Below are positions 1 to 64,000 of a stretch of 64,000 nucleotides of DNA, in pieces. The notes under the pieces were generated by a model. It was given only the letters and a program-made list of their open reading frames with translations. It searched no databases and was not told the DNA's origin. Source of the DNA: Bacteroidetes bacterium 43-16 (GTDB taxonomy: Bacteria; Bacteroidota; Bacteroidia; Chitinophagales; Chitinophagaceae); contig MKTB01000017.1 in assembly GCA_001897525.1 (NCBI GenBank), positions 310,001 through 374,000 on the forward strand, read 5' to 3'. Position numbers and translations under genes: made by a program. The stretch's first letter is position 1. Every line of letters begins with the position of its first letter.

Positions 1-751
1 TCTGAGTAGAAGTAAATCCTGCAGGTCCGGTCCATACATAATTATATACATAAGAAGTATCGTTAGAGTTAGCCAGGTTAATTTTCAGCGTATCATTATC
101 ACACACCGGGGAATTGCTGGTCAGCGTTACCCCGCAAGTAATGATAGAACAGTCCGTAGTTGCCGTACCTGCCGTCTGAGAGAACACGATATTACCCGCC
201 TGGTTACTGAAGTTCGTCATGAGCAATATGTAGTACTCACCCGTTTGGGCCGGAGGAGGAGTAGTTGCACAACCCGTACCAGTTCCGGTACCGCCGGGAA
301 GTCCGATACCAATGATCTCCTGCACACCACCGCCTGCATAAGAGCTTTGTATCGCCATCTGTCCGCCACTGATAGCAGAACAGCCGGCCGCAAGACTGTT
401 AAAAGGTCCCCAGAAGGCAAAATCCACATCCGTGCCGCCACCAGCTCCGTTATATTGGTTCAGGCTGATCTGCATCGTTCCCGGGTTAGCTATTTTCATA
501 TAATACCATACCGCATTAGGCTGCGTAGACAAGCATGCATAGCCTAGTCCCGGAGGAGCCGCAGCTCCGTTGGTAATATTAGGGAAGTTATAAGTTGTTC
601 CCGTACAGAAGGGAATAGCATCTGCACAACTGGTACCCGTAGGAGTCGGCTGAGCAAAAGCTTCGGTAGTCGCCAGGGTTCCAAACAGGGAAACAAGCGC
701 AAAACAACTGGCCTTAATTGTTGAGATTATATTTTTCAAATCGGTTATCAT
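1..751 (-). CDS. Secreted/adhesin-like protein, N-terminal part (3' end lies outside the window)
   Basis: Manual reverse-complement translation from ATG at 751 is open to the window edge: MITDLKNIISTIKASCFALVSLFGTLATTEAFAQPTPTGTSCADAIPFCTGTTYNFPNITNG... Signal peptide plus Bacteroidota-type extracellular region. Absent from the ORF track because it is edge-truncated. Confidence 0.85.
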   Translation of the reverse strand, partial: MITDLKNIISTIKASCFALVSLFGTLATTEAFAQPTPTGTSCADAIPFCTGTTYNFPNITNGAAAPPGLGYACLSTQPNAVWYYMKIANPGTMQISLNQYNGAGGGTDVDFAFWGPFNSLAAGCSAISGGQMAIQSSYAGGGVQEIIGIGLPGGTGTGTGCATTPPPAQTGEYYILLMTNFSNQAGNIVFSQTAGTATTDCSIITCGVTLTSNSPVCDNDTLKINLANSNDTSYVYNYVWTGPAGFTSTQ

Positions 752-802
752 TTTTTAAAGACTAATTTTGGAATAATTAAAATGCTCAATACATTTGAAG
801 CC

Positions 803-1207
803 CTAAGGGTGAATAACAATAATATAGCTGCTATTATCTACCCGGTAAGTAGTACTCGTTCCCGGAGTGAAATTTAAAAAATACTTTAAAGGATTAAAAG
901 TATCCGGGTTAAAGTTAGCCTCATCCCGCTGCAAGGCAGGATTACACTTATTCGCTAATATTGCATTAGATAAAACAGGCAATCCTTCATTGGGAACAAT
1001 TGGCTGACTTTTGATCTCAACACGGGACAAAAGTTGTGCATTCGTTTGGATATATGTAGCAGGCGGTGTCCAGCATCCACCCTCAACTTCCATCGTAAAC
1101 GGACCCGCCTTTGAGGCAAGCACCGTATTGTTGAACTGTTGAGCGTTCAGATCTGCACTCGCAAAAAATGCCAAACTTAAACAGCTAAAAATAATTCTCT
1201 TTTTCAT
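803..1207 (-). CDS. Hypothetical secreted protein
   Basis: ORF 803..1234; likely start at the internal Met MKKRIIFSCLSLAFFASADLNAQQ, a good signal peptide. Confidence 0.65.
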   Translation of the reverse strand: MKKRIIFSCLSLAFFASADLNAQQFNNTVLASKAGPFTMEVEGGCWTPPATYIQTNAQLLSRVEIKSQPIVPNEGLPVLSNAILANKCNPALQRDEANFNPDTFNPLKYFLNFTPGTSTTYRVDNSSYIIVIHP

Positions 1208-1327
1208 AATTTTATAAAAAGCACTTTGATACAATGGGTTACTAAGTGGTAAGACAGGCTAAAAATACCAAAAGTTGGTGAATTTGATAATAAAATAATA
1301 ATTTACTTTGCCAAAATTAAAATAAAC

Positions 1328-2551
1328 ATGCTGACCCTCATTTCCAACATCAAATCTTTAATCCAAACCAGGAGCGAAAATGTACTCAGAGTAAATGGTC
1401 TGAACATGAAATATCTGCCACAAATAGATGATGCTTACCTGATTGTGGAAAATGGGCTGATTCATTCTTTTGGTAAAATGAGTGAACTGCCGATGTTGCA
1501 ATTTGCAGAAACATTTGATGCCTCTGACCGCCTGATCCTACCTACCTGGATCGATTCACATACCCACCTGGTATATGCCGCATCCCGGGAACAGGAATTT
1601 GTAGATCGCATCAATGGCTTAAGCTATGCAGAGATCGCAGCAAAAGGCGGGGGTATATTGAATTCCGCACGCAAAATGGCCGATGCCGATGAGCAACAAC
1701 TCTACGAAGCCGCTGCTGCCCGCCTGGAACAATTAATAGCATTGGGTACCGGTGCGATTGAGATAAAAAGCGGCTACGGCCTAAGTACCGCAGCAGAGCT
1801 GAAGATGCTTCGCGTTATTCGCAGCCTGAAAGAAAACTATCCGCGCATACCCATTAAGGCAAGCTTCTTAGCCGCGCATGCCTTCCCCCTGGAATATAGA
1901 GAAAATCACCAGGGATATATCGACCTCATCATTAACGAGATGCTGCCACAGGTAGCCGGAGAAGGCCTGGCAGATTATATGGATGCCTTCTGCGAAGAAG
2001 GTTTTTTCTCCGTAGCAGAGACCGAGCAATTACTGGAAGCAGGCTGGAAATACGGCTTAAAGCCAAAAATTCATGCCAACCAACTGCATCGTTCCGGTGG
2101 CGTACAGGTAGGCGTTAAACATGATGCCGTAAGCGTAGACCACCTGGAAAGCATGGGACAAGAAGAGCTGGACTGCCTGAGAGAGAGCCATACCATACCC
2201 ACATTACTGCCGGGAGCAGCCTTCTTCCTGGGTATGCATTACCAGCCCGCCAGGATGATGATAGATGCAGACCTGCCCGTGTGCCTGGCCTCAGACCTCA
2301 ATCCCGGGACCTGCCCTTCAGGCAATATGAACCTCTTACTGACCATCGCCTGTACCCAATTAAAAATGACCCCCGAAGAAGCCGTAAATGCACAAACCAT
2401 AAATGCGGCAGCCGCTATGGAACTGGAAGAAAGCATGGGCAGTATTACCGTAGGAAAAAAAGCCAGCCTCATCATTACCAAACCAGTACCTTCCCTGGCC
2501 TACCTGCCTTATGCCTATGGCGAGAACCTGATCGAAAAAGTAATTGTTTAA
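1328..2551 (+). CDS. hutI: Imidazolonepropionase
   Basis: 407 aa; amidohydrolase motifs WIDSHTHLVYAASREQEF, GAIEIKSGYGL, HANQLHRSGGVQ, ASDLNPGTCPSGNMNLL typical of HutI. Confidence 0.93.
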   Translation: MLTLISNIKSLIQTRSENVLRVNGLNMKYLPQIDDAYLIVENGLIHSFGKMSELPMLQFAETFDASDRLILPTWIDSHTHLVYAASREQEFVDRINGLSYAEIAAKGGGILNSARKMADADEQQLYEAAAARLEQLIALGTGAIEIKSGYGLSTAAELKMLRVIRSLKENYPRIPIKASFLAAHAFPLEYRENHQGYIDLIINEMLPQVAGEGLADYMDAFCEEGFFSVAETEQLLEAGWKYGLKPKIHANQLHRSGGVQVGVKHDAVSVDHLESMGQEELDCLRESHTIPTLLPGAAFFLGMHYQPARMMIDADLPVCLASDLNPGTCPSGNMNLLLTIACTQLKMTPEEAVNAQTINAAAAMELEESMGSITVGKKASLIITKPVPSLAYLPYAYGENLIEKVIV

Positions 2552-2608
2552 AAAGAACAAAAAATAAATACCTACGGCTGAAATATACCGGGAAGATCAA
2601 TTACAGAG

Positions 2609-3421
2609 ATGCAAACAATCACCTTAAACAACGGATTGCAAGTCCCCCAATTAGGTTTGGGAGTGTGGCAGTCCGGCAATGGAGAACTGCTGCAGGAAGC
2701 CCTTGCCGTAGCTTTTGAAACCGGGTACCGTCATATAGATACCGCTGCTTTTTACCATAATGAAGCCGGGGTGGGGCAGGCTATGAAACACTCCGGGATA
2801 GACCGTGCTCAGTTTTTTATAACCACCAAAGTATGGAATGAAGACCAGGGCTATGCACAGACCCTCAAAGCCTTTGAGCGCAGCCTGGCCCTGCTGGACA
2901 GCCCTTACATTGATTTATACTTAATTCACTGGCCCGTAAAAGGTAAAGAACGCGATACCTGGAAAGCCCTTGAATTCCTGTACCGGGAGGGTAAAGTGAA
3001 AGCAATAGGAGTAAGCAATTTCCTGCAACATCACCTGGAAGCCCTCCTGCCTTATTGTGAGATCAAACCCATGATCAACCAACTGGAACATCATCCCTAC
3101 CTGGTGCAAAAAGACTTGCAGGACTTCTGCCGCCGACAAGAGATCCGCTTCGAAGCCTGGAGCCCATTAATGCAGGGCGGCGTATTTACCATTCCCCTGT
3201 TACAAGAATTATCGTTGAAATACAACAAAACCATAGCCCAGCTCGTATTAAGATGGAATATTCAAAACAGCATCATCAGTATACCTAAAAGCATCCACCC
3301 CGAACGCATTAAAGAAAACTTCGACATCTGGAACTTTGAAATAGAAGCAGCAGACCTGCAGTTGATCGACCATTTAGATAAAGCACAAAGAGTAGGGCCA
3401 GACCCTGATGTGTTTGGATAG
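2609..3421 (+). CDS. Aldo/keto reductase
   Basis: 270 aa; GYRHIDTAAFYHNEAGVGQAM, DLYLIHWP, IGVSNFLQHHLEALL, SIPKSIHPERIKENFDIWNFEI are AKR family signatures. Confidence 0.93.
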   Translation: MQTITLNNGLQVPQLGLGVWQSGNGELLQEALAVAFETGYRHIDTAAFYHNEAGVGQAMKHSGIDRAQFFITTKVWNEDQGYAQTLKAFERSLALLDSPYIDLYLIHWPVKGKERDTWKALEFLYREGKVKAIGVSNFLQHHLEALLPYCEIKPMINQLEHHPYLVQKDLQDFCRRQEIRFEAWSPLMQGGVFTIPLLQELSLKYNKTIAQLVLRWNIQNSIISIPKSIHPERIKENFDIWNFEIEAADLQLIDHLDKAQRVGPDPDVFG

Positions 3422-3546
3422 TGATAGGTGGTGGGGGATGAGTGAGAAGTAAAAAGTGATAGGTGATGAGTGGTGGGTGATGAGTGATGGTTGATGAGTG
3501 GTGAGTGATGGGTGGTGGGTGATGGTGAATTGTTGATTGTTGATGA
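3421..3546. repeat. Degenerate 7-bp tandem array (GTGATRR family), about 15-18 units
   Basis: Read in phase: gtgatag gtggtgg gggatga gtgagaa gtaaaaa gtgatag gtgatga gtggtgg gtgatga gtgatgg ttgatga gtggtga gtgatgg gtggtgg gtgatgg, then decayed units. First unit begins on the last base of the stop codon of the aldo/keto reductase gene. Confidence 0.9.
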
Positions 3547-3571
3547 GCATGACAATAATTTTTCACAGCTC

Positions 3572-3662
3572 CTTCTCACTTCTCACTTCTCACTTCTCAC
3601 TTCTCACTTCTCACTTCTCACTTATCACTTATCACTTATCACTTATCACTTATCACTTATCA
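3572..3662. repeat. Perfect 7-bp tandem array: 7 x CTTCTCA then 6 x CTTATCA
   Basis: Counted directly; ends a few bases from the minus-strand stop codon (3666-3668). Confidence 0.97.
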
Positions 3663-3665
3663 CAA

Positions 3666-4535
3666 TTACACCTTACTGCTCACATACTCATCCACCGTAC
3701 CAAATAAAAACTCCGGATATAGATTCGAGAATTTCTCTTTGATAAAGCCTCCCAATAAAGGCCTCTTGGCCGGTTGCTTGAGGCTGGCGGTGTCAATGGC
3801 GTTTAATTCATAGGCCGCATCCGGGAAATACTTTAAGACACGAAGGGCCAATTCCACCCGGTTCATATAATCCGTACTGCCGATGTGAAATACCCCTGAC
3901 TGATCGTCCGTCAGTAGTACCAGCATGGCCCTGGCAATATCCCAGGCATTAGTGGGAGAAGCATATTGATCTTTGGGCAGGTTCAGCGTTAACTTTTGTC
4001 CCTCCTTACATTGGCTCACGATACGGGCAATAAAGTTTTTCCCTCTGATTTCATCCCCGTACACATTGGTCACCCTTAAGACTAAGCCATTGGCTATTTC
4101 CCTAAGCACCAATTGCTCTGCTTCCAGCTTATGTTTGCCATAAATGCTCAAAGGATTGATCTTGCCATCCTCTTTATAAGGCCCTTCCGTACCATCAAAA
4201 ACATAATCAGTAGAGATATAGACCATGCGGGCATTACAAGCCTGTGCTAATGTCACCAAAGCCTGGGTACTGGCTACCGTTTTCTCATAACTTTCTTCAA
4301 TATGATCTTCACAATAGTCCACATGAGTCAGCGCGCCGCAATGCACGATCACGTCCGGCCCGAAAGCCTTTACATCAAAATTATCCGGGTGTGCCGGCTC
4401 TAAAGTATTATAGAATACCGTATCTGCAGTGCCGAAAGAAAGGTGTGTACCCACAACCTCGTGACCCTGCTCTGTAAAATGTTTCAGACAATTTCCTCCT
4501 ACCAGTCCGGAGGCTCCGGCGATGAATATTTTCAT
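3666..4535 (-). CDS. SDR-family NAD(P)-dependent oxidoreductase, RmlD/dTDP-4-dehydrorhamnose reductase-like
   Basis: MKIFIAGASGLVGGNCLKHF Rossmann motif; YISTDYVFDGTEGPYKEDGKINPLSIYGKHKLEAEQ. Confidence 0.85.
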   Translation of the reverse strand: MKIFIAGASGLVGGNCLKHFTEQGHEVVGTHLSFGTADTVFYNTLEPAHPDNFDVKAFGPDVIVHCGALTHVDYCEDHIEESYEKTVASTQALVTLAQACNARMVYISTDYVFDGTEGPYKEDGKINPLSIYGKHKLEAEQLVLREIANGLVLRVTNVYGDEIRGKNFIARIVSQCKEGQKLTLNLPKDQYASPTNAWDIARAMLVLLTDDQSGVFHIGSTDYMNRVELALRVLKYFPDAAYELNAIDTASLKQPAKRPLLGGFIKEKFSNLYPEFLFGTVDEYVSSKV

Positions 4536-4669
4536 GGCAACAAAGTAATAATTAAAAACTTAAACCTCAAAAAATGTTGCCCTTTATCTCCTTAATACAA
4601 TACATTAAATAAGGAATTCAATACATTTGTAAGGCACTATTAAAAGCTTTTAAAAAAGAACAGGAACTC

Positions 4670-5323
4670 ATGGATAACTACTTTCACTTAGACTACCCGG
4701 AATTGGGCTACCAGTTTTTACTACTCTGTATCTCCATCATTGCCGGGGGCCTTATAGGGCTGGAAAGAGAATACAGGAACAAGTCTGCAGGTTTAAGGAC
4801 TTTTATTCTCGTGGCCTTTGGCTCCTGCCTGTTCACCATTCTATCCCTCAAGATAGGTATCGGCAACCCCGACCGGCTGGCCGCAAATATTGTTACCGGG
4901 ATCGGTTTCCTGGGAGCCGGTATCATATTTAAAGATGCCAACCGCATTGGCGGCATTACCACGGCCACTTCCGTATGGGCTACCGCCTCATTGGGTATGG
5001 CTGTAGGCTCGGGCTATGCAGTGCTCGCCATTATCGGTGCCTTACTGATGCTGGTCGTGCTCCAGCTGCTGGTAAGCCTGGAACGGAAAATTGATCACCT
5101 GCATAAGATCCATGAATATACCGTAAGCTTTGCTGCACTCAGCGATTTTGACTATTGCGACCACCTGTTTCACCAGCATCATCTTAAATACAAACTGACC
5201 AAACAGCTGAAAATGAGTACAGGCTATATGGGCACCTGGCATGTGACCGGGAAGCAGAAAGCCCATAACCAGGTCATCAGGGCAATGATGAATGATGACA
5301 GGATTACTTCCTATTCTTATTAA
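4670..5323 (+). CDS. MgtC/SapB family membrane protein
   Basis: GGLIGLEREYRNKSAGLRTFILVAFGSCLFTILS...GIGFLGAGIIFKD...GITTATSVWATASLGMAVGSGYA. Confidence 0.93.
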   Translation: MDNYFHLDYPELGYQFLLLCISIIAGGLIGLEREYRNKSAGLRTFILVAFGSCLFTILSLKIGIGNPDRLAANIVTGIGFLGAGIIFKDANRIGGITTATSVWATASLGMAVGSGYAVLAIIGALLMLVVLQLLVSLERKIDHLHKIHEYTVSFAALSDFDYCDHLFHQHHLKYKLTKQLKMSTGYMGTWHVTGKQKAHNQVIRAMMNDDRITSYSY

Positions 5324-5329
5324 AATATT

Positions 5330-5364
5330 AAAAAGGGTAAACTTTATACAAGTTTACCCTTTTT
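5330..5364. terminator. Bidirectional intrinsic terminator
   Basis: AAAAAGGGTAAACTT-tatac-AAGTTTACCCTTTTT, perfect 15-bp stem between convergent genes. Confidence 0.9.
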
Positions 5365-5387
5365 GTTTTCCTATAACCAGGATACTA

Positions 5388-6806
5388 TTATTTTACATAA
5401 CCCAGGATCTTGAGCATGCTCAAAGGAGTTTGCTCCTTAGCATATTGCCAGTCCTCCATTTCACCGTTTTTCTTCACATTCACGATCACATGCTTAGGAG
5501 AAGGGATCATACAGTGCTTGATACCGCCATAACCCGAAAGCTGGTCCTGGTAAGCACCCGTATGGAAGAAGCCAATGTATAAAGGTTCTTTGGTCTCCAC
5601 CGTTTCATCATCCAGCTTCGGCAGGAACACCGCATTGATGTGCTCCTCAGAAGTATAAAAGTCATGTCCGTCACAGGTCAGCCCACCCAAGTGCACTTCC
5701 TGGTATTCATTTTCCCATTGGTTGATCGGCAACATTAAGAACTTCTCCCCAATCCCCCAGGTATCCGGCAGGGTAGTGATAAAGGAGCTGTCGATCATAT
5801 ACCAGATCTCCCGGTCATTCTGCTTTTTCTCTCCCAAAACACTATAGATAACCGCCCCGGCTTCACCTACAGTGAACGAACCGAATTCTGTAAAGATATT
5901 GGGCATATCCACCTTGTTCTTCTTACACACGTTCTTTATCGTAGATACGATCTCGTTGGCCATGTATTGATAATCATAGTCAAAACCAAGACTATGCTTG
6001 ATCGGGAAGCCACCACCGATATTGATACTGTCCAGTTCCGGGCAGATCTTCTTCAGCTGGCAATACAAGTTGATCACTTTACTTAAGGAACTCCAGTAAT
6101 AGATATCATCCTTGATCCCCTTATTCATAAAGAAGTGCAGCATTTTCAATTGGAATTTGCTGTTGCCTTTAATCTTATCTACGTAAAATTCCAGGATCTC
6201 TTCCTTACGGATACCCAGTCTTGAGGTATAGAAGTCAAAAGTAGGTTCTTCCTCAGCTGCAATCCTGATCCCCAGTTTTACCGGGCCTTTTCCCCTTACC
6301 GCCTTTTGATAATCTTCAATCTCTTCTTTATTGTCCAGTACCGGTATCACATTTGTCCAGCCTTCATTGATCAGCCTGGAGATCGCTTTAGTGTACTGTT
6401 TCGTTTTATAGCCATTACAAACGATAAAACGGTCCTTATCCAGTTTCTTTTTTGCATGAAGCGCCCTGATGATATCCATATCATAGGCAGAGGAAGTCTC
6501 TACATGAATATCATTTTTAAGTGCCTCTTCCATAATAAAGGAAAAGTGAGAACTTTTGGTACAATAGCAGTAATTGTAAGTTCCGGGATAACGATGCTTT
6601 TTGATCGCATTGTTAAAATACTCTTTAGCCTTATTAATCTGAGATCCTATTTTAGGAAGAAAGGTAAGTTTAAAAGGTGTCCCATACTTATCAATTAACC
6701 TTTTAATGTCTACACCATTAAACTTTAAGTAGTTGTCGTCAACTTCAAATCCCTCCTGGGGAAAATCAAATGTTTGATCGACAAGACCACGATACGTATT
6801 ATTCAT
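5388..6806 (-). CDS. speA: Arginine decarboxylase-like PLP enzyme (fold III/Orn-Lys-Arg decarboxylase 2 type)
   Basis: 472 aa; YNYCYCTKSSHFSFIMEEALKNDIHVETSSAYDMDII, LGIRIAAEEE, INIGGGFPIKHSLGFDYDY, FTEFGSFTVGEAGA. Confidence 0.8.
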   Translation of the reverse strand: MNNTYRGLVDQTFDFPQEGFEVDDNYLKFNGVDIKRLIDKYGTPFKLTFLPKIGSQINKAKEYFNNAIKKHRYPGTYNYCYCTKSSHFSFIMEEALKNDIHVETSSAYDMDIIRALHAKKKLDKDRFIVCNGYKTKQYTKAISRLINEGWTNVIPVLDNKEEIEDYQKAVRGKGPVKLGIRIAAEEEPTFDFYTSRLGIRKEEILEFYVDKIKGNSKFQLKMLHFFMNKGIKDDIYYWSSLSKVINLYCQLKKICPELDSINIGGGFPIKHSLGFDYDYQYMANEIVSTIKNVCKKNKVDMPNIFTEFGSFTVGEAGAVIYSVLGEKKQNDREIWYMIDSSFITTLPDTWGIGEKFLMLPINQWENEYQEVHLGGLTCDGHDFYTSEEHINAVFLPKLDDETVETKEPLYIGFFHTGAYQDQLSGYGGIKHCMIPSPKHVIVNVKKNGEMEDWQYAKEQTPLSMLKILGYVK

Positions 6807-6953
6807 TTACGATACGAAAAATAGAATTGTGATAAAATGCTTTTAAAACTAGCTGCAAACGTACAAATAAATCCCTATAAATCGTGCATAGTCTCAATTA
6901 ATTAATAGTGAATGGATTTTGGCAATTTTGCAAGAAAACGGGATTTTTGCAAA

Positions 6954-7697
6954 ATGAATTTCAACCCTACAGAAGCAGAAATCAAAGAAGGTGCGGTAAT
7001 ACTGATCGATAAAGCGTTCCGGTGGACCTCTTTTGATGCCATCAATAAGATAAAACATACCACCCATGCCAAAATAGGCCATTGCGGTACACTGGACCCC
7101 CTGGCCACCGGTTTGCTCATTTGCTGTACGGGTAAAATGACCAAACAAATTGAACAATTTCAAAAACAGGATAAAGAATATACCGGTGTCATCACCCTGG
7201 GAGCAACCACGCCTACCTACGACCTGGAATCCAGTCCGGAAAACAATAAAGACTATAGCCATCTTGATGAAGCAACCGTGCGCAATGCGGTAGCGCAGTT
7301 TGTAGGGGCTATAGAACAATTGCCTCCGGCGCATTCTGCGATTAAAAAGGATGGTAAGCGCTTGTATGAACTGGCACGTGCCGGGAAAGAAGTAAAGCTT
7401 GACCCGAGAAAAGTCACCGTTAATGAATTTGAGATCACCCACATAGCACTGCCGGAAGTTCATTTCCGGATCAACTGCAGTACAGGTACTTATATCAGGT
7501 CCCTGGCCCATGATTTCGGGGCAGCGCTGGGAGTAGGTGGCTATTTAAGCGCCCTGCGGAGAACGAAGATCGGTGCATTTAATGTAACAGAAGCAAGGAC
7601 CGTAGAGCAATGGATGGATTTTTTGGGACATATGCATTTTGTAAAACCCGTCAAACAAAAACAACTGACCAGAAAAAAGAAGAATTTCGAAGAATAA
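6954..7697 (+). CDS. truB: tRNA pseudouridine(55) synthase
   Basis: DKAFRWTSFDAINKIKHTTHAKIGHCGTLDPLATGLLICCTGKMTK, GTYIRSLAHDFGAALGVGGYLSALRRTKIG. Start set at ATG 6954 (MNFNPTEAEI); track ORF begins at 6912. Confidence 0.95.
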   Translation: MNFNPTEAEIKEGAVILIDKAFRWTSFDAINKIKHTTHAKIGHCGTLDPLATGLLICCTGKMTKQIEQFQKQDKEYTGVITLGATTPTYDLESSPENNKDYSHLDEATVRNAVAQFVGAIEQLPPAHSAIKKDGKRLYELARAGKEVKLDPRKVTVNEFEITHIALPEVHFRINCSTGTYIRSLAHDFGAALGVGGYLSALRRTKIGAFNVTEARTVEQWMDFLGHMHFVKPVKQKQLTRKKKNFEE

Positions 7698-7701
7698 ACC
7701 A

Positions 7702-7733
7702 AAAAAGCTTCCCGTATTCCCGGGAAGCTTTTT
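7702..7733. terminator. Bidirectional intrinsic terminator
   Basis: AAAAAGCTTCCCG...CGGGAAGCTTTTT between convergent truB and the CHU_C ORF. Confidence 0.9.
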
Positions 7734-7749
7734 GCTTAAAAATTAATAT

Positions 7750-8145
7750 TTATCGGATTAAGGTAACGGTGCCTTTATAGATCTCTTCAGTGCCGTCACT
7801 GTATCTTATTTTTATTGCATAGCCATATACTGCCATAGGTTGTTCCTGGCCTTTGTACATGCCATCCCAGCCTTTCCTGATGTCATTGGTAGCGAAAACC
7901 ACAGTGCCCCAGCGATTAAACACCCGCATTTCCAATAAGGTCTCATCGGTGATGTTCACCATTTTGAATACATCATTATGCCCGTCATTATTCGGTGTGA
8001 ATGCTGTGGGGATCATAATTTTACGCTCAACCTGTTTGTCATCACGAGGATGATAATCCTGTGCATTTACCCTTTGAGCAGATACTGCAACACTCAGGAA
8101 GAGTGCCAACCGCAGCCACCATACATTAATTTTATTTAGTTGCAT
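7750..8145 (-). CDS. Short secreted protein consisting mostly of a gliding-motility C-terminal (CHU_C / T9SS type B sorting) domain
   Basis: 131 aa: signal peptide, then IMIPTAFTPNNDGHNDVFKMVNI...MRVFNRWGTVVFAT...GWDGMYKGQEQPMAVYGYAIKIRYSDGTEEIYKGTVTLIR. Confidence 0.9.
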   Translation of the reverse strand: MQLNKINVWWLRLALFLSVAVSAQRVNAQDYHPRDDKQVERKIMIPTAFTPNNDGHNDVFKMVNITDETLLEMRVFNRWGTVVFATNDIRKGWDGMYKGQEQPMAVYGYAIKIRYSDGTEEIYKGTVTLIR

Positions 8146-8360
8146 ATTAAATGCTTTATGTTTTTTAAAATAATAGTTCTTCCTTCAGAACATATTAATG
8201 TATAAAAAGACGGAATGTTGCCTCCAAAGGTTGGGTGATGAAATTGTTAACAAAATTCCAATCCTGTATATGCTATGATTTGACATAAAAATACCCGTTA
8301 AAAAATCCGGTTTTTGTAATAGAAATTTTAACGGGGTAATGATAAATATATTAATGAATT

Positions 8361-8771
8361 TTAGTCTATTCTCATTGCTTTTCCGGGAGCTTTTACCGGC
8401 TCACTTCTTTGCGGCTTTTCGTTCATCATATCATCCATTTTCTGTTTTTCAAGCTGTGTTTTCTTTACTCTTTGCTCTGCAGTCAATAGTTGTTCAATTT
8501 CAGCATTGAATTGCTTTCTTGATTCTATAGATGTTTCTTTACTGGAGAAATGTTTTAATGCCACGCTGTGTATTTGAGCTTTTTGATCTTTAGATAAACC
8601 CAATTCAGTGTTCATTTTATCTGCAAGTCTGTCTGCACGAGACTCGGCATTATTTTTGGCATCTGCACGTGTAATGCGTTCGCCTTTGTCTTGCTTTTGC
8701 TGCGCCACTACCATAGTGCTCGTTAATGCTAAACCTACTGCTGAAATCAAAAGTATTTTTTTCATGATCAT
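8361..8771 (-). CDS. Small periplasmic helical protein (Spy/CpxP or DUF4890-like)
   Basis: Signal peptide then charged helices with LGLSKDQKAQIHSVALKHFSSKETSIESRKQFNAEIEQLLTAEQRVKK. Confidence 0.5.
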   Translation of the reverse strand: MIMKKILLISAVGLALTSTMVVAQQKQDKGERITRADAKNNAESRADRLADKMNTELGLSKDQKAQIHSVALKHFSSKETSIESRKQFNAEIEQLLTAEQRVKKTQLEKQKMDDMMNEKPQRSEPVKAPGKAMRID

Positions 8772-8868
8772 TAATTTTGTTTATTGAATGTAAATATAGA
8801 AGCTTTTTCAGAGAAAAAGTTTAATCTCTGTTGAAAAAAGAGTTTTTGTTAACATACCTGCAACTAAA

Positions 8869-9795
8869 TCAATAAGTATGTACAATAAAACCGAGCAAAC
8901 CCTTGAATAACATCATACCATCAATGATGAATAAATAAAACAATAAGGATTGCCTTCTCTTTAAAAGCCGGGGAAGTGCCAATAAAAATAAAAAAGGTAT
9001 AAATGATAATGCTTTCCACCCGATATTCAGATCATCTACGATGAACAGGTCGGCCAGGTGCACAAAAAATAATACAACACATAAGGGTATGATCGTTCTT
9101 TTTAAGGTTTTTTTGAAGCCCAGCTTGGTAGGGATGGTGGCTAATCCATTAGTCGCGTCCAGTACATAATCTTTAATGTCAAAAACGATACTCAGGACAA
9201 GTACAAAAAGAAAATTCTCGACAAAAAGCAAAAGGAAAGGCAGCCACTTATCCGCATCGAGCTCGTGACCTGCAATGGGCAGAGCTGTGGTCATACCCGC
9301 CCATACCCAGGCGATGATCACATTTTTCCCGGCACGCACATTCCTGCCGGAAAATTTTCCGGCACCTATATAGCACAATCCGGCCAGGAGGGTAATGATG
9401 AGCAGGGTATAGTCCCTTGCCGACCAGCTTATGGGGACAGGATGGATAAAGAGTTCATAGCTTAAAAAACAGAGAGCAACAGCATTGAAGAGTTGCAGCC
9501 ATTTTAGTTTTTTATAATTTATATAATACCATAAATTCCGCTGGTAGTAAAATTGCTGCTTAGACAGGCTGCCATCAAAGCCAAGGTGGGCAAAGCGGTA
9601 GGCATGGGTATAAAAAGTGATCACTGAAATCAGCAAGAGTAACAGCAGGGCATAATCTATCCCTACATCTAATGTACTATAGGTCTCCAATGCCATGCCC
9701 ACAGCACAAAAACCATAGAAATAGTTACCGAAAAATAAGAATTTCAGTGCTTTGCGCTCCAAGATAAATGCCCTGATCTTACTAAAATCAAACAC
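8869..9795 (-). CDS. UbiA prenyltransferase-like polytopic membrane protein
   Basis: 308 aa polytopic; VFDIKDYVLDATNGLATIPTKLGFKKT resembles the second Asp-rich motif of the UbiA superfamily. Confidence 0.6.
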   Translation of the reverse strand: MFDFSKIRAFILERKALKFLFFGNYFYGFCAVGMALETYSTLDVGIDYALLLLLLISVITFYTHAYRFAHLGFDGSLSKQQFYYQRNLWYYINYKKLKWLQLFNAVALCFLSYELFIHPVPISWSARDYTLLIITLLAGLCYIGAGKFSGRNVRAGKNVIIAWVWAGMTTALPIAGHELDADKWLPFLLLFVENFLFVLVLSIVFDIKDYVLDATNGLATIPTKLGFKKTLKRTIIPLCVVLFFVHLADLFIVDDLNIGWKALSFIPFLFLLALPRLLKRRQSLLFYLFIIDGMMLFKGLLGFIVHTY

Positions 9796-9884
9796 CGGTT
9801 CAATAAAATTTTACAGCAATTTAAGTGGATTTCGATTAACTTCGCCCCGACAATCGAGATTTGTTTTTTAATTTCTTAAAAATA

Positions 9885-9916
9885 TTTTGATTTTAAAAAA
9901 AGAACTCATATCTTTG
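9885..9916 (+). promoter_or_regulatory. Bacteroidota-type promoter for rpsT
   Basis: TTTTG (9885-9889), 19-nt spacer, TATCTTTG (9909-9916): matches the TTTG/TAnnTTTG -33/-7 consensus. Confidence 0.75.
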
Positions 9917-9944
9917 CACTCCAAATTTATAATTACATTTTCTA

Positions 9945-10199
9945 ATGGCAAATCATAAAGCAACCCGTAAAGACGTAAGACAAGCAGCGAAGCGTCGTGA
10001 CCGTAACAGATACTATGGCAAAACTACACGTAACGCCATTCGTAACTTATTAGCAACTTCTGAAAAAGAAGTGGCTACAGAAAAACTTCCTAAAGTTATT
10101 TCTATGATCGATAAGTTAGCGAAACGTAACGTTATTCACAAAAACAAAGCTAACAATTTAAAATCTAAATTGAGCAGAAAGATAAGCACAATCGCTTAA
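9945..10199 (+). CDS. rpsT: 30S ribosomal protein S20 (bS20)
   Basis: [36 protein letters not shown]...[26 protein letters not shown]. Confidence 0.96.
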
Positions 10200-10222
10200 T
10201 TCTCATTCAATCTGAATATTTT

Positions 10223-10260
10223 TGGAGCCCGTACTATCCGTACCGGGCTTTATTTATTTT
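10223..10260 (+). terminator. Intrinsic terminator after rpsT
   Basis: AGCCCG-TAC...GTACCGGGCT (one bulge) followed by a T-rich tract. Confidence 0.7.
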
Positions 10261-10276
10261 TGTAAAATAATGTTTT

Positions 10277-11590
10277 TTGTTTAATATTAGGGTGCTAAAC
10301 ACACCCATTGAATTTATATTGAACGAGAAACTCCTACAGTTCATCTGGCAATTTGCGCTTTTTCAAGCCGTCGGTCTCCAACTTAAAGACGGCAGGGGGC
10401 TTACTATAATCAACCGTGGAACATTAAACAGGAATGCCGGGCCCGATTTCAGCAATGCAAAGATTCGTATACAAAATACGATCTGGGCAGGTAATATTGA
10501 ATTACACGTCAAAGAGTCTGATTGGAAAAAGCATAAGCACCACGAGGAGCCTGCCTATCAAAATATCATTCTCCATGTAGTTTATACCTCAGACCTCAGC
10601 GAGGATGCCGGTAATTTCCCGGTACTGGAGCTCAAGCCTTATATAAGTGTAGCATTGATGGACTATTACACGACCTTAATGCAGTCTCCGGTAAGTATTC
10701 CCTGTGCGCCACATTTACAAAATATTCCAGACCTGGTCTGGCAGAGCTGGCTGCAAAGAATGCTTTTAGAAAAATGGGAATTGAAATTTACCCGCTGGCA
10801 GGAAATACTCCGGCAGGCACAGGGTAACTGGTCTCAATTGTTTTACCAGGTCTTCACCCGGAATTTCGGTAGTAAAGTAAATGATGATGCTTTTGAAGAG
10901 CTGGCCAAAGTAAGCCCGCTTGCTGTACTTGCCAAGCATAAGGATAACCTGACCCATATAGAAGCCTTATTATTCGGGCAGGCAGGAATGATCCCTCAAC
11001 AACCACAAAATCCCTATGAGATAGAACTGAGTATTCATTATGCATTCTTTAAGCAGAAATACGGGCTGCAAGCCATGCAGGCAAGGCAATGGAAATTCCT
11101 GAGGATGAGGCCTGCCGGTTTCCCAAGTATCCGGATAGCACAACTGGCCATGATCCTTTATAAAAGTGAACAGCTTTTTGCAAGCCTCTTAAACGTGCAG
11201 CAACCGGATGACATCAGGCATTTATTCGAACTGGGAGTCAGTCAGTATTGGGAAACACACTATACGTTTCAAAAAGAGTCTAAAGTAAAGTCCCAAAAAC
11301 ACCTGGGGCATGCTATGCAAGCCCTTATCTGGATCAATACCATCGTTCCTATGCAGTATTTTTATGGCTTAAACCAGGAAGGCCTTAACAAGTTACAGGA
11401 TACTATCACAAAATTGCAACAGACAGCACAGGAAGATAATTCGGTGATAAAGACTTGGCGGCAATCGGGCATCAAGCCAGGCAGTGCATGGGACACACAA
11501 GCTTTGCTGCACCTGTTCCGTCAATACTGTACGGCTAAAAAATGCCTGGAATGCAGCATCGGTCTTTGGTTTCTGAAAACTTGCAGGTAG
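10277..11590 (+). CDS. DUF2851 family protein
   Basis: 437 aa; GRGLTIINRGTLNRNAGPDFSNAKIRIQNTIWAGNIELHVKESDWKKHKH is characteristic of DUF2851. Confidence 0.85.
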   Translation: MFNIRVLNTPIEFILNEKLLQFIWQFALFQAVGLQLKDGRGLTIINRGTLNRNAGPDFSNAKIRIQNTIWAGNIELHVKESDWKKHKHHEEPAYQNIILHVVYTSDLSEDAGNFPVLELKPYISVALMDYYTTLMQSPVSIPCAPHLQNIPDLVWQSWLQRMLLEKWELKFTRWQEILRQAQGNWSQLFYQVFTRNFGSKVNDDAFEELAKVSPLAVLAKHKDNLTHIEALLFGQAGMIPQQPQNPYEIELSIHYAFFKQKYGLQAMQARQWKFLRMRPAGFPSIRIAQLAMILYKSEQLFASLLNVQQPDDIRHLFELGVSQYWETHYTFQKESKVKSQKHLGHAMQALIWINTIVPMQYFYGLNQEGLNKLQDTITKLQQTAQEDNSVIKTWRQSGIKPGSAWDTQALLHLFRQYCTAKKCLECSIGLWFLKTCR

Positions 11591-11737
11591 CGTAGTAATG
11601 TTTGTCAACAATGAATAGTTTCTGATTCCTGAGATATGTTAATCTCCGGCTAAACCATAAATTCTGCTAAGATTCAATGCTACATAGAAGTCTTGTATTA
11701 TATCTGATATATTGAACTTTAAAATTGATCAAGAAAG

Positions 11738-12376
11738 ATGAAAAAATTAATATTGACTTTAAGTGCAGGACTATTGGTACTGTCTACCCATGCACAGCAG
11801 GGATCATGGTATGTCGGCGGCAATGCCGGTTATTCCGTCATGGAGCAAAAGACTGGTAATAATGGGATCATTTCAAGAGGTCCTAAAACTTCATCCTGGT
11901 CCTTTTCGCCGGAGTTGGGTACTTTCTTAAGCGACAACTTCCAGTTGGGTGCCGCGCTCACCTTTGCCGGCACAAAATATGAAACACAGAATGCCGGAAG
12001 TTATGTGAACAAATCAAATATGACCGGTGGTACGATCTATGGCCGTTATTTTTTCGGTGAGGGTATATTCCGCCCTTTTGTGGGCATCAATGTGACCGTA
12101 TTACCTGGTTTAGGTACCCAGTCTGATTCCTCGAATACTGTAATAACTAAAATCAAAACAATGGATCTTGGTGCTAACCTGAACGCTGGTTTTGCATTGG
12201 CCTTAAGCTCCAGGGTGACGGCAGTAGGCTCTTTCGGGGCCGTAGGTTATTCAAAAAGTACTTCCCAGGAAGAGGGCTCAGCGGTGAAATCCATACAGGA
12301 GTCTTTTGGCTTTAGTAATGCCGGTACTTTAGGGCAAAGGTTTAATGTAGGTATTTATTACACGTTTTTAAAATAA
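11738..12376 (+). CDS. Outer-membrane beta-barrel protein
   Basis: Signal peptide (MKKLILTLSAGLLVLSTHAQQ), alternating beta strands, terminal aromatic GQRFNVGIYYTFLK. Confidence 0.8.
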   Translation: MKKLILTLSAGLLVLSTHAQQGSWYVGGNAGYSVMEQKTGNNGIISRGPKTSSWSFSPELGTFLSDNFQLGAALTFAGTKYETQNAGSYVNKSNMTGGTIYGRYFFGEGIFRPFVGINVTVLPGLGTQSDSSNTVITKIKTMDLGANLNAGFALALSSRVTAVGSFGAVGYSKSTSQEEGSAVKSIQESFGFSNAGTLGQRFNVGIYYTFLK

Positions 12377-12384
12377 TAGCATCA

Positions 12385-12439
12385 CTTAATATAAAACGAA
12401 GCCGGCAAACAATGTTTACCGGCTTCGTTTTATATTAAG
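12385..12439. terminator. Long symmetric hairpin, bidirectional terminator
   Basis: CTTAATATAAAACGAAGCCGG (12385-12405) and CCGGCTTCGTTTTATATTAAG (12419-12439): perfect 21-bp stem, with a further inner AAAC/GTTT pair. Confidence 0.9.
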
Positions 12440-12458
12440 CTATTAAATTGTGCCAGGA

Positions 12459-13013
12459 TCAAAGTTTAATGAATGCCCTGAAGCCCCGTGCAGCATAATA
12501 AGAGGAGGCCCCGTTATGGTACAGGAAAACGGTATCATACCTCCGGTCGCAGAATAAAGCTCCGTCCAGGTCGCGAATCTTTGCCGGTGTCTTTATCCAG
12601 CTGGATGTTTTCAGATCAAATTTTCCCAATTCCTGTAGTGCTCTATACTGGGCCTCATCTAAAATGTCTACGCCCATCACTCTGGCCATGCCTAAAGCAC
12701 TGTCTGCAGGTTTATGTTCTTTGCGTGCGTCGAGGGCATCCTGGTCATAACAGGTACTTCTCCTGCCTTTAGGGCTTTCTGCCGAGCAGTCGCAAAAAAC
12801 AGTTGCATCCTGTAGTATTACCACATCGGGTTCTCCACCAGACAGTTCCATTTCATTTACCGACCATAAGGTTGCCGGGGTTTTTCTCAGTTTTTCTTCA
12901 ATAGCTTCCCAGGCAATGCCTTTATGGCGCGCAGCATGAGCGGCAAAGCGTTTTTTCAATAGCTCCAATAGTGCCTCGGTGGCTGCCACATCTATCTTTT
13001 TTGATTTAGCCAT
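12459..13013 (-). CDS. DUF4256-like protein
   Basis: 184 aa; LEKRF-type N-terminus and WSVNEMELSGGEPDVV...FCDCSAESPKGRRSTCYDQDALDARKEHKP resemble DUF4256. Confidence 0.65.
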   Translation of the reverse strand: MAKSKKIDVAATEALLELLKKRFAAHAARHKGIAWEAIEEKLRKTPATLWSVNEMELSGGEPDVVILQDATVFCDCSAESPKGRRSTCYDQDALDARKEHKPADSALGMARVMGVDILDEAQYRALQELGKFDLKTSSWIKTPAKIRDLDGALFCDRRYDTVFLYHNGASSYYAARGFRAFIKL

Positions 13014-13121
13014 GTGTTATTCAATTGATCGGTCAAACTGTAATGATGAACAGGAACTTTAATGGGCTTGTTTTTAGCGACGTGTATGTAAATGTCTCAC
13101 CAGAAGTCAAAGTGGAAAACC

Positions 13122-13535
13122 TTATAGTTTATTGGTGTTGACCAGCTTTCTTAACTCTATCAGGATCTCGTCTTTTTCTTTCAACATACGCTCATATAAA
13201 TCAATTTTTTCCTGGTGCAAGCGTAGAATAGCTTCTACCGGGTTAAAGATCGGGTTATGATTCTGCTGATAGCCAATTGAACCGACTTCAAATGTATTGG
13301 CAATAATATTGACCGCCTGTTCTTCGTCAAAATTCTTGATCGCCGTTTCCGGTATTTTGAGTGCTTTGGCAACCATATATAATACTTCAGGCTCTAATAC
13401 CTCTTTCTGTTCCAGTAAAGAGATCTTCTTTTGTGTCCAGTTTTCTCCCAATTCATAGGCTAAGGCATCTTGCTTTATGCCTAACATTTCTCTGAAACGT
13501 TTTACATTATGCCCTTCATGTACCCTTGATTCCAT
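13122..13535 (-). CDS. XRE-type helix-turn-helix regulator with C-terminal coiled-coil
   Basis: GHNVKRFREMLGIKQDALAYELGENWTQKKISLLEQKEVLEPEVLYMVAKALKIP. Confidence 0.8.
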   Translation of the reverse strand: MESRVHEGHNVKRFREMLGIKQDALAYELGENWTQKKISLLEQKEVLEPEVLYMVAKALKIPETAIKNFDEEQAVNIIANTFEVGSIGYQQNHNPIFNPVEAILRLHQEKIDLYERMLKEKDEILIELRKLVNTNKL

Positions 13536-13689
13536 AGTATTGTATTTTTAGTCATTAAAATTAAGTTCTTTTTTAAAAATAGCCTCAGCAAATTTAAATA
13601 TTTACAACATAAATTATATGTTTATACTGCCTTAATATGATGTGTGCAGATTACAGATATGCTGTAATTGCTGTATTTTTGAGTGGTAT

Positions 13690-14265
13690 ATGACAGCAAT
13701 GAAGGCAGACAAAAAGAAAGTATTGATCATCAATGGCAGTGCTAGTGAGCATTCTTCTACTCAAAAGCTGATCGATCAACTTGGGGAATGGACAAGCGGT
13801 CTTTTTACGCTTACCTTTTGTGATGCCTTAAGCAACCTGCCTCATTTTAACCCTGAGCTTTCTATTGCCGGTACGCCTGGATCTATAGTGCAATTCAGGC
13901 AACAGATCCAGGAGGCCGATGGTGTTATCATCTGCACTCCGGAATATATATTCAGTATCCCGGCCGGACTGAAGAACGCGCTTGAATGGTGTGTGGCTGC
14001 ACCTATCTTTTCAGGCAAAGTCCTGGGTATCATTACAGCTTCGGCCAATGGTGCAAAAGGACACGAGGAGCTGCAACTTATAATGCAGACACTTATGGCT
14101 GATTTCAATGCGGCTACTACCTTATTGATCCCCGGTATAAAAGGAAAGATCAATGAGCAGGGACAGATTACCGATGCTGTAACAAATACCAGGCTGGAGC
14201 AGTTTTTAGCTGCGTTCAAGCTATTACTTAGCAATACTCCCGTAGCAGAAGAGCCGTATAGCTAA
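13690..14265 (+). CDS. NADPH-dependent FMN reductase family protein
   Basis: KKVLIINGSASEHSSTQKLI...ADGVIICTPEYIFSIPAGLKNALEWC. Start taken as MTAMKADKKK; track ORF begins at 13642. Confidence 0.85.
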   Translation: MTAMKADKKKVLIINGSASEHSSTQKLIDQLGEWTSGLFTLTFCDALSNLPHFNPELSIAGTPGSIVQFRQQIQEADGVIICTPEYIFSIPAGLKNALEWCVAAPIFSGKVLGIITASANGAKGHEELQLIMQTLMADFNAATTLLIPGIKGKINEQGQITDAVTNTRLEQFLAAFKLLLSNTPVAEEPYS

Positions 14266-14286
14266 ACTTCAATCGCTCCTAAAAGG

Positions 14287-14319
14287 AATCCCTGTAAAAC
14301 AGTACGTGTTACAGGGATT
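14287..14319. terminator. Bidirectional intrinsic terminator
   Basis: AATCCCTGTAA...TTACAGGGATT, 11-bp stem between convergent genes. Confidence 0.8.
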
Positions 14320-14339
14320 TTTACATTAAGTCAATCCAT

Positions 14340-14978
14340 TCATTCCGCCAGACCCAGCCTTAGTGCTATCGCGACCAACTCTGCCGTATTACGGGCATAG
14401 AGTTTTTTGATCAGGGCCAGGCGATGCGTTTCGGCTGTGCGTGTGCTGATGGACAGCTGATCGCCGATCTCCTGTGTGGTAGAGCCCTGTACAATCAGTT
14501 GTAGGACCTCATCTTCACGCTTGGTAAGTGCATAAGGCTTTTGAGGTGTGCTCTTTTGTGGTTTAAGCATACTTTGCAGTAAATGCTCCTTCAGTTGCGG
14601 TTCGAGAAACTCCCGGTTGGCTATGGCATGCTCTATCGCGGTGATGATGGTGGCTTTATCTGCACCTTTGAGCAGGTAACCGATGCAGCCATTGTGGAGC
14701 ATACTTTTGACGACAGCGGGCGCATCCAGGCTGCTGAGCGCAATGATCTTTATCGCAGGATATTGTTTCAGCACAGCAAGGGCCAATTCATTGCCCATGA
14801 TATCGGGCAGCATGATGTCCATGAGCAATACATCCGGCTGATGGCTGTGCAGGCCTTCCAATAGTGCTTTGCCACTGGCATAGGTAGCAGAGATATGTAT
14901 ATTTTCCTGGTCGGAGAGCATCATCATCAGGCCGTTCAGGGCAATCGGATGATCATCGACTATAGCTATTTGTATCAT
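14340..14978 (-). CDS. LuxR/NarL-type response regulator
   Basis: MIQIAIVDDHPIALNGLMMMLSDQ, DVLLMDIMLPDIMG, LTKREDEVLQLIVQGSTTQEIGDQLSISTRTAETHRLALIKKLYARN. Track start 15041 lies deep in the kinase gene; 14978 preferred. Confidence 0.93.
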   Translation of the reverse strand: MIQIAIVDDHPIALNGLMMMLSDQENIHISATYASGKALLEGLHSHQPDVLLMDIMLPDIMGNELALAVLKQYPAIKIIALSSLDAPAVVKSMLHNGCIGYLLKGADKATIITAIEHAIANREFLEPQLKEHLLQSMLKPQKSTPQKPYALTKREDEVLQLIVQGSTTQEIGDQLSISTRTAETHRLALIKKLYARNTAELVAIALRLGLAE

Positions 14979-17007
14979 GATGTGCTTGCTTAAAATTACC
15001 TTCAAATTCAATGGAAACAGAAGTGCCCTTACCTTTTTCACTATAAACGTCCATGTTACCGTTCAGTACCTGCAGCCTGTTTGCAATACTGTACATGCCC
15101 AGCCCCCCGGAAGGTGCCCTGGTGTCAAAACCGGTACCATTATCTTCTACTGTAAGCGAAAATTGTGTATCTGACAGCAAGGCAAGCTGTACCAGTATTT
15201 CGGTAGCCCCGCTGTGCTTGATGGCGTTCTGCAACAGCTCTTGTACGATGCGGTAAACATGTAGTTCAAATTCTTTGCTGAGCAGGTTGATGTTGCCTAC
15301 TTTTTGAAATTCTACTGCAATATCCGTGTTTTTCCTGACGATGGTGCAAAAGTAAGTGATCGCAGCATCGAGCCCGCCCTGCAGGAGCATATCGGGCATA
15401 AGGTTGTGGGCTGTATGCCGGAGGTCCCGGGTTGCATCTTCCATCTGGTCTACGATCTGCCGGTAGTAATCGGAATGAAAAAAAGTAGCGGCATCTGCGG
15501 TCTCGTAGATCCCGGGCATACTTTTCATCTTCATTTTAATGGTGGCAAACTGTACCATGATGCCATCATGGATCTCCCTGGCCAGGCGGCTGCGTTCTTT
15601 TTCTTCCCCCTTGATCATTGCCTGCAGGGCTTTGATCTCTTCTTCCTGCTTGAGCTTGTCCAGTTCATTTTTATGGATGCGCTGCTTATTGCGCACATTG
15701 GTATAGATATTCCAGAATACAACCAAGGCTACCATGATCCCGGCGCAGGAAAGTATCAGCAGGAGGTTGAAGCGATACCTGGAGCGGTCCAGTTGTAAGC
15801 GCTGGCCGGCGCTGGCTTGCTCATTTTCTTTGGCTTTTAATTCTGATTCCAGGGCATAAAGGGCCAGGCGTTTGTCTTTCAGCTTCATGGAATCGAGTAG
15901 TTTCAGGCTCTCCTGTTCCCAGGTGTAAGCTTGCTTATAATTACCGGAGGCAGAGGCAATATTAGCCAAAGTGCGGTAGGCTGCTGCCGTATTTTCCATG
16001 TCTATATTACCCTGGTTCTTTGAGGTGCGCACGACCTCTTCCAATACAGATTGTGCCTGGCGATAATCTTTCTGGTCAAATAATAAAATACCTAAACGTG
16101 TACTGCTGCTGATGAGATTGGCATAGTTCTGGCTTTGCCGGGCTATCTTAATGGCTGTTCTGAAGTAAGTCTCTGCCGCGGCCGCTTGCCCTGCTGCTGC
16201 TTTCAACTGTCCGAGCCCCATCTGGGTGATCGAATTCTGCGGCATCAGTTCTTCGGCCTTTTTAAGGTAGAGAGCGGCGGAGTCGAACTTTTTTTGCTCA
16301 ATATAGATCATGCCGATATTGGAATAGATCATGCCGGCATCCGGGTCCAGACGGCTCCTGTTTTCCCGGAAGGCAATATTAACCTGTAATGATTTATGGA
16401 GATAGTAAAGGGTTTTATCATAATTACCTACACCAGCCCAGAGCAGGCCGATATTATTGTACACACCCCCCATGTTGAGTACATCACTTAATGTCACGGG
16501 TGTATAGTTACGGATCAGTTGCTCTGCTTTGGATATGTAAAAATACATGGAGTCAAAGCGGGAGAGGTTGTAATAGGGAGCGCTGACACAATTATAAAAC
16601 ATGGCCAGCAGTGCTTTGTTGGTAAAAGCCTTTTCTGCATAGGGGCTGGCCTGCCTGTAGTAAGCAACAGAACGGGCATGTTCTCCTCTTACATTACTGA
16701 TGCGCCCCATATTGGATAATGCAGCGGCTATACCCCGGTTATAGGCCAGGGACTCGCTGTAGTACAGGATCTCGCCAAGTAGTTCCTGTGCACTGTCCGG
16801 CTTATGCAGGGTGAGTACACTGGCATAGTTGAGCAGGCTGTCTATCCTGGCGGTATCTGCATAGCGGGGTGGGGTGGTAACCGACCGTTCGGGATGAAGG
16901 GCTATACTGCTCCGATGTGGTGCAACCTGCCTGTTCTGCTGACCGGACAAGGTAGTGGTGCAGCAGATGGATAGTAACAGGAAAACAACACAGGAAAGCA
17001 AATGCAT
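14953..17007 (-). CDS. TPR-containing sensor histidine kinase (HisKA_3 type)
   Basis: TPR repeats, TM helix (FNLLLILSCAGIMVALVVFW), ERSRLAREIHDGIMVQFATIKMKM (HisKA_3 H-box), ATPase motif DNGTGFDTRAPSGGLGMYSI. Confidence 0.93.
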   Translation of the reverse strand: MHLLSCVVFLLLSICCTTTLSGQQNRQVAPHRSSIALHPERSVTTPPRYADTARIDSLLNYASVLTLHKPDSAQELLGEILYYSESLAYNRGIAAALSNMGRISNVRGEHARSVAYYRQASPYAEKAFTNKALLAMFYNCVSAPYYNLSRFDSMYFYISKAEQLIRNYTPVTLSDVLNMGGVYNNIGLLWAGVGNYDKTLYYLHKSLQVNIAFRENRSRLDPDAGMIYSNIGMIYIEQKKFDSAALYLKKAEELMPQNSITQMGLGQLKAAAGQAAAAETYFRTAIKIARQSQNYANLISSSTRLGILLFDQKDYRQAQSVLEEVVRTSKNQGNIDMENTAAAYRTLANIASASGNYKQAYTWEQESLKLLDSMKLKDKRLALYALESELKAKENEQASAGQRLQLDRSRYRFNLLLILSCAGIMVALVVFWNIYTNVRNKQRIHKNELDKLKQEEEIKALQAMIKGEEKERSRLAREIHDGIMVQFATIKMKMKSMPGIYETADAATFFHSDYYRQIVDQMEDATRDLRHTAHNLMPDMLLQGGLDAAITYFCTIVRKNTDIAVEFQKVGNINLLSKEFELHVYRIVQELLQNAIKHSGATEILVQLALLSDTQFSLTVEDNGTGFDTRAPSGGLGMYSIANRLQVLNGNMDVYSEKGKGTSVSIEFEGNFKQAHHDTNSYSR

Positions 17008-17191
17008 GGTTAAATGTAAGTAAAAACTTGTGTTTAAAATATACGGGAAAATACGGAGTTCTAAAAATAGCGTATTATCACTTATTGTGGCGGCAGTGGC
17101 GGTAGATTATCTTTACCTCAGCAATAAACAAATAGTATCTCCCTGTGATTGATGCAATTTGTATGTTTTTTAAACCAAAAAATCAAGGAAA

Positions 17192-20008
17192 ATGAAAAAG
17201 ATCTTATTACTGGCACTTTTACTCATCGGGGTATGTGGTGCTGATGCCCGTAGCGCGCCTTTACCAGCGGCACCCAAAAGGGATGCCTTAGTCTTTATTG
17301 AAAACGTAGGGCAGATAACCGATCAGCACCATAAGCAGAGGAAAGATGTTCGCTTTAAGCTGCAACAGGAAAATTTTACGGTATTGCTCAGCGATAAAGG
17401 TATCCATTATCAATGGAATAAGGCTGAAGGCATTGACCCGCAAAACCTGCGTAACCATACGGCTTTCCAGGTGAATCATTACCGCATGGATGTGGAATTG
17501 ATCGGGGCTAATCCTAAAGCGGAGATCATCAGCGGGCAACAGGCCTCTTACTATGAGCGTTATTACCTGGAGCATTTAGGTTTAAAAGGGCAAACGGCAA
17601 GGGCTTTTGAACAGGTGACCTATAAAGATATTTACCCCGGCATCGACTGGGTCTTGTATGTGAGTAAAGATAAAGTAGGTAAGGAACAGCTTAAATATGA
17701 TTTTATAGTACATCCGGGTGCAGACCCGGCAAAGATCCGGCTGAAGTATAAGGGTGCAGGTAGTGTCGTGCTCAATAAAGACGGCAGCCTTTCTGCCAGT
17801 ACGCCCATGGGCACGATCACAGAAGCAGCGCCTTATACTTATGTGATGCAGGGCAATAAAACCGGGCAAGGGCAAATGGTCTCTTCCCGTTATGAGCTCA
17901 AGGATAATGTGCTGAGTTTTAAAACGGATGCCTACTCCGGTACCCTGGTGATCGACCCGTCACTGGAATGGGGCACTTACTATGGAGGAGCAGGCTTTGA
18001 CCTGGGTACGGTATTGGCCTGTGATTTTGCCGGGAATATCTATCTGACGGGGGCTTCCTGGATGGGCACTAATATCGCTACCTCGGGCAGCCACCAAAGC
18101 ACGAGTGCCGGGGATTTTGATGCATTCCTGGCCAAGTTTGATGCGAATGGTAACCGCATCTGGGCTACTTATTATGGGGGAAGCAGTGTTGACTACAGCT
18201 TCGGGCTTGCCTGTGACCAGAACAACAGGGTGTTTATATCGGGCACTACGCAGAGCCTGAGTGGTATTGCCACTGCGGGCAGCCACCAGGCAACTTATGC
18301 GGGATCTACAGATAACTACCTGGCCCGGTTTGACAGTGCAGGTGTGCTTTTATGGGCGACTTATTATGGCAGCAGTGGCAGCGAGTACAATGGCATTTGC
18401 ACGGTAGATGAAACCGGACATGTATACCTGGCGGGCTATACGGCCGGTAGTAATAATATTGCCAGTAACGGGCACCAGAGCAGTAATGGCGGTGGGATCA
18501 ATGATGCTTACCTCGCTAAATTTGATACTTCGGGATTGAGGATATGGAGCACTTACTACGGGGGATCGGGAAGTGATGAAGCGGATGGCATCGCCTGCGA
18601 TTTAATGGGTAATGTGTACCTGGGTGGTAATACCAACAGCCCCAACAATATTGCTACTGCCGGTAGTCACCAGCCTGTATTGGGGGGCTTATATGATAAC
18701 TTCCTGGTCAAGTTTGACCCGAACGGACAGAGGCAATGGGCAACTTATTACGGAGGTACGGGCAATGAGTTCAACGGGTATATGAGAATGGTTGCTTGTG
18801 ATAAAGCAGGCAATGTGTACACCTGCGGACATTCTCAAAGTGCTTCGGGTATTGCTACTGCAGGGAGCCATCAACCGGCACTTGCGGGGGGCTATGATGC
18901 TTACCTGGTCAAGTTCAATACTTCGGGTCAGCGCGCCTGGGGTACTTATTATGGCGGGGCCGGTGATGAAAACGGGGGTGCTATTGCTATTGATTTCTCG
19001 GATAAGATCTTCTGGTCGGGCATTACCACCAGCACCTCGGGCATTATTACGGCAGATGCGCAGCAGGTGAATTTTGGCGGTGGCCCTAATGATGCCTTCC
19101 TTTCCCGGTTTAGCGGTGCTGGCGTATTAGAATACGGAACTTACTACGGTGGTTCTGAAACGGATGAAGGTTATGCCGTAGGTTTTGACTATATAGGTAA
19201 TGCTTATATTTCCGGCGGTACCAACAGTTCTAATAATATAGCCACTCCGGGTAGCTTCTCCACGGTTTTCGGTGGTGGTATTGCGGTATATCTTGCTAAG
19301 TTCTGTACTTCGGTAGCAGCGACACAAATCGGCGGTCCGGATACACTTTGCGCGAATACTACAGCTACCTTTTTTGCCACACCTTTACAAGGAGCCAGTG
19401 CTTATATCTGGGATATCCCTTCGGGCTGGAGCGGCAGTTCAAATACTTCGAGCATTACCGTACAGACTAATGGCACGGGAGGCACAGTATCGGTAAGCGT
19501 TGTGCGCTGCGATACCAGTGCGACACAATCGCTACAGGTGCATGTGGTTCCGGAGATCCCGGCCCAGATCGTGGTCAACAATATGGTCTTGAGTACCCTT
19601 AATACGCACAGCGCTTATCAATGGATCAGGGATGGTGTGGCTATTGCCGGGGCGACCAATGCGACGTATACCGTAACACAGGACGGGCTATATACTGTTG
19701 CTGTGGCTAATCCTTATTGTAACGACACCTCTGATGCGGTATTGTTTAGCGGTGGTGTAGGCTTTGATGACCCGGTTAAGATTGCTGCGCAGATCAAGGT
19801 ATTCCCGAATCCTGCTATGGATAAAGTTTACCTCCGGTCTGATGCCGATTTCCGTTTAAGACTGTTAGGTATTGATGGCAGAGTACACCTGGAAAGCCCG
19901 AAAACGGAAAGTATTGATGTGCACTTTTTAAGTCCGGGCATTTATTTGTTGGAATTCCGCGATGCTGATGGCCGGCTTATAGGTATGAAGAAGCTAGTGA
20001 AGCAATAG
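17192..20008 (+). CDS. SBBP-repeat beta-propeller secreted protein with T9SS type A sorting domain
   Basis: 938 aa; repeated GNxYLxGxTxSxxNIATxGSHQ...DAYLxKFDxxGxRxWxTYYGG units; C-terminal VFPNPAMDKVYLRSDADF...GIYLLEFRDADGRLIGMKKLVKQ. Confidence 0.9.
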   Translation: MKKILLLALLLIGVCGADARSAPLPAAPKRDALVFIENVGQITDQHHKQRKDVRFKLQQENFTVLLSDKGIHYQWNKAEGIDPQNLRNHTAFQVNHYRMDVELIGANPKAEIISGQQASYYERYYLEHLGLKGQTARAFEQVTYKDIYPGIDWVLYVSKDKVGKEQLKYDFIVHPGADPAKIRLKYKGAGSVVLNKDGSLSASTPMGTITEAAPYTYVMQGNKTGQGQMVSSRYELKDNVLSFKTDAYSGTLVIDPSLEWGTYYGGAGFDLGTVLACDFAGNIYLTGASWMGTNIATSGSHQSTSAGDFDAFLAKFDANGNRIWATYYGGSSVDYSFGLACDQNNRVFISGTTQSLSGIATAGSHQATYAGSTDNYLARFDSAGVLLWATYYGSSGSEYNGICTVDETGHVYLAGYTAGSNNIASNGHQSSNGGGINDAYLAKFDTSGLRIWSTYYGGSGSDEADGIACDLMGNVYLGGNTNSPNNIATAGSHQPVLGGLYDNFLVKFDPNGQRQWATYYGGTGNEFNGYMRMVACDKAGNVYTCGHSQSASGIATAGSHQPALAGGYDAYLVKFNTSGQRAWGTYYGGAGDENGGAIAIDFSDKIFWSGITTSTSGIITADAQQVNFGGGPNDAFLSRFSGAGVLEYGTYYGGSETDEGYAVGFDYIGNAYISGGTNSSNNIATPGSFSTVFGGGIAVYLAKFCTSVAATQIGGPDTLCANTTATFFATPLQGASAYIWDIPSGWSGSSNTSSITVQTNGTGGTVSVSVVRCDTSATQSLQVHVVPEIPAQIVVNNMVLSTLNTHSAYQWIRDGVAIAGATNATYTVTQDGLYTVAVANPYCNDTSDAVLFSGGVGFDDPVKIAAQIKVFPNPAMDKVYLRSDADFRLRLLGIDGRVHLESPKTESIDVHFLSPGIYLLEFRDADGRLIGMKKLVKQ

Positions 20009-20023
20009 TCCTGAACTCAATTT

Positions 20024-20070
20024 TACCATAACAAAGCCCGCTTTATCATAAAGCGGGCTTTGTTATGGTA
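20024..20070. terminator. Long symmetric hairpin, bidirectional terminator
   Basis: TACCATAACAAAGCCCGCTTTAT-c-ATAAAGCGGGCTTTGTTATGGTA: perfect 23-bp inverted repeat. Confidence 0.93.
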
Positions 20071-20138
20071 TCCGTTTTGCAGAGCAGGAAGGGGCCTATG
20101 CCTGTCCGGCTATGCTCATAGGGCTATTTAAATCCATT

Positions 20139-20558
20139 TTATAGATGCTGCTGTACAAAGTCTCTGCAATAATCTTTAATGAGGGCACGTGTAGCCCTAA
20201 ACTGCTGCGCGATTTCATCTGCTGTGCCTGAAGCCCTTGCAGGATCGGGGAAATTGTGGTGTGATTTTTTTGCTTTGCCGGGAAACAGGGGACAACGCTC
20301 CCGAGCATGATCACAGACCGTGATCACAAAGTCAAAGTCGATACCGGCATATTCTAAAACATGATTGGAGGTGTGGCCGGATATATCCAGGCCATCTTCC
20401 AGCATTGTTGTGATGGCCATTGGGTTCAGGCCATGTGTTTCCACTCCGGCACTGTAAATGTCGGCCTTTCCTGCCGCAAAATGCCTTAAATAAGCTTCTG
20501 CCATTTGACTGCGGCAACTGTTGCCGGTACACAGCACTAATATTTTCTTTGTTTCCAT
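20139..20558 (-). CDS. arsC: Arsenate reductase / low-MW protein tyrosine phosphatase family (Trx-type ArsC)
   Basis: METKKILVLCTGNSCRSQMAEAYLRHF (CX5R P-loop), FDFVITVCDHARERCPLFPGKAKKSHHNFPDPA. Start METKK used rather than track start 20600. Confidence 0.85.
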   Translation of the reverse strand: METKKILVLCTGNSCRSQMAEAYLRHFAAGKADIYSAGVETHGLNPMAITTMLEDGLDISGHTSNHVLEYAGIDFDFVITVCDHARERCPLFPGKAKKSHHNFPDPARASGTADEIAQQFRATRALIKDYCRDFVQQHL

Positions 20559-20566
20559 GATGATTT

Positions 20567-20710
20567 TTATACGAATAACCAGATGATATTGATGATGCAA
20601 AACTTAGGGTCGAAGCCGAAAATGACTTGCAGCAGGATCACTGATGCTGTAATAATGACCGGCTTTTTATAGCGCAGGTATAGTTGTTTTAATTTAACAC
20701 TGCCCCTCAC
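20567..20710 (-). CDS. Small membrane protein, about 47 aa, GTG start, overlapping the DUF6428-like stop
   Basis: (V/M)RGSVKLKQLYLRYKKPVIITASVILLQVIFGFDPKFCIINIIWLFV: positive N-terminus plus hydrophobic helix; GTG candidates at 20710 and 20713; ends 8 nt before arsC ATG. The C-terminal part coincides with track ORF 20567..20779. Confidence 0.5.
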   Translation of the reverse strand: MRGSVKLKQLYLRYKKPVIITASVILLQVIFGFDPKFCIINIIWLFV

Positions 20711-21155
20711 CACAACAAGAAGATTTTTTGAGTTCGGCCAGCTGCAGGGGCTTTTTTTGTTGGGGGATGCCGCAGGCATCCTGGGCCAGGCAAGCCGTAG
20801 TTTTATTTTCCAGGATAAAATGCCGGTTATTAAATGCCAGACCGTATTTGCCGATGGTGCCGCTTTGGTATTCCACTTCTATTTCCAGGTCGGTAATGCC
20901 CAGTTGCTCTTCTGAAAGCCGGATGATATGTAATAGTTTTTCAGGCTTCAGGCGATGCTCATAATCATCTGCATTCCAAAGCTGGAAATTGACCACCTGC
21001 TCTTTACGAACGGTGCCGCCACAATCTATAAAATGCCTGCTTACCAGGCCTACTTCCGTTACATGAAAGTGTTCCGGCACCCATGCACCGTCAGGCAGTT
21101 GAAAGGCCACATTATCGAGGCCGGGTAATAGTGCTTTTAATTCAGAAAGTTTCAT
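20694..21155 (-). CDS. DUF6428-like protein of ars operons
   Basis: 153 aa; MKLSELKALLPGLDNVAFQLPDGAWVPEHFHVTEVGLVSRHFIDCGGTVRKEQVVNFQLWNADDYEHRL...; Cys-rich tail SSCCGEGQC. Confidence 0.8.
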   Translation of the reverse strand: MKLSELKALLPGLDNVAFQLPDGAWVPEHFHVTEVGLVSRHFIDCGGTVRKEQVVNFQLWNADDYEHRLKPEKLLHIIRLSEEQLGITDLEIEVEYQSGTIGKYGLAFNNRHFILENKTTACLAQDACGIPQQKKPLQLAELKKSSCCGEGQC

Positions 21156-21179
21156 CGTATTGATTTATTTAATTGTTAT

Positions 21180-21195
21180 AATGCAATATTGCGAT
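21180..21195. promoter_or_regulatory. Putative ArsR operator 1 (upstream of the DUF6428-like gene)
   Basis: AATGCAATATTGCGAT, imperfect palindrome sharing GCAATATT with site 2. Confidence 0.6.
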
Positions 21196-21215
21196 ATATT
21201 GAAGCATAGAAAATT

Positions 21216-21545
21216 TTAGCAACATTTGTTTGCGGCTATATTTTCCGTAAAAAAGAGGTCCAGTTCTTTTTTGAATTTCAGCCATACTTTTTCATCAATA
21301 CAGTAGCATACGCTGGTACCTTCAATATTTCCTTTAATGATGCCTATGTTTTTAAGCTCTTTTAAGTGTTGGGAAATGGTAGCCTGTGCCAGTCCTAATT
21401 CCTGTACGAGATCGTTACAGATACAGGCATTTTGCCTGATGATGTATTGCAGGATGGCAATACGGGCAGGGTGGGCGAGTGCTTTAAACACTGATGCCAA
21501 ATGATTTTGTTTTGCCGTAAAGATATCTGACCTGGTGACTCCCAT
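21216..21545 (-). CDS. arsR: ArsR/SmtB-family metalloregulator
   Basis: NHLASVFKALAHPARIAILQYIIRQNACICNDLVQELGLAQATISQHLKELKNIGIIKGNIEGTSVCYCI; CxC (ACIC) at the ArsR As(III) site. Start MGVTRSD. Confidence 0.9.
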   Translation of the reverse strand: MGVTRSDIFTAKQNHLASVFKALAHPARIAILQYIIRQNACICNDLVQELGLAQATISQHLKELKNIGIIKGNIEGTSVCYCIDEKVWLKFKKELDLFFTENIAANKCC

Positions 21546-21558
21546 TGTTTTTAATTGT

Positions 21559-21574
21559 ATCGCAATATTACGAT
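21559..21574. promoter_or_regulatory. Putative ArsR operator 2 (upstream of arsR)
   Basis: ATCGCAATATTACGAT: near-perfect 8+8 palindrome (one mismatch), matching site 1 at 21180. Confidence 0.65.
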
Positions 21575-21715
21575 CAATAAGCGGAACTATCAAATTTTAT
21601 TTGCTGCTCTGTTTAAAACCTGTATCTAATTCATCTGTTTAAAGAGCATGATAGCAGGTAGCCATCTCCATTTGATATCTATATGCGAAAAATAATGTTG
21701 TTATCATTTTCCGTT

Positions 21716-22543
21716 TCATTGGAAGTATTCGATGATTGTATAGTTGCCATCGTAATATTTGGTCAATAATTCTTTGAGATAATACTTGTGTTGCACGCCG
21801 GTGAGGACAACAATAGTTTTCCCTTTATGCAGGTTTGCCTGCTTTATAATATTCAGGGCCATGGCATTATTTCTCAGGTCCCAGAAATTGCACCAAAGTT
21901 GATAGCCATCCCGGTAGGAGATCTTTTCACCGTCAGGTTTGGTCACAAATTGCTCTGCAAAGATTGCTTCTGAATGAACGATCTTAGGCAGTTGATGATG
22001 TTGTATCTCCTGACGATGCCTGTTTAGTTGTTCAAACTCCATAGAATTCATGGCAGCAATACCTTTCTTAGAAAAATCAATCAGGGCTTTATTGGCATCT
22101 TTATAGGACTTGTATCGCTTTCGATTGGTCTTGCTGAGCAGCTTGTTTTCGTACAAGCTGTCCATAAGCTGTATCGCCAGGCGATCAGTAGGGGTCATGC
22201 CATTGTTTTTCCTATACCGGTTTCTGCCTTCAAACTCAAAGGGCAGGTTTAAGGTCGCCGGGTATTTTTTTATATACATCAGCGAAGCATTTTGTTCATT
22301 AGAAGTGGGCCTTATATCATCAAAGTAAGTGGCTATCTGTTCGCTATCATTTTCCTGCAATAATACATTGGGTTGAATACTATCCAATATTTCAAACAAC
22401 ATTTGAGGATTTAAAATCGCGGAAGCCTCATGAACGGTGCCAATGAGGTATAATTTAGTTTTTTGTGTGCTTTGAGCAAAACTAAATGTAGACATAAGCA
22501 GGAGAAGTATGGATAACAGCCCCTTTGTAAGTTTGTGGTTCAT
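21716..22543 (-). CDS. Secreted hypothetical protein, possible TraB/TIKI-like fold
   Basis: Signal peptide MNHKLTKGLLSILLLLMSTFSFAQ; LYLIGTVHEAS...LLQENDSEQ...IVVLTGVQHKYYLKELL. Start chosen internal to track ORF (22618). Confidence 0.55.
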   Translation of the reverse strand: MNHKLTKGLLSILLLLMSTFSFAQSTQKTKLYLIGTVHEASAILNPQMLFEILDSIQPNVLLQENDSEQIATYFDDIRPTSNEQNASLMYIKKYPATLNLPFEFEGRNRYRKNNGMTPTDRLAIQLMDSLYENKLLSKTNRKRYKSYKDANKALIDFSKKGIAAMNSMEFEQLNRHRQEIQHHQLPKIVHSEAIFAEQFVTKPDGEKISYRDGYQLWCNFWDLRNNAMALNIIKQANLHKGKTIVVLTGVQHKYYLKELLTKYYDGNYTIIEYFQ

Positions 22544-22931
22544 CGTTTCAATATGTGGGTCTTGCGGAGTATTATAAATTATGCCCGTTATAGCTGCAAT
22601 AGCGGCATTGCTTTGCATAGGGTATTCTGGCTAGTATTTTTTTATGGCCTCCTGGTTCATTTAATTGATTTATTCCTGGCCGACCAGTACTTTTTATCAT
22701 AAGCTGAAAGGTACTTAAATACCTGCGATTTTGTATAAACCAGTCATAGTTAATAGCAGGTGCTATTTAGAACTGTGTCCATAAAGTAATAAGGAGCAAA
22801 GCTGTAAGGTGTATGCAAAATAAGCAGTGCAACATATTTATATAAATTATTTAATTTTAGTGAACTGAAACCATAACAACGACTACCTATATGAATAGAT
22901 AATTATTGAGGACTTTTTAAATTATACTCCT

Positions 22932-23330
22932 ATGGAACTACATCAAACAATAGCCTCCTTAGAAGCCCTTGCTTCGGGTTGCTCACCTGTAACAGGAGAG
23001 CTGATTAGCGGAGAAAGTGTGCTTAATGAACGCTCTGTAATCCGGGCATTGCAGATTGCGATTGAACACCTCAAAAAAGACAAACCCACAAGCCAGGCAG
23101 GTATTGAAATTAGTGAAGCAGAGATTAAAGCAGCTATTCAGCTTTTCTCCGATCATCAGTTATCGCCTGCCTACAGCAGGCTCACGGCATTTTTTCTGAC
23201 CGGGAGAGACTTCAAAAATAAGTCTATTACCTCACATGAACTTTACGGAAAGTATAAAGAGGTCTACCAAAGGGGGCAGTTGCTGGACTTCTTTACCTCC
23301 TGGTTGCCGGATAATGCTTATCTTATTTAA
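22932..23330 (+). CDS. Hypothetical protein (132 aa)
   Basis: MELHQTIASLEALASGCSPVTGELISGESVLNERSVIRALQIAIEHLKK...; plausible composition and spacing. Confidence 0.55.
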   Translation: MELHQTIASLEALASGCSPVTGELISGESVLNERSVIRALQIAIEHLKKDKPTSQAGIEISEAEIKAAIQLFSDHQLSPAYSRLTAFFLTGRDFKNKSITSHELYGKYKEVYQRGQLLDFFTSWLPDNAYLI

Positions 23331-23515
23331 AAAAAAGTAGGGTTTCTCAGTATTGTTTAGGAATATAAGCAAATATAGTTTTGTTATAACAGGTTAATGC
23401 ACGTTACTAATTTTGAAATATCAAAAAATATGCAGGTTTTTCAAGACCTGTCTATCCTTTTAAAGTAGATCATAGTAGCCAACAATTTTCAATATAAACA
23501 AACCAGTTTTTAAAA

Positions 23516-23728
23516 ATGGCAGCCAGAAACAAGTTGTCATTCCCAACTGATGATGCAATCACGAAGTCTGTTTACCTGGTATTACGTGAAGGATCAAAAA
23601 AAAGGACCATGCCCATTAGGAACTGGGGCATGATCCTGAATCAATTTTTAACTATTTTTGGCAACAGAATAACGTTGTAAAAACCAAGCTCCCCGGTTAA
23701 AAATTTACACACTTAATGAGATAGTTCA
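23516..23728 (+). mobile_element. IS256-family insertion sequence remnant: transposase C-terminus plus right terminal repeat
   Basis: Unlisted 54-aa frame 23516..23680: MAARNKLSFPTDDAITKSVYLVLREGSKKRTMPIRNWGMILNQFLTIFGNRITL*, the C-terminal signature of IS256-type transposases; followed by ...TTTACACACTTAATGAGATAGTTC, an IR-like end. Confidence 0.75.
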
Positions 23729-23730
23729 TA

Positions 23731-23772
23731 ATTAACCACTCACCATTAACCATTAACAACTAACAATTACCC
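23731..23772. repeat. 7-bp tandem array, 6 units (RTTAACC/GTTAATG family)
   Basis: attaacc actcacc attaacc attaaca actaaca attaccc, ending exactly on the minus-strand stop codon. Confidence 0.85.
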
Positions 23773-24548
23773 TACCAGTCTTTGTCCAGCTTTTTCGGGC
23801 TTGTTTTACCTGCTTCGCCTTTGCGTTCCTGTACTTTTTTCTCGCTTTGCTGCACGGCATTCAACATTTCCGCAGCTCTTTGCTCGGTCATTTTCTGTGC
23901 CTCAGACTGGGACTGCTGTTGCTTCTGCTCTTCTTCTTTTTTCTTTTCTTCCTCGGATTGTTGCTTGTCTTTGTCCTTTTTGTCTTTATCTTTATCGTTC
24001 TTATCCTCCGGTTTTTTATCGTCCTTCTTATCTTCTTTGTTCTCGTCTTTATTGTCTTTTTTGTCTTTATCCTTTTGCTGATCGTCTTTTTTCTGATCCT
24101 GCTTTTTCAGCATCTCCTGGGCATAAGCCAGGTTGTATTTCGATTCCCGGTCAGCAGGATTGCTCTTTAGTGCATTTTTATAAGCATCCACGGCACTCTT
24201 CCAGTTCTTCTCTTCTGAAAAGCTATTTCCGATATTATGATAGGCCTTGGCCCTGAGGTTTTTGTCTGCGGTAAGGGTGAGGGCCTTTTCAAATTGTTTC
24301 CGGGCTGGTTCATACTTTTTGGTTTGCATCAAGGCATTACCACGGTTGTAAAAAGCTACCGGGTCCTGGTTATTTTTGCCTTGTGCTTTTTCATATAACT
24401 TATCCGACTCGGCATATTTATGCTGGTGATAGAGGTCATTCCCTTCATATAGTATCGAGTTTATATTAGCTTGCTTTTTCTGCTCCTGGGCAAAAGAGGC
24501 AATCGACAAAAAACATGAGATAATAACTATAAAATATCTGTAAATCAT
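23772..24548 (-). CDS. TPR protein, BatC-like, with K/D/E/Q-rich C-terminal region
   Basis: TPRs (ESDKLYEKAQGKNNQDPVAFYNRGNALMQTKKYEPARKQFEKAL) then KDKDKKDNKDENKEDKKDDKKPEDKNDKDKDKKDKDKQQ. Confidence 0.85.
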   Translation of the reverse strand: MIYRYFIVIISCFLSIASFAQEQKKQANINSILYEGNDLYHQHKYAESDKLYEKAQGKNNQDPVAFYNRGNALMQTKKYEPARKQFEKALTLTADKNLRAKAYHNIGNSFSEEKNWKSAVDAYKNALKSNPADRESKYNLAYAQEMLKKQDQKKDDQQKDKDKKDNKDENKEDKKDDKKPEDKNDKDKDKKDKDKQQSEEEKKKEEEQKQQQSQSEAQKMTEQRAAEMLNAVQQSEKKVQERKGEAGKTSPKKLDKDW

Positions 24549-24562
24549 TTTTTATACTAAAA

Positions 24563-25570
24563 TTATGCAATCTTCAATTGTGCCTTTCTCGCATTGGGAA
24601 TAAACAGATTAATCAACATCAGCACAAAAGATAAGACTAAAAAGTACTGGTAATAGCTTTTATAATGCAGGAACATACTGGCACCCATATTCCGGCTTTC
24701 CATTTTAGAGATCTCAGCCTGAAGGGCATTTACGGTCTGGTTATTATTGGCAAGCAAATGGTAAGTGCCGCCACCTGATGTAGCTATTTCTTTAAGTACC
24801 GATTCGTTTAGTTTGGTAATTACTTCCTTGCCATTTTCATCCAGTTTATTGGCACCCGTTTCCGGGTCAAAAATAGGTGCTCCGTTTGGCGAACCTATAC
24901 CAATGGTATGGATAATAATGCCCTCTTCTGCTGCCTGCTTAGCCAATTCTACTGCTTTTTCATCATGATCTTCTCCATCGGAGATGAGCACTACCGTCTT
25001 AAACTTGCGGTCTCTTTTATCAAATGCTTCCTGCGACATCTGTATGGCATCACTCAGCACTGTTCCCTGCGTAGGCGCAGAACTGGTATTCGTAGTATTC
25101 AACAACATTTTAATCGTCCCATAATCCATGGTAAGGGGGGACTGCAGGTAAGCCCTCCCGGCAAACAATACAAGTCCTACTTTATCATTACTCATTTTAT
25201 TGAGCATAGACTGCACAAGTAATTTTGCCCGGCTCAGGCGATCTGGACTAATGTCTTTAGCCAGCATACTTTTACTCACATCTATGGCAAAGACCACATC
25301 CACACCTCTGCGCATGACGGTGCTCGACTGGTCGCCCACCTGGAAATTTGCCAGCCCGAAGATGGCAAATATTATGGCCAGGATGCTTAATACAAATTTC
25401 GTTGTTCTTCTGCCCGAAGCACTTCCCGGCAAAAGCTTCTCGACCATTGCTTCACTGCCCAGCAGTCGCACACTTTTCCTGCGCCAGGAAAGATAGCGTG
25501 TATAGCAGAAAACAAGCAAGGGTATTAATAAAAGCAGCCAGAAAAAGTAACCTGATTCAAATCTAAACAT
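24563..25570 (-). CDS. vWA-domain membrane protein, BatB-like (aerotolerance)
   Basis: MFRFESGYFFWLLLLIPLLVFCYTRYLSWRRKSVRLLG; VVFAIDVSKSMLAKDISPDRLSRAK (MIDAS DxSxS); C-terminal TM. Confidence 0.88.
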   Translation of the reverse strand: MFRFESGYFFWLLLLIPLLVFCYTRYLSWRRKSVRLLGSEAMVEKLLPGSASGRRTTKFVLSILAIIFAIFGLANFQVGDQSSTVMRRGVDVVFAIDVSKSMLAKDISPDRLSRAKLLVQSMLNKMSNDKVGLVLFAGRAYLQSPLTMDYGTIKMLLNTTNTSSAPTQGTVLSDAIQMSQEAFDKRDRKFKTVVLISDGEDHDEKAVELAKQAAEEGIIIHTIGIGSPNGAPIFDPETGANKLDENGKEVITKLNESVLKEIATSGGGTYHLLANNNQTVNALQAEISKMESRNMGASMFLHYKSYYQYFLVLSFVLMLINLFIPNARKAQLKIA

Positions 25571-25805
25571 AATAGCAAAAGCATTGCAAGTAGCAAATAT
25601 AACAATACTTATAAATCATCAAATCCGGATTCGCCGGAATGGGCGGAAAATTAACAAAAAAAGAAAGGCTTGCCCGGCATTTATTGCAGGGCGGAATGCA
25701 ATAAAGCAAATACAAAAAAGTAAGGATTCCTTGTCCATATTTCGACAGAGCTTAATATGACAAACAGAATCCCTTGATCAGCCTTAAGGCTACTATTTTA
25801 TGAGC

Positions 25806-27713
25806 TTAGAGCTTACCTTCCTTGATCTCTTCTACTACTTCGGGGTTGAGTAAAGTTGAGGTATCGCCGAACTGGTCAAAAGCACCTTCGGCGATCTTGC
25901 GCAAGATGCGCCGCATGATCTTACCGGAACGGGTTTTAGGCAATCCGCTGACAAACTGGATCTTATCCAGCTTAGCTATAGGCCCGATCTGCTCGGTAAT
26001 GATCTGGTTAATTTCTTTTCTCAGGTTGTCCTTATCACGGCTTTCGCCAATATCTTTCAGCATCACAAATCCATACAGGGCATTACCTTTGATATCATGA
26101 GGATAACCTACAATGGCAGATTCTGCAACGGCAGGGTGCTCATTGATGGAATCTTCAATAGGCGCTGTACCCAGGTTATGCCCCGAAACGATGATCACAT
26201 CATCTACACGACCGGTAATGCGGTAATAACCCACTTCATCCCTCAAGGCACCATCTCCGGTAAAGTACTTGCCCGGGTAGGCAGAGAAGTAGGTTTCGAT
26301 ATAGCGCTGGTGATCGCCCCAGATGCTCCGGGCTATACCCGGCCAGGGGTAACGGATACATAAATTACCGGTGGTCTGGTTGCCGATGATCTCTATACGC
26401 TTATCATTCAGCAGCACGGGCTGTATGCCCGGCAAGGGCAGGGTAGCATAAGTAGGCTTTGTAGGGGTCACAAAAGGAATGGGAGAAATCAGGATACCCC
26501 CTGTCTCGGTCTGCCACCAGGTATCTACGATCGGACATTTTTTCCGGCCCACATGATCGTTGTACCAGTGCCAGGCCTCATCATTGATGGGTTCTCCTAC
26601 GGAGCCGATCACTTTAAGGCTGGAGAGGTCATGCTCATCTACCCATTTGGTATCTTCTTTGGCCAGGGCACGAATGGCCGTAGGCGCGGTATAGAACTGG
26701 GTCACTTTATGCTTGTCGATCACTTCCCAGAACCTGTCGGGTTGCGGATAAGAGGGTACGCCTTCAAAGATGACCGTGGTAGCACCGTTCAGCAGCGGAC
26801 CATATAATATATAAGAGTGGCCGGTGATCCAGCCGATGTCTGCGGTACACCAGAAGATGTCATTCTCCTGGTAGTTGAATACATTTTTAAAAGTATAAGC
26901 GGTATAGACCATATAGCCGGCCGTGGTATGCAACATACCTTTGGGCTTCCCGGTGGAGCCGGAGGTGTATAGAATGAATAGAGGATCTTCAGCATCCATG
27001 ATCTCGGGCACACAATCTGCAGAAGCTTTTTCCAGCAATGGTGCGATCCATTGATCACGGCCTTCTTTTACCGGCACTTCAATATCAGTACGCTTAACCA
27101 GTAACACTTTTTCAACCGTATGGGTTTTCTCCAGGGCCTCATCTACCAAAGCTTTAAGGTTAATGGTCTTATCGCCGCGGAAACTGCCATTGGAGGTGAT
27201 CACCATTTTGGATTCACAGTCATTGATCCGGGCCGCAATGGCGGAAGAGGAAAAACCGGCAAACACTACCGAGTGTATGGCCCCGATACGGGCACAGGCC
27301 AGCATGGATATAGCCAATTCAGGAACCATGGGCAGGTAAATACATACCCGGTCACCTTTTTGTATCCCCTGGTCTCTTAATACATTGGCAAACTTACATA
27401 CGCGCTCGTGCAATTCCTGGTAGGTAATATATTGCACAGCTTCATTGGGATCATTGGGTTCAAATATAATGGCATTCTTGTTGCTCCGGTTCAGCAAATG
27501 ACGATCAATACAGTTTTTCGTCATATTCAGTTTGGCATTGATAAACCATTCGATCTTTGCCTCACGCATATCATACTTCACTACCTTCTCCCACTTCTGG
27601 TACCAGACAAAGTTGTCATCGGCTATTTTGTCCCAGAATTTCTTAGGGTTCTTGATCGATTTTTTATACTGTTTAAAGTAGTCCGGAAGCGACTCTATCT
27701 GATAATTTTTCAT
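25806..27713 (-). CDS. acs: Acetyl-CoA synthetase (acetate-CoA ligase)
   Basis: 635 aa; DPLFILYTSGSTGKPKGMLHTTAGYMVYTAYTFKNVF, WWQTETGGILISPIP, GRVDDVIIVSGHNLGTAPIED, LPKTRSGKIMRRILRKIAEG. Confidence 0.95.
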   Translation of the reverse strand: MKNYQIESLPDYFKQYKKSIKNPKKFWDKIADDNFVWYQKWEKVVKYDMREAKIEWFINAKLNMTKNCIDRHLLNRSNKNAIIFEPNDPNEAVQYITYQELHERVCKFANVLRDQGIQKGDRVCIYLPMVPELAISMLACARIGAIHSVVFAGFSSSAIAARINDCESKMVITSNGSFRGDKTINLKALVDEALEKTHTVEKVLLVKRTDIEVPVKEGRDQWIAPLLEKASADCVPEIMDAEDPLFILYTSGSTGKPKGMLHTTAGYMVYTAYTFKNVFNYQENDIFWCTADIGWITGHSYILYGPLLNGATTVIFEGVPSYPQPDRFWEVIDKHKVTQFYTAPTAIRALAKEDTKWVDEHDLSSLKVIGSVGEPINDEAWHWYNDHVGRKKCPIVDTWWQTETGGILISPIPFVTPTKPTYATLPLPGIQPVLLNDKRIEIIGNQTTGNLCIRYPWPGIARSIWGDHQRYIETYFSAYPGKYFTGDGALRDEVGYYRITGRVDDVIIVSGHNLGTAPIEDSINEHPAVAESAIVGYPHDIKGNALYGFVMLKDIGESRDKDNLRKEINQIITEQIGPIAKLDKIQFVSGLPKTRSGKIMRRILRKIAEGAFDQFGDTSTLLNPEVVEEIKEGKL

Positions 27714-28001
27714 TGTCCTGATGATTTCTGTATGAAATTCGATATGTATTTAATTCGTTTAATTTTTGAACACACAATTTACAAAAAAGAAAAGTAAAGC
27801 ACCTAAACTTAAAGCTATATCCTTGCTCATTTAATATAGCTAAAATGTAGCTTGCTGCCGGCCCTTGATCAGTAGTGGTAATAAAGTAGGCCAATATTTG
27901 AAGTAAATGTTGGGTGATTTTTTGTAATTTCGCGTCCTTATTATGCTTACACGCAGGTGTGGCATCAATTATAGCTGATTTTTAATAAGATATTCATAGA
28001 A

Positions 28002-28580
28002 ATGGTATTACCGATTGTGGCCTACGGGCATCCTGTATTAAGAAAAGTGGGTGCTCCTATAGATGAAAATTACCCGGATTTAAAGAAACTGATCGCTGAT
28101 ATGTGGGAAACGATGTACCACAGTAATGGTGTAGGTATTGCAGCTCCGCAGATCAATAAAGCTATTCGCCTGTTCGTGGTGGATACCGAGCAGATCGTGG
28201 AGAACTTTGATGAGGAAGATAAAAAGGAATTCCCGAATGAAAAGCCAATCAAAAGTGTATTCATCAATGCGCAGATCCTGAATAAGGAAGGTGAAGCCTG
28301 GCCTTATAATGAAGGCTGCCTGAGCATTCCCAAGGTGCGTGAAGATGTATGGCGCGAGGAGCAAATAACGATTGCTTACCTGGATGAAAACTTTGAAGCG
28401 CAGGAAAAGACCTTTAACGGCATCACCGCCAGGGTGATCTTACATGAATATGACCATATTGAAGGCAAGCTGTTCATCGATTATTTAGCACCTATCAAGA
28501 AGCGCCTGATCAAGAAAAAACTGGATGATATCTCTAAAGGAAAGGTGAGTATGGGCTATAGAATGATTTATCCAAAATAA
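28002..28580 (+). CDS. def: Peptide deformylase
   Basis: GVGIAAPQI, EGCLSIPKVREDV, VILHEYDHIEGKLFIDYL. Confidence 0.96.
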   Translation: MVLPIVAYGHPVLRKVGAPIDENYPDLKKLIADMWETMYHSNGVGIAAPQINKAIRLFVVDTEQIVENFDEEDKKEFPNEKPIKSVFINAQILNKEGEAWPYNEGCLSIPKVREDVWREEQITIAYLDENFEAQEKTFNGITARVILHEYDHIEGKLFIDYLAPIKKRLIKKKLDDISKGKVSMGYRMIYPK

Positions 28581-28596
28581 ATAATATTTTTAAGGT

Positions 28597-28992
28597 ATGA
28601 AATCTTTCATCCAAAACTTCTTTGTTAAGCCACCAGTCATTTTCCCTTTGGTGGCTTGCTTTTTAATATTCCTGGGTATCTATGAAGCCTCTCAATCGCT
28701 TTTTTCAGACCAGGTAGAAGGGATTTATAAGATCAGGCCCATATTAATGATCCTGATGGCCATATTCTGGACGGGAGCTACCTTCTTCCAGAAATGGGGG
28801 GCTTTAGGCTTCGTCATCCTGACCATTGTGTCTTTAATGGTCTACTTTTATTCCGATTCTTTAGAGCTCAAAGCCTTATTCGGCAATATACTCATGCTTC
28901 ATGTCCCCGTTATGGAAGGCAAATCGGTGCCGATACCTTTAAGTGCTATTTTTTCTTTTATTGCCTTGTTCTTCTACCGAAGAATGAATTAA
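28597..28992 (+). CDS. Conserved small membrane protein
   Basis: 131 aa, about four hydrophobic helices, directly downstream of def. Confidence 0.7.
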   Translation: MKSFIQNFFVKPPVIFPLVACFLIFLGIYEASQSLFSDQVEGIYKIRPILMILMAIFWTGATFFQKWGALGFVILTIVSLMVYFYSDSLELKALFGNILMLHVPVMEGKSVPIPLSAIFSFIALFFYRRMN

Positions 28993-29011
28993 ACCGGAAC
29001 AGCGCTTTTTT

Positions 29012-29803
29012 ATGCAGTACACAGATATGATCGGTTATGATATAGCGCTTACACAAAGCCCTCAACGCATCGTATCGCTGGTACCTTCACAAACAGAGTT
29101 GCTGTATGACCTGGGACTGGAAGAGCGGGTGGTGGGCATTACTAAATTCTGCATTCACCCGGAAAGCTGGTTCCGCAGTAAAGAAAGGATAGGCGGTACC
29201 AAAACCGTCCATATCGACAAGGTGGCGGCATTGCAGCCCGACCTCATCATCGCCAATAAAGAAGAAAATACGAAAGCAGATATTGAACAACTCAGGGCCA
29301 TAGCTCCGGTCTGGACGAGTGATATTTTAAACCTGGAGGACAGCCTGGAGATGATTGCTCAATTGGGAGCGATCACCTCAACGGAAGGAAGGGCGCAGGA
29401 GATTGTGGCAAATATCCGCAAAGACTTCAGCCCGGAAAATATCCGTCTTATAGAAGATAAGCGTGTTGCTTATTTCATTTGGTATCAGCCACTCATGTCA
29501 GCCGGAAGTCAAACTTTCCTGCATGATATTTTGTCAAGGATAGGATTTATTAATGTATATGCAACACATCCGCGCTATCCTGAGACACAGTGGCAGGAAT
29601 TGCAGGCGGCAGCGCCCGATTATATCCTTTTAAGTTCAGAACCTTTTCCATTTAAAGAAAAACACCTCCTGGAGTTTAAAGATAAACTGCCAAATGCCAC
29701 TGTTTTACTGGTAGATGGCGAACTTTTCAGCTGGTATGGCAGTAGGTTACTGGCTTCCGCGGCTTATTTCAAAAAGATATTTTCATCCAATTTGTCGCAT
29801 TGA
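29012..29803 (+). CDS. Helical-backbone metal receptor / BtuF-like ABC substrate-binding protein
   Basis: PQRIVSLVPSQTELLYDLGLEERVVGITKFCIHPE...VDKVAALQPDLIIANKEEN. Confidence 0.85.
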   Translation: MQYTDMIGYDIALTQSPQRIVSLVPSQTELLYDLGLEERVVGITKFCIHPESWFRSKERIGGTKTVHIDKVAALQPDLIIANKEENTKADIEQLRAIAPVWTSDILNLEDSLEMIAQLGAITSTEGRAQEIVANIRKDFSPENIRLIEDKRVAYFIWYQPLMSAGSQTFLHDILSRIGFINVYATHPRYPETQWQELQAAAPDYILLSSEPFPFKEKHLLEFKDKLPNATVLLVDGELFSWYGSRLLASAAYFKKIFSSNLSH

Positions 29804-29954
29804 GTATTTTTAACAGACTTTTTGGCATTTATTATTTTTTTGCACGGGATTTGAGATAAAGAATAATATATTTAACTTCGCAACACTTTTATACTTTAGA
29901 CCATATAAGTGTAACGTCATATTGTAAACGGTCATATTATCAAACACAGAAACG

Positions 29955-32900
29955 ATGCTAGGATTTCTATCAAAACTATTAGGTGGCAGCAAGTCTGAAA
30001 AAGACGTAAAAAAAATTCAGCCTATAGTTAAGTCAATTAATGAATATTTCGAGCGCTACAGCTCATTAAGTAATGACGAATTAAGAGCAAAAACAGGAGA
30101 ATTTAAACAAAGAATTGCTGAATATCTTTCTGATATTGATGCACAAATTGCTGCGAAAAAAGAAGAGGCCGGCGGTATAGAAGAACTGCATACCCGTGAA
30201 GCTGTGTTGAACGAAGTAGATAAATTGGTCAAAGGCCGTGATGAAAAGCTTGAGGAAATATTGGAAGAGATATTACCTGAAGCTTTTGCTACTATTAAGG
30301 AGGCTGCCCGTCGTTTTGCGGAAGCAGACCAGGTAGTATCTATGGCTACAGACCTGGATAGAGAATTAGCTGCCAATGGCCGTCAGCATATCATCATCGA
30401 TGGTGACCAGATGACTCAAAACACCACCTGGCTAGCAGCCGGTGTTGAGGTTTCCTGGAATATGGTACACTACGATGTACAGCTGATTGGCGGTACGGTA
30501 TTGCACCAGGGTAAAATATCGGAAATGGCAACGGGTGAAGGTAAAACGCTCGTGTCTACTTTACCGGTTTACCTGAATGCATTGGCCGGACTGGGCGTTC
30601 ACGTAGTAACGGTGAATGATTACCTGGCCCGTCGTGACTCTGAGTGGAACGGTCCTTTATATGAATGGCTGGGCTTAAGGGTAGACTGTATCGACAAGCA
30701 CCAACCTAACTCTAATTCACGCAGACATGCGTATAATGCAGATATCACTTACGGAACGAATAATGAGTTCGGTTTTGACTACCTGCGTGATAACATGGTA
30801 CACCGCCCGGAAGAAATGGTACAACGCAAACACCATTTCGCTATTGTGGATGAGGTGGATAGCGTATTGATCGATGATGCACGTACGCCATTGATCATTT
30901 CCGGTCCGGTACCTAAAGGAGATGACCAACAATTCCATTTCCTGAAACCAAGGATTGAAAATATCGTTGAAGCGCAGAAAAGAGTGGTTAACCAGGCGCT
31001 TAATGAAGCTAAAAAACTGATCAAAGAAGGTAAAGCCGATAAAGATACGGGTGGTTTACAACTGTACCGTGCCTTCAGAGGTATGCCTAAGAACTCTGCG
31101 ATCATCAAATACCTGAGTGAAGAGGGCAATCGCCAGATCATGCAGAAGGCAGAGAACTATTACATTGCCGAGCATCAGAAGAATATGCCTAAAGTATATG
31201 AAGAATTATATTTCTACATAGACGAAAAGCAAAAAAGTGTTGACCTTACCGAAAAAGGTATTGCATTGATCACCGGTGCGGGTGAAGATCCAAGCTTCTT
31301 TGTACTCCCGGATATCAGTACAGCTCTGGCTGCTATAGAAAATGCCAAAGATGTTACCGATGAGGAAAGGGCACAACGCAAAGATAATTTACTACAGGAG
31401 TATGCGGCCAAAACAGACCGTATCCACTCCGTACAGCAATTGCTGAAAGCCTACACAATGTTTGAAAAAGACGTTGAGTACATCGTAGTAGATGATAAGG
31501 TTAAGATCGTAGATGAGCAGACCGGCCGTATCATGGAAGGTCGCCGCTATTCTGACGGATTGCACCAGGCGATTGAAGCAAAAGAAAATGTACACATCGA
31601 GGCGGCCACGCAAACTTTTGCGACCGTTACTTTACAGAACTATTTCCGTATGTACCACAAGCTGGCCGGTATGACCGGTACGGCAGAAACGGAAGCAGGT
31701 GAATTCTGGGAAATCTATAAACTGGACGTAGTGACGATACCTACTAATCGTGGTATCCAGCGTAAAGACCAGCAAGACTTAGTATATAAAACCAAACGTG
31801 AAAAGTACAAAGCCGTTATTGACGAGGTAGAAGCCATGCGCTCTATCGGCCGTCCGGTACTGGTGGGTACTACCTCTGTTGAGGTTTCGGAGTTGCTGAG
31901 CCGTATGATGCAGCAAAGAAAACTTCCACATAACGTATTGAATGCCAAGCAACACGCCAAAGAAGCTCAAGTAGTTGCCGAAGCAGGTTTGCCGGGAGCA
32001 GTTACCATTGCTACCAATATGGCCGGTCGTGGTACCGATATCAAACTGGGCGAAGGGGTGAAAGAAGCGGGTGGTCTGGCCATCATCGGTACAGAACGCC
32101 ATGAATCCCGTCGTGTAGACCGCCAGTTGCGTGGTCGTGCGGGTCGCCAGGGAGATCCGGGTAGTTCCCAGTTCTTCGTTTCATTAGAAGATGAATTGAT
32201 GCGTTTATTCGGTTCAGAGCGTATTGCTGCTTTAATGGACAGGATGGGGCACAAAGAAGGCGAGGTACTGCAACATGGCATGATCTCTAAATCTATTGAG
32301 CGTGCACAGAAGAAAGTAGAAGAGAATAACTTTGGTATCCGTAAGCGTTTGCTGGAATATGATGATGTGATGAATGCACAAAGGAATCAAATCTACAAAC
32401 GTCGTCACAATGCCTTATTCGGCGATCGCGTAGCGATTGATATCGATAATGCGATGTATGATGTAGCAGATGACTTCATCGCTCAATTCCAGAACGGGCA
32501 GTCTTATGCAGACTTCAAACTGGAAGTGATGAAACACCTGGCCTTTGAACCTCAGATCACAGAAGAGCAAGCCAAATCCAATACGGGTGTAGAAGACTTC
32601 TACCAGGAAGTGAAATCCTTCTACCAAACCAAGATCGCCGGTATGCGTGAGGCTATGTTACCTCAGTTCCAGAATATCAAAGCACAATCTGAAGGACGTA
32701 TTGAGTACATCATGATCCCGTTCTCTGATGGCGTAAAAGGTATCCAGGTCCAGGTGGGACTGGATGAAGCGATCGAGAAAGAGATCAAACCGGTTCCTGA
32801 GGCATTGGAGAAATCCATTACCCTGGCCCTGATCGATGAGTCCTGGAAAGATCACCTGAGAGCTATGGATGACCTGAGAACATCGGTACAAATGGCTTCT

Positions 32901-33278
32901 TATGAGCAAAAAGACCCATTATTGATCTACAAATTCGAAGCTTTCGAATTGTTTAAAAAGATGATGATGGAAACCAATAAAAATATTGTTTCCTTCCTGT
33001 TGCGCGCCGGTATTCCTGTACAGGAAGAACAGCAGCAGCACGTACAACAGATCCCTCAGGAATATACGGATTTCGAGGAACTGTATGACAACAGTGCGGA
33101 TATTGAGCGCAGGGGAGAAGATTATGCCGCTGATGAATCGGATTACTATTCAGAAGATCATATCTATGAAGCGCCCAAACAAAGCCCGGTTTCTGTAGAA
33201 CCTAAGATCGGAAGAAACGATCCTTGTCCTTGCGGAAGCGGAAAAAAATACAAACAATGTCACGGAGCTAATTTATAA
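29955..33278 (+). CDS. secA: Preprotein translocase subunit SecA
   Basis: 1107 aa; MATGEGKTLVSTLPVYLNAL, DEVDSVLIDDARTPLIISGP, ATNMAGRGTDIKLGEGV, C-terminal zinc motif CPCGSGKKYKQCHG. Confidence 0.98.
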   Translation: MLGFLSKLLGGSKSEKDVKKIQPIVKSINEYFERYSSLSNDELRAKTGEFKQRIAEYLSDIDAQIAAKKEEAGGIEELHTREAVLNEVDKLVKGRDEKLEEILEEILPEAFATIKEAARRFAEADQVVSMATDLDRELAANGRQHIIIDGDQMTQNTTWLAAGVEVSWNMVHYDVQLIGGTVLHQGKISEMATGEGKTLVSTLPVYLNALAGLGVHVVTVNDYLARRDSEWNGPLYEWLGLRVDCIDKHQPNSNSRRHAYNADITYGTNNEFGFDYLRDNMVHRPEEMVQRKHHFAIVDEVDSVLIDDARTPLIISGPVPKGDDQQFHFLKPRIENIVEAQKRVVNQALNEAKKLIKEGKADKDTGGLQLYRAFRGMPKNSAIIKYLSEEGNRQIMQKAENYYIAEHQKNMPKVYEELYFYIDEKQKSVDLTEKGIALITGAGEDPSFFVLPDISTALAAIENAKDVTDEERAQRKDNLLQEYAAKTDRIHSVQQLLKAYTMFEKDVEYIVVDDKVKIVDEQTGRIMEGRRYSDGLHQAIEAKENVHIEAATQTFATVTLQNYFRMYHKLAGMTGTAETEAGEFWEIYKLDVVTIPTNRGIQRKDQQDLVYKTKREKYKAVIDEVEAMRSIGRPVLVGTTSVEVSELLSRMMQQRKLPHNVLNAKQHAKEAQVVAEAGLPGAVTIATNMAGRGTDIKLGEGVKEAGGLAIIGTERHESRRVDRQLRGRAGRQGDPGSSQFFVSLEDELMRLFGSERIAALMDRMGHKEGEVLQHGMISKSIERAQKKVEENNFGIRKRLLEYDDVMNAQRNQIYKRRHNALFGDRVAIDIDNAMYDVADDFIAQFQNGQSYADFKLEVMKHLAFEPQITEEQAKSNTGVEDFYQEVKSFYQTKIAGMREAMLPQFQNIKAQSEGRIEYIMIPFSDGVKGIQVQVGLDEAIEKEIKPVPEALEKSITLALIDESWKDHLRAMDDLRTSVQMASYEQKDPLLIYKFEAFELFKKMMMETNKNIVSFLLRAGIPVQEEQQQHVQQIPQEYTDFEELYDNSADIERRGEDYAADESDYYSEDHIYEAPKQSPVSVEPKIGRNDPCPCGSGKKYKQCHGANL

Positions 33279-33294
33279 TCAAAGACTCCGATAT

Positions 33295-33328
33295 AAAAAA
33301 GGTTGCGCAGGATTGCGCAACCTTTTTT
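33295..33328. terminator. Intrinsic terminator after secA
   Basis: AAAAAAGGTTGCGCA-ggat-TGCGCAACCTTTTTT. Confidence 0.93.
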
Positions 33329-33653
33329 TGTTCCAAACCCTCGCTGCGCTCTATGCAACCAGGGATAAATAATAACCTGAAAACAATTTAAAAATAAATA
33401 AATGTTAAATCTCAGGCAACACTTCCTGCCTGTACTGCATTTTAATATTAATACACAGGAAAACAACTACCAGACGATAGATCTACTAAAACCTAGCTAT
33501 TCGAGAAGTACACTAAAACCTATACGTACTAAAACTTACACCTTAATTTTCGGATAGCCATCTTTGTCGGGCAAGCATTTTGTTCCTAAAAACCATATAG
33601 TCTTTTTTAAGGCTATACTGAGCGCTTATTTTATCCAGTATGCTACAGTCTTT

Positions 33654-33941
33654 TTAATCCTGTCCGAGACAGTTGTCAATAGTATCTATCATCTGCTGTA
33701 CGGTATCTTGCTGCACAGGGTTGAGACCACTATGATCCGTCACCTGGTCAGTAGCATACATCATCAGGCACATCGCGAGGAAGTCCTGCTCATCTTTTCC
33801 CGGAATTTCATTTCTTAATTTTGCCAGTCGCTGGTCGGCCACTTTCATAGCCTGCCGGATCGCCTGCTCCTCTTCGGGCTTTACCCTGATCCGGTAACTC
33901 CGCTCTGCCAGCCATATCGTGATAGGAATAGTATGGTCCAT
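33654..33941 (-). CDS. zapA: Cell division protein ZapA
   Basis: 95 aa; ITIWLAERSYRIRVKPEEEQAIRQAMKVADQRLAKLRN...DFLAMCLMMYATD typical of ZapA. Confidence 0.75.
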   Translation of the reverse strand: MDHTIPITIWLAERSYRIRVKPEEEQAIRQAMKVADQRLAKLRNEIPGKDEQDFLAMCLMMYATDQVTDHSGLNPVQQDTVQQMIDTIDNCLGQD

Positions 33942-34025
33942 TTAAATAATTAATTTGCGCTAAAATTAAACTTTTGTATCCGTATATAATGCTCTAATTT
34001 TACAGCCAAATATTATTTTATCAGT

Positions 34026-35009
34026 ATGGGTTTTTTCGACAAGCTATTTAAGCGCAATAAAGAACAAGAAGAGCAAAAAGAAGTGCTTGATGAGGGACTT
34101 AAACAAACCAAGCAAAACTTCTTTACCAAAATATCAAAAGCCATAGCCGGTAAAAGTGAAGTGGATGAGGAGGTTTTAGATAGCCTGGAGGAAGCCCTGA
34201 TCACAGCAGATGTAGGCCTGGATACTACCGTTACGATCATCAAAAATATTGAGGCCCGTGTAGGCAAAGATAAATATGTAAGTACCGCTGAGCTGAACAA
34301 TATCCTGCAGGAAGAGATCGCGAATGTATTAACCGATTCGGGTTCTTCTGAATACAAAACGTATAATACTCCTTTAGATAAAAAGCCTTATGTCATATTG
34401 GTAGTTGGTGTGAACGGAGTGGGTAAGACCACAACGATCGGTAAACTGGCTTATAATTTCAAGAAAAGCGGCAAATCTGTATTGCTGGGCGCAGCAGATA
34501 CCTTCAGGGCTGCGGCCGTAGACCAGTTGACGATCTGGAGTGAAAGGGTGGGCGTACCTATTGTAAAAAAAGAAATGGGCAGTGATCCCAGCTCTGTAGC
34601 TTATGATACCATCGTAAGCGGAGTAGCCAAAGATGTAGATGTCATTATTATTGACACAGCAGGCAGGCTGCACAATAAAGCGCACCTGATGGAGGAGTTG
34701 AGTAAAATTAAAAGATCTATTTCTAAAAACCTGGAAAATGCACCCCACGAAGTAATGCTGGTATTGGATGGCAGCACCGGGCAGAATGCCCTGGAGCAGG
34801 CCAAGCACTTTACGGCTGCTACAGAAGTCACCTCACTTACCATTACCAAGCTGGACGGTACCGCAAAAGGTGGTGTTGTATTGGCCATTGCCAACCAATT
34901 CAAGATCCCGGTTAAGTACATAGGCGTAGGAGAAAGAATGGAGGATCTGCAGGTTTTCAATAAATATGAATTTGTAGATACCCTCTTTTCTCTCGAAGAT
35001 CAGGCCTAA
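34026..35009 (+). CDS. ftsY: Signal recognition particle receptor FtsY
   Basis: VVGVNGVGKTTTIGKLAYNFKKSGKSVLLGAADTFRAAAVDQL, IDTAGRLHNKAHLMEEL, LTKLDGTAKGGV. Confidence 0.97.
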   Translation: MGFFDKLFKRNKEQEEQKEVLDEGLKQTKQNFFTKISKAIAGKSEVDEEVLDSLEEALITADVGLDTTVTIIKNIEARVGKDKYVSTAELNNILQEEIANVLTDSGSSEYKTYNTPLDKKPYVILVVGVNGVGKTTTIGKLAYNFKKSGKSVLLGAADTFRAAAVDQLTIWSERVGVPIVKKEMGSDPSSVAYDTIVSGVAKDVDVIIIDTAGRLHNKAHLMEELSKIKRSISKNLENAPHEVMLVLDGSTGQNALEQAKHFTAATEVTSLTITKLDGTAKGGVVLAIANQFKIPVKYIGVGERMEDLQVFNKYEFVDTLFSLEDQA

Positions 35010-35118
35010 AGCCGAATTAGGTAACAATAATTTATTATTCTCTCCATTTTTTGTTTTAAAAGAATTGTAATTTCGCAGTCTGAACAAAAAATCAATAGTT
35101 CAATTTACATATTTCTTT

Positions 35119-37896
35119 ATGAAGCATATTTTACTGCTATCGGTAATTTCTTCTTTTTCTGTAATTGCACAGGCTCAAACTGCATTAGTAAGAGGCGTGA
35201 TACAAAACAAAGAAAATAATGCTCCGCTTTCAGAAACGGACGTTACGCTCCCCGAATTAAAATTAATGAAAGTTACAGATGCCGATGGTCGCTTTGCCTT
35301 TAGCCAGGTGCCTTTCGGTTCTTACAAATTAGTGGTGACTACCTCTGCCGCTAAGAGAGACACTGTAATGATCAATGTGAACGAGGAAGTTGTGGACCTG
35401 GGTGTCTACACTTTTTCGGTAGACCTTGCTGCGGTAAGTTTCACTACCGGCCAGACTCCTACCATCGCATTGGAAGATAATTTCTCTGAAAGCGATGAAG
35501 ATGGCGTAAGCGGTCAGAATGTATCGGGCGTGTTGACGGCATCAAGAGATCCTTATATGCAGGCAGCCTCTTTCACTTTCGGGCCTATGCGTTACCAGAT
35601 CCGTGGCTACAAAAGAGATCAGCTGGAAGTATATATGAATGGTTTACCGATGAATGATGCCGAATCCGGTGCTGCATTCTTCGGACAGTGGGGCGGTCTT
35701 AATGATGCCTTCAGGAACCAAACGGTTACTTTTGGCCTTAACCCTTCTGAAGTAGGTTTCGGTGGCCTTACCGGTACTTCCCAGATCGACGCAACGGCTG
35801 CTGATCAACGCAAACAAACAGTCATCTCCTATGCAGCCTCTAACCGTACCTACAGGAACAGGTTAATGCTGACCCATAATTCAGGCATGAATAAAAACGG
35901 CTGGGCTTATTCCTTTGCCGGTTCTAAGCGCTGGGCACAGGAAGGTTATATCCCGGGTACTTTTTATGACGGGCATTCCTTCTACGCTGCAGTAAGTAAA
36001 AAATTAAATGAAAGCAACTCTATTCACTTAACCGTTTTCGGTGCACCTACCAGCCGCGGTAAAGCCATGCCATCTACACAGGAAGCAATGGATATCGTGG
36101 GTAGCAATTTCTACAATCCTAACTGGGGCTATGTTAACGGGGAAAAGAAAAATGCAAGGATCAACAATTCATTCCAGCCTGCAGCGATCTTAACTTTCAA
36201 GCATAATCCTGATGTAAATACACGCTGGAACACTTCTTTTGGTTTCCAGACCGGTTACAATGGTAATACTTCTTTAGACTGGTACAATGCAATGGATCCG
36301 CGCCCGGACTATTACAGGAACCTGCCCAGCTTCTTCCTGTTCAACCCCCAGGGTGCAGACCAGGATGCTGCTGATGCTCAAAGACAATATTTGCAGGACA
36401 ATCCTGAATTAATGCAGGTGAACTGGCAACGTCTTTATGATGCCAACAGGATGAACCAAAGAACGGTAAACGGTGTTACCGGGGCACGTTCTGTGTACAT
36501 CATCGGTGAAGACAGAGACGATATCAACAAATATATGCTGAGCTCTACGCTTCAGAAAGTATTGAACCCGCACACTAAAATAACAGCAGGCGTAGCCGGT
36601 GTGTATCAGCAAATGGAAAGCTACAGGAAAGTGTATGATCTTTTAGGTGGTGACTATTATGTAAACCTGAACCAGTTTGCAGAGCGTACTTATATCGGTA
36701 ACACAGACCTGAACCAAAATGATTTAAATAACCCGAACGGTATCGTAAGGAAAGGGGATAAATACGGTTATTACTACAAATCTAATTTCTACAAAGCGTA
36801 TGCCTGGGCACAGGGAGAGTTCACTTATAACAAAATGGACTTCTTTTTAACCGGTAGATTAGGTACAGAAGGTTTCCAGAGAAACGGTATGTATAAGATC
36901 GGTATTTTCCCGAACGATTCTGAAGGAAAATCAGAAAACTTCAACTTCCTGACTTATGCCGTAAAAGGTGGTGCTACTTACAAGATCGATGGCCGTAACT
37001 ACCTTTACGCCAGCGCAAGCTATATGACCGCTGCACCTACTTTTGACAATACATTTGTATCTCCGAGAACAAGAAACAAGACCATTGATAATGTTCAGCT
37101 GGAGCAATACGCTACTGTAGAGGGAGGTTATTTATTGCGTTCTCCGAAGATCAGCGGCAGGTTGAGCGGTTTCGTAACAGAATCCAAGAACTTAACCGAT
37201 GTGAAACGTTTTTATCATGAAGATTACAGAACCTTTGTAAACTACGTGATGCAAAATGTAAACATCCGCAACCTGGGTGCAGAGATGGCGGTTAAAGCAA
37301 AGCTGACCAATACCTTGACTGCAAACGCCGTTGCTACCTGGACACAGGTGTTTTATACCAGCAGACCAGATGTAAGTGTTTACCTGGATAATGATACCAC
37401 TACACGTGTAGCTAAAAATACGGTTTACCTGAAAGACTATTATGTAGCTTCCGGTCCGCAATCTGCTTACACCGTTGGCTTGAGCTATAACTCTCCTAAG
37501 TACTGGTTTGCTACCGTTAACTTCAACTATTTCGACAGGAACTATATGGAAGTTAACCCGGCCAGCAAAACATCTGATGCGGTTGAATTTATAGAAAAAG
37601 GTTCTGAGCAATGGAAATCCATCCTGGGCCAGACTAAATTGCCTTCTTTCTATACGGTAGATATCTTTGCCGGAACATCGATCAGGGTAAAAAATCATAT
37701 CAAGAGTGCCGGAGGTAATGTTTACTTAAGATTAAATGCTGGTGTGAACAATGTTTTGAACAACAGGAACATCATCACCGGTGGATTTGAGCAATTACGT
37801 TTCGATACACAAATGAAAAACCCGGAGCGTTTCCCGCCTAAATATTTCTATGGTTATGGTGCGAACTACTTTGTCAACTTAGCCTTAGTATTCTAA
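35119..37896 (+). CDS. TonB-dependent outer-membrane receptor with carboxypeptidase-like N-terminal domain
   Basis: 925 aa; VRGVIQNKENNAPLSETDVTLPELKLMKVTDADGRFAFSQVPFGSYKLVV, plug-like domain, beta-barrel, C-terminal NYFVNLALVF. Confidence 0.9.
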   Translation: MKHILLLSVISSFSVIAQAQTALVRGVIQNKENNAPLSETDVTLPELKLMKVTDADGRFAFSQVPFGSYKLVVTTSAAKRDTVMINVNEEVVDLGVYTFSVDLAAVSFTTGQTPTIALEDNFSESDEDGVSGQNVSGVLTASRDPYMQAASFTFGPMRYQIRGYKRDQLEVYMNGLPMNDAESGAAFFGQWGGLNDAFRNQTVTFGLNPSEVGFGGLTGTSQIDATAADQRKQTVISYAASNRTYRNRLMLTHNSGMNKNGWAYSFAGSKRWAQEGYIPGTFYDGHSFYAAVSKKLNESNSIHLTVFGAPTSRGKAMPSTQEAMDIVGSNFYNPNWGYVNGEKKNARINNSFQPAAILTFKHNPDVNTRWNTSFGFQTGYNGNTSLDWYNAMDPRPDYYRNLPSFFLFNPQGADQDAADAQRQYLQDNPELMQVNWQRLYDANRMNQRTVNGVTGARSVYIIGEDRDDINKYMLSSTLQKVLNPHTKITAGVAGVYQQMESYRKVYDLLGGDYYVNLNQFAERTYIGNTDLNQNDLNNPNGIVRKGDKYGYYYKSNFYKAYAWAQGEFTYNKMDFFLTGRLGTEGFQRNGMYKIGIFPNDSEGKSENFNFLTYAVKGGATYKIDGRNYLYASASYMTAAPTFDNTFVSPRTRNKTIDNVQLEQYATVEGGYLLRSPKISGRLSGFVTESKNLTDVKRFYHEDYRTFVNYVMQNVNIRNLGAEMAVKAKLTNTLTANAVATWTQVFYTSRPDVSVYLDNDTTTRVAKNTVYLKDYYVASGPQSAYTVGLSYNSPKYWFATVNFNYFDRNYMEVNPASKTSDAVEFIEKGSEQWKSILGQTKLPSFYTVDIFAGTSIRVKNHIKSAGGNVYLRLNAGVNNVLNNRNIITGGFEQLRFDTQMKNPERFPPKYFYGYGANYFVNLALVF

Positions 37897-37912
37897 TCAA
37901 ACTCTTTAAAAT

Positions 37913-37947
37913 AATAAAGCCTTATAGTTCATCTATAAGGCTTTATT
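37913..37947. terminator. Intrinsic terminator after the TonB receptor
   Basis: AATAAAGCCTTATAG-ttcat-CTATAAGGCTTTATT, 15-bp stem. Confidence 0.9.
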
Positions 37948-38056
37948 GTTTTGGTCAAGATATGTCATCCTTCAACATCCTCCTGGAAAAAAATGGGTGT
38001 CGAGCTGAGCTTCGCCGAAGCAGGTAACCATCTTCGTTTCCCGCAGAAGCATGAAA

Positions 38057-38089
38057 AAACCTATAAGGTTTTAGAAACCTTATAGGTTT
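38057..38089. repeat. Perfect palindromic element, REP-like
   Basis: AAACCTATAAGGTTT-tag-AAACCTTATAGGTTT, 15-bp perfect stem. Confidence 0.85.
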
Positions 38090-38105
38090 AAGTTCAAGTC
38101 ACAGA

Positions 38106-38957
38106 CTACACCTTATATTTTTCCGGCATTGCAGCGATCATACCTGAGGCATATGCCTGTTCAAACAAAGTATTAATAGCTTTATCCCCCAGGCCTTGCA
38201 GGCTGGAACTGTACTCGTTCACGTATAAATTGATGTGCTTTCTCATCACTTCTTCGCTCATCTCCTGGGCATTGCGGGTGATAAAATCAGAAAGAGTGGG
38301 GTACTGGTCCCAACTGTTTTCAATACTAGCTTTGATCTGCCCCTGAACCTTTAACTTCAGGTCCGGGTCCATGCTTTTCCGGATCACGATGCCCCCCAAA
38401 GGAATGGCTGCATTAAAATGCTGCTCCCACCATTCACCGCAATCGATTATTTTTTCCAATCCTTTATCAGCATAAGTAAAGCGGTTCTCATGTATGATCA
38501 ACCCCGCATCATAATTGCCCGACAGCACTTCCTGTTCTATATCACTAAACAGTACTTCGGTCTTATTTTTTGCTTCGGGATAGGCCAGCGATAAAAGGAG
38601 GTTAGCCGTAGTGAATTTACCGGGGATGGCGATCTTTGCACGGGCCAGGAAAGCAGCCGGATCCGCTTTAATGGCCGCATATTTTTCCCGGGTCGTGATG
38701 AGCAATGGCCCTACGCCAAAACCCAGGGCACTGCCGCAATCCAGGAGCTCATATTGATCTGCAAGGTGCAGGAATGCACTATAGCTCAGTTTCGTCACGT
38801 CAAATTTACCTTCAAAGGCCCACTGGTTCAGTTGCTCCACATCAGCCAGCACATAATCATAACGGATGCCATGCTTGTCCGGGCTTTCATGCACCATCTG
38901 GTCAAATATAAAAGTATCATTGGGACAAGGACTAAAACCAAGCGTTAAATGTTCCAT
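38106..38957 (-). CDS. mqnD: 1,4-dihydroxy-6-naphthoate synthase (futalosine menaquinone pathway)
   Basis: LTLGFSPCPNDTFIFDQMVH, DVTKLSYSAFLHLADQYELLDCGSALGFGVGPLLI, LGGIVIRKS. Confidence 0.92.
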   Translation of the reverse strand: MEHLTLGFSPCPNDTFIFDQMVHESPDKHGIRYDYVLADVEQLNQWAFEGKFDVTKLSYSAFLHLADQYELLDCGSALGFGVGPLLITTREKYAAIKADPAAFLARAKIAIPGKFTTANLLLSLAYPEAKNKTEVLFSDIEQEVLSGNYDAGLIIHENRFTYADKGLEKIIDCGEWWEQHFNAAIPLGGIVIRKSMDPDLKLKVQGQIKASIENSWDQYPTLSDFITRNAQEMSEEVMRKHINLYVNEYSSSLQGLGDKAINTLFEQAYASGMIAAMPEKYKV

Positions 38958-39023
38958 ATTCTATCTTAAAAAAGCAAAGTTAATCATTAATATCTTGCTA
39001 CCTTTGTTGGAGAAATTGTAAAA

Positions 39024-39725
39024 ATGAGTAAAAAGATAATCATAGCGATCGATGGATATTCTTCATGTGGTAAAAGCACCCTGGCAAAGGCTTTGGCCCG
39101 GAAACTCAATTACAATTTTATCGATACCGGCGCTATGTACCGTGCCATTACGCTATACTTTATCCGCAACAATGTAAGACTGGATGAGCCGGAAAGTGTA
39201 ACGGAAGCATTGAAAAATGTGAACCTGCATTTTGAGTTCAATGAAGAGAAAGGCAAATCGGATATGTTCCTGAATGATGAAAATGTAGAGCAATATATCC
39301 GGGAAATGACCATAGCCCAGAAAGTGAGCGAAGTAGCTGCTATAAAAGCGGTGCGCGTATCTGCCGTAAAACAGCAGCAGCTTATGGGCAAAAAGAAAGG
39401 CGTTGTCATGGATGGAAGGGATATAGGTACTGTGGTTTTCCCCAATGCCGAACTGAAGATCTTTATGACGGCTGATATTGAGATACGTGTGAAGCGCAGG
39501 TTCCTCGAAATGCAGGAGCAAAACCAGAACGTAAATATCGAAGATGTGATCAGCAACCTGCAGATGAGAGATTACATTGACAGCAACCGCGAAGAAAGCC
39601 CTTTAAGACAGGCAGAAGATGCGCGTGTGCTGAACAATAGTGACATGAGCCAGGAGCAACAGTTGAACCTGGCCCTCAAATGGGTAGAAGAGGTATTAAG
39701 TACTAAAAAAGAAATGGCACGATAA
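39024..39725 (+). CDS. cmk: (d)CMP kinase
   Basis: IIIAIDGYSSCGKSTLAKALARKLNYNFIDTGAMYRAITLYF, VVMDGRDIGTVVFPNAELKIFMTA, RDYIDSNREESPLRQAEDA. Confidence 0.96.
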   Translation: MSKKIIIAIDGYSSCGKSTLAKALARKLNYNFIDTGAMYRAITLYFIRNNVRLDEPESVTEALKNVNLHFEFNEEKGKSDMFLNDENVEQYIREMTIAQKVSEVAAIKAVRVSAVKQQQLMGKKKGVVMDGRDIGTVVFPNAELKIFMTADIEIRVKRRFLEMQEQNQNVNIEDVISNLQMRDYIDSNREESPLRQAEDARVLNNSDMSQEQQLNLALKWVEEVLSTKKEMAR

Positions 39726-39745
39726 ATCAACATTTGATTTATCGA
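39721..39745. terminator. Short hairpin overlapping the cmk stop codon
   Basis: CGATAAATCAA-cat-TTGATTTATCG; no strong U-tract, so terminator function is uncertain. Confidence 0.4.
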
Positions 39746-39767
39746 AAACGCGCTGCCCCAAAAGGTC

Positions 39768-39866
39768 GTCATTTCGAGCGCAACGTAGTGCAGCCGAGAA
39801 ATCTTACCAATATAAATACTTGATGTTTAGATTGCTCCATTTTGCTACGCTACAGTCAAAATGACG
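39768..39866. repeat. 99-bp imperfect inverted-repeat intergenic element
   Basis: 38-bp arms CGTCATTTCGAGCGCAACGTAGTGCAGCCGAGAAATCT and AGATTGCTCCATTTTGCTACGCTACAGTCAAAATGACG; 26/38 complementary by hand count, equal-length arms, 23-nt centre. Confidence 0.75.
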
Positions 39867-39909
39867 AAATAACACTTTTTAAATGAACCATTAATATAAC
39901 TGCAATCAA

Positions 39910-42027
39910 CTACCTGATCAAGGTAACATCTCCTTTGAATTGTTTCTCTGTACCATCAATAAAGCGTATCCGGATGATGTATTGATACACGCCATTATCC
40001 TGTACCTTGCCATTAAAGCTACCATCCCAGCCCTGGCTGCTATGAGCAGAGGCATGGATCACCTGCCCATAGCGGTTATACACTTTGAAATCAATAATAG
40101 AATAAGCCCTGTCCAGGTTAATGAAAGGCCGGAATACATCATTTTTGCCATCCCCGTTAGGCGTAAAGGCATTCGGAATGACCATATTTTTATTGTATTC
40201 CCTTGGCTCCACCAGGAGTACAGCAGTATCCATACATCCTGCTGGTGTAGTAGCAATAACCATCAAGGTTTCCGGGCCGTTAAGGCTTAGCCTCTGGTAA
40301 TTTAGGCGCTTATCCTGGTCAAATATATGCTCCGGCAACCATTGGGTCACATAGAAACCCTGGTTTTCGCGGTTATCTGCACGCAACAAGAACGATTCTC
40401 CTTCATAAGGATCATGTGGGTCTTCAATACTCAGGAACATATCTATATGCTCAATATAGATGGCCGTATGCACAATAGCGCTATCGCAACCGGTACTGTT
40501 TTTCAGGGTATCTATTACCGTGGTATTTTGCGTATAAAGATTACCATTAAACCATAGCTCCCCACAAGCAGTAGTATCCGTATACATTACCGAAGGCGGC
40601 CGGTTGAAGACTTCAATGGTAGCAATATGATAGATACTGTCACAACCGGATTGATTATAAAGCGTATCCCGGATCACTGTATCCCGGTAAAAAGTCATGC
40701 CCCGGTATTGCACCTCAAAGCAGGCCCTGATCATTTCAGTCTGCGTAAGCGGGTTGACCGGCAATACATTCAGGTTAAAAACAACCTGGCTGTCACAAGA
40801 CCCCGGAACCGGGTAAAAGGTGGTAATGCCCGTCTGCGAAGTTGTATAAGTAATCCCGTTATGCGTAAAGCTTTCGCCCTCACAAATGGTTTTGTTCAGG
40901 ACCAGAGTGGGGAGTGGCTGCACTGTAAGGTTCAGGGTTACGATACTGTCACAACCTTTAATGGTCTGGAAATTGCCGACGATACCATGCTGCGTAGCCG
41001 TATAGACATTACCGTTAAAGGTATAAGATTGCCCCTGGCAGATAGATTCATTCAAGGTATGCTGGTAAACGGGGTTTACGGTCAGGTTTAAAGTAACTAC
41101 AGAATCACAGCCGTTTGCATTGGTAAAGGTATCTTTTAAGCCAGTCTGGCTGGTGGTATAAGTCTGGTTGTTAAACACCAGGGATTGCCCGGAGCAGATG
41201 GCGGTATCTACGGTTTGTGTAATCAGTGGCAATATGGTTAAGTTGTAATGCACAATACTATCGCATCCTGCAGCAGTCTGCAACGTGTCAAAAAATGTTT
41301 GGGAACTTGTATAGGTATTCAATTTAGAATCTATAAAAGAACTGCCGAAACAGATCGATGTATCCTTATTGATGGTTTGAGGCGGACAAAGTATTTCAAT
41401 CGTTACATTATCTATGCCAATCCCATTGGAAGCTCCGCTGGAAGTGCCCCTGCCACCGCCCCAGCGGAAATAGAAGGTCTGGCCGGGAAGAACACTAAGG
41501 TTGTTGAGCACTAAAGATTTCAAAGTAGAAAGCTGAGTACAGGTAGACATACCGCTGGGAGCCTGGCTATGACTTAAGCTGCTCACATTAGCACCGGGAA
41601 TATTTGTGCTCACGGTAAAGCCATTGGTACGACCGGAAGATAATCTTCTCCAGGTTTCAAAATTATAGGATACCCGTAAACTCGTAATGACATTACTGGT
41701 ATTATTGACAAAAGTAACCTGCGCCAGGAAAGTATCACTGGTAGCCGAAGGCAGATAGCCCAAAGCTCTTTCACTGGAACTGCTGTAATAAGACCATAAG
41801 CCGCCGGCATTGTCCGATCCGCAGCCTTCGCCTCTCTGGGCAATACTTGCCTGCGTGAGTATAGTCCAGTATTGTGGCAGACCGGCAAATGTGCCGTTAA
41901 AGCTATTGAAGTTTTGCGTATAAGTGGGCGTGGTATTGGTAAAAGGGAACTGAGCTTGTGCTTTAAGCCCGGAACATAAAATTAAAAAGAACAGGAAAAC
42001 CGAATGGCCGAAACTGAGGTTCATCAA
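39910..42027 (-). CDS. Secreted repeat adhesin-like protein with CHU_C / T9SS type B sorting domain
   Basis: 705 aa; signal peptide, six CxGxS...YT.SQT...GCDSVVTLNLTV repeats, C-terminal NMVIPNAFTPNGDGKNDVFRPF...GWDGSFNGKVQDNGVYQYIIRIRFIDGTEKQFKGDVTLIR. Confidence 0.92.
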   Translation of the reverse strand: MMNLSFGHSVFLFFLILCSGLKAQAQFPFTNTTPTYTQNFNSFNGTFAGLPQYWTILTQASIAQRGEGCGSDNAGGLWSYYSSSSERALGYLPSATSDTFLAQVTFVNNTSNVITSLRVSYNFETWRRLSSGRTNGFTVSTNIPGANVSSLSHSQAPSGMSTCTQLSTLKSLVLNNLSVLPGQTFYFRWGGGRGTSSGASNGIGIDNVTIEILCPPQTINKDTSICFGSSFIDSKLNTYTSSQTFFDTLQTAAGCDSIVHYNLTILPLITQTVDTAICSGQSLVFNNQTYTTSQTGLKDTFTNANGCDSVVTLNLTVNPVYQHTLNESICQGQSYTFNGNVYTATQHGIVGNFQTIKGCDSIVTLNLTVQPLPTLVLNKTICEGESFTHNGITYTTSQTGITTFYPVPGSCDSQVVFNLNVLPVNPLTQTEMIRACFEVQYRGMTFYRDTVIRDTLYNQSGCDSIYHIATIEVFNRPPSVMYTDTTACGELWFNGNLYTQNTTVIDTLKNSTGCDSAIVHTAIYIEHIDMFLSIEDPHDPYEGESFLLRADNRENQGFYVTQWLPEHIFDQDKRLNYQRLSLNGPETLMVIATTPAGCMDTAVLLVEPREYNKNMVIPNAFTPNGDGKNDVFRPFINLDRAYSIIDFKVYNRYGQVIHASAHSSQGWDGSFNGKVQDNGVYQYIIRIRFIDGTEKQFKGDVTLIR

Positions 42028-42364
42028 TTAAAATTAAATGGTGATTAAATGGGGTTTATGTATTCAAAAGGACCCCCAAATTTCCTCCAAATAAAGGCAG
42101 CTATTAAGATTTCAGCATTAATAAATTACTATTTTCAACCTTCGTAATTCTTTCATAAACAAACGCCAGGATGCTTTATTGACAAGCCTTTACAGGTCTT
42201 ATCTTGTAATATTTGCCCGGTATTAAATGCTCCTCCTATTAATTTTATAAAAACAGTTGCTCCGCGGACCGTCATCCGACCGCAATAAGTTTCGGGGAAC
42301 GAGCAATTTCTGGAGCGGAGCAATCTACCAACCCGTATACCCTGATCAAATGACCGCAATAAAA

Positions 42365-42394
42365 AATGAGCTGACCCAAAAGGGCCAGCTCATT
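42365..42394 (-). terminator. Intrinsic terminator after gltA
   Basis: AATGAGCTG-a-CCC-aaaa-GGG-c-CAGCTCATT with an A-tract on the 3' side for minus-strand transcription. Confidence 0.8.
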
Positions 42395-42415
42395 GATACA
42401 CAATATAATCAGATA

Positions 42416-43735
42416 TTAATCCTCTTTTACATCACCTGCAATGAATTGCTTGATCCAGTGCGTATCCACAGATTTAGGTCTTTCGATCGGGAAGCCCAAA
42501 GCTCTGTCCCAACATAAACCGGCCAATACACCCAGGGCACGGCTCACACCGAAGATCACCGTGTAGAACTCTTCTTCTACTAAACCGAAGTGTTTCAGCA
42601 AAGCACCACTGTGCGCATCCACATTAGGGAACGGGTTTTTGATCTTACCGGTAGCACCTAAGATATCCGGAGCTACTTCATAAATGTTCCAAACCGTTTG
42701 TACCATCGGATCATCAGGGCAGTGTGTTTTAGCAAACTCAGCCTGCGCTGTGAAGCGCGGATCGGTCTGGCGCAATACTGCGTGTCCGTATCCCGGAACA
42801 ACTTTACCTTCGCTCAATGTCTTTTTGATATAATCAGCGATCTGCTCTTTACTTGGAGCATTAGTGCCTAATTCATTATTCATCTCTTCGATCCATTTGA
42901 TCACTTCCTGGTTAGCCAGTCCGTGTAAAGGACCTGCAAGACCATTCATACCGGAAGCAAAAGCCAGGTAAGGATCAGACAATGCAGAGCCTACCAGGTG
43001 TGTGGCATGTGCAGACACATTACCGCCTTCATGATCTGCATGGATCGTTAAATATAAACGCATTAAAGCGTAAAAACCTTTAGAGTTGTAGCCAAGCATA
43101 TGAGCAAAGTTACCCGCCCAGTCCAGCATACCATCCGGCTGGATATGATCGCCACCTTTATATTTACGGCGATAGATATAAGCAGCTACACGTGGTAATT
43201 TAGCGATCAGGTTCATACAATCGTCAAAAATGTAAGACCAGTAATCTTTCTTGCTGATACCGTTTGCATATTCTTTAGCGAAGATCGACTCTCTTTGTAA
43301 AGCGGTTACCGCGATTGAGAATTGAGTCATCGGGTGTGTATTTACCGGTAATTTTTCAATTACATCAAATACATAGTTAGGCACATGAGATTTGCGGGCG
43401 AAAGTTGCAGACAGATGCTCAACATCCTCCTCGGTTGGCAATTCACCTACCAGCATCAGGTAAAATAAACCCTCTGGTAATGGTTCTGTACCACCCGGGG
43501 CTTTAGGTAGTTTTTCTCTTAATTCGGGAATAGAATAACCTCTAAAGCGGATACCAACTTCTGCATCTAAAAGTGACGTTTCTGTGATCAGACCAACCAT
43601 ACCTCTCATACCCTGGTATACCTGCGCAATAGTAATGTCTCCTAATTTAGTATTTCCGTGTTCTGCAATTATTTGTTTGATATCGGCAGCTACTGAATCA
43701 GCTTTCGCTTTAAACCTATCCTTTACAATTCCCAT
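42416..43735 (-). CDS. gltA: Citrate synthase, eukaryotic/mitochondrial type
   Basis: 439 aa; GIRFRGYSIPELREKLPKAPGGTEPLPEGLFYLMLVGELPTEE, LTIHADHEGGNVSAHATHLVGSALSDPYLAFASGMNGLAGPLHGLANQEV, VVPGYGHAVLRQTDPRF, FGVSRALGVLAGLCWDRALGFPIERPKS. Confidence 0.95.
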   Translation of the reverse strand: MGIVKDRFKAKADSVAADIKQIIAEHGNTKLGDITIAQVYQGMRGMVGLITETSLLDAEVGIRFRGYSIPELREKLPKAPGGTEPLPEGLFYLMLVGELPTEEDVEHLSATFARKSHVPNYVFDVIEKLPVNTHPMTQFSIAVTALQRESIFAKEYANGISKKDYWSYIFDDCMNLIAKLPRVAAYIYRRKYKGGDHIQPDGMLDWAGNFAHMLGYNSKGFYALMRLYLTIHADHEGGNVSAHATHLVGSALSDPYLAFASGMNGLAGPLHGLANQEVIKWIEEMNNELGTNAPSKEQIADYIKKTLSEGKVVPGYGHAVLRQTDPRFTAQAEFAKTHCPDDPMVQTVWNIYEVAPDILGATGKIKNPFPNVDAHSGALLKHFGLVEEEFYTVIFGVSRALGVLAGLCWDRALGFPIERPKSVDTHWIKQFIAGDVKED

Positions 43736-44109
43736 AAAAGTTTTCTGAATTTTAAATGAAAAATACTGCTGCGCTTTTTCTGCGAGCGGGACAAAGTTAA
43801 TGAATTAAACTCTAAATTAAAAGCCGAAAAAGCAAACATTTCAACATTATTTGGTCATTAGTATATCCCGGCAAAAATGATCATACCAGTCACAATAAAA
43901 GAATTATCATTAAATTAATTTCAATTTAAAAGAAATTTAATGCTAAATATAACCCAATAGAAGATAAATACACCAGAACAAACATAGTCAAAATCGACCA
44001 TTCGTTTCCGGCAAGCAACTATACTTTATGTAAGCGACTATCCTTTTGCTTGCCTGGCACATAAAATGAGCTACGTAAGGAAAGTGCTGAATACAATATA
44101 TGTATATAC

Positions 44110-44143
44110 AAAAAACTACTGCCGGATAAGACAGTAGTTTTTT
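44110..44143. terminator. Intrinsic terminator after the mitochondrial-type aconitase gene
   Basis: AAAAAACTACTG...CAGTAGTTTTTT, 12-bp stem. Confidence 0.85.
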
Positions 44144-44178
44144 TAAAACTTTGCGCAATGGCTATTTATTTAATATAA

Positions 44179-46446
44179 TTATGCCACACCAAATTCTTTA
44201 CGGATGATATTCAAAGCAGAACCTGCTTTAAACCATTCGATCTGTTGTGCATTATAAGTATGATTTACCGGAAACTCTTCCAGCGAACCATCTGCATGAT
44301 GTAAGATGATCGTCAGTTGTTTACCCGGGGCAAACTCTGTCAGTCCTACGATATCGATTGTATCATCTTCGCGGATCTTATCATAATCTGCTTTGTCTGC
44401 AAAGGTTAATCCCAACATACCTTGTTTTTTCAGGTTGGTCTCATGGATACGGGCAAAAGATTTCACCAGTACCGCCCTTACACCCAGGTGACGGGGCTCC
44501 ATGGCCGCATGCTCACGGGAAGAACCTTCACCATAGTTTTCATCCCCGATCACTATAGACCCGATACCGGCTGCTTTATAAGCTCTCTGTACATCAGGCA
44601 CAGCGCCATATTCACCGGTCAGCTGATTTTTAACCGTATTCGTTTGTTCATTATAGAAATTGGTAGCACCGATGAGCATATTGTTGGAAATATTGTCCAG
44701 GTGTCCACGGAACTTCAACCAGGGGCCAGCCATAGAGATATGGTCGGTAGTACATTTACCTTTCGCTTTGATCAGTAATTTAAGGCCCCTCAGGTCTACA
44801 CCTTCCCAGGCCGGGAACACTTCCAATAACTGCAGGCGGGATGAAGTAGGAGATACGATCACCTCAACCTGGCTGCCATCTTCGGCAGGGGCCTGGTAAC
44901 CGGCATCGGCCACTTCAAAACCTTTAACCGGCAATTCCCATCCTGTTGGCGGGTCCAGCTTCACCTGCTGTCCGTCTTCATTCATTAAAGTATCGGTCAG
45001 TGGGTTAAAAGTCAGGTCACCGGCAATGGCCAAGGCCGTAACGATCTCCGGGGAACCTACGAAAGCGTAGGTATTCGGGTTACCATCCTGGCGCGCGGCA
45101 AAGTTCCTGTTAAAGGAGTGGATAATGGTATTTTTTTCTTTCTTCTCAGCTCCTTCACGTGCCCACATACCAATACAAGGTCCGCAGGCATTGGCAAATA
45201 CCGTACCGCCGATCTTTTCAAAAGTATTGATAAACCCGTCGCGCTCAATAGTGAAACGCACCAGTTCTGAGCCCGGAGTAATGGTATATTTAGCTTTGGT
45301 TTTTAAATTTTTGGTCACCGCCTGCTCTGCAAGGTTGGCAGCACGGCTGATGTCTTCATAAGAAGAGTTGGTACAAGACCCGATCAGTCCTACTTCCAGG
45401 TTGGTCGGCCAACCGTTGGCAGCAGCCGCTTCTTTCATTTTTGAGATCGGCGTTGCCAGGTCCGGGGAGAAAGGTCCGTTAATATAAGGTTCTAAGGTGG
45501 ACAGATCTAATTCGATCACCTGGTCGAAATAAGCTTCAGGATTAGCATATACCTCATCATCACCAGTCAAATGTTCTCTTACTTTATTGGCTTCATCAGC
45601 AATTTCAGCACGGCCGGTCGCTCTTAAATAGCGCTCCATAGAGTCATCATAACCGAAAGTAGAAGTCGTGGCCCCGATCTCGGCACCCATATTACCAATA
45701 GTACCTTTACCGGTACAAGAGATATTTTTAGCCCCTTCACCAAAGTACTCCACGATACAACCCGTACCGCCTTTTACAGTCAGCTTACCTGCTACCCAGA
45801 GGATGATATCTTTTGGAGTAGCCCAGCCATTCAGGCTGCCTTTCAGGTGCACCCCGATGAGCTTAGGCATTTTTAATTCCCAGGGCAGACCGGCCATCAC
45901 ATCACAGGCATCGGCACCGCCGACACCGATCGCGATCATACCCAGGCCACCTGCATTGGGCGTATGAGAATCGGTACCGATCATCATACCACCCGGGAAG
46001 GCATAGTTTTCCAGGACTACCTGGTGAATGATACCGGCTCCTGCTTTCCAGAACCCAAGACCATAACGGTCAGATACGGAAGACAGGAAATCGTACACTT
46101 CTTTATTGGTATCTACAGCAACCTGCAGATCAGATACTGATTCGTTTTTAGCCTGGATCAGGTGATCACAGTGTACTGTTGAGGGCACCGCCACCTGGTC
46201 ACGTCCGCAAGTCATGAACTGCAAGAGGGCCATCTGGGCCGTAGCATCCTGCATAGCAACCCTGTCCGGCCGGAAATCCACGTAGTCTTCACCTCTTTTA
46301 AGCGGTGTCGTAGCCGGCTTATCCAGGTGGGCATACAGTATTTTCTCCGTTAAAGTCAAAGGACGATTGATCAGCTGACGTGCTGCTTCTATCTTAGCAG
46401 GCATTTCAGCGTACACTTTTTTGATTAAATCTAAATCGAAAGCCAT
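44179..46446 (-). CDS. Aconitate hydratase, mitochondrial type
   Basis: 755 aa; [119 protein letters not shown]. Confidence 0.95.
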
Positions 46447-46675
46447 ATATCTATTGTTTATTCTTATTTGTCAAAATCAGATGACAATTTACGAATTAAG
46501 TTGCAGTATTACCTTTGATTTTCTGTTAAATTTTGGTAAGTTTAAATAGCTTGATTTTCATCCTGGAACAAGCTCAGTCAAAAAAGCCCCTTGATGATGC
46601 ATGAATAGATTCACAAGAACTAGTCCTGTGTTAAAAAAGGAAAGAACTTAATCCCATTTTTTTCAGTTAGCAATA

Positions 46676-47290
46676 CTATTCAAACCTGATCTTCTTGAAT
46701 AATTTTCCTTTATAAACCGCTTTCGCAGTATTGGTCTCATTCATATAAGCTAGCCTGGTTTTGGAAACAAGGTCCACAAAAGTAATAGTTGGAATGTATT
46801 GCTGCTCATCCGTCTGAAAATAGCCGACAATTATAAATTGGTCGTCATTGAGCCATTTTACGTCTTCATATTCACAGGAAGGGCCACAAAAAGCAATTTG
46901 AACAAATCTTTTATGCTTCATATCCACTAATAATACGGCCTGGTCAACATCTGAAACACCATAATAAGCTCCATGCCTAAATTCTATATCGATGTAGGCG
47001 CTCAGCAGGTCTACAGCAAATGATTTACCCGGATTGTGAATTAGAAAATCTTTGTATTGCTTAATATATGCGGACCAGTCTTCCGGTACATTATTAGTTA
47101 CCTCTAAGTCCAGCTCTGTTTTATATCCGGCATCAAATTTTTCAAAGTCTAAATGTTTAAAATGCTGGACAAACTCCGGGAAATTAGCTTTTATAAACTG
47201 CCGGTATTCGCGCGGTTGCTGTGCGAATACAATATTTACTACTAAAAACAAGCTGATCGTTATTACGAGTTTTAACAGGCTTTGCTTCAT
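46676..47290 (-). CDS. Hypothetical secreted protein
   Basis: 204 aa with signal peptide MKQSLLKLVITISLFLVVNIVFAQQ; no family recognised. Confidence 0.65.
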   Translation of the reverse strand: MKQSLLKLVITISLFLVVNIVFAQQPREYRQFIKANFPEFVQHFKHLDFEKFDAGYKTELDLEVTNNVPEDWSAYIKQYKDFLIHNPGKSFAVDLLSAYIDIEFRHGAYYGVSDVDQAVLLVDMKHKRFVQIAFCGPSCEYEDVKWLNDDQFIIVGYFQTDEQQYIPTITFVDLVSKTRLAYMNETNTAKAVYKGKLFKKIRFE

Positions 47291-47521
47291 ACGTACAATA
47301 AGCTTTATGAATGTTTGTTACCAATCAATCTGAATGCATAAAAATAAACATCAAAGTTTACATTACTCATTAATAGAATAACTACAAGTTCTGTCAATAG
47401 TTCTGAAATAATTTTGTAATTTTGAATGATATTTCAAAATCTATTTAATTAGTTGATAATCAATGATTTGAAAAAATATTCTGCAAACAAAACCAAGTAT
47501 AAAAATCAATAATACGCTATT

Positions 47522-49516
47522 ATGAAAATTAAAAAAAAGCTACTTGTATTATTCTTACTCTGTTCTCAGCTAAGTATTGCTCAGACGATTCGTTATGTAA
47601 AGCCCGGAGCAACGGGAACAGGAGCATCCTGGGCAAATGCCTCCGGAGATATCCAGAATATGATCAATACTTCGGTTGCAGGCGACCAGATCTGGATCGC
47701 AGCCGGTACTTATAAGCCTAACCGTAAAGTACATGAGACCAATCTTATCACTCCGGATAATCCTTATAATGCTTTTGTATTAAAAGCAGGCGTGAAATTA
47801 TATGGAGGATTTGCCGGTACTGAATCCTCCCTGGCTAGTCGCAACTGGTCTTCCAACCTGAGCATATTAAGTGGCTACCTGGGCACTTCAAATAATATTA
47901 TTAACAAGTCTTATCACGTGGTCGTAAGTGCCGGAAATGCTGTTTCGGGAAGCGATACGGCAACATTAGACGGCTTTACCGTTCGGGATGGCCGCGCTAA
48001 TCAAAATAGTTTTAGCTCAGTAGTAAACGGGCTCTATATTGATCATAATGCAGGCGCTGGTATATACACTGTAGGGGACGGGCCTTCTTCTGCTCCCATT
48101 ATAGCCAATTGTACCATTTCAAACGATTCCGCATTGGCAGCAGGTGGCGGCATTTATAACTGGACTTCATATCCTGTTATCAAGAACTGTATTATAAAAG
48201 ACAATGTGACCTATTCGGGCAAAGGAGGCGGTATTTGTAATGATGGTGCTGCTTCATTGATCTACAACTCCACGATTACCAATAATACAGGCGGCGATGG
48301 TGGTGGTATCTATAATGCAGACTCTTCATCCATTATTAAAAACTGTGTCATTGCCGGGAATACAGCTGCAGGATCAGGTGGAGGTATTTATAACTGTTGC
48401 AGTGCTTACCCGAAAATAACTAATTGTAAGCTGATAAACAATACAGCAACTTATGGAGGCGGTATTTATAATTGGTATGCTTCTGCTCCGGTTATCACCA
48501 ATTGTACCATTGCAGGCAATACCGTAAGCGGGCATAGTGGTGGCATTTATAACATGAACAGTGGTTCAAATGTAACAACAGTGCGCAACTCTATTATTTG
48601 GGGTAATTCCAGTAGCATAACGAATGCCGGTACTTCGATCGCAGTTACCTATAGCCTGGTAGAGAACGGTTTTTCCGGTACGGGCAACAGCAGTTCTGAT
48701 CCTTTATTTGTGAATACTGCAGCAGGAGATTATACTTTACAGGCGCTTAGTCCTGCTATTGATCAGGGCAGTAATGCTGCATACAGTATGGTAGGCAATA
48801 TCAGTACAGATAAAGATCTGGGTAATCGTCCAAGACTTACAGGAACAACAATAGATATGGGCGCTTATGAATTATGTAGCCTTACAACAGGTACAGATAT
48901 CATTACTGCCTGTGGCAGCTATACCTGGATAAACGGAATTACTTATACAAGCAGTAATAATACGGCTACCGATACCCTGATCAATGCTTCGGGCTGTGAT
49001 AGCGTAGTCACCTTGAATTTAACGATAAACACCTCACCTGAAACCTTAGTCACGAACGACGGACATACCGCTACGGCTTCCCAGGCAGGAGCAGGTTATC
49101 AATGGATCAATTGTGCTACCAACCAAGCCATATCCGGTGCTACCCATCAAAGCTTTACCGCCACAACGGCCGGCACTTATAAAGTTGCCCTTTCCTTAAA
49201 TGGCTGTTCCGATACTTCGGATTGCATCAATCTGAGTCCGACAAGCATAAAAGAAACCGATTGGGAAAAGGCGATCAGTATTTTCCCGAGTCCTGCTAAG
49301 GATCTGGTGACCATTTTATTCCATAAATTGACTCCCGGAAACCTGGATATCACTATTATTGACCTGCAAGGCCGTGTTGTATTTCATTCAGAAGAACAGG
49401 TGGCTTCGGCCAACCATGCAAGCAATATTGATTTAAATAAGCTGGCCAGAGGAACTTATATAGTAAAAATCAGGAATAAGGATGAATCAGGTATAAAAAA
49501 ATTAGTATTGCGCTAA
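47522..49516 (+). CDS. Right-handed parallel beta-helix secreted protein with T9SS type A sorting domain
   Basis: 664 aa; repeats IxNCxIxxNTAxxGGGIYNxxxxxPxIxNC; C-terminal ISIFPSPAKDLVTILFHKL...GTYIVKIRNKDESGIKKLVLR. Confidence 0.92.
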   Translation: MKIKKKLLVLFLLCSQLSIAQTIRYVKPGATGTGASWANASGDIQNMINTSVAGDQIWIAAGTYKPNRKVHETNLITPDNPYNAFVLKAGVKLYGGFAGTESSLASRNWSSNLSILSGYLGTSNNIINKSYHVVVSAGNAVSGSDTATLDGFTVRDGRANQNSFSSVVNGLYIDHNAGAGIYTVGDGPSSAPIIANCTISNDSALAAGGGIYNWTSYPVIKNCIIKDNVTYSGKGGGICNDGAASLIYNSTITNNTGGDGGGIYNADSSSIIKNCVIAGNTAAGSGGGIYNCCSAYPKITNCKLINNTATYGGGIYNWYASAPVITNCTIAGNTVSGHSGGIYNMNSGSNVTTVRNSIIWGNSSSITNAGTSIAVTYSLVENGFSGTGNSSSDPLFVNTAAGDYTLQALSPAIDQGSNAAYSMVGNISTDKDLGNRPRLTGTTIDMGAYELCSLTTGTDIITACGSYTWINGITYTSSNNTATDTLINASGCDSVVTLNLTINTSPETLVTNDGHTATASQAGAGYQWINCATNQAISGATHQSFTATTAGTYKVALSLNGCSDTSDCINLSPTSIKETDWEKAISIFPSPAKDLVTILFHKLTPGNLDITIIDLQGRVVFHSEEQVASANHASNIDLNKLARGTYIVKIRNKDESGIKKLVLR

Positions 49517-49559
49517 AAAAGATTCACCTGCTATTTTTCAAGGCATTACCAAAAACATA

Positions 49560-49593
49560 AAACGAGGCTACCTGCAAGCAGGTAGCCTCGTTT
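49560..49593. terminator. Bidirectional intrinsic terminator
   Basis: AAACGAGGCTACCTGC-aa-GCAGGTAGCCTCGTTT, perfect 16-bp stem between convergent genes. Confidence 0.92.
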
Positions 49594-49610
49594 ATTATTA
49601 AAAAGAAATA

Positions 49611-52373
49611 TTAGTTAGTAGTAACCGGAGCAAACTTAGTTAAGTTGATGCCCTGCACCGCTGCTTTATACTCCTCAATATTAGGAATGCGGCCCAAAAT
49701 AGCGGAAAGTACAACCACCGGGGTAGAAGCCAGTAATGACTCTCCTTTTTTGCGATCAGAATCTTCTACTACACGGCCCTGGAACAAGCGCGTAGAAGTA
49801 GCCAGTACGGTATCTCCTTTTGCTGCTTTCTCCTGGTTACCCATACACAGGTTACAACCCGGACGCTCTAAATACATAATATTTTCATATTCTGTACGGG
49901 CTGTATTTTTTGGCAACAGGTCGCTGAACTCGAAGCCGGAATATTTTTGCAACATATCCCAATCACCTTCTTCTTTCAATTCATCAATGATATTGTAAGT
50001 AGGTGCTGCTACCACCAAAGGTGCATTGAACTTAACCTCGCCCTGCTGCTGCTCCAGGTTTTTCAACATTTGAGCCACGATCTTCAAATCGCCTTTATGC
50101 ACCATGCAAGATCCTACAAAACCAAGATCCACTTTTTTATCGCCTTCGTAGAAAGACAGTTCACGAATGGTATCGTGCGTATATCTTTTAGAAACGTCTA
50201 CATTATTCACATCAGGATCCGCGATCATCGGTTGATCGATCACATCTAAATCGACTACAACTTCAGCATAGTATTTAGCATTTGCATCCGGCATCAAAGC
50301 AGGTTTCTCACCCGATTTGATCTCTGCAATGCGCTTATCTGCTTTATTGATCAATCCTTGTAATACTTGTCTGCTGTTGTCCATACCCTTATCGATCATG
50401 ATCTGGATACGTCCTTTAGCAATGTCAAGCGATTCGATCAGGGTATCATCCTGGGAGATACAGATAGAAGCTTTTGCTTTCATCTCTGCCGTCCAGTCGG
50501 TGAAGGTAAAGGCCTGGTCAGCCAGTAAAGTACCTATGTGTACTTCAATGATCCTGCCCTGGAATACATTCTCCCCGTCAAACTGCTGCAACATTTGTAA
50601 TTGCGTAGCATGTACCACATCACGGAAGTCCATGTGCTCTTTCATTTCACCTTTGAAGGTTACTTTTACCGACTCAGGGATCGGCATAGAAGCCTCACCG
50701 GTAGCCAATGCCAAGGCAACCGTTCCGGAATCTGCTCCGAAAGCTACCCCTTTAGACATCCTGGTATGAGAGTCACCACCGATAATGATGGCCCATTCGT
50801 CAATAGTGATATCATTCAATACTTTATGGATCACATCCGTCATAGAGTGATACTCGCCTTTAGGGTCACGGGCAGTGATCACACCAAAGTCGTTCATAAA
50901 CTTCATCAGCTTAGGAATATTAGCCTGTGCTTTTTTATCCCATACAGAAGCGGTATGACAACCGGATTGGTAAGCGCCGTCCACGATCGGGGAGATAACG
51001 GTAGCCGCCATAGATTCCAGTTCCTGGGCCGTCATCAGACCGGTAGTATCCTGGGAACCTACGATGTTTACTTCTACACGTACATCAGAACCGGCATGTA
51101 ATACCGTACCCGGAGTGATACCTACTGCATTTCTATTGAATATTTTTTCAACAGCAGTCAGGCCTTGTCCTTCATTAGAGATTTCTTTGGAAGGTGCAAA
51201 AACCGGGGTAGGTTCGATTCCTAAAATTTTGGCCGCAATCGTCTGGATCTTTTTACCAAACACGATGGCATAAGAACCTCCCGCACGGATAAATTCTTTT
51301 TTCTGAGGTGTTAAAGCCTTGGAAATATCGATCAGTTCCTGCTCACCGTTATATAATTTCTTAGTCTTTGTATTGATCGTAAGTACGGTACCCGTAGCAA
51401 CAGAATAAACTTCTTCCAATACAGGATCGCCGTTTTCATTACGTACCACATTTCCTTCAGCATCTGTTTTCTTCACCCAGTTCTTCAGGTCGATACCGAT
51501 ACCACCCGTTACATCAACTGTAGTTAAAAAGATCGGGGAAATACCATTAGTACCACCCACAATAGGAGCGATATTTACAAACGGCACATATTTGCTGGCT
51601 TGCTTACCGGTCCATAAGGCCACGTTATTCACGCCCGACATACGGGAAGAACCCACGCCCATAGTACCTTTCTCCGCGATCAGCATCACGCTTTTATCCG
51701 GGTGATGCTCCTGAAGACCTTTGATCTCTAATTGCGCTTGTGGCGTGATCATACATAAGCCATGCAGCTCACGGTCAGAGCGTGAGTGTGCCTGGTTACC
51801 CGGAGACAATAAATCGGTAGAGATATCACCTTCACCGGCAATAAAAGTCACGATTTGAATTTCCTCAGGCACCTCTGGCAATTTCGTGAAAAACTCTGCT
51901 TTTGCGTAGCTTTCCAGGATATCTCTTGCAATCGGGTTTTCATTTTTGAAGGCTTCTCTAAGACGGTCCGTATCGGCATCATAAAGATAAACCTGTGTTT
52001 TCAATACTTCAGCAGCAGCTTTAGCAATAGTTATATCTGCTCCCAAAGCCAGGTCCAGTAATACTTCTATAGAAGGACCACCTTTCATATGAGACAATAA
52101 TTCAAAAGCAAAAGCAGGGGTAATTTCTGCCAATACCGATTCACCCAGGATGATTTCTTTTAAGAACTTGGCTTTCACTCCGGCAGCGCTCGTTGTACCC
52201 GGCAATGTGTTATAAATAAAAAACTGAAGCGAACCTTCGCGATGCTCGTTAGCAGTATCTTTAATTTGCGCGATAATTTCGCTTAACAATTCGGCACTGT
52301 CAATCGGTTTTGGATGAAGTCCTTGTTCTTTACGTTCTTCTATCTCTTTAAGATAATCCTGGTAAATGTTCAT
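49611..52373 (-). CDS. acnB: Bifunctional aconitate hydratase 2 / 2-methylisocitrate dehydratase
   Basis: 920 aa; N-terminal HEAT-like domain; GTMGVGSSRMSGVNNVALWTG, GGDSHTRMSKGVAFGADSGTVALALATGEASMPIPESVKV, GFVGSCMVHKGDLKIVAQ, RPGCNLCMGNQEKA. Confidence 0.96.
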   Translation of the reverse strand: MNIYQDYLKEIEERKEQGLHPKPIDSAELLSEIIAQIKDTANEHREGSLQFFIYNTLPGTTSAAGVKAKFLKEIILGESVLAEITPAFAFELLSHMKGGPSIEVLLDLALGADITIAKAAAEVLKTQVYLYDADTDRLREAFKNENPIARDILESYAKAEFFTKLPEVPEEIQIVTFIAGEGDISTDLLSPGNQAHSRSDRELHGLCMITPQAQLEIKGLQEHHPDKSVMLIAEKGTMGVGSSRMSGVNNVALWTGKQASKYVPFVNIAPIVGGTNGISPIFLTTVDVTGGIGIDLKNWVKKTDAEGNVVRNENGDPVLEEVYSVATGTVLTINTKTKKLYNGEQELIDISKALTPQKKEFIRAGGSYAIVFGKKIQTIAAKILGIEPTPVFAPSKEISNEGQGLTAVEKIFNRNAVGITPGTVLHAGSDVRVEVNIVGSQDTTGLMTAQELESMAATVISPIVDGAYQSGCHTASVWDKKAQANIPKLMKFMNDFGVITARDPKGEYHSMTDVIHKVLNDITIDEWAIIIGGDSHTRMSKGVAFGADSGTVALALATGEASMPIPESVKVTFKGEMKEHMDFRDVVHATQLQMLQQFDGENVFQGRIIEVHIGTLLADQAFTFTDWTAEMKAKASICISQDDTLIESLDIAKGRIQIMIDKGMDNSRQVLQGLINKADKRIAEIKSGEKPALMPDANAKYYAEVVVDLDVIDQPMIADPDVNNVDVSKRYTHDTIRELSFYEGDKKVDLGFVGSCMVHKGDLKIVAQMLKNLEQQQGEVKFNAPLVVAAPTYNIIDELKEEGDWDMLQKYSGFEFSDLLPKNTARTEYENIMYLERPGCNLCMGNQEKAAKGDTVLATSTRLFQGRVVEDSDRKKGESLLASTPVVVLSAILGRIPNIEEYKAAVQGINLTKFAPVTTN

Positions 52374-52806
52374 ATAATTTGAAATATGGGTCGGCAGACC
52401 AAACTGCCATTTTTTCTTTATTAAACTGTATAAATTAAAATAATATTTTATGCAATAAGTTTATTTTGGGCTTCAGCTGCAATTCCTTTATTCAAAGGTA
52501 TCACAACCTTGCTCCCAAGGCTTGCAAATTTAGTCAATAAAGAAGATTTAAAAAAATATTCGAGCCAAATAGTCATGTTTTTGTCATAAGATTTAACTAT
52601 AATTGAATATGATTTAACTATCTACTTTAGCCGGAGCAAAACCGCTTTGTTACATTGCCCCGGAATGCATACAGATGAGCGCAAATAAACATAAAACAAA
52701 TATCCATAAGTTCATTTCTACGGAAAACAGAACTACTTTTATAAAACGGGTATTTGATACATTGTTTTAAACCATAAGCTGCATACCTATTAAAAAAAAG
52801 ATACAC

Positions 52807-53202
52807 ATGAAACATCCCAACACCTTATTACTACGATTGATTGTTGCTATTATTTTAATCATACATGGAGCCGGAGGTATGTTCAATAATGGCGTGTATG
52901 AATTTGGTAAATTCTTTTTGGACAACAAGGGATTTGCTCCCATAGGCGTACCGCTTGCCTGGGCGATTAAAATATCTCATGTAATAGCCGCTATTTGTCT
53001 TTTAACCGAAAAATACATTAAGCTGGCTGGCCTGATCACTATTGTCGTTTTAATTGCAGGTATTTTCATGGTGCACTTGCCCAATGGCTGGTTTGTAGTG
53101 GGCGGCGGAACAAACGGTATTGAGTTCAATATATTACTCATCTTTGCGCTGCTTACCATTATGTTCCCTGATGGGATTTACAAAAGAAAAGCCCGGCCTT
53201 AA
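52807..53202 (+). CDS. DoxX-like family membrane protein
   Basis: 131 aa; LLRLIVAIILIIHGAGGMFNNGVYEFGKFFLDNKGFAPIGVPLAWAIKISHVIAAICLL. Confidence 0.8.
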   Translation: MKHPNTLLLRLIVAIILIIHGAGGMFNNGVYEFGKFFLDNKGFAPIGVPLAWAIKISHVIAAICLLTEKYIKLAGLITIVVLIAGIFMVHLPNGWFVVGGGTNGIEFNILLIFALLTIMFPDGIYKRKARP

Positions 53203-53247
53203 ACTGAATTAAGTACCGGGCAATATCATTGATGAATATATTATTCC

Positions 53248-54345
53248 TTACACATTAAAACGGAAGTGCATTACATCACCATCCGCTACCGTATATTCTT
53301 TTCCTTCAATACGTAATTTACCTTTCTCTTTAGCACCCGGCTCACCGCCCAGTTCTATATAGTCACTATAACCGATCACCTCGGCTTTGATGAATCCTTT
53401 TTCAAAATCCGTGTGGATCACACCGGCAGCCTGTGGGGCTTTCCAGCCTTTATTGATCGTCCAGGCACGCACCTCCTGCACCCCTGCAGTGAAGTAAGTG
53501 ATCAGGTCGAGTAAGTTATAAGCTGCCCTGATCAAGCGGTTCAGGCCCGGCTCAGCCAGTTTATACTCTTCCAGGAACAAAGCTTTATCATCCGGGTCTT
53601 CCATTTCAGAGATCTGTGCCTCGATATTGTTGCACATGATGATAATCTGTGCCCCTTCTTCATCCGCCACTTTTTTCAAAGCTTCTGAGTATTCATTACC
53701 CGTATGCATAGCCGCTTCTGCTACATTCGCAACATATAAAACCGGCTTGGCAGTCAGCAAAAAGATATCCGCTATCGCTTCTTTATCTTCTCCTTCCAGG
53801 CCCAGGCCACGTACATTCTTACCTTGCTCCAGGTGCGCCTTACATTTTACTAAAACATCCAGCGCCGCTTTCATTTTAGGATCGCTTTTTGCCATTTTTT
53901 CTACCCTGGCAATCTTCTTCTCAACGCTGGCAAGGTCGGCCAGTTGCAGTTCCGTATCAATGATCTCTTTATCACTCACCGGGTTGATGGCACCTTCTTC
54001 TCTTAATATATTTTCATCTTCAAAGCAACGTACCACGTGAATGATCGCATCCACTTCACGGATGTTGCCCAAAAACTTATTACCTAAACCTTCTCCTTTA
54101 GAAGCTCCCTTTACCAATCCTGCGATATCCACAAACTCAATGGCAGTAGGCAAAATACGCTCCGGTTGCACGATCTTGGCCAGGGCATCCAGGCGCTCAT
54201 CGGGTACATCTACCAATCCCACATTAGGTTCAATAGTACAGAATCTATAGTTAGAAGCCTGTGCCTTAGCACTGTTGCTTACTGCGTTAAATAAAGTTGA
54301 TTTACCCACATTTGGTAATCCGACAATGCCTGCCTGTAAAGCCAT
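53248..54345 (-). CDS. ychF: Redox-regulated ATPase YchF
   Basis: [56 protein letters not shown]-terminal TGS-like [28 protein letters not shown]. Confidence 0.97.
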
Positions 54346-54436
54346 GTTTTAAAAAATTTGTGCAAATATAATACTATTTACGCTCCTAATTAAACGCAAA
54401 AGTATCAATTCGCTAAAGCTTATGCTGAGATATATT

Positions 54437-54444
54437 TATCTTTG
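54437..54444 (+). promoter_or_regulatory. Putative -7 element (TATCTTTG) for the alpha/beta hydrolase gene
   Basis: TATCTTTG about 26 nt upstream of ATG 54471; the -33 element is not clear. Confidence 0.5.
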
Positions 54445-54470
54445 CCCGCAATCATATTTCCGGATCGGTC

Positions 54471-55277
54471 ATGCAAACAGGCGTTTTAAAGTACGAAAAC
54501 AATACATTACAGGTAAACAGGCTGGGGCAGGGGAAGCAATTACTCTTTGCTTTTCATGATTTCGGCCAGCATGCTGAGGTGTTTGCTCCGCTGGAACGCG
54601 CGCTGGGTCACCGTTACACCATTATAGCCATCGAAATTCCCGGCCTGGGACATTCCATATGGCAGCAAAAACAGGTGGATAAGCTGGCCCTGGTCACCAT
54701 AATAGAACGCTTCAAACTGGAGTTCAAAGTAGAAAAATTTGACCTGCTGGCGTTGGGCTTCGGTGCCCTTTATGCCTTAAGCCTGATGGAACAAAGAAGC
54801 GAATGGATCGAAAAAGTAGTGCTTTTTGCCCCCGACGGTTTGAGAAGAAGCTCCTGGCAATCCCTGGCTACCCGGCATTTTTATGCTAAAGGCAGGATCA
54901 AAGCAGCTATTGCACAACCGGAGAAAGCCGCGCAAAAACTAAAAGGCATCCGCAACTGGGGCATCCTGAAAAAAGAATGGACCGCGCCTCTGGACGATTA
55001 TATTAAAAACGATACGGTAAGAAGTAGCTGGAATCAGGTGTACCCGCTTCATTACAAACTCGTGCCCGAGATCCAGAAAGTGCGCTGGAATGTAAAAAAG
55101 AACAAGATAGAATTACATATGTATTGTCCCGAGCATGCCCTGGTGCTGAAAAAGGATGCTTTAAAATTCGCCAAAAAACAGGATTTTACTGTAGTAAACC
55201 TGCTTCCCGAGGCCGATTTTGAAAACATACCGGGCTTGTTAAACCTGTCAGAAGCCATTTTTAATCCGAGACAATAA
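54471..55277 (+). CDS. Alpha/beta hydrolase fold protein
   Basis: QLLFAFHDFGQHAEVFAPLERALGHRYTIIAIEIPGLGHS...FDLLALGFGALYALSLMEQ. Confidence 0.78.
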   Translation: MQTGVLKYENNTLQVNRLGQGKQLLFAFHDFGQHAEVFAPLERALGHRYTIIAIEIPGLGHSIWQQKQVDKLALVTIIERFKLEFKVEKFDLLALGFGALYALSLMEQRSEWIEKVVLFAPDGLRRSSWQSLATRHFYAKGRIKAAIAQPEKAAQKLKGIRNWGILKKEWTAPLDDYIKNDTVRSSWNQVYPLHYKLVPEIQKVRWNVKKNKIELHMYCPEHALVLKKDALKFAKKQDFTVVNLLPEADFENIPGLLNLSEAIFNPRQ

Positions 55278-56432
55278 ATGGAATTATATAGCTGGCTTTC
55301 CTATGCCCTGGCCGCAGCCTATGTGCTCTTAATGCTGGCTTATAGCTATGGCTACTTCAAGCCAAAGCCAAAGGTCCATGCCTTAGCCCCTAAGGAAGAC
55401 CCGTTTTTTTCCATTATCATACCTGCAAGAAACGAAGCCGAAAATATAGCACAATGCCTGGGTAGCATCCTTGACAATGATTACCCTGCAGACCGCTTTG
55501 AACTAATACTGATCGATGATTTTTCGGAAGATAATACCGTAGCCATCGCTTCAAAGTTTTCCGGGCCTAATCTCCGGATCATAAGACTGTCTGAGCATAT
55601 TAACCCCGAAGAAAGGTTGAATGCCTTCAAAAAGAAAGCACTGGAAATAGGGATCAGTAAGGCAAAAGGTACTTTTATCATTACCACTGATGCAGACTGT
55701 ATCGTGGGTAAAAACTGGTTGCGCTCCTATGCCAGACAACTCAATACATCAGATGAGATCCAATGCCTGGCCGCCCCGGTTAATTTCATCCCTTACCAGG
55801 GCCGGAAAAACTGGTTGTATTATTTCCAGAGTATCGACTTCATGACCATGCAGGGCATTACCATCGCTTCTAACCGGCTCGGGCTGGGGAACATGAGCAA
55901 CGGGGCCAATTTTCTTTTTTCCAAAATGGCCTTTGAAACCGTGGACGGCTATAAAGGCATCGACCAAAAAGCCTCGGGCGATGATATGATGCTCATGCAA
56001 AAGATACAAAACAGGTTTCCCGGCGGCATTGACTATTTATTTGACCCAAAAGCCATTGTGGACACCCCGGTACAGCCAGACTGGGCCTCCTTTTTAAACC
56101 AAAGGATCCGCTGGGCCTCAAAAGCAGACAGCTATCCGCAGCGCAAATTGACCCTGGTCCTGCTCCTGGTCTATCTCTTCAACCTGAATATGCTGTTCCT
56201 GGCTATTGCGGCCTGTTTTAATCCCATTGCATGCAAATCCTTACAATATATATTCCTTTCAAAAATAATTGCCGAAATCATCTTTGTTACGCCTCTGTCA
56301 ATTTTTTTTAACAAGCGTAATGAATTATTATTTTTGATAATTTTACAACCTTTGCATATATTGTACATTATTTCGGCCGGTTTTTTAGGTAAGTTTGGCA
56401 CTTACAAGTGGAAAGGCAGATCGGTACACTAA
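55278..56432 (+). CDS. Glycosyltransferase family 2 protein
   Basis: FFSIIIPARNEAENIAQCLGSILDNDYPADRFELILIDDFSEDNTVAIA, TDADCIVGKNWLRSY; C-terminal TMs. Start abuts the upstream stop. Confidence 0.92.
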   Translation: MELYSWLSYALAAAYVLLMLAYSYGYFKPKPKVHALAPKEDPFFSIIIPARNEAENIAQCLGSILDNDYPADRFELILIDDFSEDNTVAIASKFSGPNLRIIRLSEHINPEERLNAFKKKALEIGISKAKGTFIITTDADCIVGKNWLRSYARQLNTSDEIQCLAAPVNFIPYQGRKNWLYYFQSIDFMTMQGITIASNRLGLGNMSNGANFLFSKMAFETVDGYKGIDQKASGDDMMLMQKIQNRFPGGIDYLFDPKAIVDTPVQPDWASFLNQRIRWASKADSYPQRKLTLVLLLVYLFNLNMLFLAIAACFNPIACKSLQYIFLSKIIAEIIFVTPLSIFFNKRNELLFLIILQPLHILYIISAGFLGKFGTYKWKGRSVH

Positions 56433-56451
56433 ACACATTTATTCTAACAAA

Positions 56452-56904
56452 ATGAGAAAAATAATAGGTCTTGTTGCATTATTGCTGATTGTCAGCATCG
56501 GTTTATATACTTATTGGAATTATATGAGAGTATATGACGATGGCGTAAGAGAGGGTGTTGTTCAGAAATTTTCCAGGAAAGGAGATGTGTTCAAGACCTA
56601 TGAAGGAGAATTGCTGGGCGGCGGTTTTGGCCGCGTGGGTGCCGGTTTCCAGGCGCAATACTTTTATTTTAGCGTGGAAGACCCTCAGGTAGCCGGTTTT
56701 ATAGAACAAAATGCAGGAAAAAATCTGACCCTTCATTTTATCAAATACAAGAAAAGCCTGCCCTGGAGAGGAGAAAACTATAATGCTAAAAACCAGGAAC
56801 CGGGTCAATATATTGTAGACAAGGCAGAAGTTTCGCAGGCACAAAGGCCGGCCGGGAATGAGGATTACAATAACCCGGAATCTCAAAACCCGATACCTTA
56901 CTAA
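56452..56904 (+). CDS. Membrane-anchored small hypothetical protein
   Basis: MRKIIGLVALLLIVSIGLYTYWNYMRVYDDGVREGVVQKFSRKGDVFKTYEGELLGGGFG...LPWRGENYNAKNQEPGQYIVDKAE. Start inside track ORF 56395..56904. Confidence 0.75.
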   Translation: MRKIIGLVALLLIVSIGLYTYWNYMRVYDDGVREGVVQKFSRKGDVFKTYEGELLGGGFGRVGAGFQAQYFYFSVEDPQVAGFIEQNAGKNLTLHFIKYKKSLPWRGENYNAKNQEPGQYIVDKAEVSQAQRPAGNEDYNNPESQNPIPY

Positions 56905-56952
56905 TTATCAGTATTTTTTCGTTTTTTTGTCCTGCATAGAACCTGTGTAGTC

Positions 56953-57549
56953 ATGTTAGAAACGATCATTGCTTTTGATAAAGCTCTTTTTTTAAAGATC
57001 AATACAGAATGGACCGCTCCGTTTTTGGATCAGATAATGCCTGTCTGGCGTGATGCCAAAACATGGATTTTCCTCTATGTACTTATTGTAGGCTGGGCAG
57101 TTTACAAATTCGGCTGGCGCATATGGCCCTGGTTGCTGACCATAGGGGTAATGATGGTGCTGAGCGACCAGTTCAGCAGCAGCCTCATCAAGCCCTGGGT
57201 GGCCCGTCCGCGGCCCTGCAACGATCCCGAGATCGCATTACAGGTCCGGAGCCTTTTGGGCTACTGCCGGGACAGCTACAGTTTTATGTCTTCCCATGCG
57301 GTGAACCACTTCTGTATTGCCACCTTTTTAATTTTCACACTTAAACCCTATTGGGGAAAAATGGTCTATATGCTCTGGTTCTGGGCTTTTTCAATAGCTT
57401 ACGGACAGGTATATGTCGGCGTTCACTTTCCGGTAGATATTACCGCAGGGGCGATCACAGGATGCCTGTTCGGATATTTGTTTGCAAAAATATTTTTGAA
57501 AAAAATCGGGATGCCGCAAGTCCGGAAACTTAACACCTTAGCGCATTAA
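56953..57549 (+). CDS. PAP2-family phosphatase
   Basis: SSLIKPWVARPRPCND (KxxxxxxRP), YSFMSSHAVNHFCIATFL (PSGH-like SSH), YGQVYVGVHFPVDITAGAITG (SRxxxxxHxxxD). Confidence 0.92.
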   Translation: MLETIIAFDKALFLKINTEWTAPFLDQIMPVWRDAKTWIFLYVLIVGWAVYKFGWRIWPWLLTIGVMMVLSDQFSSSLIKPWVARPRPCNDPEIALQVRSLLGYCRDSYSFMSSHAVNHFCIATFLIFTLKPYWGKMVYMLWFWAFSIAYGQVYVGVHFPVDITAGAITGCLFGYLFAKIFLKKIGMPQVRKLNTLAH

Positions 57550-57550
57550 A

Positions 57551-60436
57551 TTGAATTATAAATTAGTACTCAAAATATTATTGCTGTCGTTGCTCTGCTT
57601 ATCAGGACGACAGGTACTGCTGGCCCAAACCGTAGTAATGGGCAAGGTATTGGATGAAACGGACCAGACACCGGTAGAAAGGGCCATCATAGTGATAGGC
57701 AAAGACACCGCCTACACCGACAGCCTCGGTGCCTTTATTGCTGTGAACAAAGAAAAGTCGAAGCAATTACTCATCCTGACCAATGACTATGCCCCACAGA
57801 CTGTTGCCCTTTCTGACAGTAATGAATATGCCTTAACGATTTTATTGTCGCAGGAAATTCAGAAATATGTCAAAGACAAAGACCTGAAAGGGAAAGATAT
57901 TGCCCATGCAGACCGCCTCAGCCAGCAAAGTAACGATACCAGCCACTTTACGGGTACGCAGGGCCGCTTTGCGGCTTATGTGCTCAATGCACAGACCAAA
58001 GAACCCCTGGACATTACCACCGTCTATATGAAAGAGTCTGAAGACGGTACCGCAAGTGACAGCACCGGCTACTTTGAGCTCCTGTTTGAAGGCAATCAGC
58101 AGACGATCACTCTGGATGCCCTCGGCTATTATGTAAAAGACACCCTTATCTATAGCATAGGCCAGGAAGCACCGGTCACCATCTACCTGGAGCCGCTCCC
58201 CGGCGAGCTGGATGGCGTGGTGGTCTATGGCAGGAAAAAGCGTTACCGCAACAAGAACAACCCGGCGGTGGCCCTGATGCGGAAAGTGATTGACCGCAAG
58301 CCCCAGAATAAAATGGTCTCTGATGAAGATGCAAAATATGAGGTCTATGATAAAATGGTGCTCTACATCAGCAATATCCCCAGGTTCATCACACGTAACT
58401 TCTTCTTAAGAAAAGTGCGCGTGATCTTTGAAAATGAAGATACCACCCTGATCGCCAAGCGCAAGCTGGTGCCCATGTATGTCAACGAGACCATTGCAGA
58501 TCACTATTACAGCAAATCAAAACAAAAAACAGGCAGCCAGCTGACTGCAGAAAAGCGTATCCGTTTTGACAGCAGGCTGGTCGAGAGCCGCAATATCAGC
58601 TCCTTCCTGGACCGCCTGTATGACCAGATCGATATTTATGATGATAAGATCAGGGTGCTGAACAACTTTTTCCTGAGTCCTATAGCACCGGCTGCACCTT
58701 CCTTTTATAAATTCTTTATTGTAGACACTACAGTTACAGACGGACAGCAGATCGTGCAGTTAAGGTTTGAACCCAGGAATACCAATGACTTCCTGTTTGA
58801 AGGCAGGATCTTTGTGACCCTGGGCCCCGACTATGCCGTTACCAAAGTGAACATGAAAGTGCCTAAAAAGACTCCTTTGAACTGGACCAGCGGCCTGGAC
58901 ATCAACCTGGGCTTTACCAAGCAGGAAAACGGGAAGTACTGGCAAACCAGCAGTAATTACCTGGTAAACTTCGGGCTGTTTAATTCCAAAAGAGGGGTAG
59001 TAGGGCTCCGGTATGTGAATAAATCGAACTACCAGGCCAACCCGGTCATTCCCGATACCGTATTTGCCGTAAAGCAGCAAACCATTGATGCCGCAGATAC
59101 TTTACACGAGCAGCCAGATGCCTTCTGGGAGGCAGAAAGACCTTTCCCGCTGAGCTTCCCGGAACTCAAGGCTTACCGGAATATAGATTCACTGAGGAAT
59201 ACCCGTATGTACAAAAACATGATGAAAACCATGTTCATTGTCGCAACAGGTCATGTGCCTACTAAATATATTGAATTCGGCAGTATCTATGATGTGGTTT
59301 CCTATAACCCTATAGAGGGTGTAAAGTTCAGGGCAGGGGCCAGGTCCAATATTACTACTATCCCCAACCTCTTCCTCCAGGGCTATGCCAGCTATGGATT
59401 AAGGGATAAGCGCCTGAAATATTATGCCGGTGCCACGATTGCCTTAAATGGCAAATACGCATTCGGCTTCCCCAGGCATAATGTAAGCCTGAGCTACCAG
59501 TACGATGTGCGCTCTCCGGGGCAGCAACTCGGGTTTGTGACCGCCGAGAAACCCGTAGACCTGATCCGCAGGGGAGACAATAACCGCTACCTGTACAATC
59601 GCCTATTTACCTTACTGTACACGAAAGAATTCCAGAACAGGATGACCCTCAACTTCGGCTTTAACAACTGGCAGCAGGAAGCTGCGGGCAGCCTGTATTT
59701 TGAACGGCCCAACGGCGATACTGTCCGTAACCTGACGACAAACGAATTCAGTGTCAACTGGCGCTTCTCTCCGGGAGAAAAGTTTATACAGAACAGGCGG
59801 CAAAGGTCTTATATGGAAAACCAGGCCTGGGTCTTCAACATGAAGCTTACAGCAGGCTTTAATGATGGCTATGCCGACCATATTGTGAACTACCAGAAGC
59901 TGGAAGCTAAGATCGAAAAACGATTTTTCTTCCCTCCCTTTGGACAGGCTTATGTATTCATGACGGGTGGTTACCTGCTGGGCGAGGTGCCTTATCCTTA
60001 CCTGTTCATCCCGCAGGCCAACCAGAGCTATCGCTACAGCATAGGCTCCTACAACCTGATGAATTTCATGGAATTTGCCTCAGACCGTTATGTGGGGCTT
60101 ACCATCGATTACCATATGAAAGGATTCCTGCTGAACCGCATTCCCCTGGTCAAAAAAATGTACCTCAGGGAAGTGGCCAGCTTTAAAGTCTTGTATGGCG
60201 ATATCCGTAAGAATAACCTGCCGCAAAACAATATGGACTTATTGCAATTCCCGGTCAATGACAAAGGAGAGAGTATTGTGAACACTTTTGGCCGCGAACC
60301 CTATATAGAAGCATCTGTAGGGGTAGAAAATGTATTTAAGATCCTGCGTATAGATTTTGTCAAACGCTTTACCTATAACGATCTTCCCCTGGCTGCGCCC
60401 TGGGGGATCCGCTTTAGTTTCGGGGCCGATTTTTAG
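57551..60436 (+). CDS. DUF5686 / carboxypeptidase-like regulatory domain outer-membrane protein
   Basis: 961 aa from TTG at 57551; signal peptide ...LLLSLLCLSGRQVLLAQ, CarboxypepD_reg-like domains, YGRKKRYRNKNNPAVALMRKVIDRKPQNKM as in DUF5686. Confidence 0.85.
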   Translation: MNYKLVLKILLLSLLCLSGRQVLLAQTVVMGKVLDETDQTPVERAIIVIGKDTAYTDSLGAFIAVNKEKSKQLLILTNDYAPQTVALSDSNEYALTILLSQEIQKYVKDKDLKGKDIAHADRLSQQSNDTSHFTGTQGRFAAYVLNAQTKEPLDITTVYMKESEDGTASDSTGYFELLFEGNQQTITLDALGYYVKDTLIYSIGQEAPVTIYLEPLPGELDGVVVYGRKKRYRNKNNPAVALMRKVIDRKPQNKMVSDEDAKYEVYDKMVLYISNIPRFITRNFFLRKVRVIFENEDTTLIAKRKLVPMYVNETIADHYYSKSKQKTGSQLTAEKRIRFDSRLVESRNISSFLDRLYDQIDIYDDKIRVLNNFFLSPIAPAAPSFYKFFIVDTTVTDGQQIVQLRFEPRNTNDFLFEGRIFVTLGPDYAVTKVNMKVPKKTPLNWTSGLDINLGFTKQENGKYWQTSSNYLVNFGLFNSKRGVVGLRYVNKSNYQANPVIPDTVFAVKQQTIDAADTLHEQPDAFWEAERPFPLSFPELKAYRNIDSLRNTRMYKNMMKTMFIVATGHVPTKYIEFGSIYDVVSYNPIEGVKFRAGARSNITTIPNLFLQGYASYGLRDKRLKYYAGATIALNGKYAFGFPRHNVSLSYQYDVRSPGQQLGFVTAEKPVDLIRRGDNNRYLYNRLFTLLYTKEFQNRMTLNFGFNNWQQEAAGSLYFERPNGDTVRNLTTNEFSVNWRFSPGEKFIQNRRQRSYMENQAWVFNMKLTAGFNDGYADHIVNYQKLEAKIEKRFFFPPFGQAYVFMTGGYLLGEVPYPYLFIPQANQSYRYSIGSYNLMNFMEFASDRYVGLTIDYHMKGFLLNRIPLVKKMYLREVASFKVLYGDIRKNNLPQNNMDLLQFPVNDKGESIVNTFGREPYIEASVGVENVFKILRIDFVKRFTYNDLPLAAPWGIRFSFGADF

Positions 60437-60488
60437 ATCACAAAGCTTGCTGCTTTTGCCTTATCTTTGCCCAAAAAATTACACAATC

Positions 60489-60965
60489 ATGACAACAGGA
60501 ATGCTTCATCTACATAGCGTTTTACGCTATCTGGTATTGTTCTTTGCCCTTTGGGCCATTTTCAAATCCATGTCCGGAATGGGCGGCAATAAAGCTTTCA
60601 CCAAAGCAGACCAGAGACCGGGATTATTTTTTATGATCAGTATGGATGTGCAGCTCCTGGTAGGATTGATCTTATATTTCAGCGGTGGATTCGGCCTCAA
60701 CAGTATTAAGGAATTAGGTATGGGTGAAACCATGAAAAACAGCATTACGCGCTTCTTCGCCATTGAGCACCTTATCGGTATGCTGATTGCTTTAGTACTG
60801 GTACACATCGGTTATGCCACTACCAAGAAAGCTGAGGTAACGGACCAGAAAAAATTCAAAAAATCATTCTGGCTATACCTGATCGCATTAGTGGTGATCA
60901 TTGCCAGCATTCCATGGCCTTTCCGTGAAGTGGGCGCAGGCAGAACCTGGTTCCCGGGTATGTAA
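60489..60965 (+). CDS. Conserved cytochrome b-like four-helix membrane protein
   Basis: MTTGMLHLHSVLRYLVLFFALWAIFKSMSGM...FFAIEHLIGMLIALVLVHIGYATTKK...; start inside track ORF 60357..60965. Confidence 0.7.
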   Translation: MTTGMLHLHSVLRYLVLFFALWAIFKSMSGMGGNKAFTKADQRPGLFFMISMDVQLLVGLILYFSGGFGLNSIKELGMGETMKNSITRFFAIEHLIGMLIALVLVHIGYATTKKAEVTDQKKFKKSFWLYLIALVVIIASIPWPFREVGAGRTWFPGM

Positions 60966-60992
60966 GTTGACAACAACATTAGTTAAACATAC

Positions 60993-61030
60993 AATAAGGT
61001 ATAAAGATTTACACATCTTTATACCTTATT
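60993..61030. terminator. Intrinsic terminator
   Basis: AATAAGGTATAAAGAT-ttacac-ATCTTTATACCTTATT + TTTT. Confidence 0.9.
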
Positions 61031-61079
61031 TTTTAGTCCAAATCAATATTTTTACGCCCAAATAAACCCGGTCCGAGCG

Positions 61080-61805
61080 ATGAAATATATCTATGTAATC
61101 TATGCCCTCCTGATTTTTGTTGCCCTCTTTTTGATTGTTTTACCTTTCGTTTTAGTATTCAGCCTGTTTGGCAACCGTGGCAGAAGGGCCAGCTGGTTTG
61201 CCGTTCGCATCTGGGCCTATATCTGGTTTGCCCTGGTAGGTATCTTTAACAGGAATATTTATGAAGCACAGCCGCAGCGCGGCAGGAACTATATTGTAGT
61301 GGCCAATCATTACTCCTACCTGGACACCCCGGTCATCTTCCGTGCCATTTCTTTCTTTGTGCGCCCCCTGGCTACTTATGAATATTCTAAAATACCCTTG
61401 TTTGGCTACCTGTATAAGCATCTTGCAGTCATTATCGACCGGGGCAATATGCAGAGTAAGTCGGATGGGGTAAAGATCCTGCGCCAGACCCTGAATGAAG
61501 GCAGCAGCATCTTTATCTTCCCCGAAGGCAGGTTCAACAAGACAGGCAAGATGCTCAATGAATTCTATGACGGTGCTTTTAAGATCGCGATACAGACCCA
61601 TACGCCCATTTTACCCTTATTATTCCTGGACACCAACGAAAGATGGAATAATATGAGCTTCTGGTCTTTTAAGCCCGGGAAGAACAGGGTGGTCTTTTTA
61701 CCGGAGATAGACCCGGCAGCTTATGATGGAAATGTGAAAGCATTAAAAGAAAAAGTACACCAGGAGATGGAATTTTATCTGAAAAAATACCAGGATTTTA
61801 AATAA
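61080..61805 (+). CDS. plsC: 1-acyl-sn-glycerol-3-phosphate acyltransferase (PlsC family)
   Basis: VVANHYSYLDTPVIF (HX4D-like), FIFPEGRFNKTGKM (FPEGR). Confidence 0.9.
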   Translation: MKYIYVIYALLIFVALFLIVLPFVLVFSLFGNRGRRASWFAVRIWAYIWFALVGIFNRNIYEAQPQRGRNYIVVANHYSYLDTPVIFRAISFFVRPLATYEYSKIPLFGYLYKHLAVIIDRGNMQSKSDGVKILRQTLNEGSSIFIFPEGRFNKTGKMLNEFYDGAFKIAIQTHTPILPLLFLDTNERWNNMSFWSFKPGKNRVVFLPEIDPAAYDGNVKALKEKVHQEMEFYLKKYQDFK

Positions 61806-62092
61806 GATTTATTTATTAACATTTTCTTTATCCAATCCCCGTGTGTGTTGTAGAGGTTTTCCTCAATGTGTGGAATAAAGGTGTTGGCCAGATTAATATT
61901 TTGTCCTAAATTGCATTTATATTTTTTTGTTTTGTTTTTAGTTTAAAGAGGGTAGGGGTCGTTTTCGTATGATTCCTGCCTTTTTTAATTATATACCACA
62001 AAATTCCACACTTCCACTACTATTCCCCATATGTAACAAAAATAGCTAATGATTATAGGGCAATAAACAATACATAAATTAAGTATTTATGA

Positions 62093-62124
62093 TTTTTTGC
62101 GGATAGTAAATTATTGTAACTTTG
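62093..62124 (+). promoter_or_regulatory. Bacteroidota-type promoter for the purF-like gene
   Basis: TTTTTTG (62093-62099), 17-nt spacer, TAACTTTG (62117-62124), only 7 nt before ATG 62132. Confidence 0.7.
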
Positions 62125-62131
62125 CAGCCTT

Positions 62132-63976
62132 ATGTCAGATGCTATTCTCCACGAATGTGGTCTTGCTTATGTAAGATTACGCAAGCCAATCTCTTATTAT
62201 TACAGAAAGTATGGTACCGCCTTTTATGGCCTGAACAAATTGTACTTGCTGATGGAAAAGCAGCACAACAGGGGCCAGGATGGTGCAGGTATCGCTACAC
62301 TGAAATTAAACGTTGAGCCGGGACACCCTTATGTTCATCGTTTACGCATCCCCGGATCCGGGGCCATTAAAGAAATCTTCAAAAACGTAAACCAGGAAGT
62401 GGAAGAGCTGGAAAAGCTCTACCCTGATCTGAAAACCCACCCGGGCCTGCTGAAAGGCTACCTGCGCTTCATGGGTGAGATCATGCTGGGCCACCTGAGA
62501 TACGGTACCCAGGGCAAAAACGAAGAGGCCTTCTGCCATCCTTTCGTGATGCCGGACATTAATCCTGCGCGTAACCTGACTATGGCCGGGAATTTCAACC
62601 TGGTGAATACGGATGAATTATTTTCAAGAGTAGGCGCTACTCCTTCTCCGCAAATGCGCGACAGTGACCTGGGCGCAATGATAGAGACGGTGCATCATTT
62701 CTTGTGTAAAGAAGAGACCTTAAGCCCTGAAAACCCGGATATGGTGAAAGTGCTGAAGCAGGCTGCCTCTACCTTTGACGGCGGATTTGTTTGCGGCGGA
62801 CTGGTGGGTAACGGTTCCAGCTTTGTGCTGAGAGACAAGCACGGCATACGCCCTGCCTATTATTATGTAGACGATGAGATCATCGTTGTTGCTTCTGAGC
62901 GTCCTGCTATACAGACTACCTTTAACCTGGGCATCGATGATGTGAAGGAACTGGAAGCCGGTCATGCTGTGATCGTAGACCCGGATGGTGCTTTCCAATA
63001 TGAACGCATCCTGGACGAAGCGCCTAAAACGGCCTGTAGCTTTGAAAGAATCTACTTCAGCCGTGGTTCAGATGCAGACATTTATAAAGAGCGTATTGCA
63101 TTAGGTGAGCAACTGGCACATGATGTATTGAAATCTATCAATTACGACCTTAAAAATACTATAGTATCCTTTATTCCGAACACTGCAGAGATCGCGTTCT
63201 ATGGCCTCATCAAAGGCCTGGAGACTTACCTGAAAGATGTACTGGTGGATAAGATCATCAAGAATAAAGATACCCTTACGGAAGAAGAGATGAGCGAGCT
63301 CATCCACCGCAGGGTTAAGATCGAGAAGATCGCCATTAAAGACGTTAAGCTAAGGACCTTCATTACGGAAGACAGCAGCCGGGATGAGATGGTGCAGCAC
63401 GTCTATGATATTACCTACGGTACCGTTCGTCCTCATGTAGACACTTTAGTGGTGATCGATGACAGTATTGTAAGGGGAACGACATTAAGAGAAAGCATCA
63501 TTACCATGCTGGACCGTCTGAAGCCTAAAAAGATCGTGATCGTGTCTTCTGCACCACAGATCCGCTACCCGGACTGTTATGGTATCGATATGAGCCGCAT
63601 GGGCGATTTCATTGCCTTCCAGGCCGCTGTTGCTTTGATCAAAGACCAGGGTAAAGAGGCTTTAATGGAAGAGGTATATGAATTGATCAAAAATGCTTCT
63701 GACGAGGACCTGCTGAAAGAGAACTATGTAAAACGTATCTATGAGCCGTTTACACCGGTTGAGATCAGTGCCAAGATCGCTGCTATGCTGAAGCAGGATT
63801 TCATTGAATCTGAAGTGGAGATCATTTACCAGTCTATTGAAGGCTTACATAAATCCTGCCCGAATAATACCGGGGATTGGTACTTTACCGGGAACTACCC
63901 GACCAAAGGGGGTAACCGTGTAGCCAACAGGGCCTTTTTAAATTATATGGAAAAGAAATCGGGCAGAGGCTATTAA
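62132..63976 (+). CDS. purF: Amidophosphoribosyltransferase-type glutamine amidotransferase
   Basis: 614 aa; Ntn-hydrolase Cys in MSDAILHECGLAYVRL, KQHNRGQDGAGIATL, PRTase motif TLVVIDDSIVRGTTLRESIITML. Confidence 0.88.
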   Translation: MSDAILHECGLAYVRLRKPISYYYRKYGTAFYGLNKLYLLMEKQHNRGQDGAGIATLKLNVEPGHPYVHRLRIPGSGAIKEIFKNVNQEVEELEKLYPDLKTHPGLLKGYLRFMGEIMLGHLRYGTQGKNEEAFCHPFVMPDINPARNLTMAGNFNLVNTDELFSRVGATPSPQMRDSDLGAMIETVHHFLCKEETLSPENPDMVKVLKQAASTFDGGFVCGGLVGNGSSFVLRDKHGIRPAYYYVDDEIIVVASERPAIQTTFNLGIDDVKELEAGHAVIVDPDGAFQYERILDEAPKTACSFERIYFSRGSDADIYKERIALGEQLAHDVLKSINYDLKNTIVSFIPNTAEIAFYGLIKGLETYLKDVLVDKIIKNKDTLTEEEMSELIHRRVKIEKIAIKDVKLRTFITEDSSRDEMVQHVYDITYGTVRPHVDTLVVIDDSIVRGTTLRESIITMLDRLKPKKIVIVSSAPQIRYPDCYGIDMSRMGDFIAFQAAVALIKDQGKEALMEEVYELIKNASDEDLLKENYVKRIYEPFTPVEISAKIAAMLKQDFIESEVEIIYQSIEGLHKSCPNNTGDWYFTGNYPTKGGNRVANRAFLNYMEKKSGRGY

Positions 63977-64000
63977 GCTTATCCCGGTTCTGACATAAAA

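Follow-up and report, generated by a model that had tools for sequence, protein, structure and literature searches.

GTGA-type heptanucleotide arrays behind stop codons in Chitinophagaceae resemble the stop-proximal heptamers of Xanthomonas and Nostoc in place and strand

Tandem heptamers with the units GGGAATC in Xanthomonas and GGGGA(C/T)T in Nostoc were described by Rehm et al. 2015 as overwhelmingly intergenic and mostly transcribed, with the repeats downstream of genes lying mostly on the coding strand and 0-50 bp from the stop codon or overlapping it, too few repeats in divergent gaps and, in Xanthomonas, about 70 inverted heptamer pairs (PMC4692102). When two species were compared, the majority of these repeats occupied corresponding gaps, flanked by the same genes, while varying in length and sequence (PMC4692102). 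TAACTGA direct repeats were reported by MacGregor 2015 in Beggiatoaceae, Cyanobacteria and five Bacteroidetes; they mostly lie immediately before start codons, and related heptamers are seldom repeated (PMC4679880). Among prokaryotic long simple sequence repeats with units of 5-11 nt, heptamers were the most abundant according to Mrazek et al. 2007, as cited in both of these papers (PMC4679880, PMC4692102).

The GTGA-type arrays analysed here share with the Xanthomonas/Nostoc type the 7-bp unit, the position close to stop codons, the coding strand, the scarcity in divergent gaps and the inverted pairs. In contrast to the quadruplex-forming G-run unit of those groups, the unit here is GTGANNN in genome-specific dialects; no G3 or G4 run occurs in GTGATAA, GTGAGAA, GTGAAGA or GTGAAAG, and GGG arises at the joint only in GTGATGG-like units, so that we file the arrays as a Bacteroidota variant of the stop-proximal heptamers by place and strand, and not as a quadruplex repeat. 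They further differ in carrying stops in all frames, often including the gene's own stop, whereas the GGGAATC and GGGGATT units have no stop in any frame, and in sitting 5' of terminators and, in the genome of our locus, excluding them; Xanthomonas, moreover, has arrays in front of genes, on the non-coding strand. The TAACTGA repeats are likewise intergenic heptamers with all-frame stops in one orientation that are long in some Bacteroidetes, but they are start-proximal and of another sequence, whereas GTGANNN is anchored to stops and thus does not belong to that class. As cited, the survey of long simple sequence repeats matches the GTGA arrays in the dominance of period 7 and the proposed slippage origin, and what is cited of it is without the GTGA family, its orientation or its anchoring to stops; the arrays at our locus are heptanucleotide long simple sequence repeats, with 7-bp tandem units beyond chance. 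An earlier sequence-only reading was not aware of any element like this having been named for Bacteroidota; for heptamers in general this is too broad, given TAACTGA (PMC4679880), and for GTGA heptads no earlier report in Bacteroidota was found in the open-access literature.

The analysed window comprises 64,000 nucleotides (G000:C17:310001-374000) of a Taibaiella-like Chitinophagaceae genome (Bacteroidota; hereafter G000) of 4.73 Mb in 39 contigs. Within it, an aldo/keto reductase gene on the + strand (2609-3421; PF00248, E 1.5e-49) converges with an RmlD/epimerase-family gene on the - strand (3666-4535; PF04321, E 1.2e-56). The TAG stop of the reductase gene (3419-3421, preceded by ...GGA) shares its register with the left array on the + strand (3421-3545), with no gap between them. 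This GTGATRR-type array, the 5' arm for the + transcript, is degenerate yet strictly of period 7 (identity over 3422-3546 of 0.69 at lag 7 and 0.68 at lag 14, compared to 0.23-0.49 at other lags), has zero C on the + strand and is extended by ATTGTTG units to about 3544. A central core, GATGAGCATGACAATAATTTTTCACAGCTCC (3542-3572, no strand), separates it from the right array on the - strand (3572-3663), whose sequence and fold mark it as the complementary arm. Read on the - strand, the stop of the RmlD/epimerase-family gene (3666-3668) is followed by TT (2 nt) and then by 6 x GTGATAA and 7 x GTGAGAA, 13 units that are all perfect (3663 down to 3572); recent slippage amplification of this array, as the sequence-only reading had proposed, is plausible. 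Both arrays were located by that reading as we find them. It had missed that the arms are complementary, that a homologous block of array, core and array is found about 23 kb off (from C17:290002 onwards), and that the window holds a third stop-abutting array. In the homologous block a second copy of the core with 3 mismatches (G000:C17:290107-290137) is flanked by similar inverted arrays. The third array (23727-23771, - strand) directly follows a TPR-domain gene (23772-24509, - strand) and consists on the - strand of the units GGTAATT, GTTAGTT, GTTAATG (twice), GTGAGTG and GTTAATT in this order. A hairpin with a T-run was observed about 90 bp 3' of it (window about 23597-23640).

To place these arrays in a wider frame, 116 GTGA-type blocks were collected from seven Chitinophagaceae genomes, of which 110 entered the count of distances to stops. 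Selection was by repeat pattern, blind to genes, for the blocks of G064, G013, G094, G018 and G059 and for much of G092, and the sets of G000 and G092 include unbiased stretches; genes were called with a home-made hexamer-score caller that gives exact stops and approximate starts. Array starts lay within 14 nt of a stop codon in 72 of the 110 cases, compared to 23.6 ± 3.3 for random placement in the same gaps (maximum 36 in 2000 trials), although this uniform null overstates the anchoring, since stop-to-terminator spacers are short and an array confined to them would be near the stop anyway. Within 20 nt of the stop, GTGA was on the coding strand in 69 arrays and on the opposite strand in 7. 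When only the array nearest the stop was taken, one per gap, 77 of the 91 gaps had it in sense and 14 in antisense; among arrays 8-40 nt behind an intact stop the counts were 17 and 4, and near stops in the unbiased part of G000 they were 11 and 2. In that part, divergent gaps held 1 of 24 arrays while making up 32% of intergenic bp (P 0.001). Enrichment at stops and strand bias relative to the upstream gene, which the sequence-only reading had named as the genome-wide check on its proposal, are thus both present. A replication-strand bias was rejected, as array orientation followed no consistent rule when compared by eye with contig GC skew; one G092 contig holds both orientations.

Period 7 is essentially the sole tandem-repeat class of G000: among arrays of about 3 or more copies in 1.264 Mb, 20 had period 7, 18 had period 14 and one each had periods 8 and 15, with zero arrays at the other periods between 4 and 13 and zero arrays in a dinucleotide-random genome. 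Period 7 was dominant in samples of G092, G026, G059 and G018 as well. Once detected arrays had been removed, no lag-7 excess was left in all 3' flanks, which indicates that the arrays are discrete and led us to reject a general 7-periodicity of 3' flanks. Six consecutive GTGANNN units were present in 27 of 119 family genomes, with 92 lacking any, and in 36 of 150 genomes of the order, and twelve units in 10 of 109 genomes of the phylum; the heaviest load found was that of G026, with 442 six-unit matches in 3.7 Mb. The dialects are specific to genomes (GTGATRR, GTGAAGA, GTGAAAG, GTGAGTG, GTGAAWC). Some carry C on the sense strand (GTGAAAC and GTGAATC in G018, GGATGAC in G026), and a few arrays of G059 have C-rich units in sense, so G-richness is not universal. 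Heptads of other types (GGATGAC, AGCTGAT, AGGTATC) occur, with G026 and G059 among the hosts, and the idea that heptads are always built on a fixed GTGA core was therefore rejected; GTGA is the commonest heptad seen, but it was favoured by the search pattern used. In a 200-kb sample of G059 (L165-L174), heptads of several families (AGCTGAT, GCTTTAG, AGGTATC) were very dense and were accompanied by 12 period-8 arrays. A second heptad flavour, short and TTTTGAA-type, was seen behind stops in G000 (C3:111591-111620, C3:113464-113488, C17:212121-212150), where the two C3 runs occupy the whole gap between the stop and the next start of tandem genes.

In genomes other than G000, 25 array ends had a recognisable intrinsic terminator, which lay 3' of the array at 24 of them and overlapped it at one, and the median start of the terminator was 104-114 nt from the stop with an array compared to 22-45 nt without; the single G000 array end with a terminator also had it 3' of the array. 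The arrays thus very probably lie in the transcribed 3'-UTR, which upholds the location given by the sequence-only reading. In G000, only 1 of 26 array-bearing ends had an intrinsic terminator, compared to 332 of 855 other ends (P 1e-4), and at convergent ends the figures were 0 of 13 with an array and 55% without. In the other genomes, no such deficit was seen (convergent terminator rate 49% with an array, 50% without), and replacement of terminators is therefore not a general rule; the G000 deficit means either that arrays replace terminators or that arrays persist where none is needed. At the window locus, no intrinsic terminator (GC-rich hairpin plus U-run) was found at 3422-3665, where the arms fold and no U-run follows.

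Folded as one hairpin, the two complementary arms of the window pair reached -120.6 kcal/mol, compared to -80.5 for shuffles (z -8.3), while the left arm folded alone gave -10 kcal/mol. Like a bidirectional intrinsic terminator, such as that at window 5329-5365, this would be one hairpin for both convergent transcripts; it differs in having heptad arms of roughly 100 bp, a spacer of tens of nt and no U-run. We then compared each array with up to 250 nt on either side inside its gap, and a complementary partner was found downstream at z < -3 for 38 of 105 arrays (28 below -5) and upstream for 3 of 39 (none below -5). With partners mostly downstream, the order in the transcript is stop, GTGA arm, spacer and TCAC arm. 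The median partner z was -0.9, and the majority of arrays are without a strong partner arm. Inverted pairs at close range, a Xanthomonas-type trait, are thus present among GTGA arrays, including the window pair. Treating the "antisense" arrays as a separate second class was rejected, since several form the 3' arm of an inverted pair. Imperfect palindromes (cgagcgatagcgagtggagacatctc type) adjoin several G000 arrays (C15:237150-237200, C17:473610-473660, C10 near 150-208, C24:50650-50705); these REP-like palindromes could be a REP family.

On balance, we regard the arrays as probably being slippage-grown heptad minisatellites in the spacer between stop and terminator, with the paired arms serving as structural transcript ends. 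Long heptanucleotide arrays would grow by 7-nt slippage in this transcribed spacer, and their placement would be set by constraint, as a 3' spacer can take arrays while coding sequence and promoters cannot. GTGA-type arrays may be tolerated especially well, because stops in every frame of the sense units would make frame slips at the gene end harmless. This reading draws on the dominance of period 7, the anchoring at stops (often within the first unit), the coding strand, the sparse use of divergent gaps, the terminators 3' of arrays, the downstream TCAC arms of about a third of the arrays, the window hairpin, the repeat-free gap in Taibaiella sp. KBW10, the conserved orthologue C-termini, the sites shared with a sister species (both described below) and the terminator deficit of G000; the arrays lacking a strong partner arm, the C-rich units of G059 and the normal terminator rate at array ends of other genomes speak against it. 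At the window locus, both arrays would form one hairpin of roughly 100 bp, a structural 3' end for both convergent transcripts that may act as a road-block, a terminator or an exonuclease shield in place of an intrinsic terminator; for inverted pairs such as this one, the buffer for convergent transcription suggested by the sequence-only reading is possible. The least explained fact is the sense-strand rule. Slippage alone predicts no strand preference, so the 69:7 orientation counts against an account by slippage only, and a filter for stops in any frame leaves unexplained both the sense arrays behind an intact stop (17 versus 4) and the similar rule for the stop-free units of Xanthomonas. 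A transcription-linked mutational bias is our leading guess.

Such a bias could in principle be the whole cause, the arrays being functionless products of transcription-linked slippage behind stops, for example where G-rich RNA forms R-loops with a C-rich template. This would account for the G-richness of the sense strand, the place in the 3'-UTR, the genome-specific dialects, the lack of arrays in most relatives (92 of 119 genomes in the family) and the comparable placement in Xanthomonas and Nostoc, and we hold it to be a tentative alternative, on the unlikely side. It does not directly predict the downstream complementary arm (38/105 compared to 3/39 upstream), the terminator deficit of G000 or the conservation of position in the sister species G004 (Taibaiella sp. 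MAG-390). There, 3 of 21 G000 array genes had an array at the same site, with different units, compared to about 0.06 expected (P about 3e-5), an expectation that takes some 9 array clusters and 3,300 genes as given. At one such locus (G000 C7:18084, G004 C5:178133), both species have arrays of differing dialects, and the stops, TGA and TAA, are one or two codons apart. Array units and lengths vary between species, and the shared sites suggest that a given gene end can retain or regain an array whose units change. At the site orthologous to the window pair, the convergent genes of the genus-mate Taibaiella sp. KBW10 (G003) are 19 bp apart with no repeats, and the 3' flank of the MAG-390 reductase gene shows a decayed period-7 pattern from the stop (0.53 at lag 7, 0.54 at lag 14; 0/20,000 shuffles). 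In MAG-390, the RmlD-like and reductase genes are separated by a 208-aa ORF (L113 2440-3063, also L218) that is absent from the window genome and KBW10.

A stronger functional claim would be that, throughout Bacteroidota, GTGANNN arrays that are anchored to stops on the coding strand and followed by a TCAC arm form a functional bidirectional class of heptad-built 3' ends, able to substitute for intrinsic terminators, whose unit is kept because every frame must contain a stop and is restored by slippage; this we consider unlikely. Rho-dependent insulation, in which the C-rich, nearly G-free opposite strand would be rut-like and end the transcription of a convergent neighbour before antisense RNA runs over the gene, appears more doubtful still. 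It is consistent with nearly all G000 arrays being C-free on one strand and G-free on the other, with the near absence of intrinsic terminators at G000 array ends and with the enrichment of convergent gaps, which in the unbiased part of G000 held 11 of 24 arrays while making up 17.6% of intergenic bp (P 0.001). Tandem gaps, however, host about half of the arrays, and the G018 (GTGAAAC, GTGAATC) and G026 (GGATGAC) dialects with C on the sense strand do not fit.

The sequence-only reading had also put forward a read-through guard, in which arrays would be kept for their stops in three frames behind a gene, where they would halt ribosomes that read past the stop codon or slip out of frame, and its observation that the heptads give stops in all three frames was confirmed: GTGA arrays near stops had them on the sense strand in 65 of 71 cases and on the opposite strand in 11, and 10 of 12 non-GTGA arrays had them in sense. 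The gene's own stop is moreover often an array unit. By register (phase 3), it coincided with the TGA inside a GTGA unit for 27 of the 71 sense arrays (1/7 expected, P 7e-7), and further sense arrays have TA[GTGA...] or a TAA or TAG immediately preceding GTGA. Stop usage at array genes was TGA 27, TAG 25 and TAA 19, compared to about 12/20/68% for TGA/TAG/TAA among all called genes, the commoner TGA and TAG being array-borne. Erosion of gene ends by arrays was rejected as an explanation, since the C-termini of G004 orthologues agree within 3 aa for 20 of 21 array genes, which indicates that the arrays have not shortened them. Against a guard, stop-free heptads occupy the same position in Xanthomonas and Nostoc, which disfavours it as a common cause; Ho and Hurst 2019 detected no selection favouring additional stops in eubacteria (PMC6764699); tens of units far exceed the need; of the roughly 880 G000 gene ends tested, only about 26 bear an array; and in non-GTGA arrays antisense stops are nearly as frequent (7/12). 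A guard role is accordingly improbable, even below Rho-dependent insulation. A mobile or recombination element, with array-core-array as a dispersed unit inserted at gene ends, is very improbable, since, despite the second core copy with inverted arrays 23 kb off, the 31-bp core has two copies only in 1.66 Mb, which does not fit the many dispersed copies of a transposable element or MITE, other arrays have unrelated centres, no transposase was seen and an unsystematic look noticed no target duplications.

Collectively, stop-hugging heptamers on the coding strand occur in Bacteroidota too, which makes them a convergent pattern in three phyla. That an unrelated, mostly non-quadruplex unit has a closely similar placement weakens the quadruplex explanation of this placement. 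Common to all three groups are period 7, the stop-proximal spacer and transcription (where known or inferred), and these shared traits point to a transcription-linked mutational process or a role at the 3' end.
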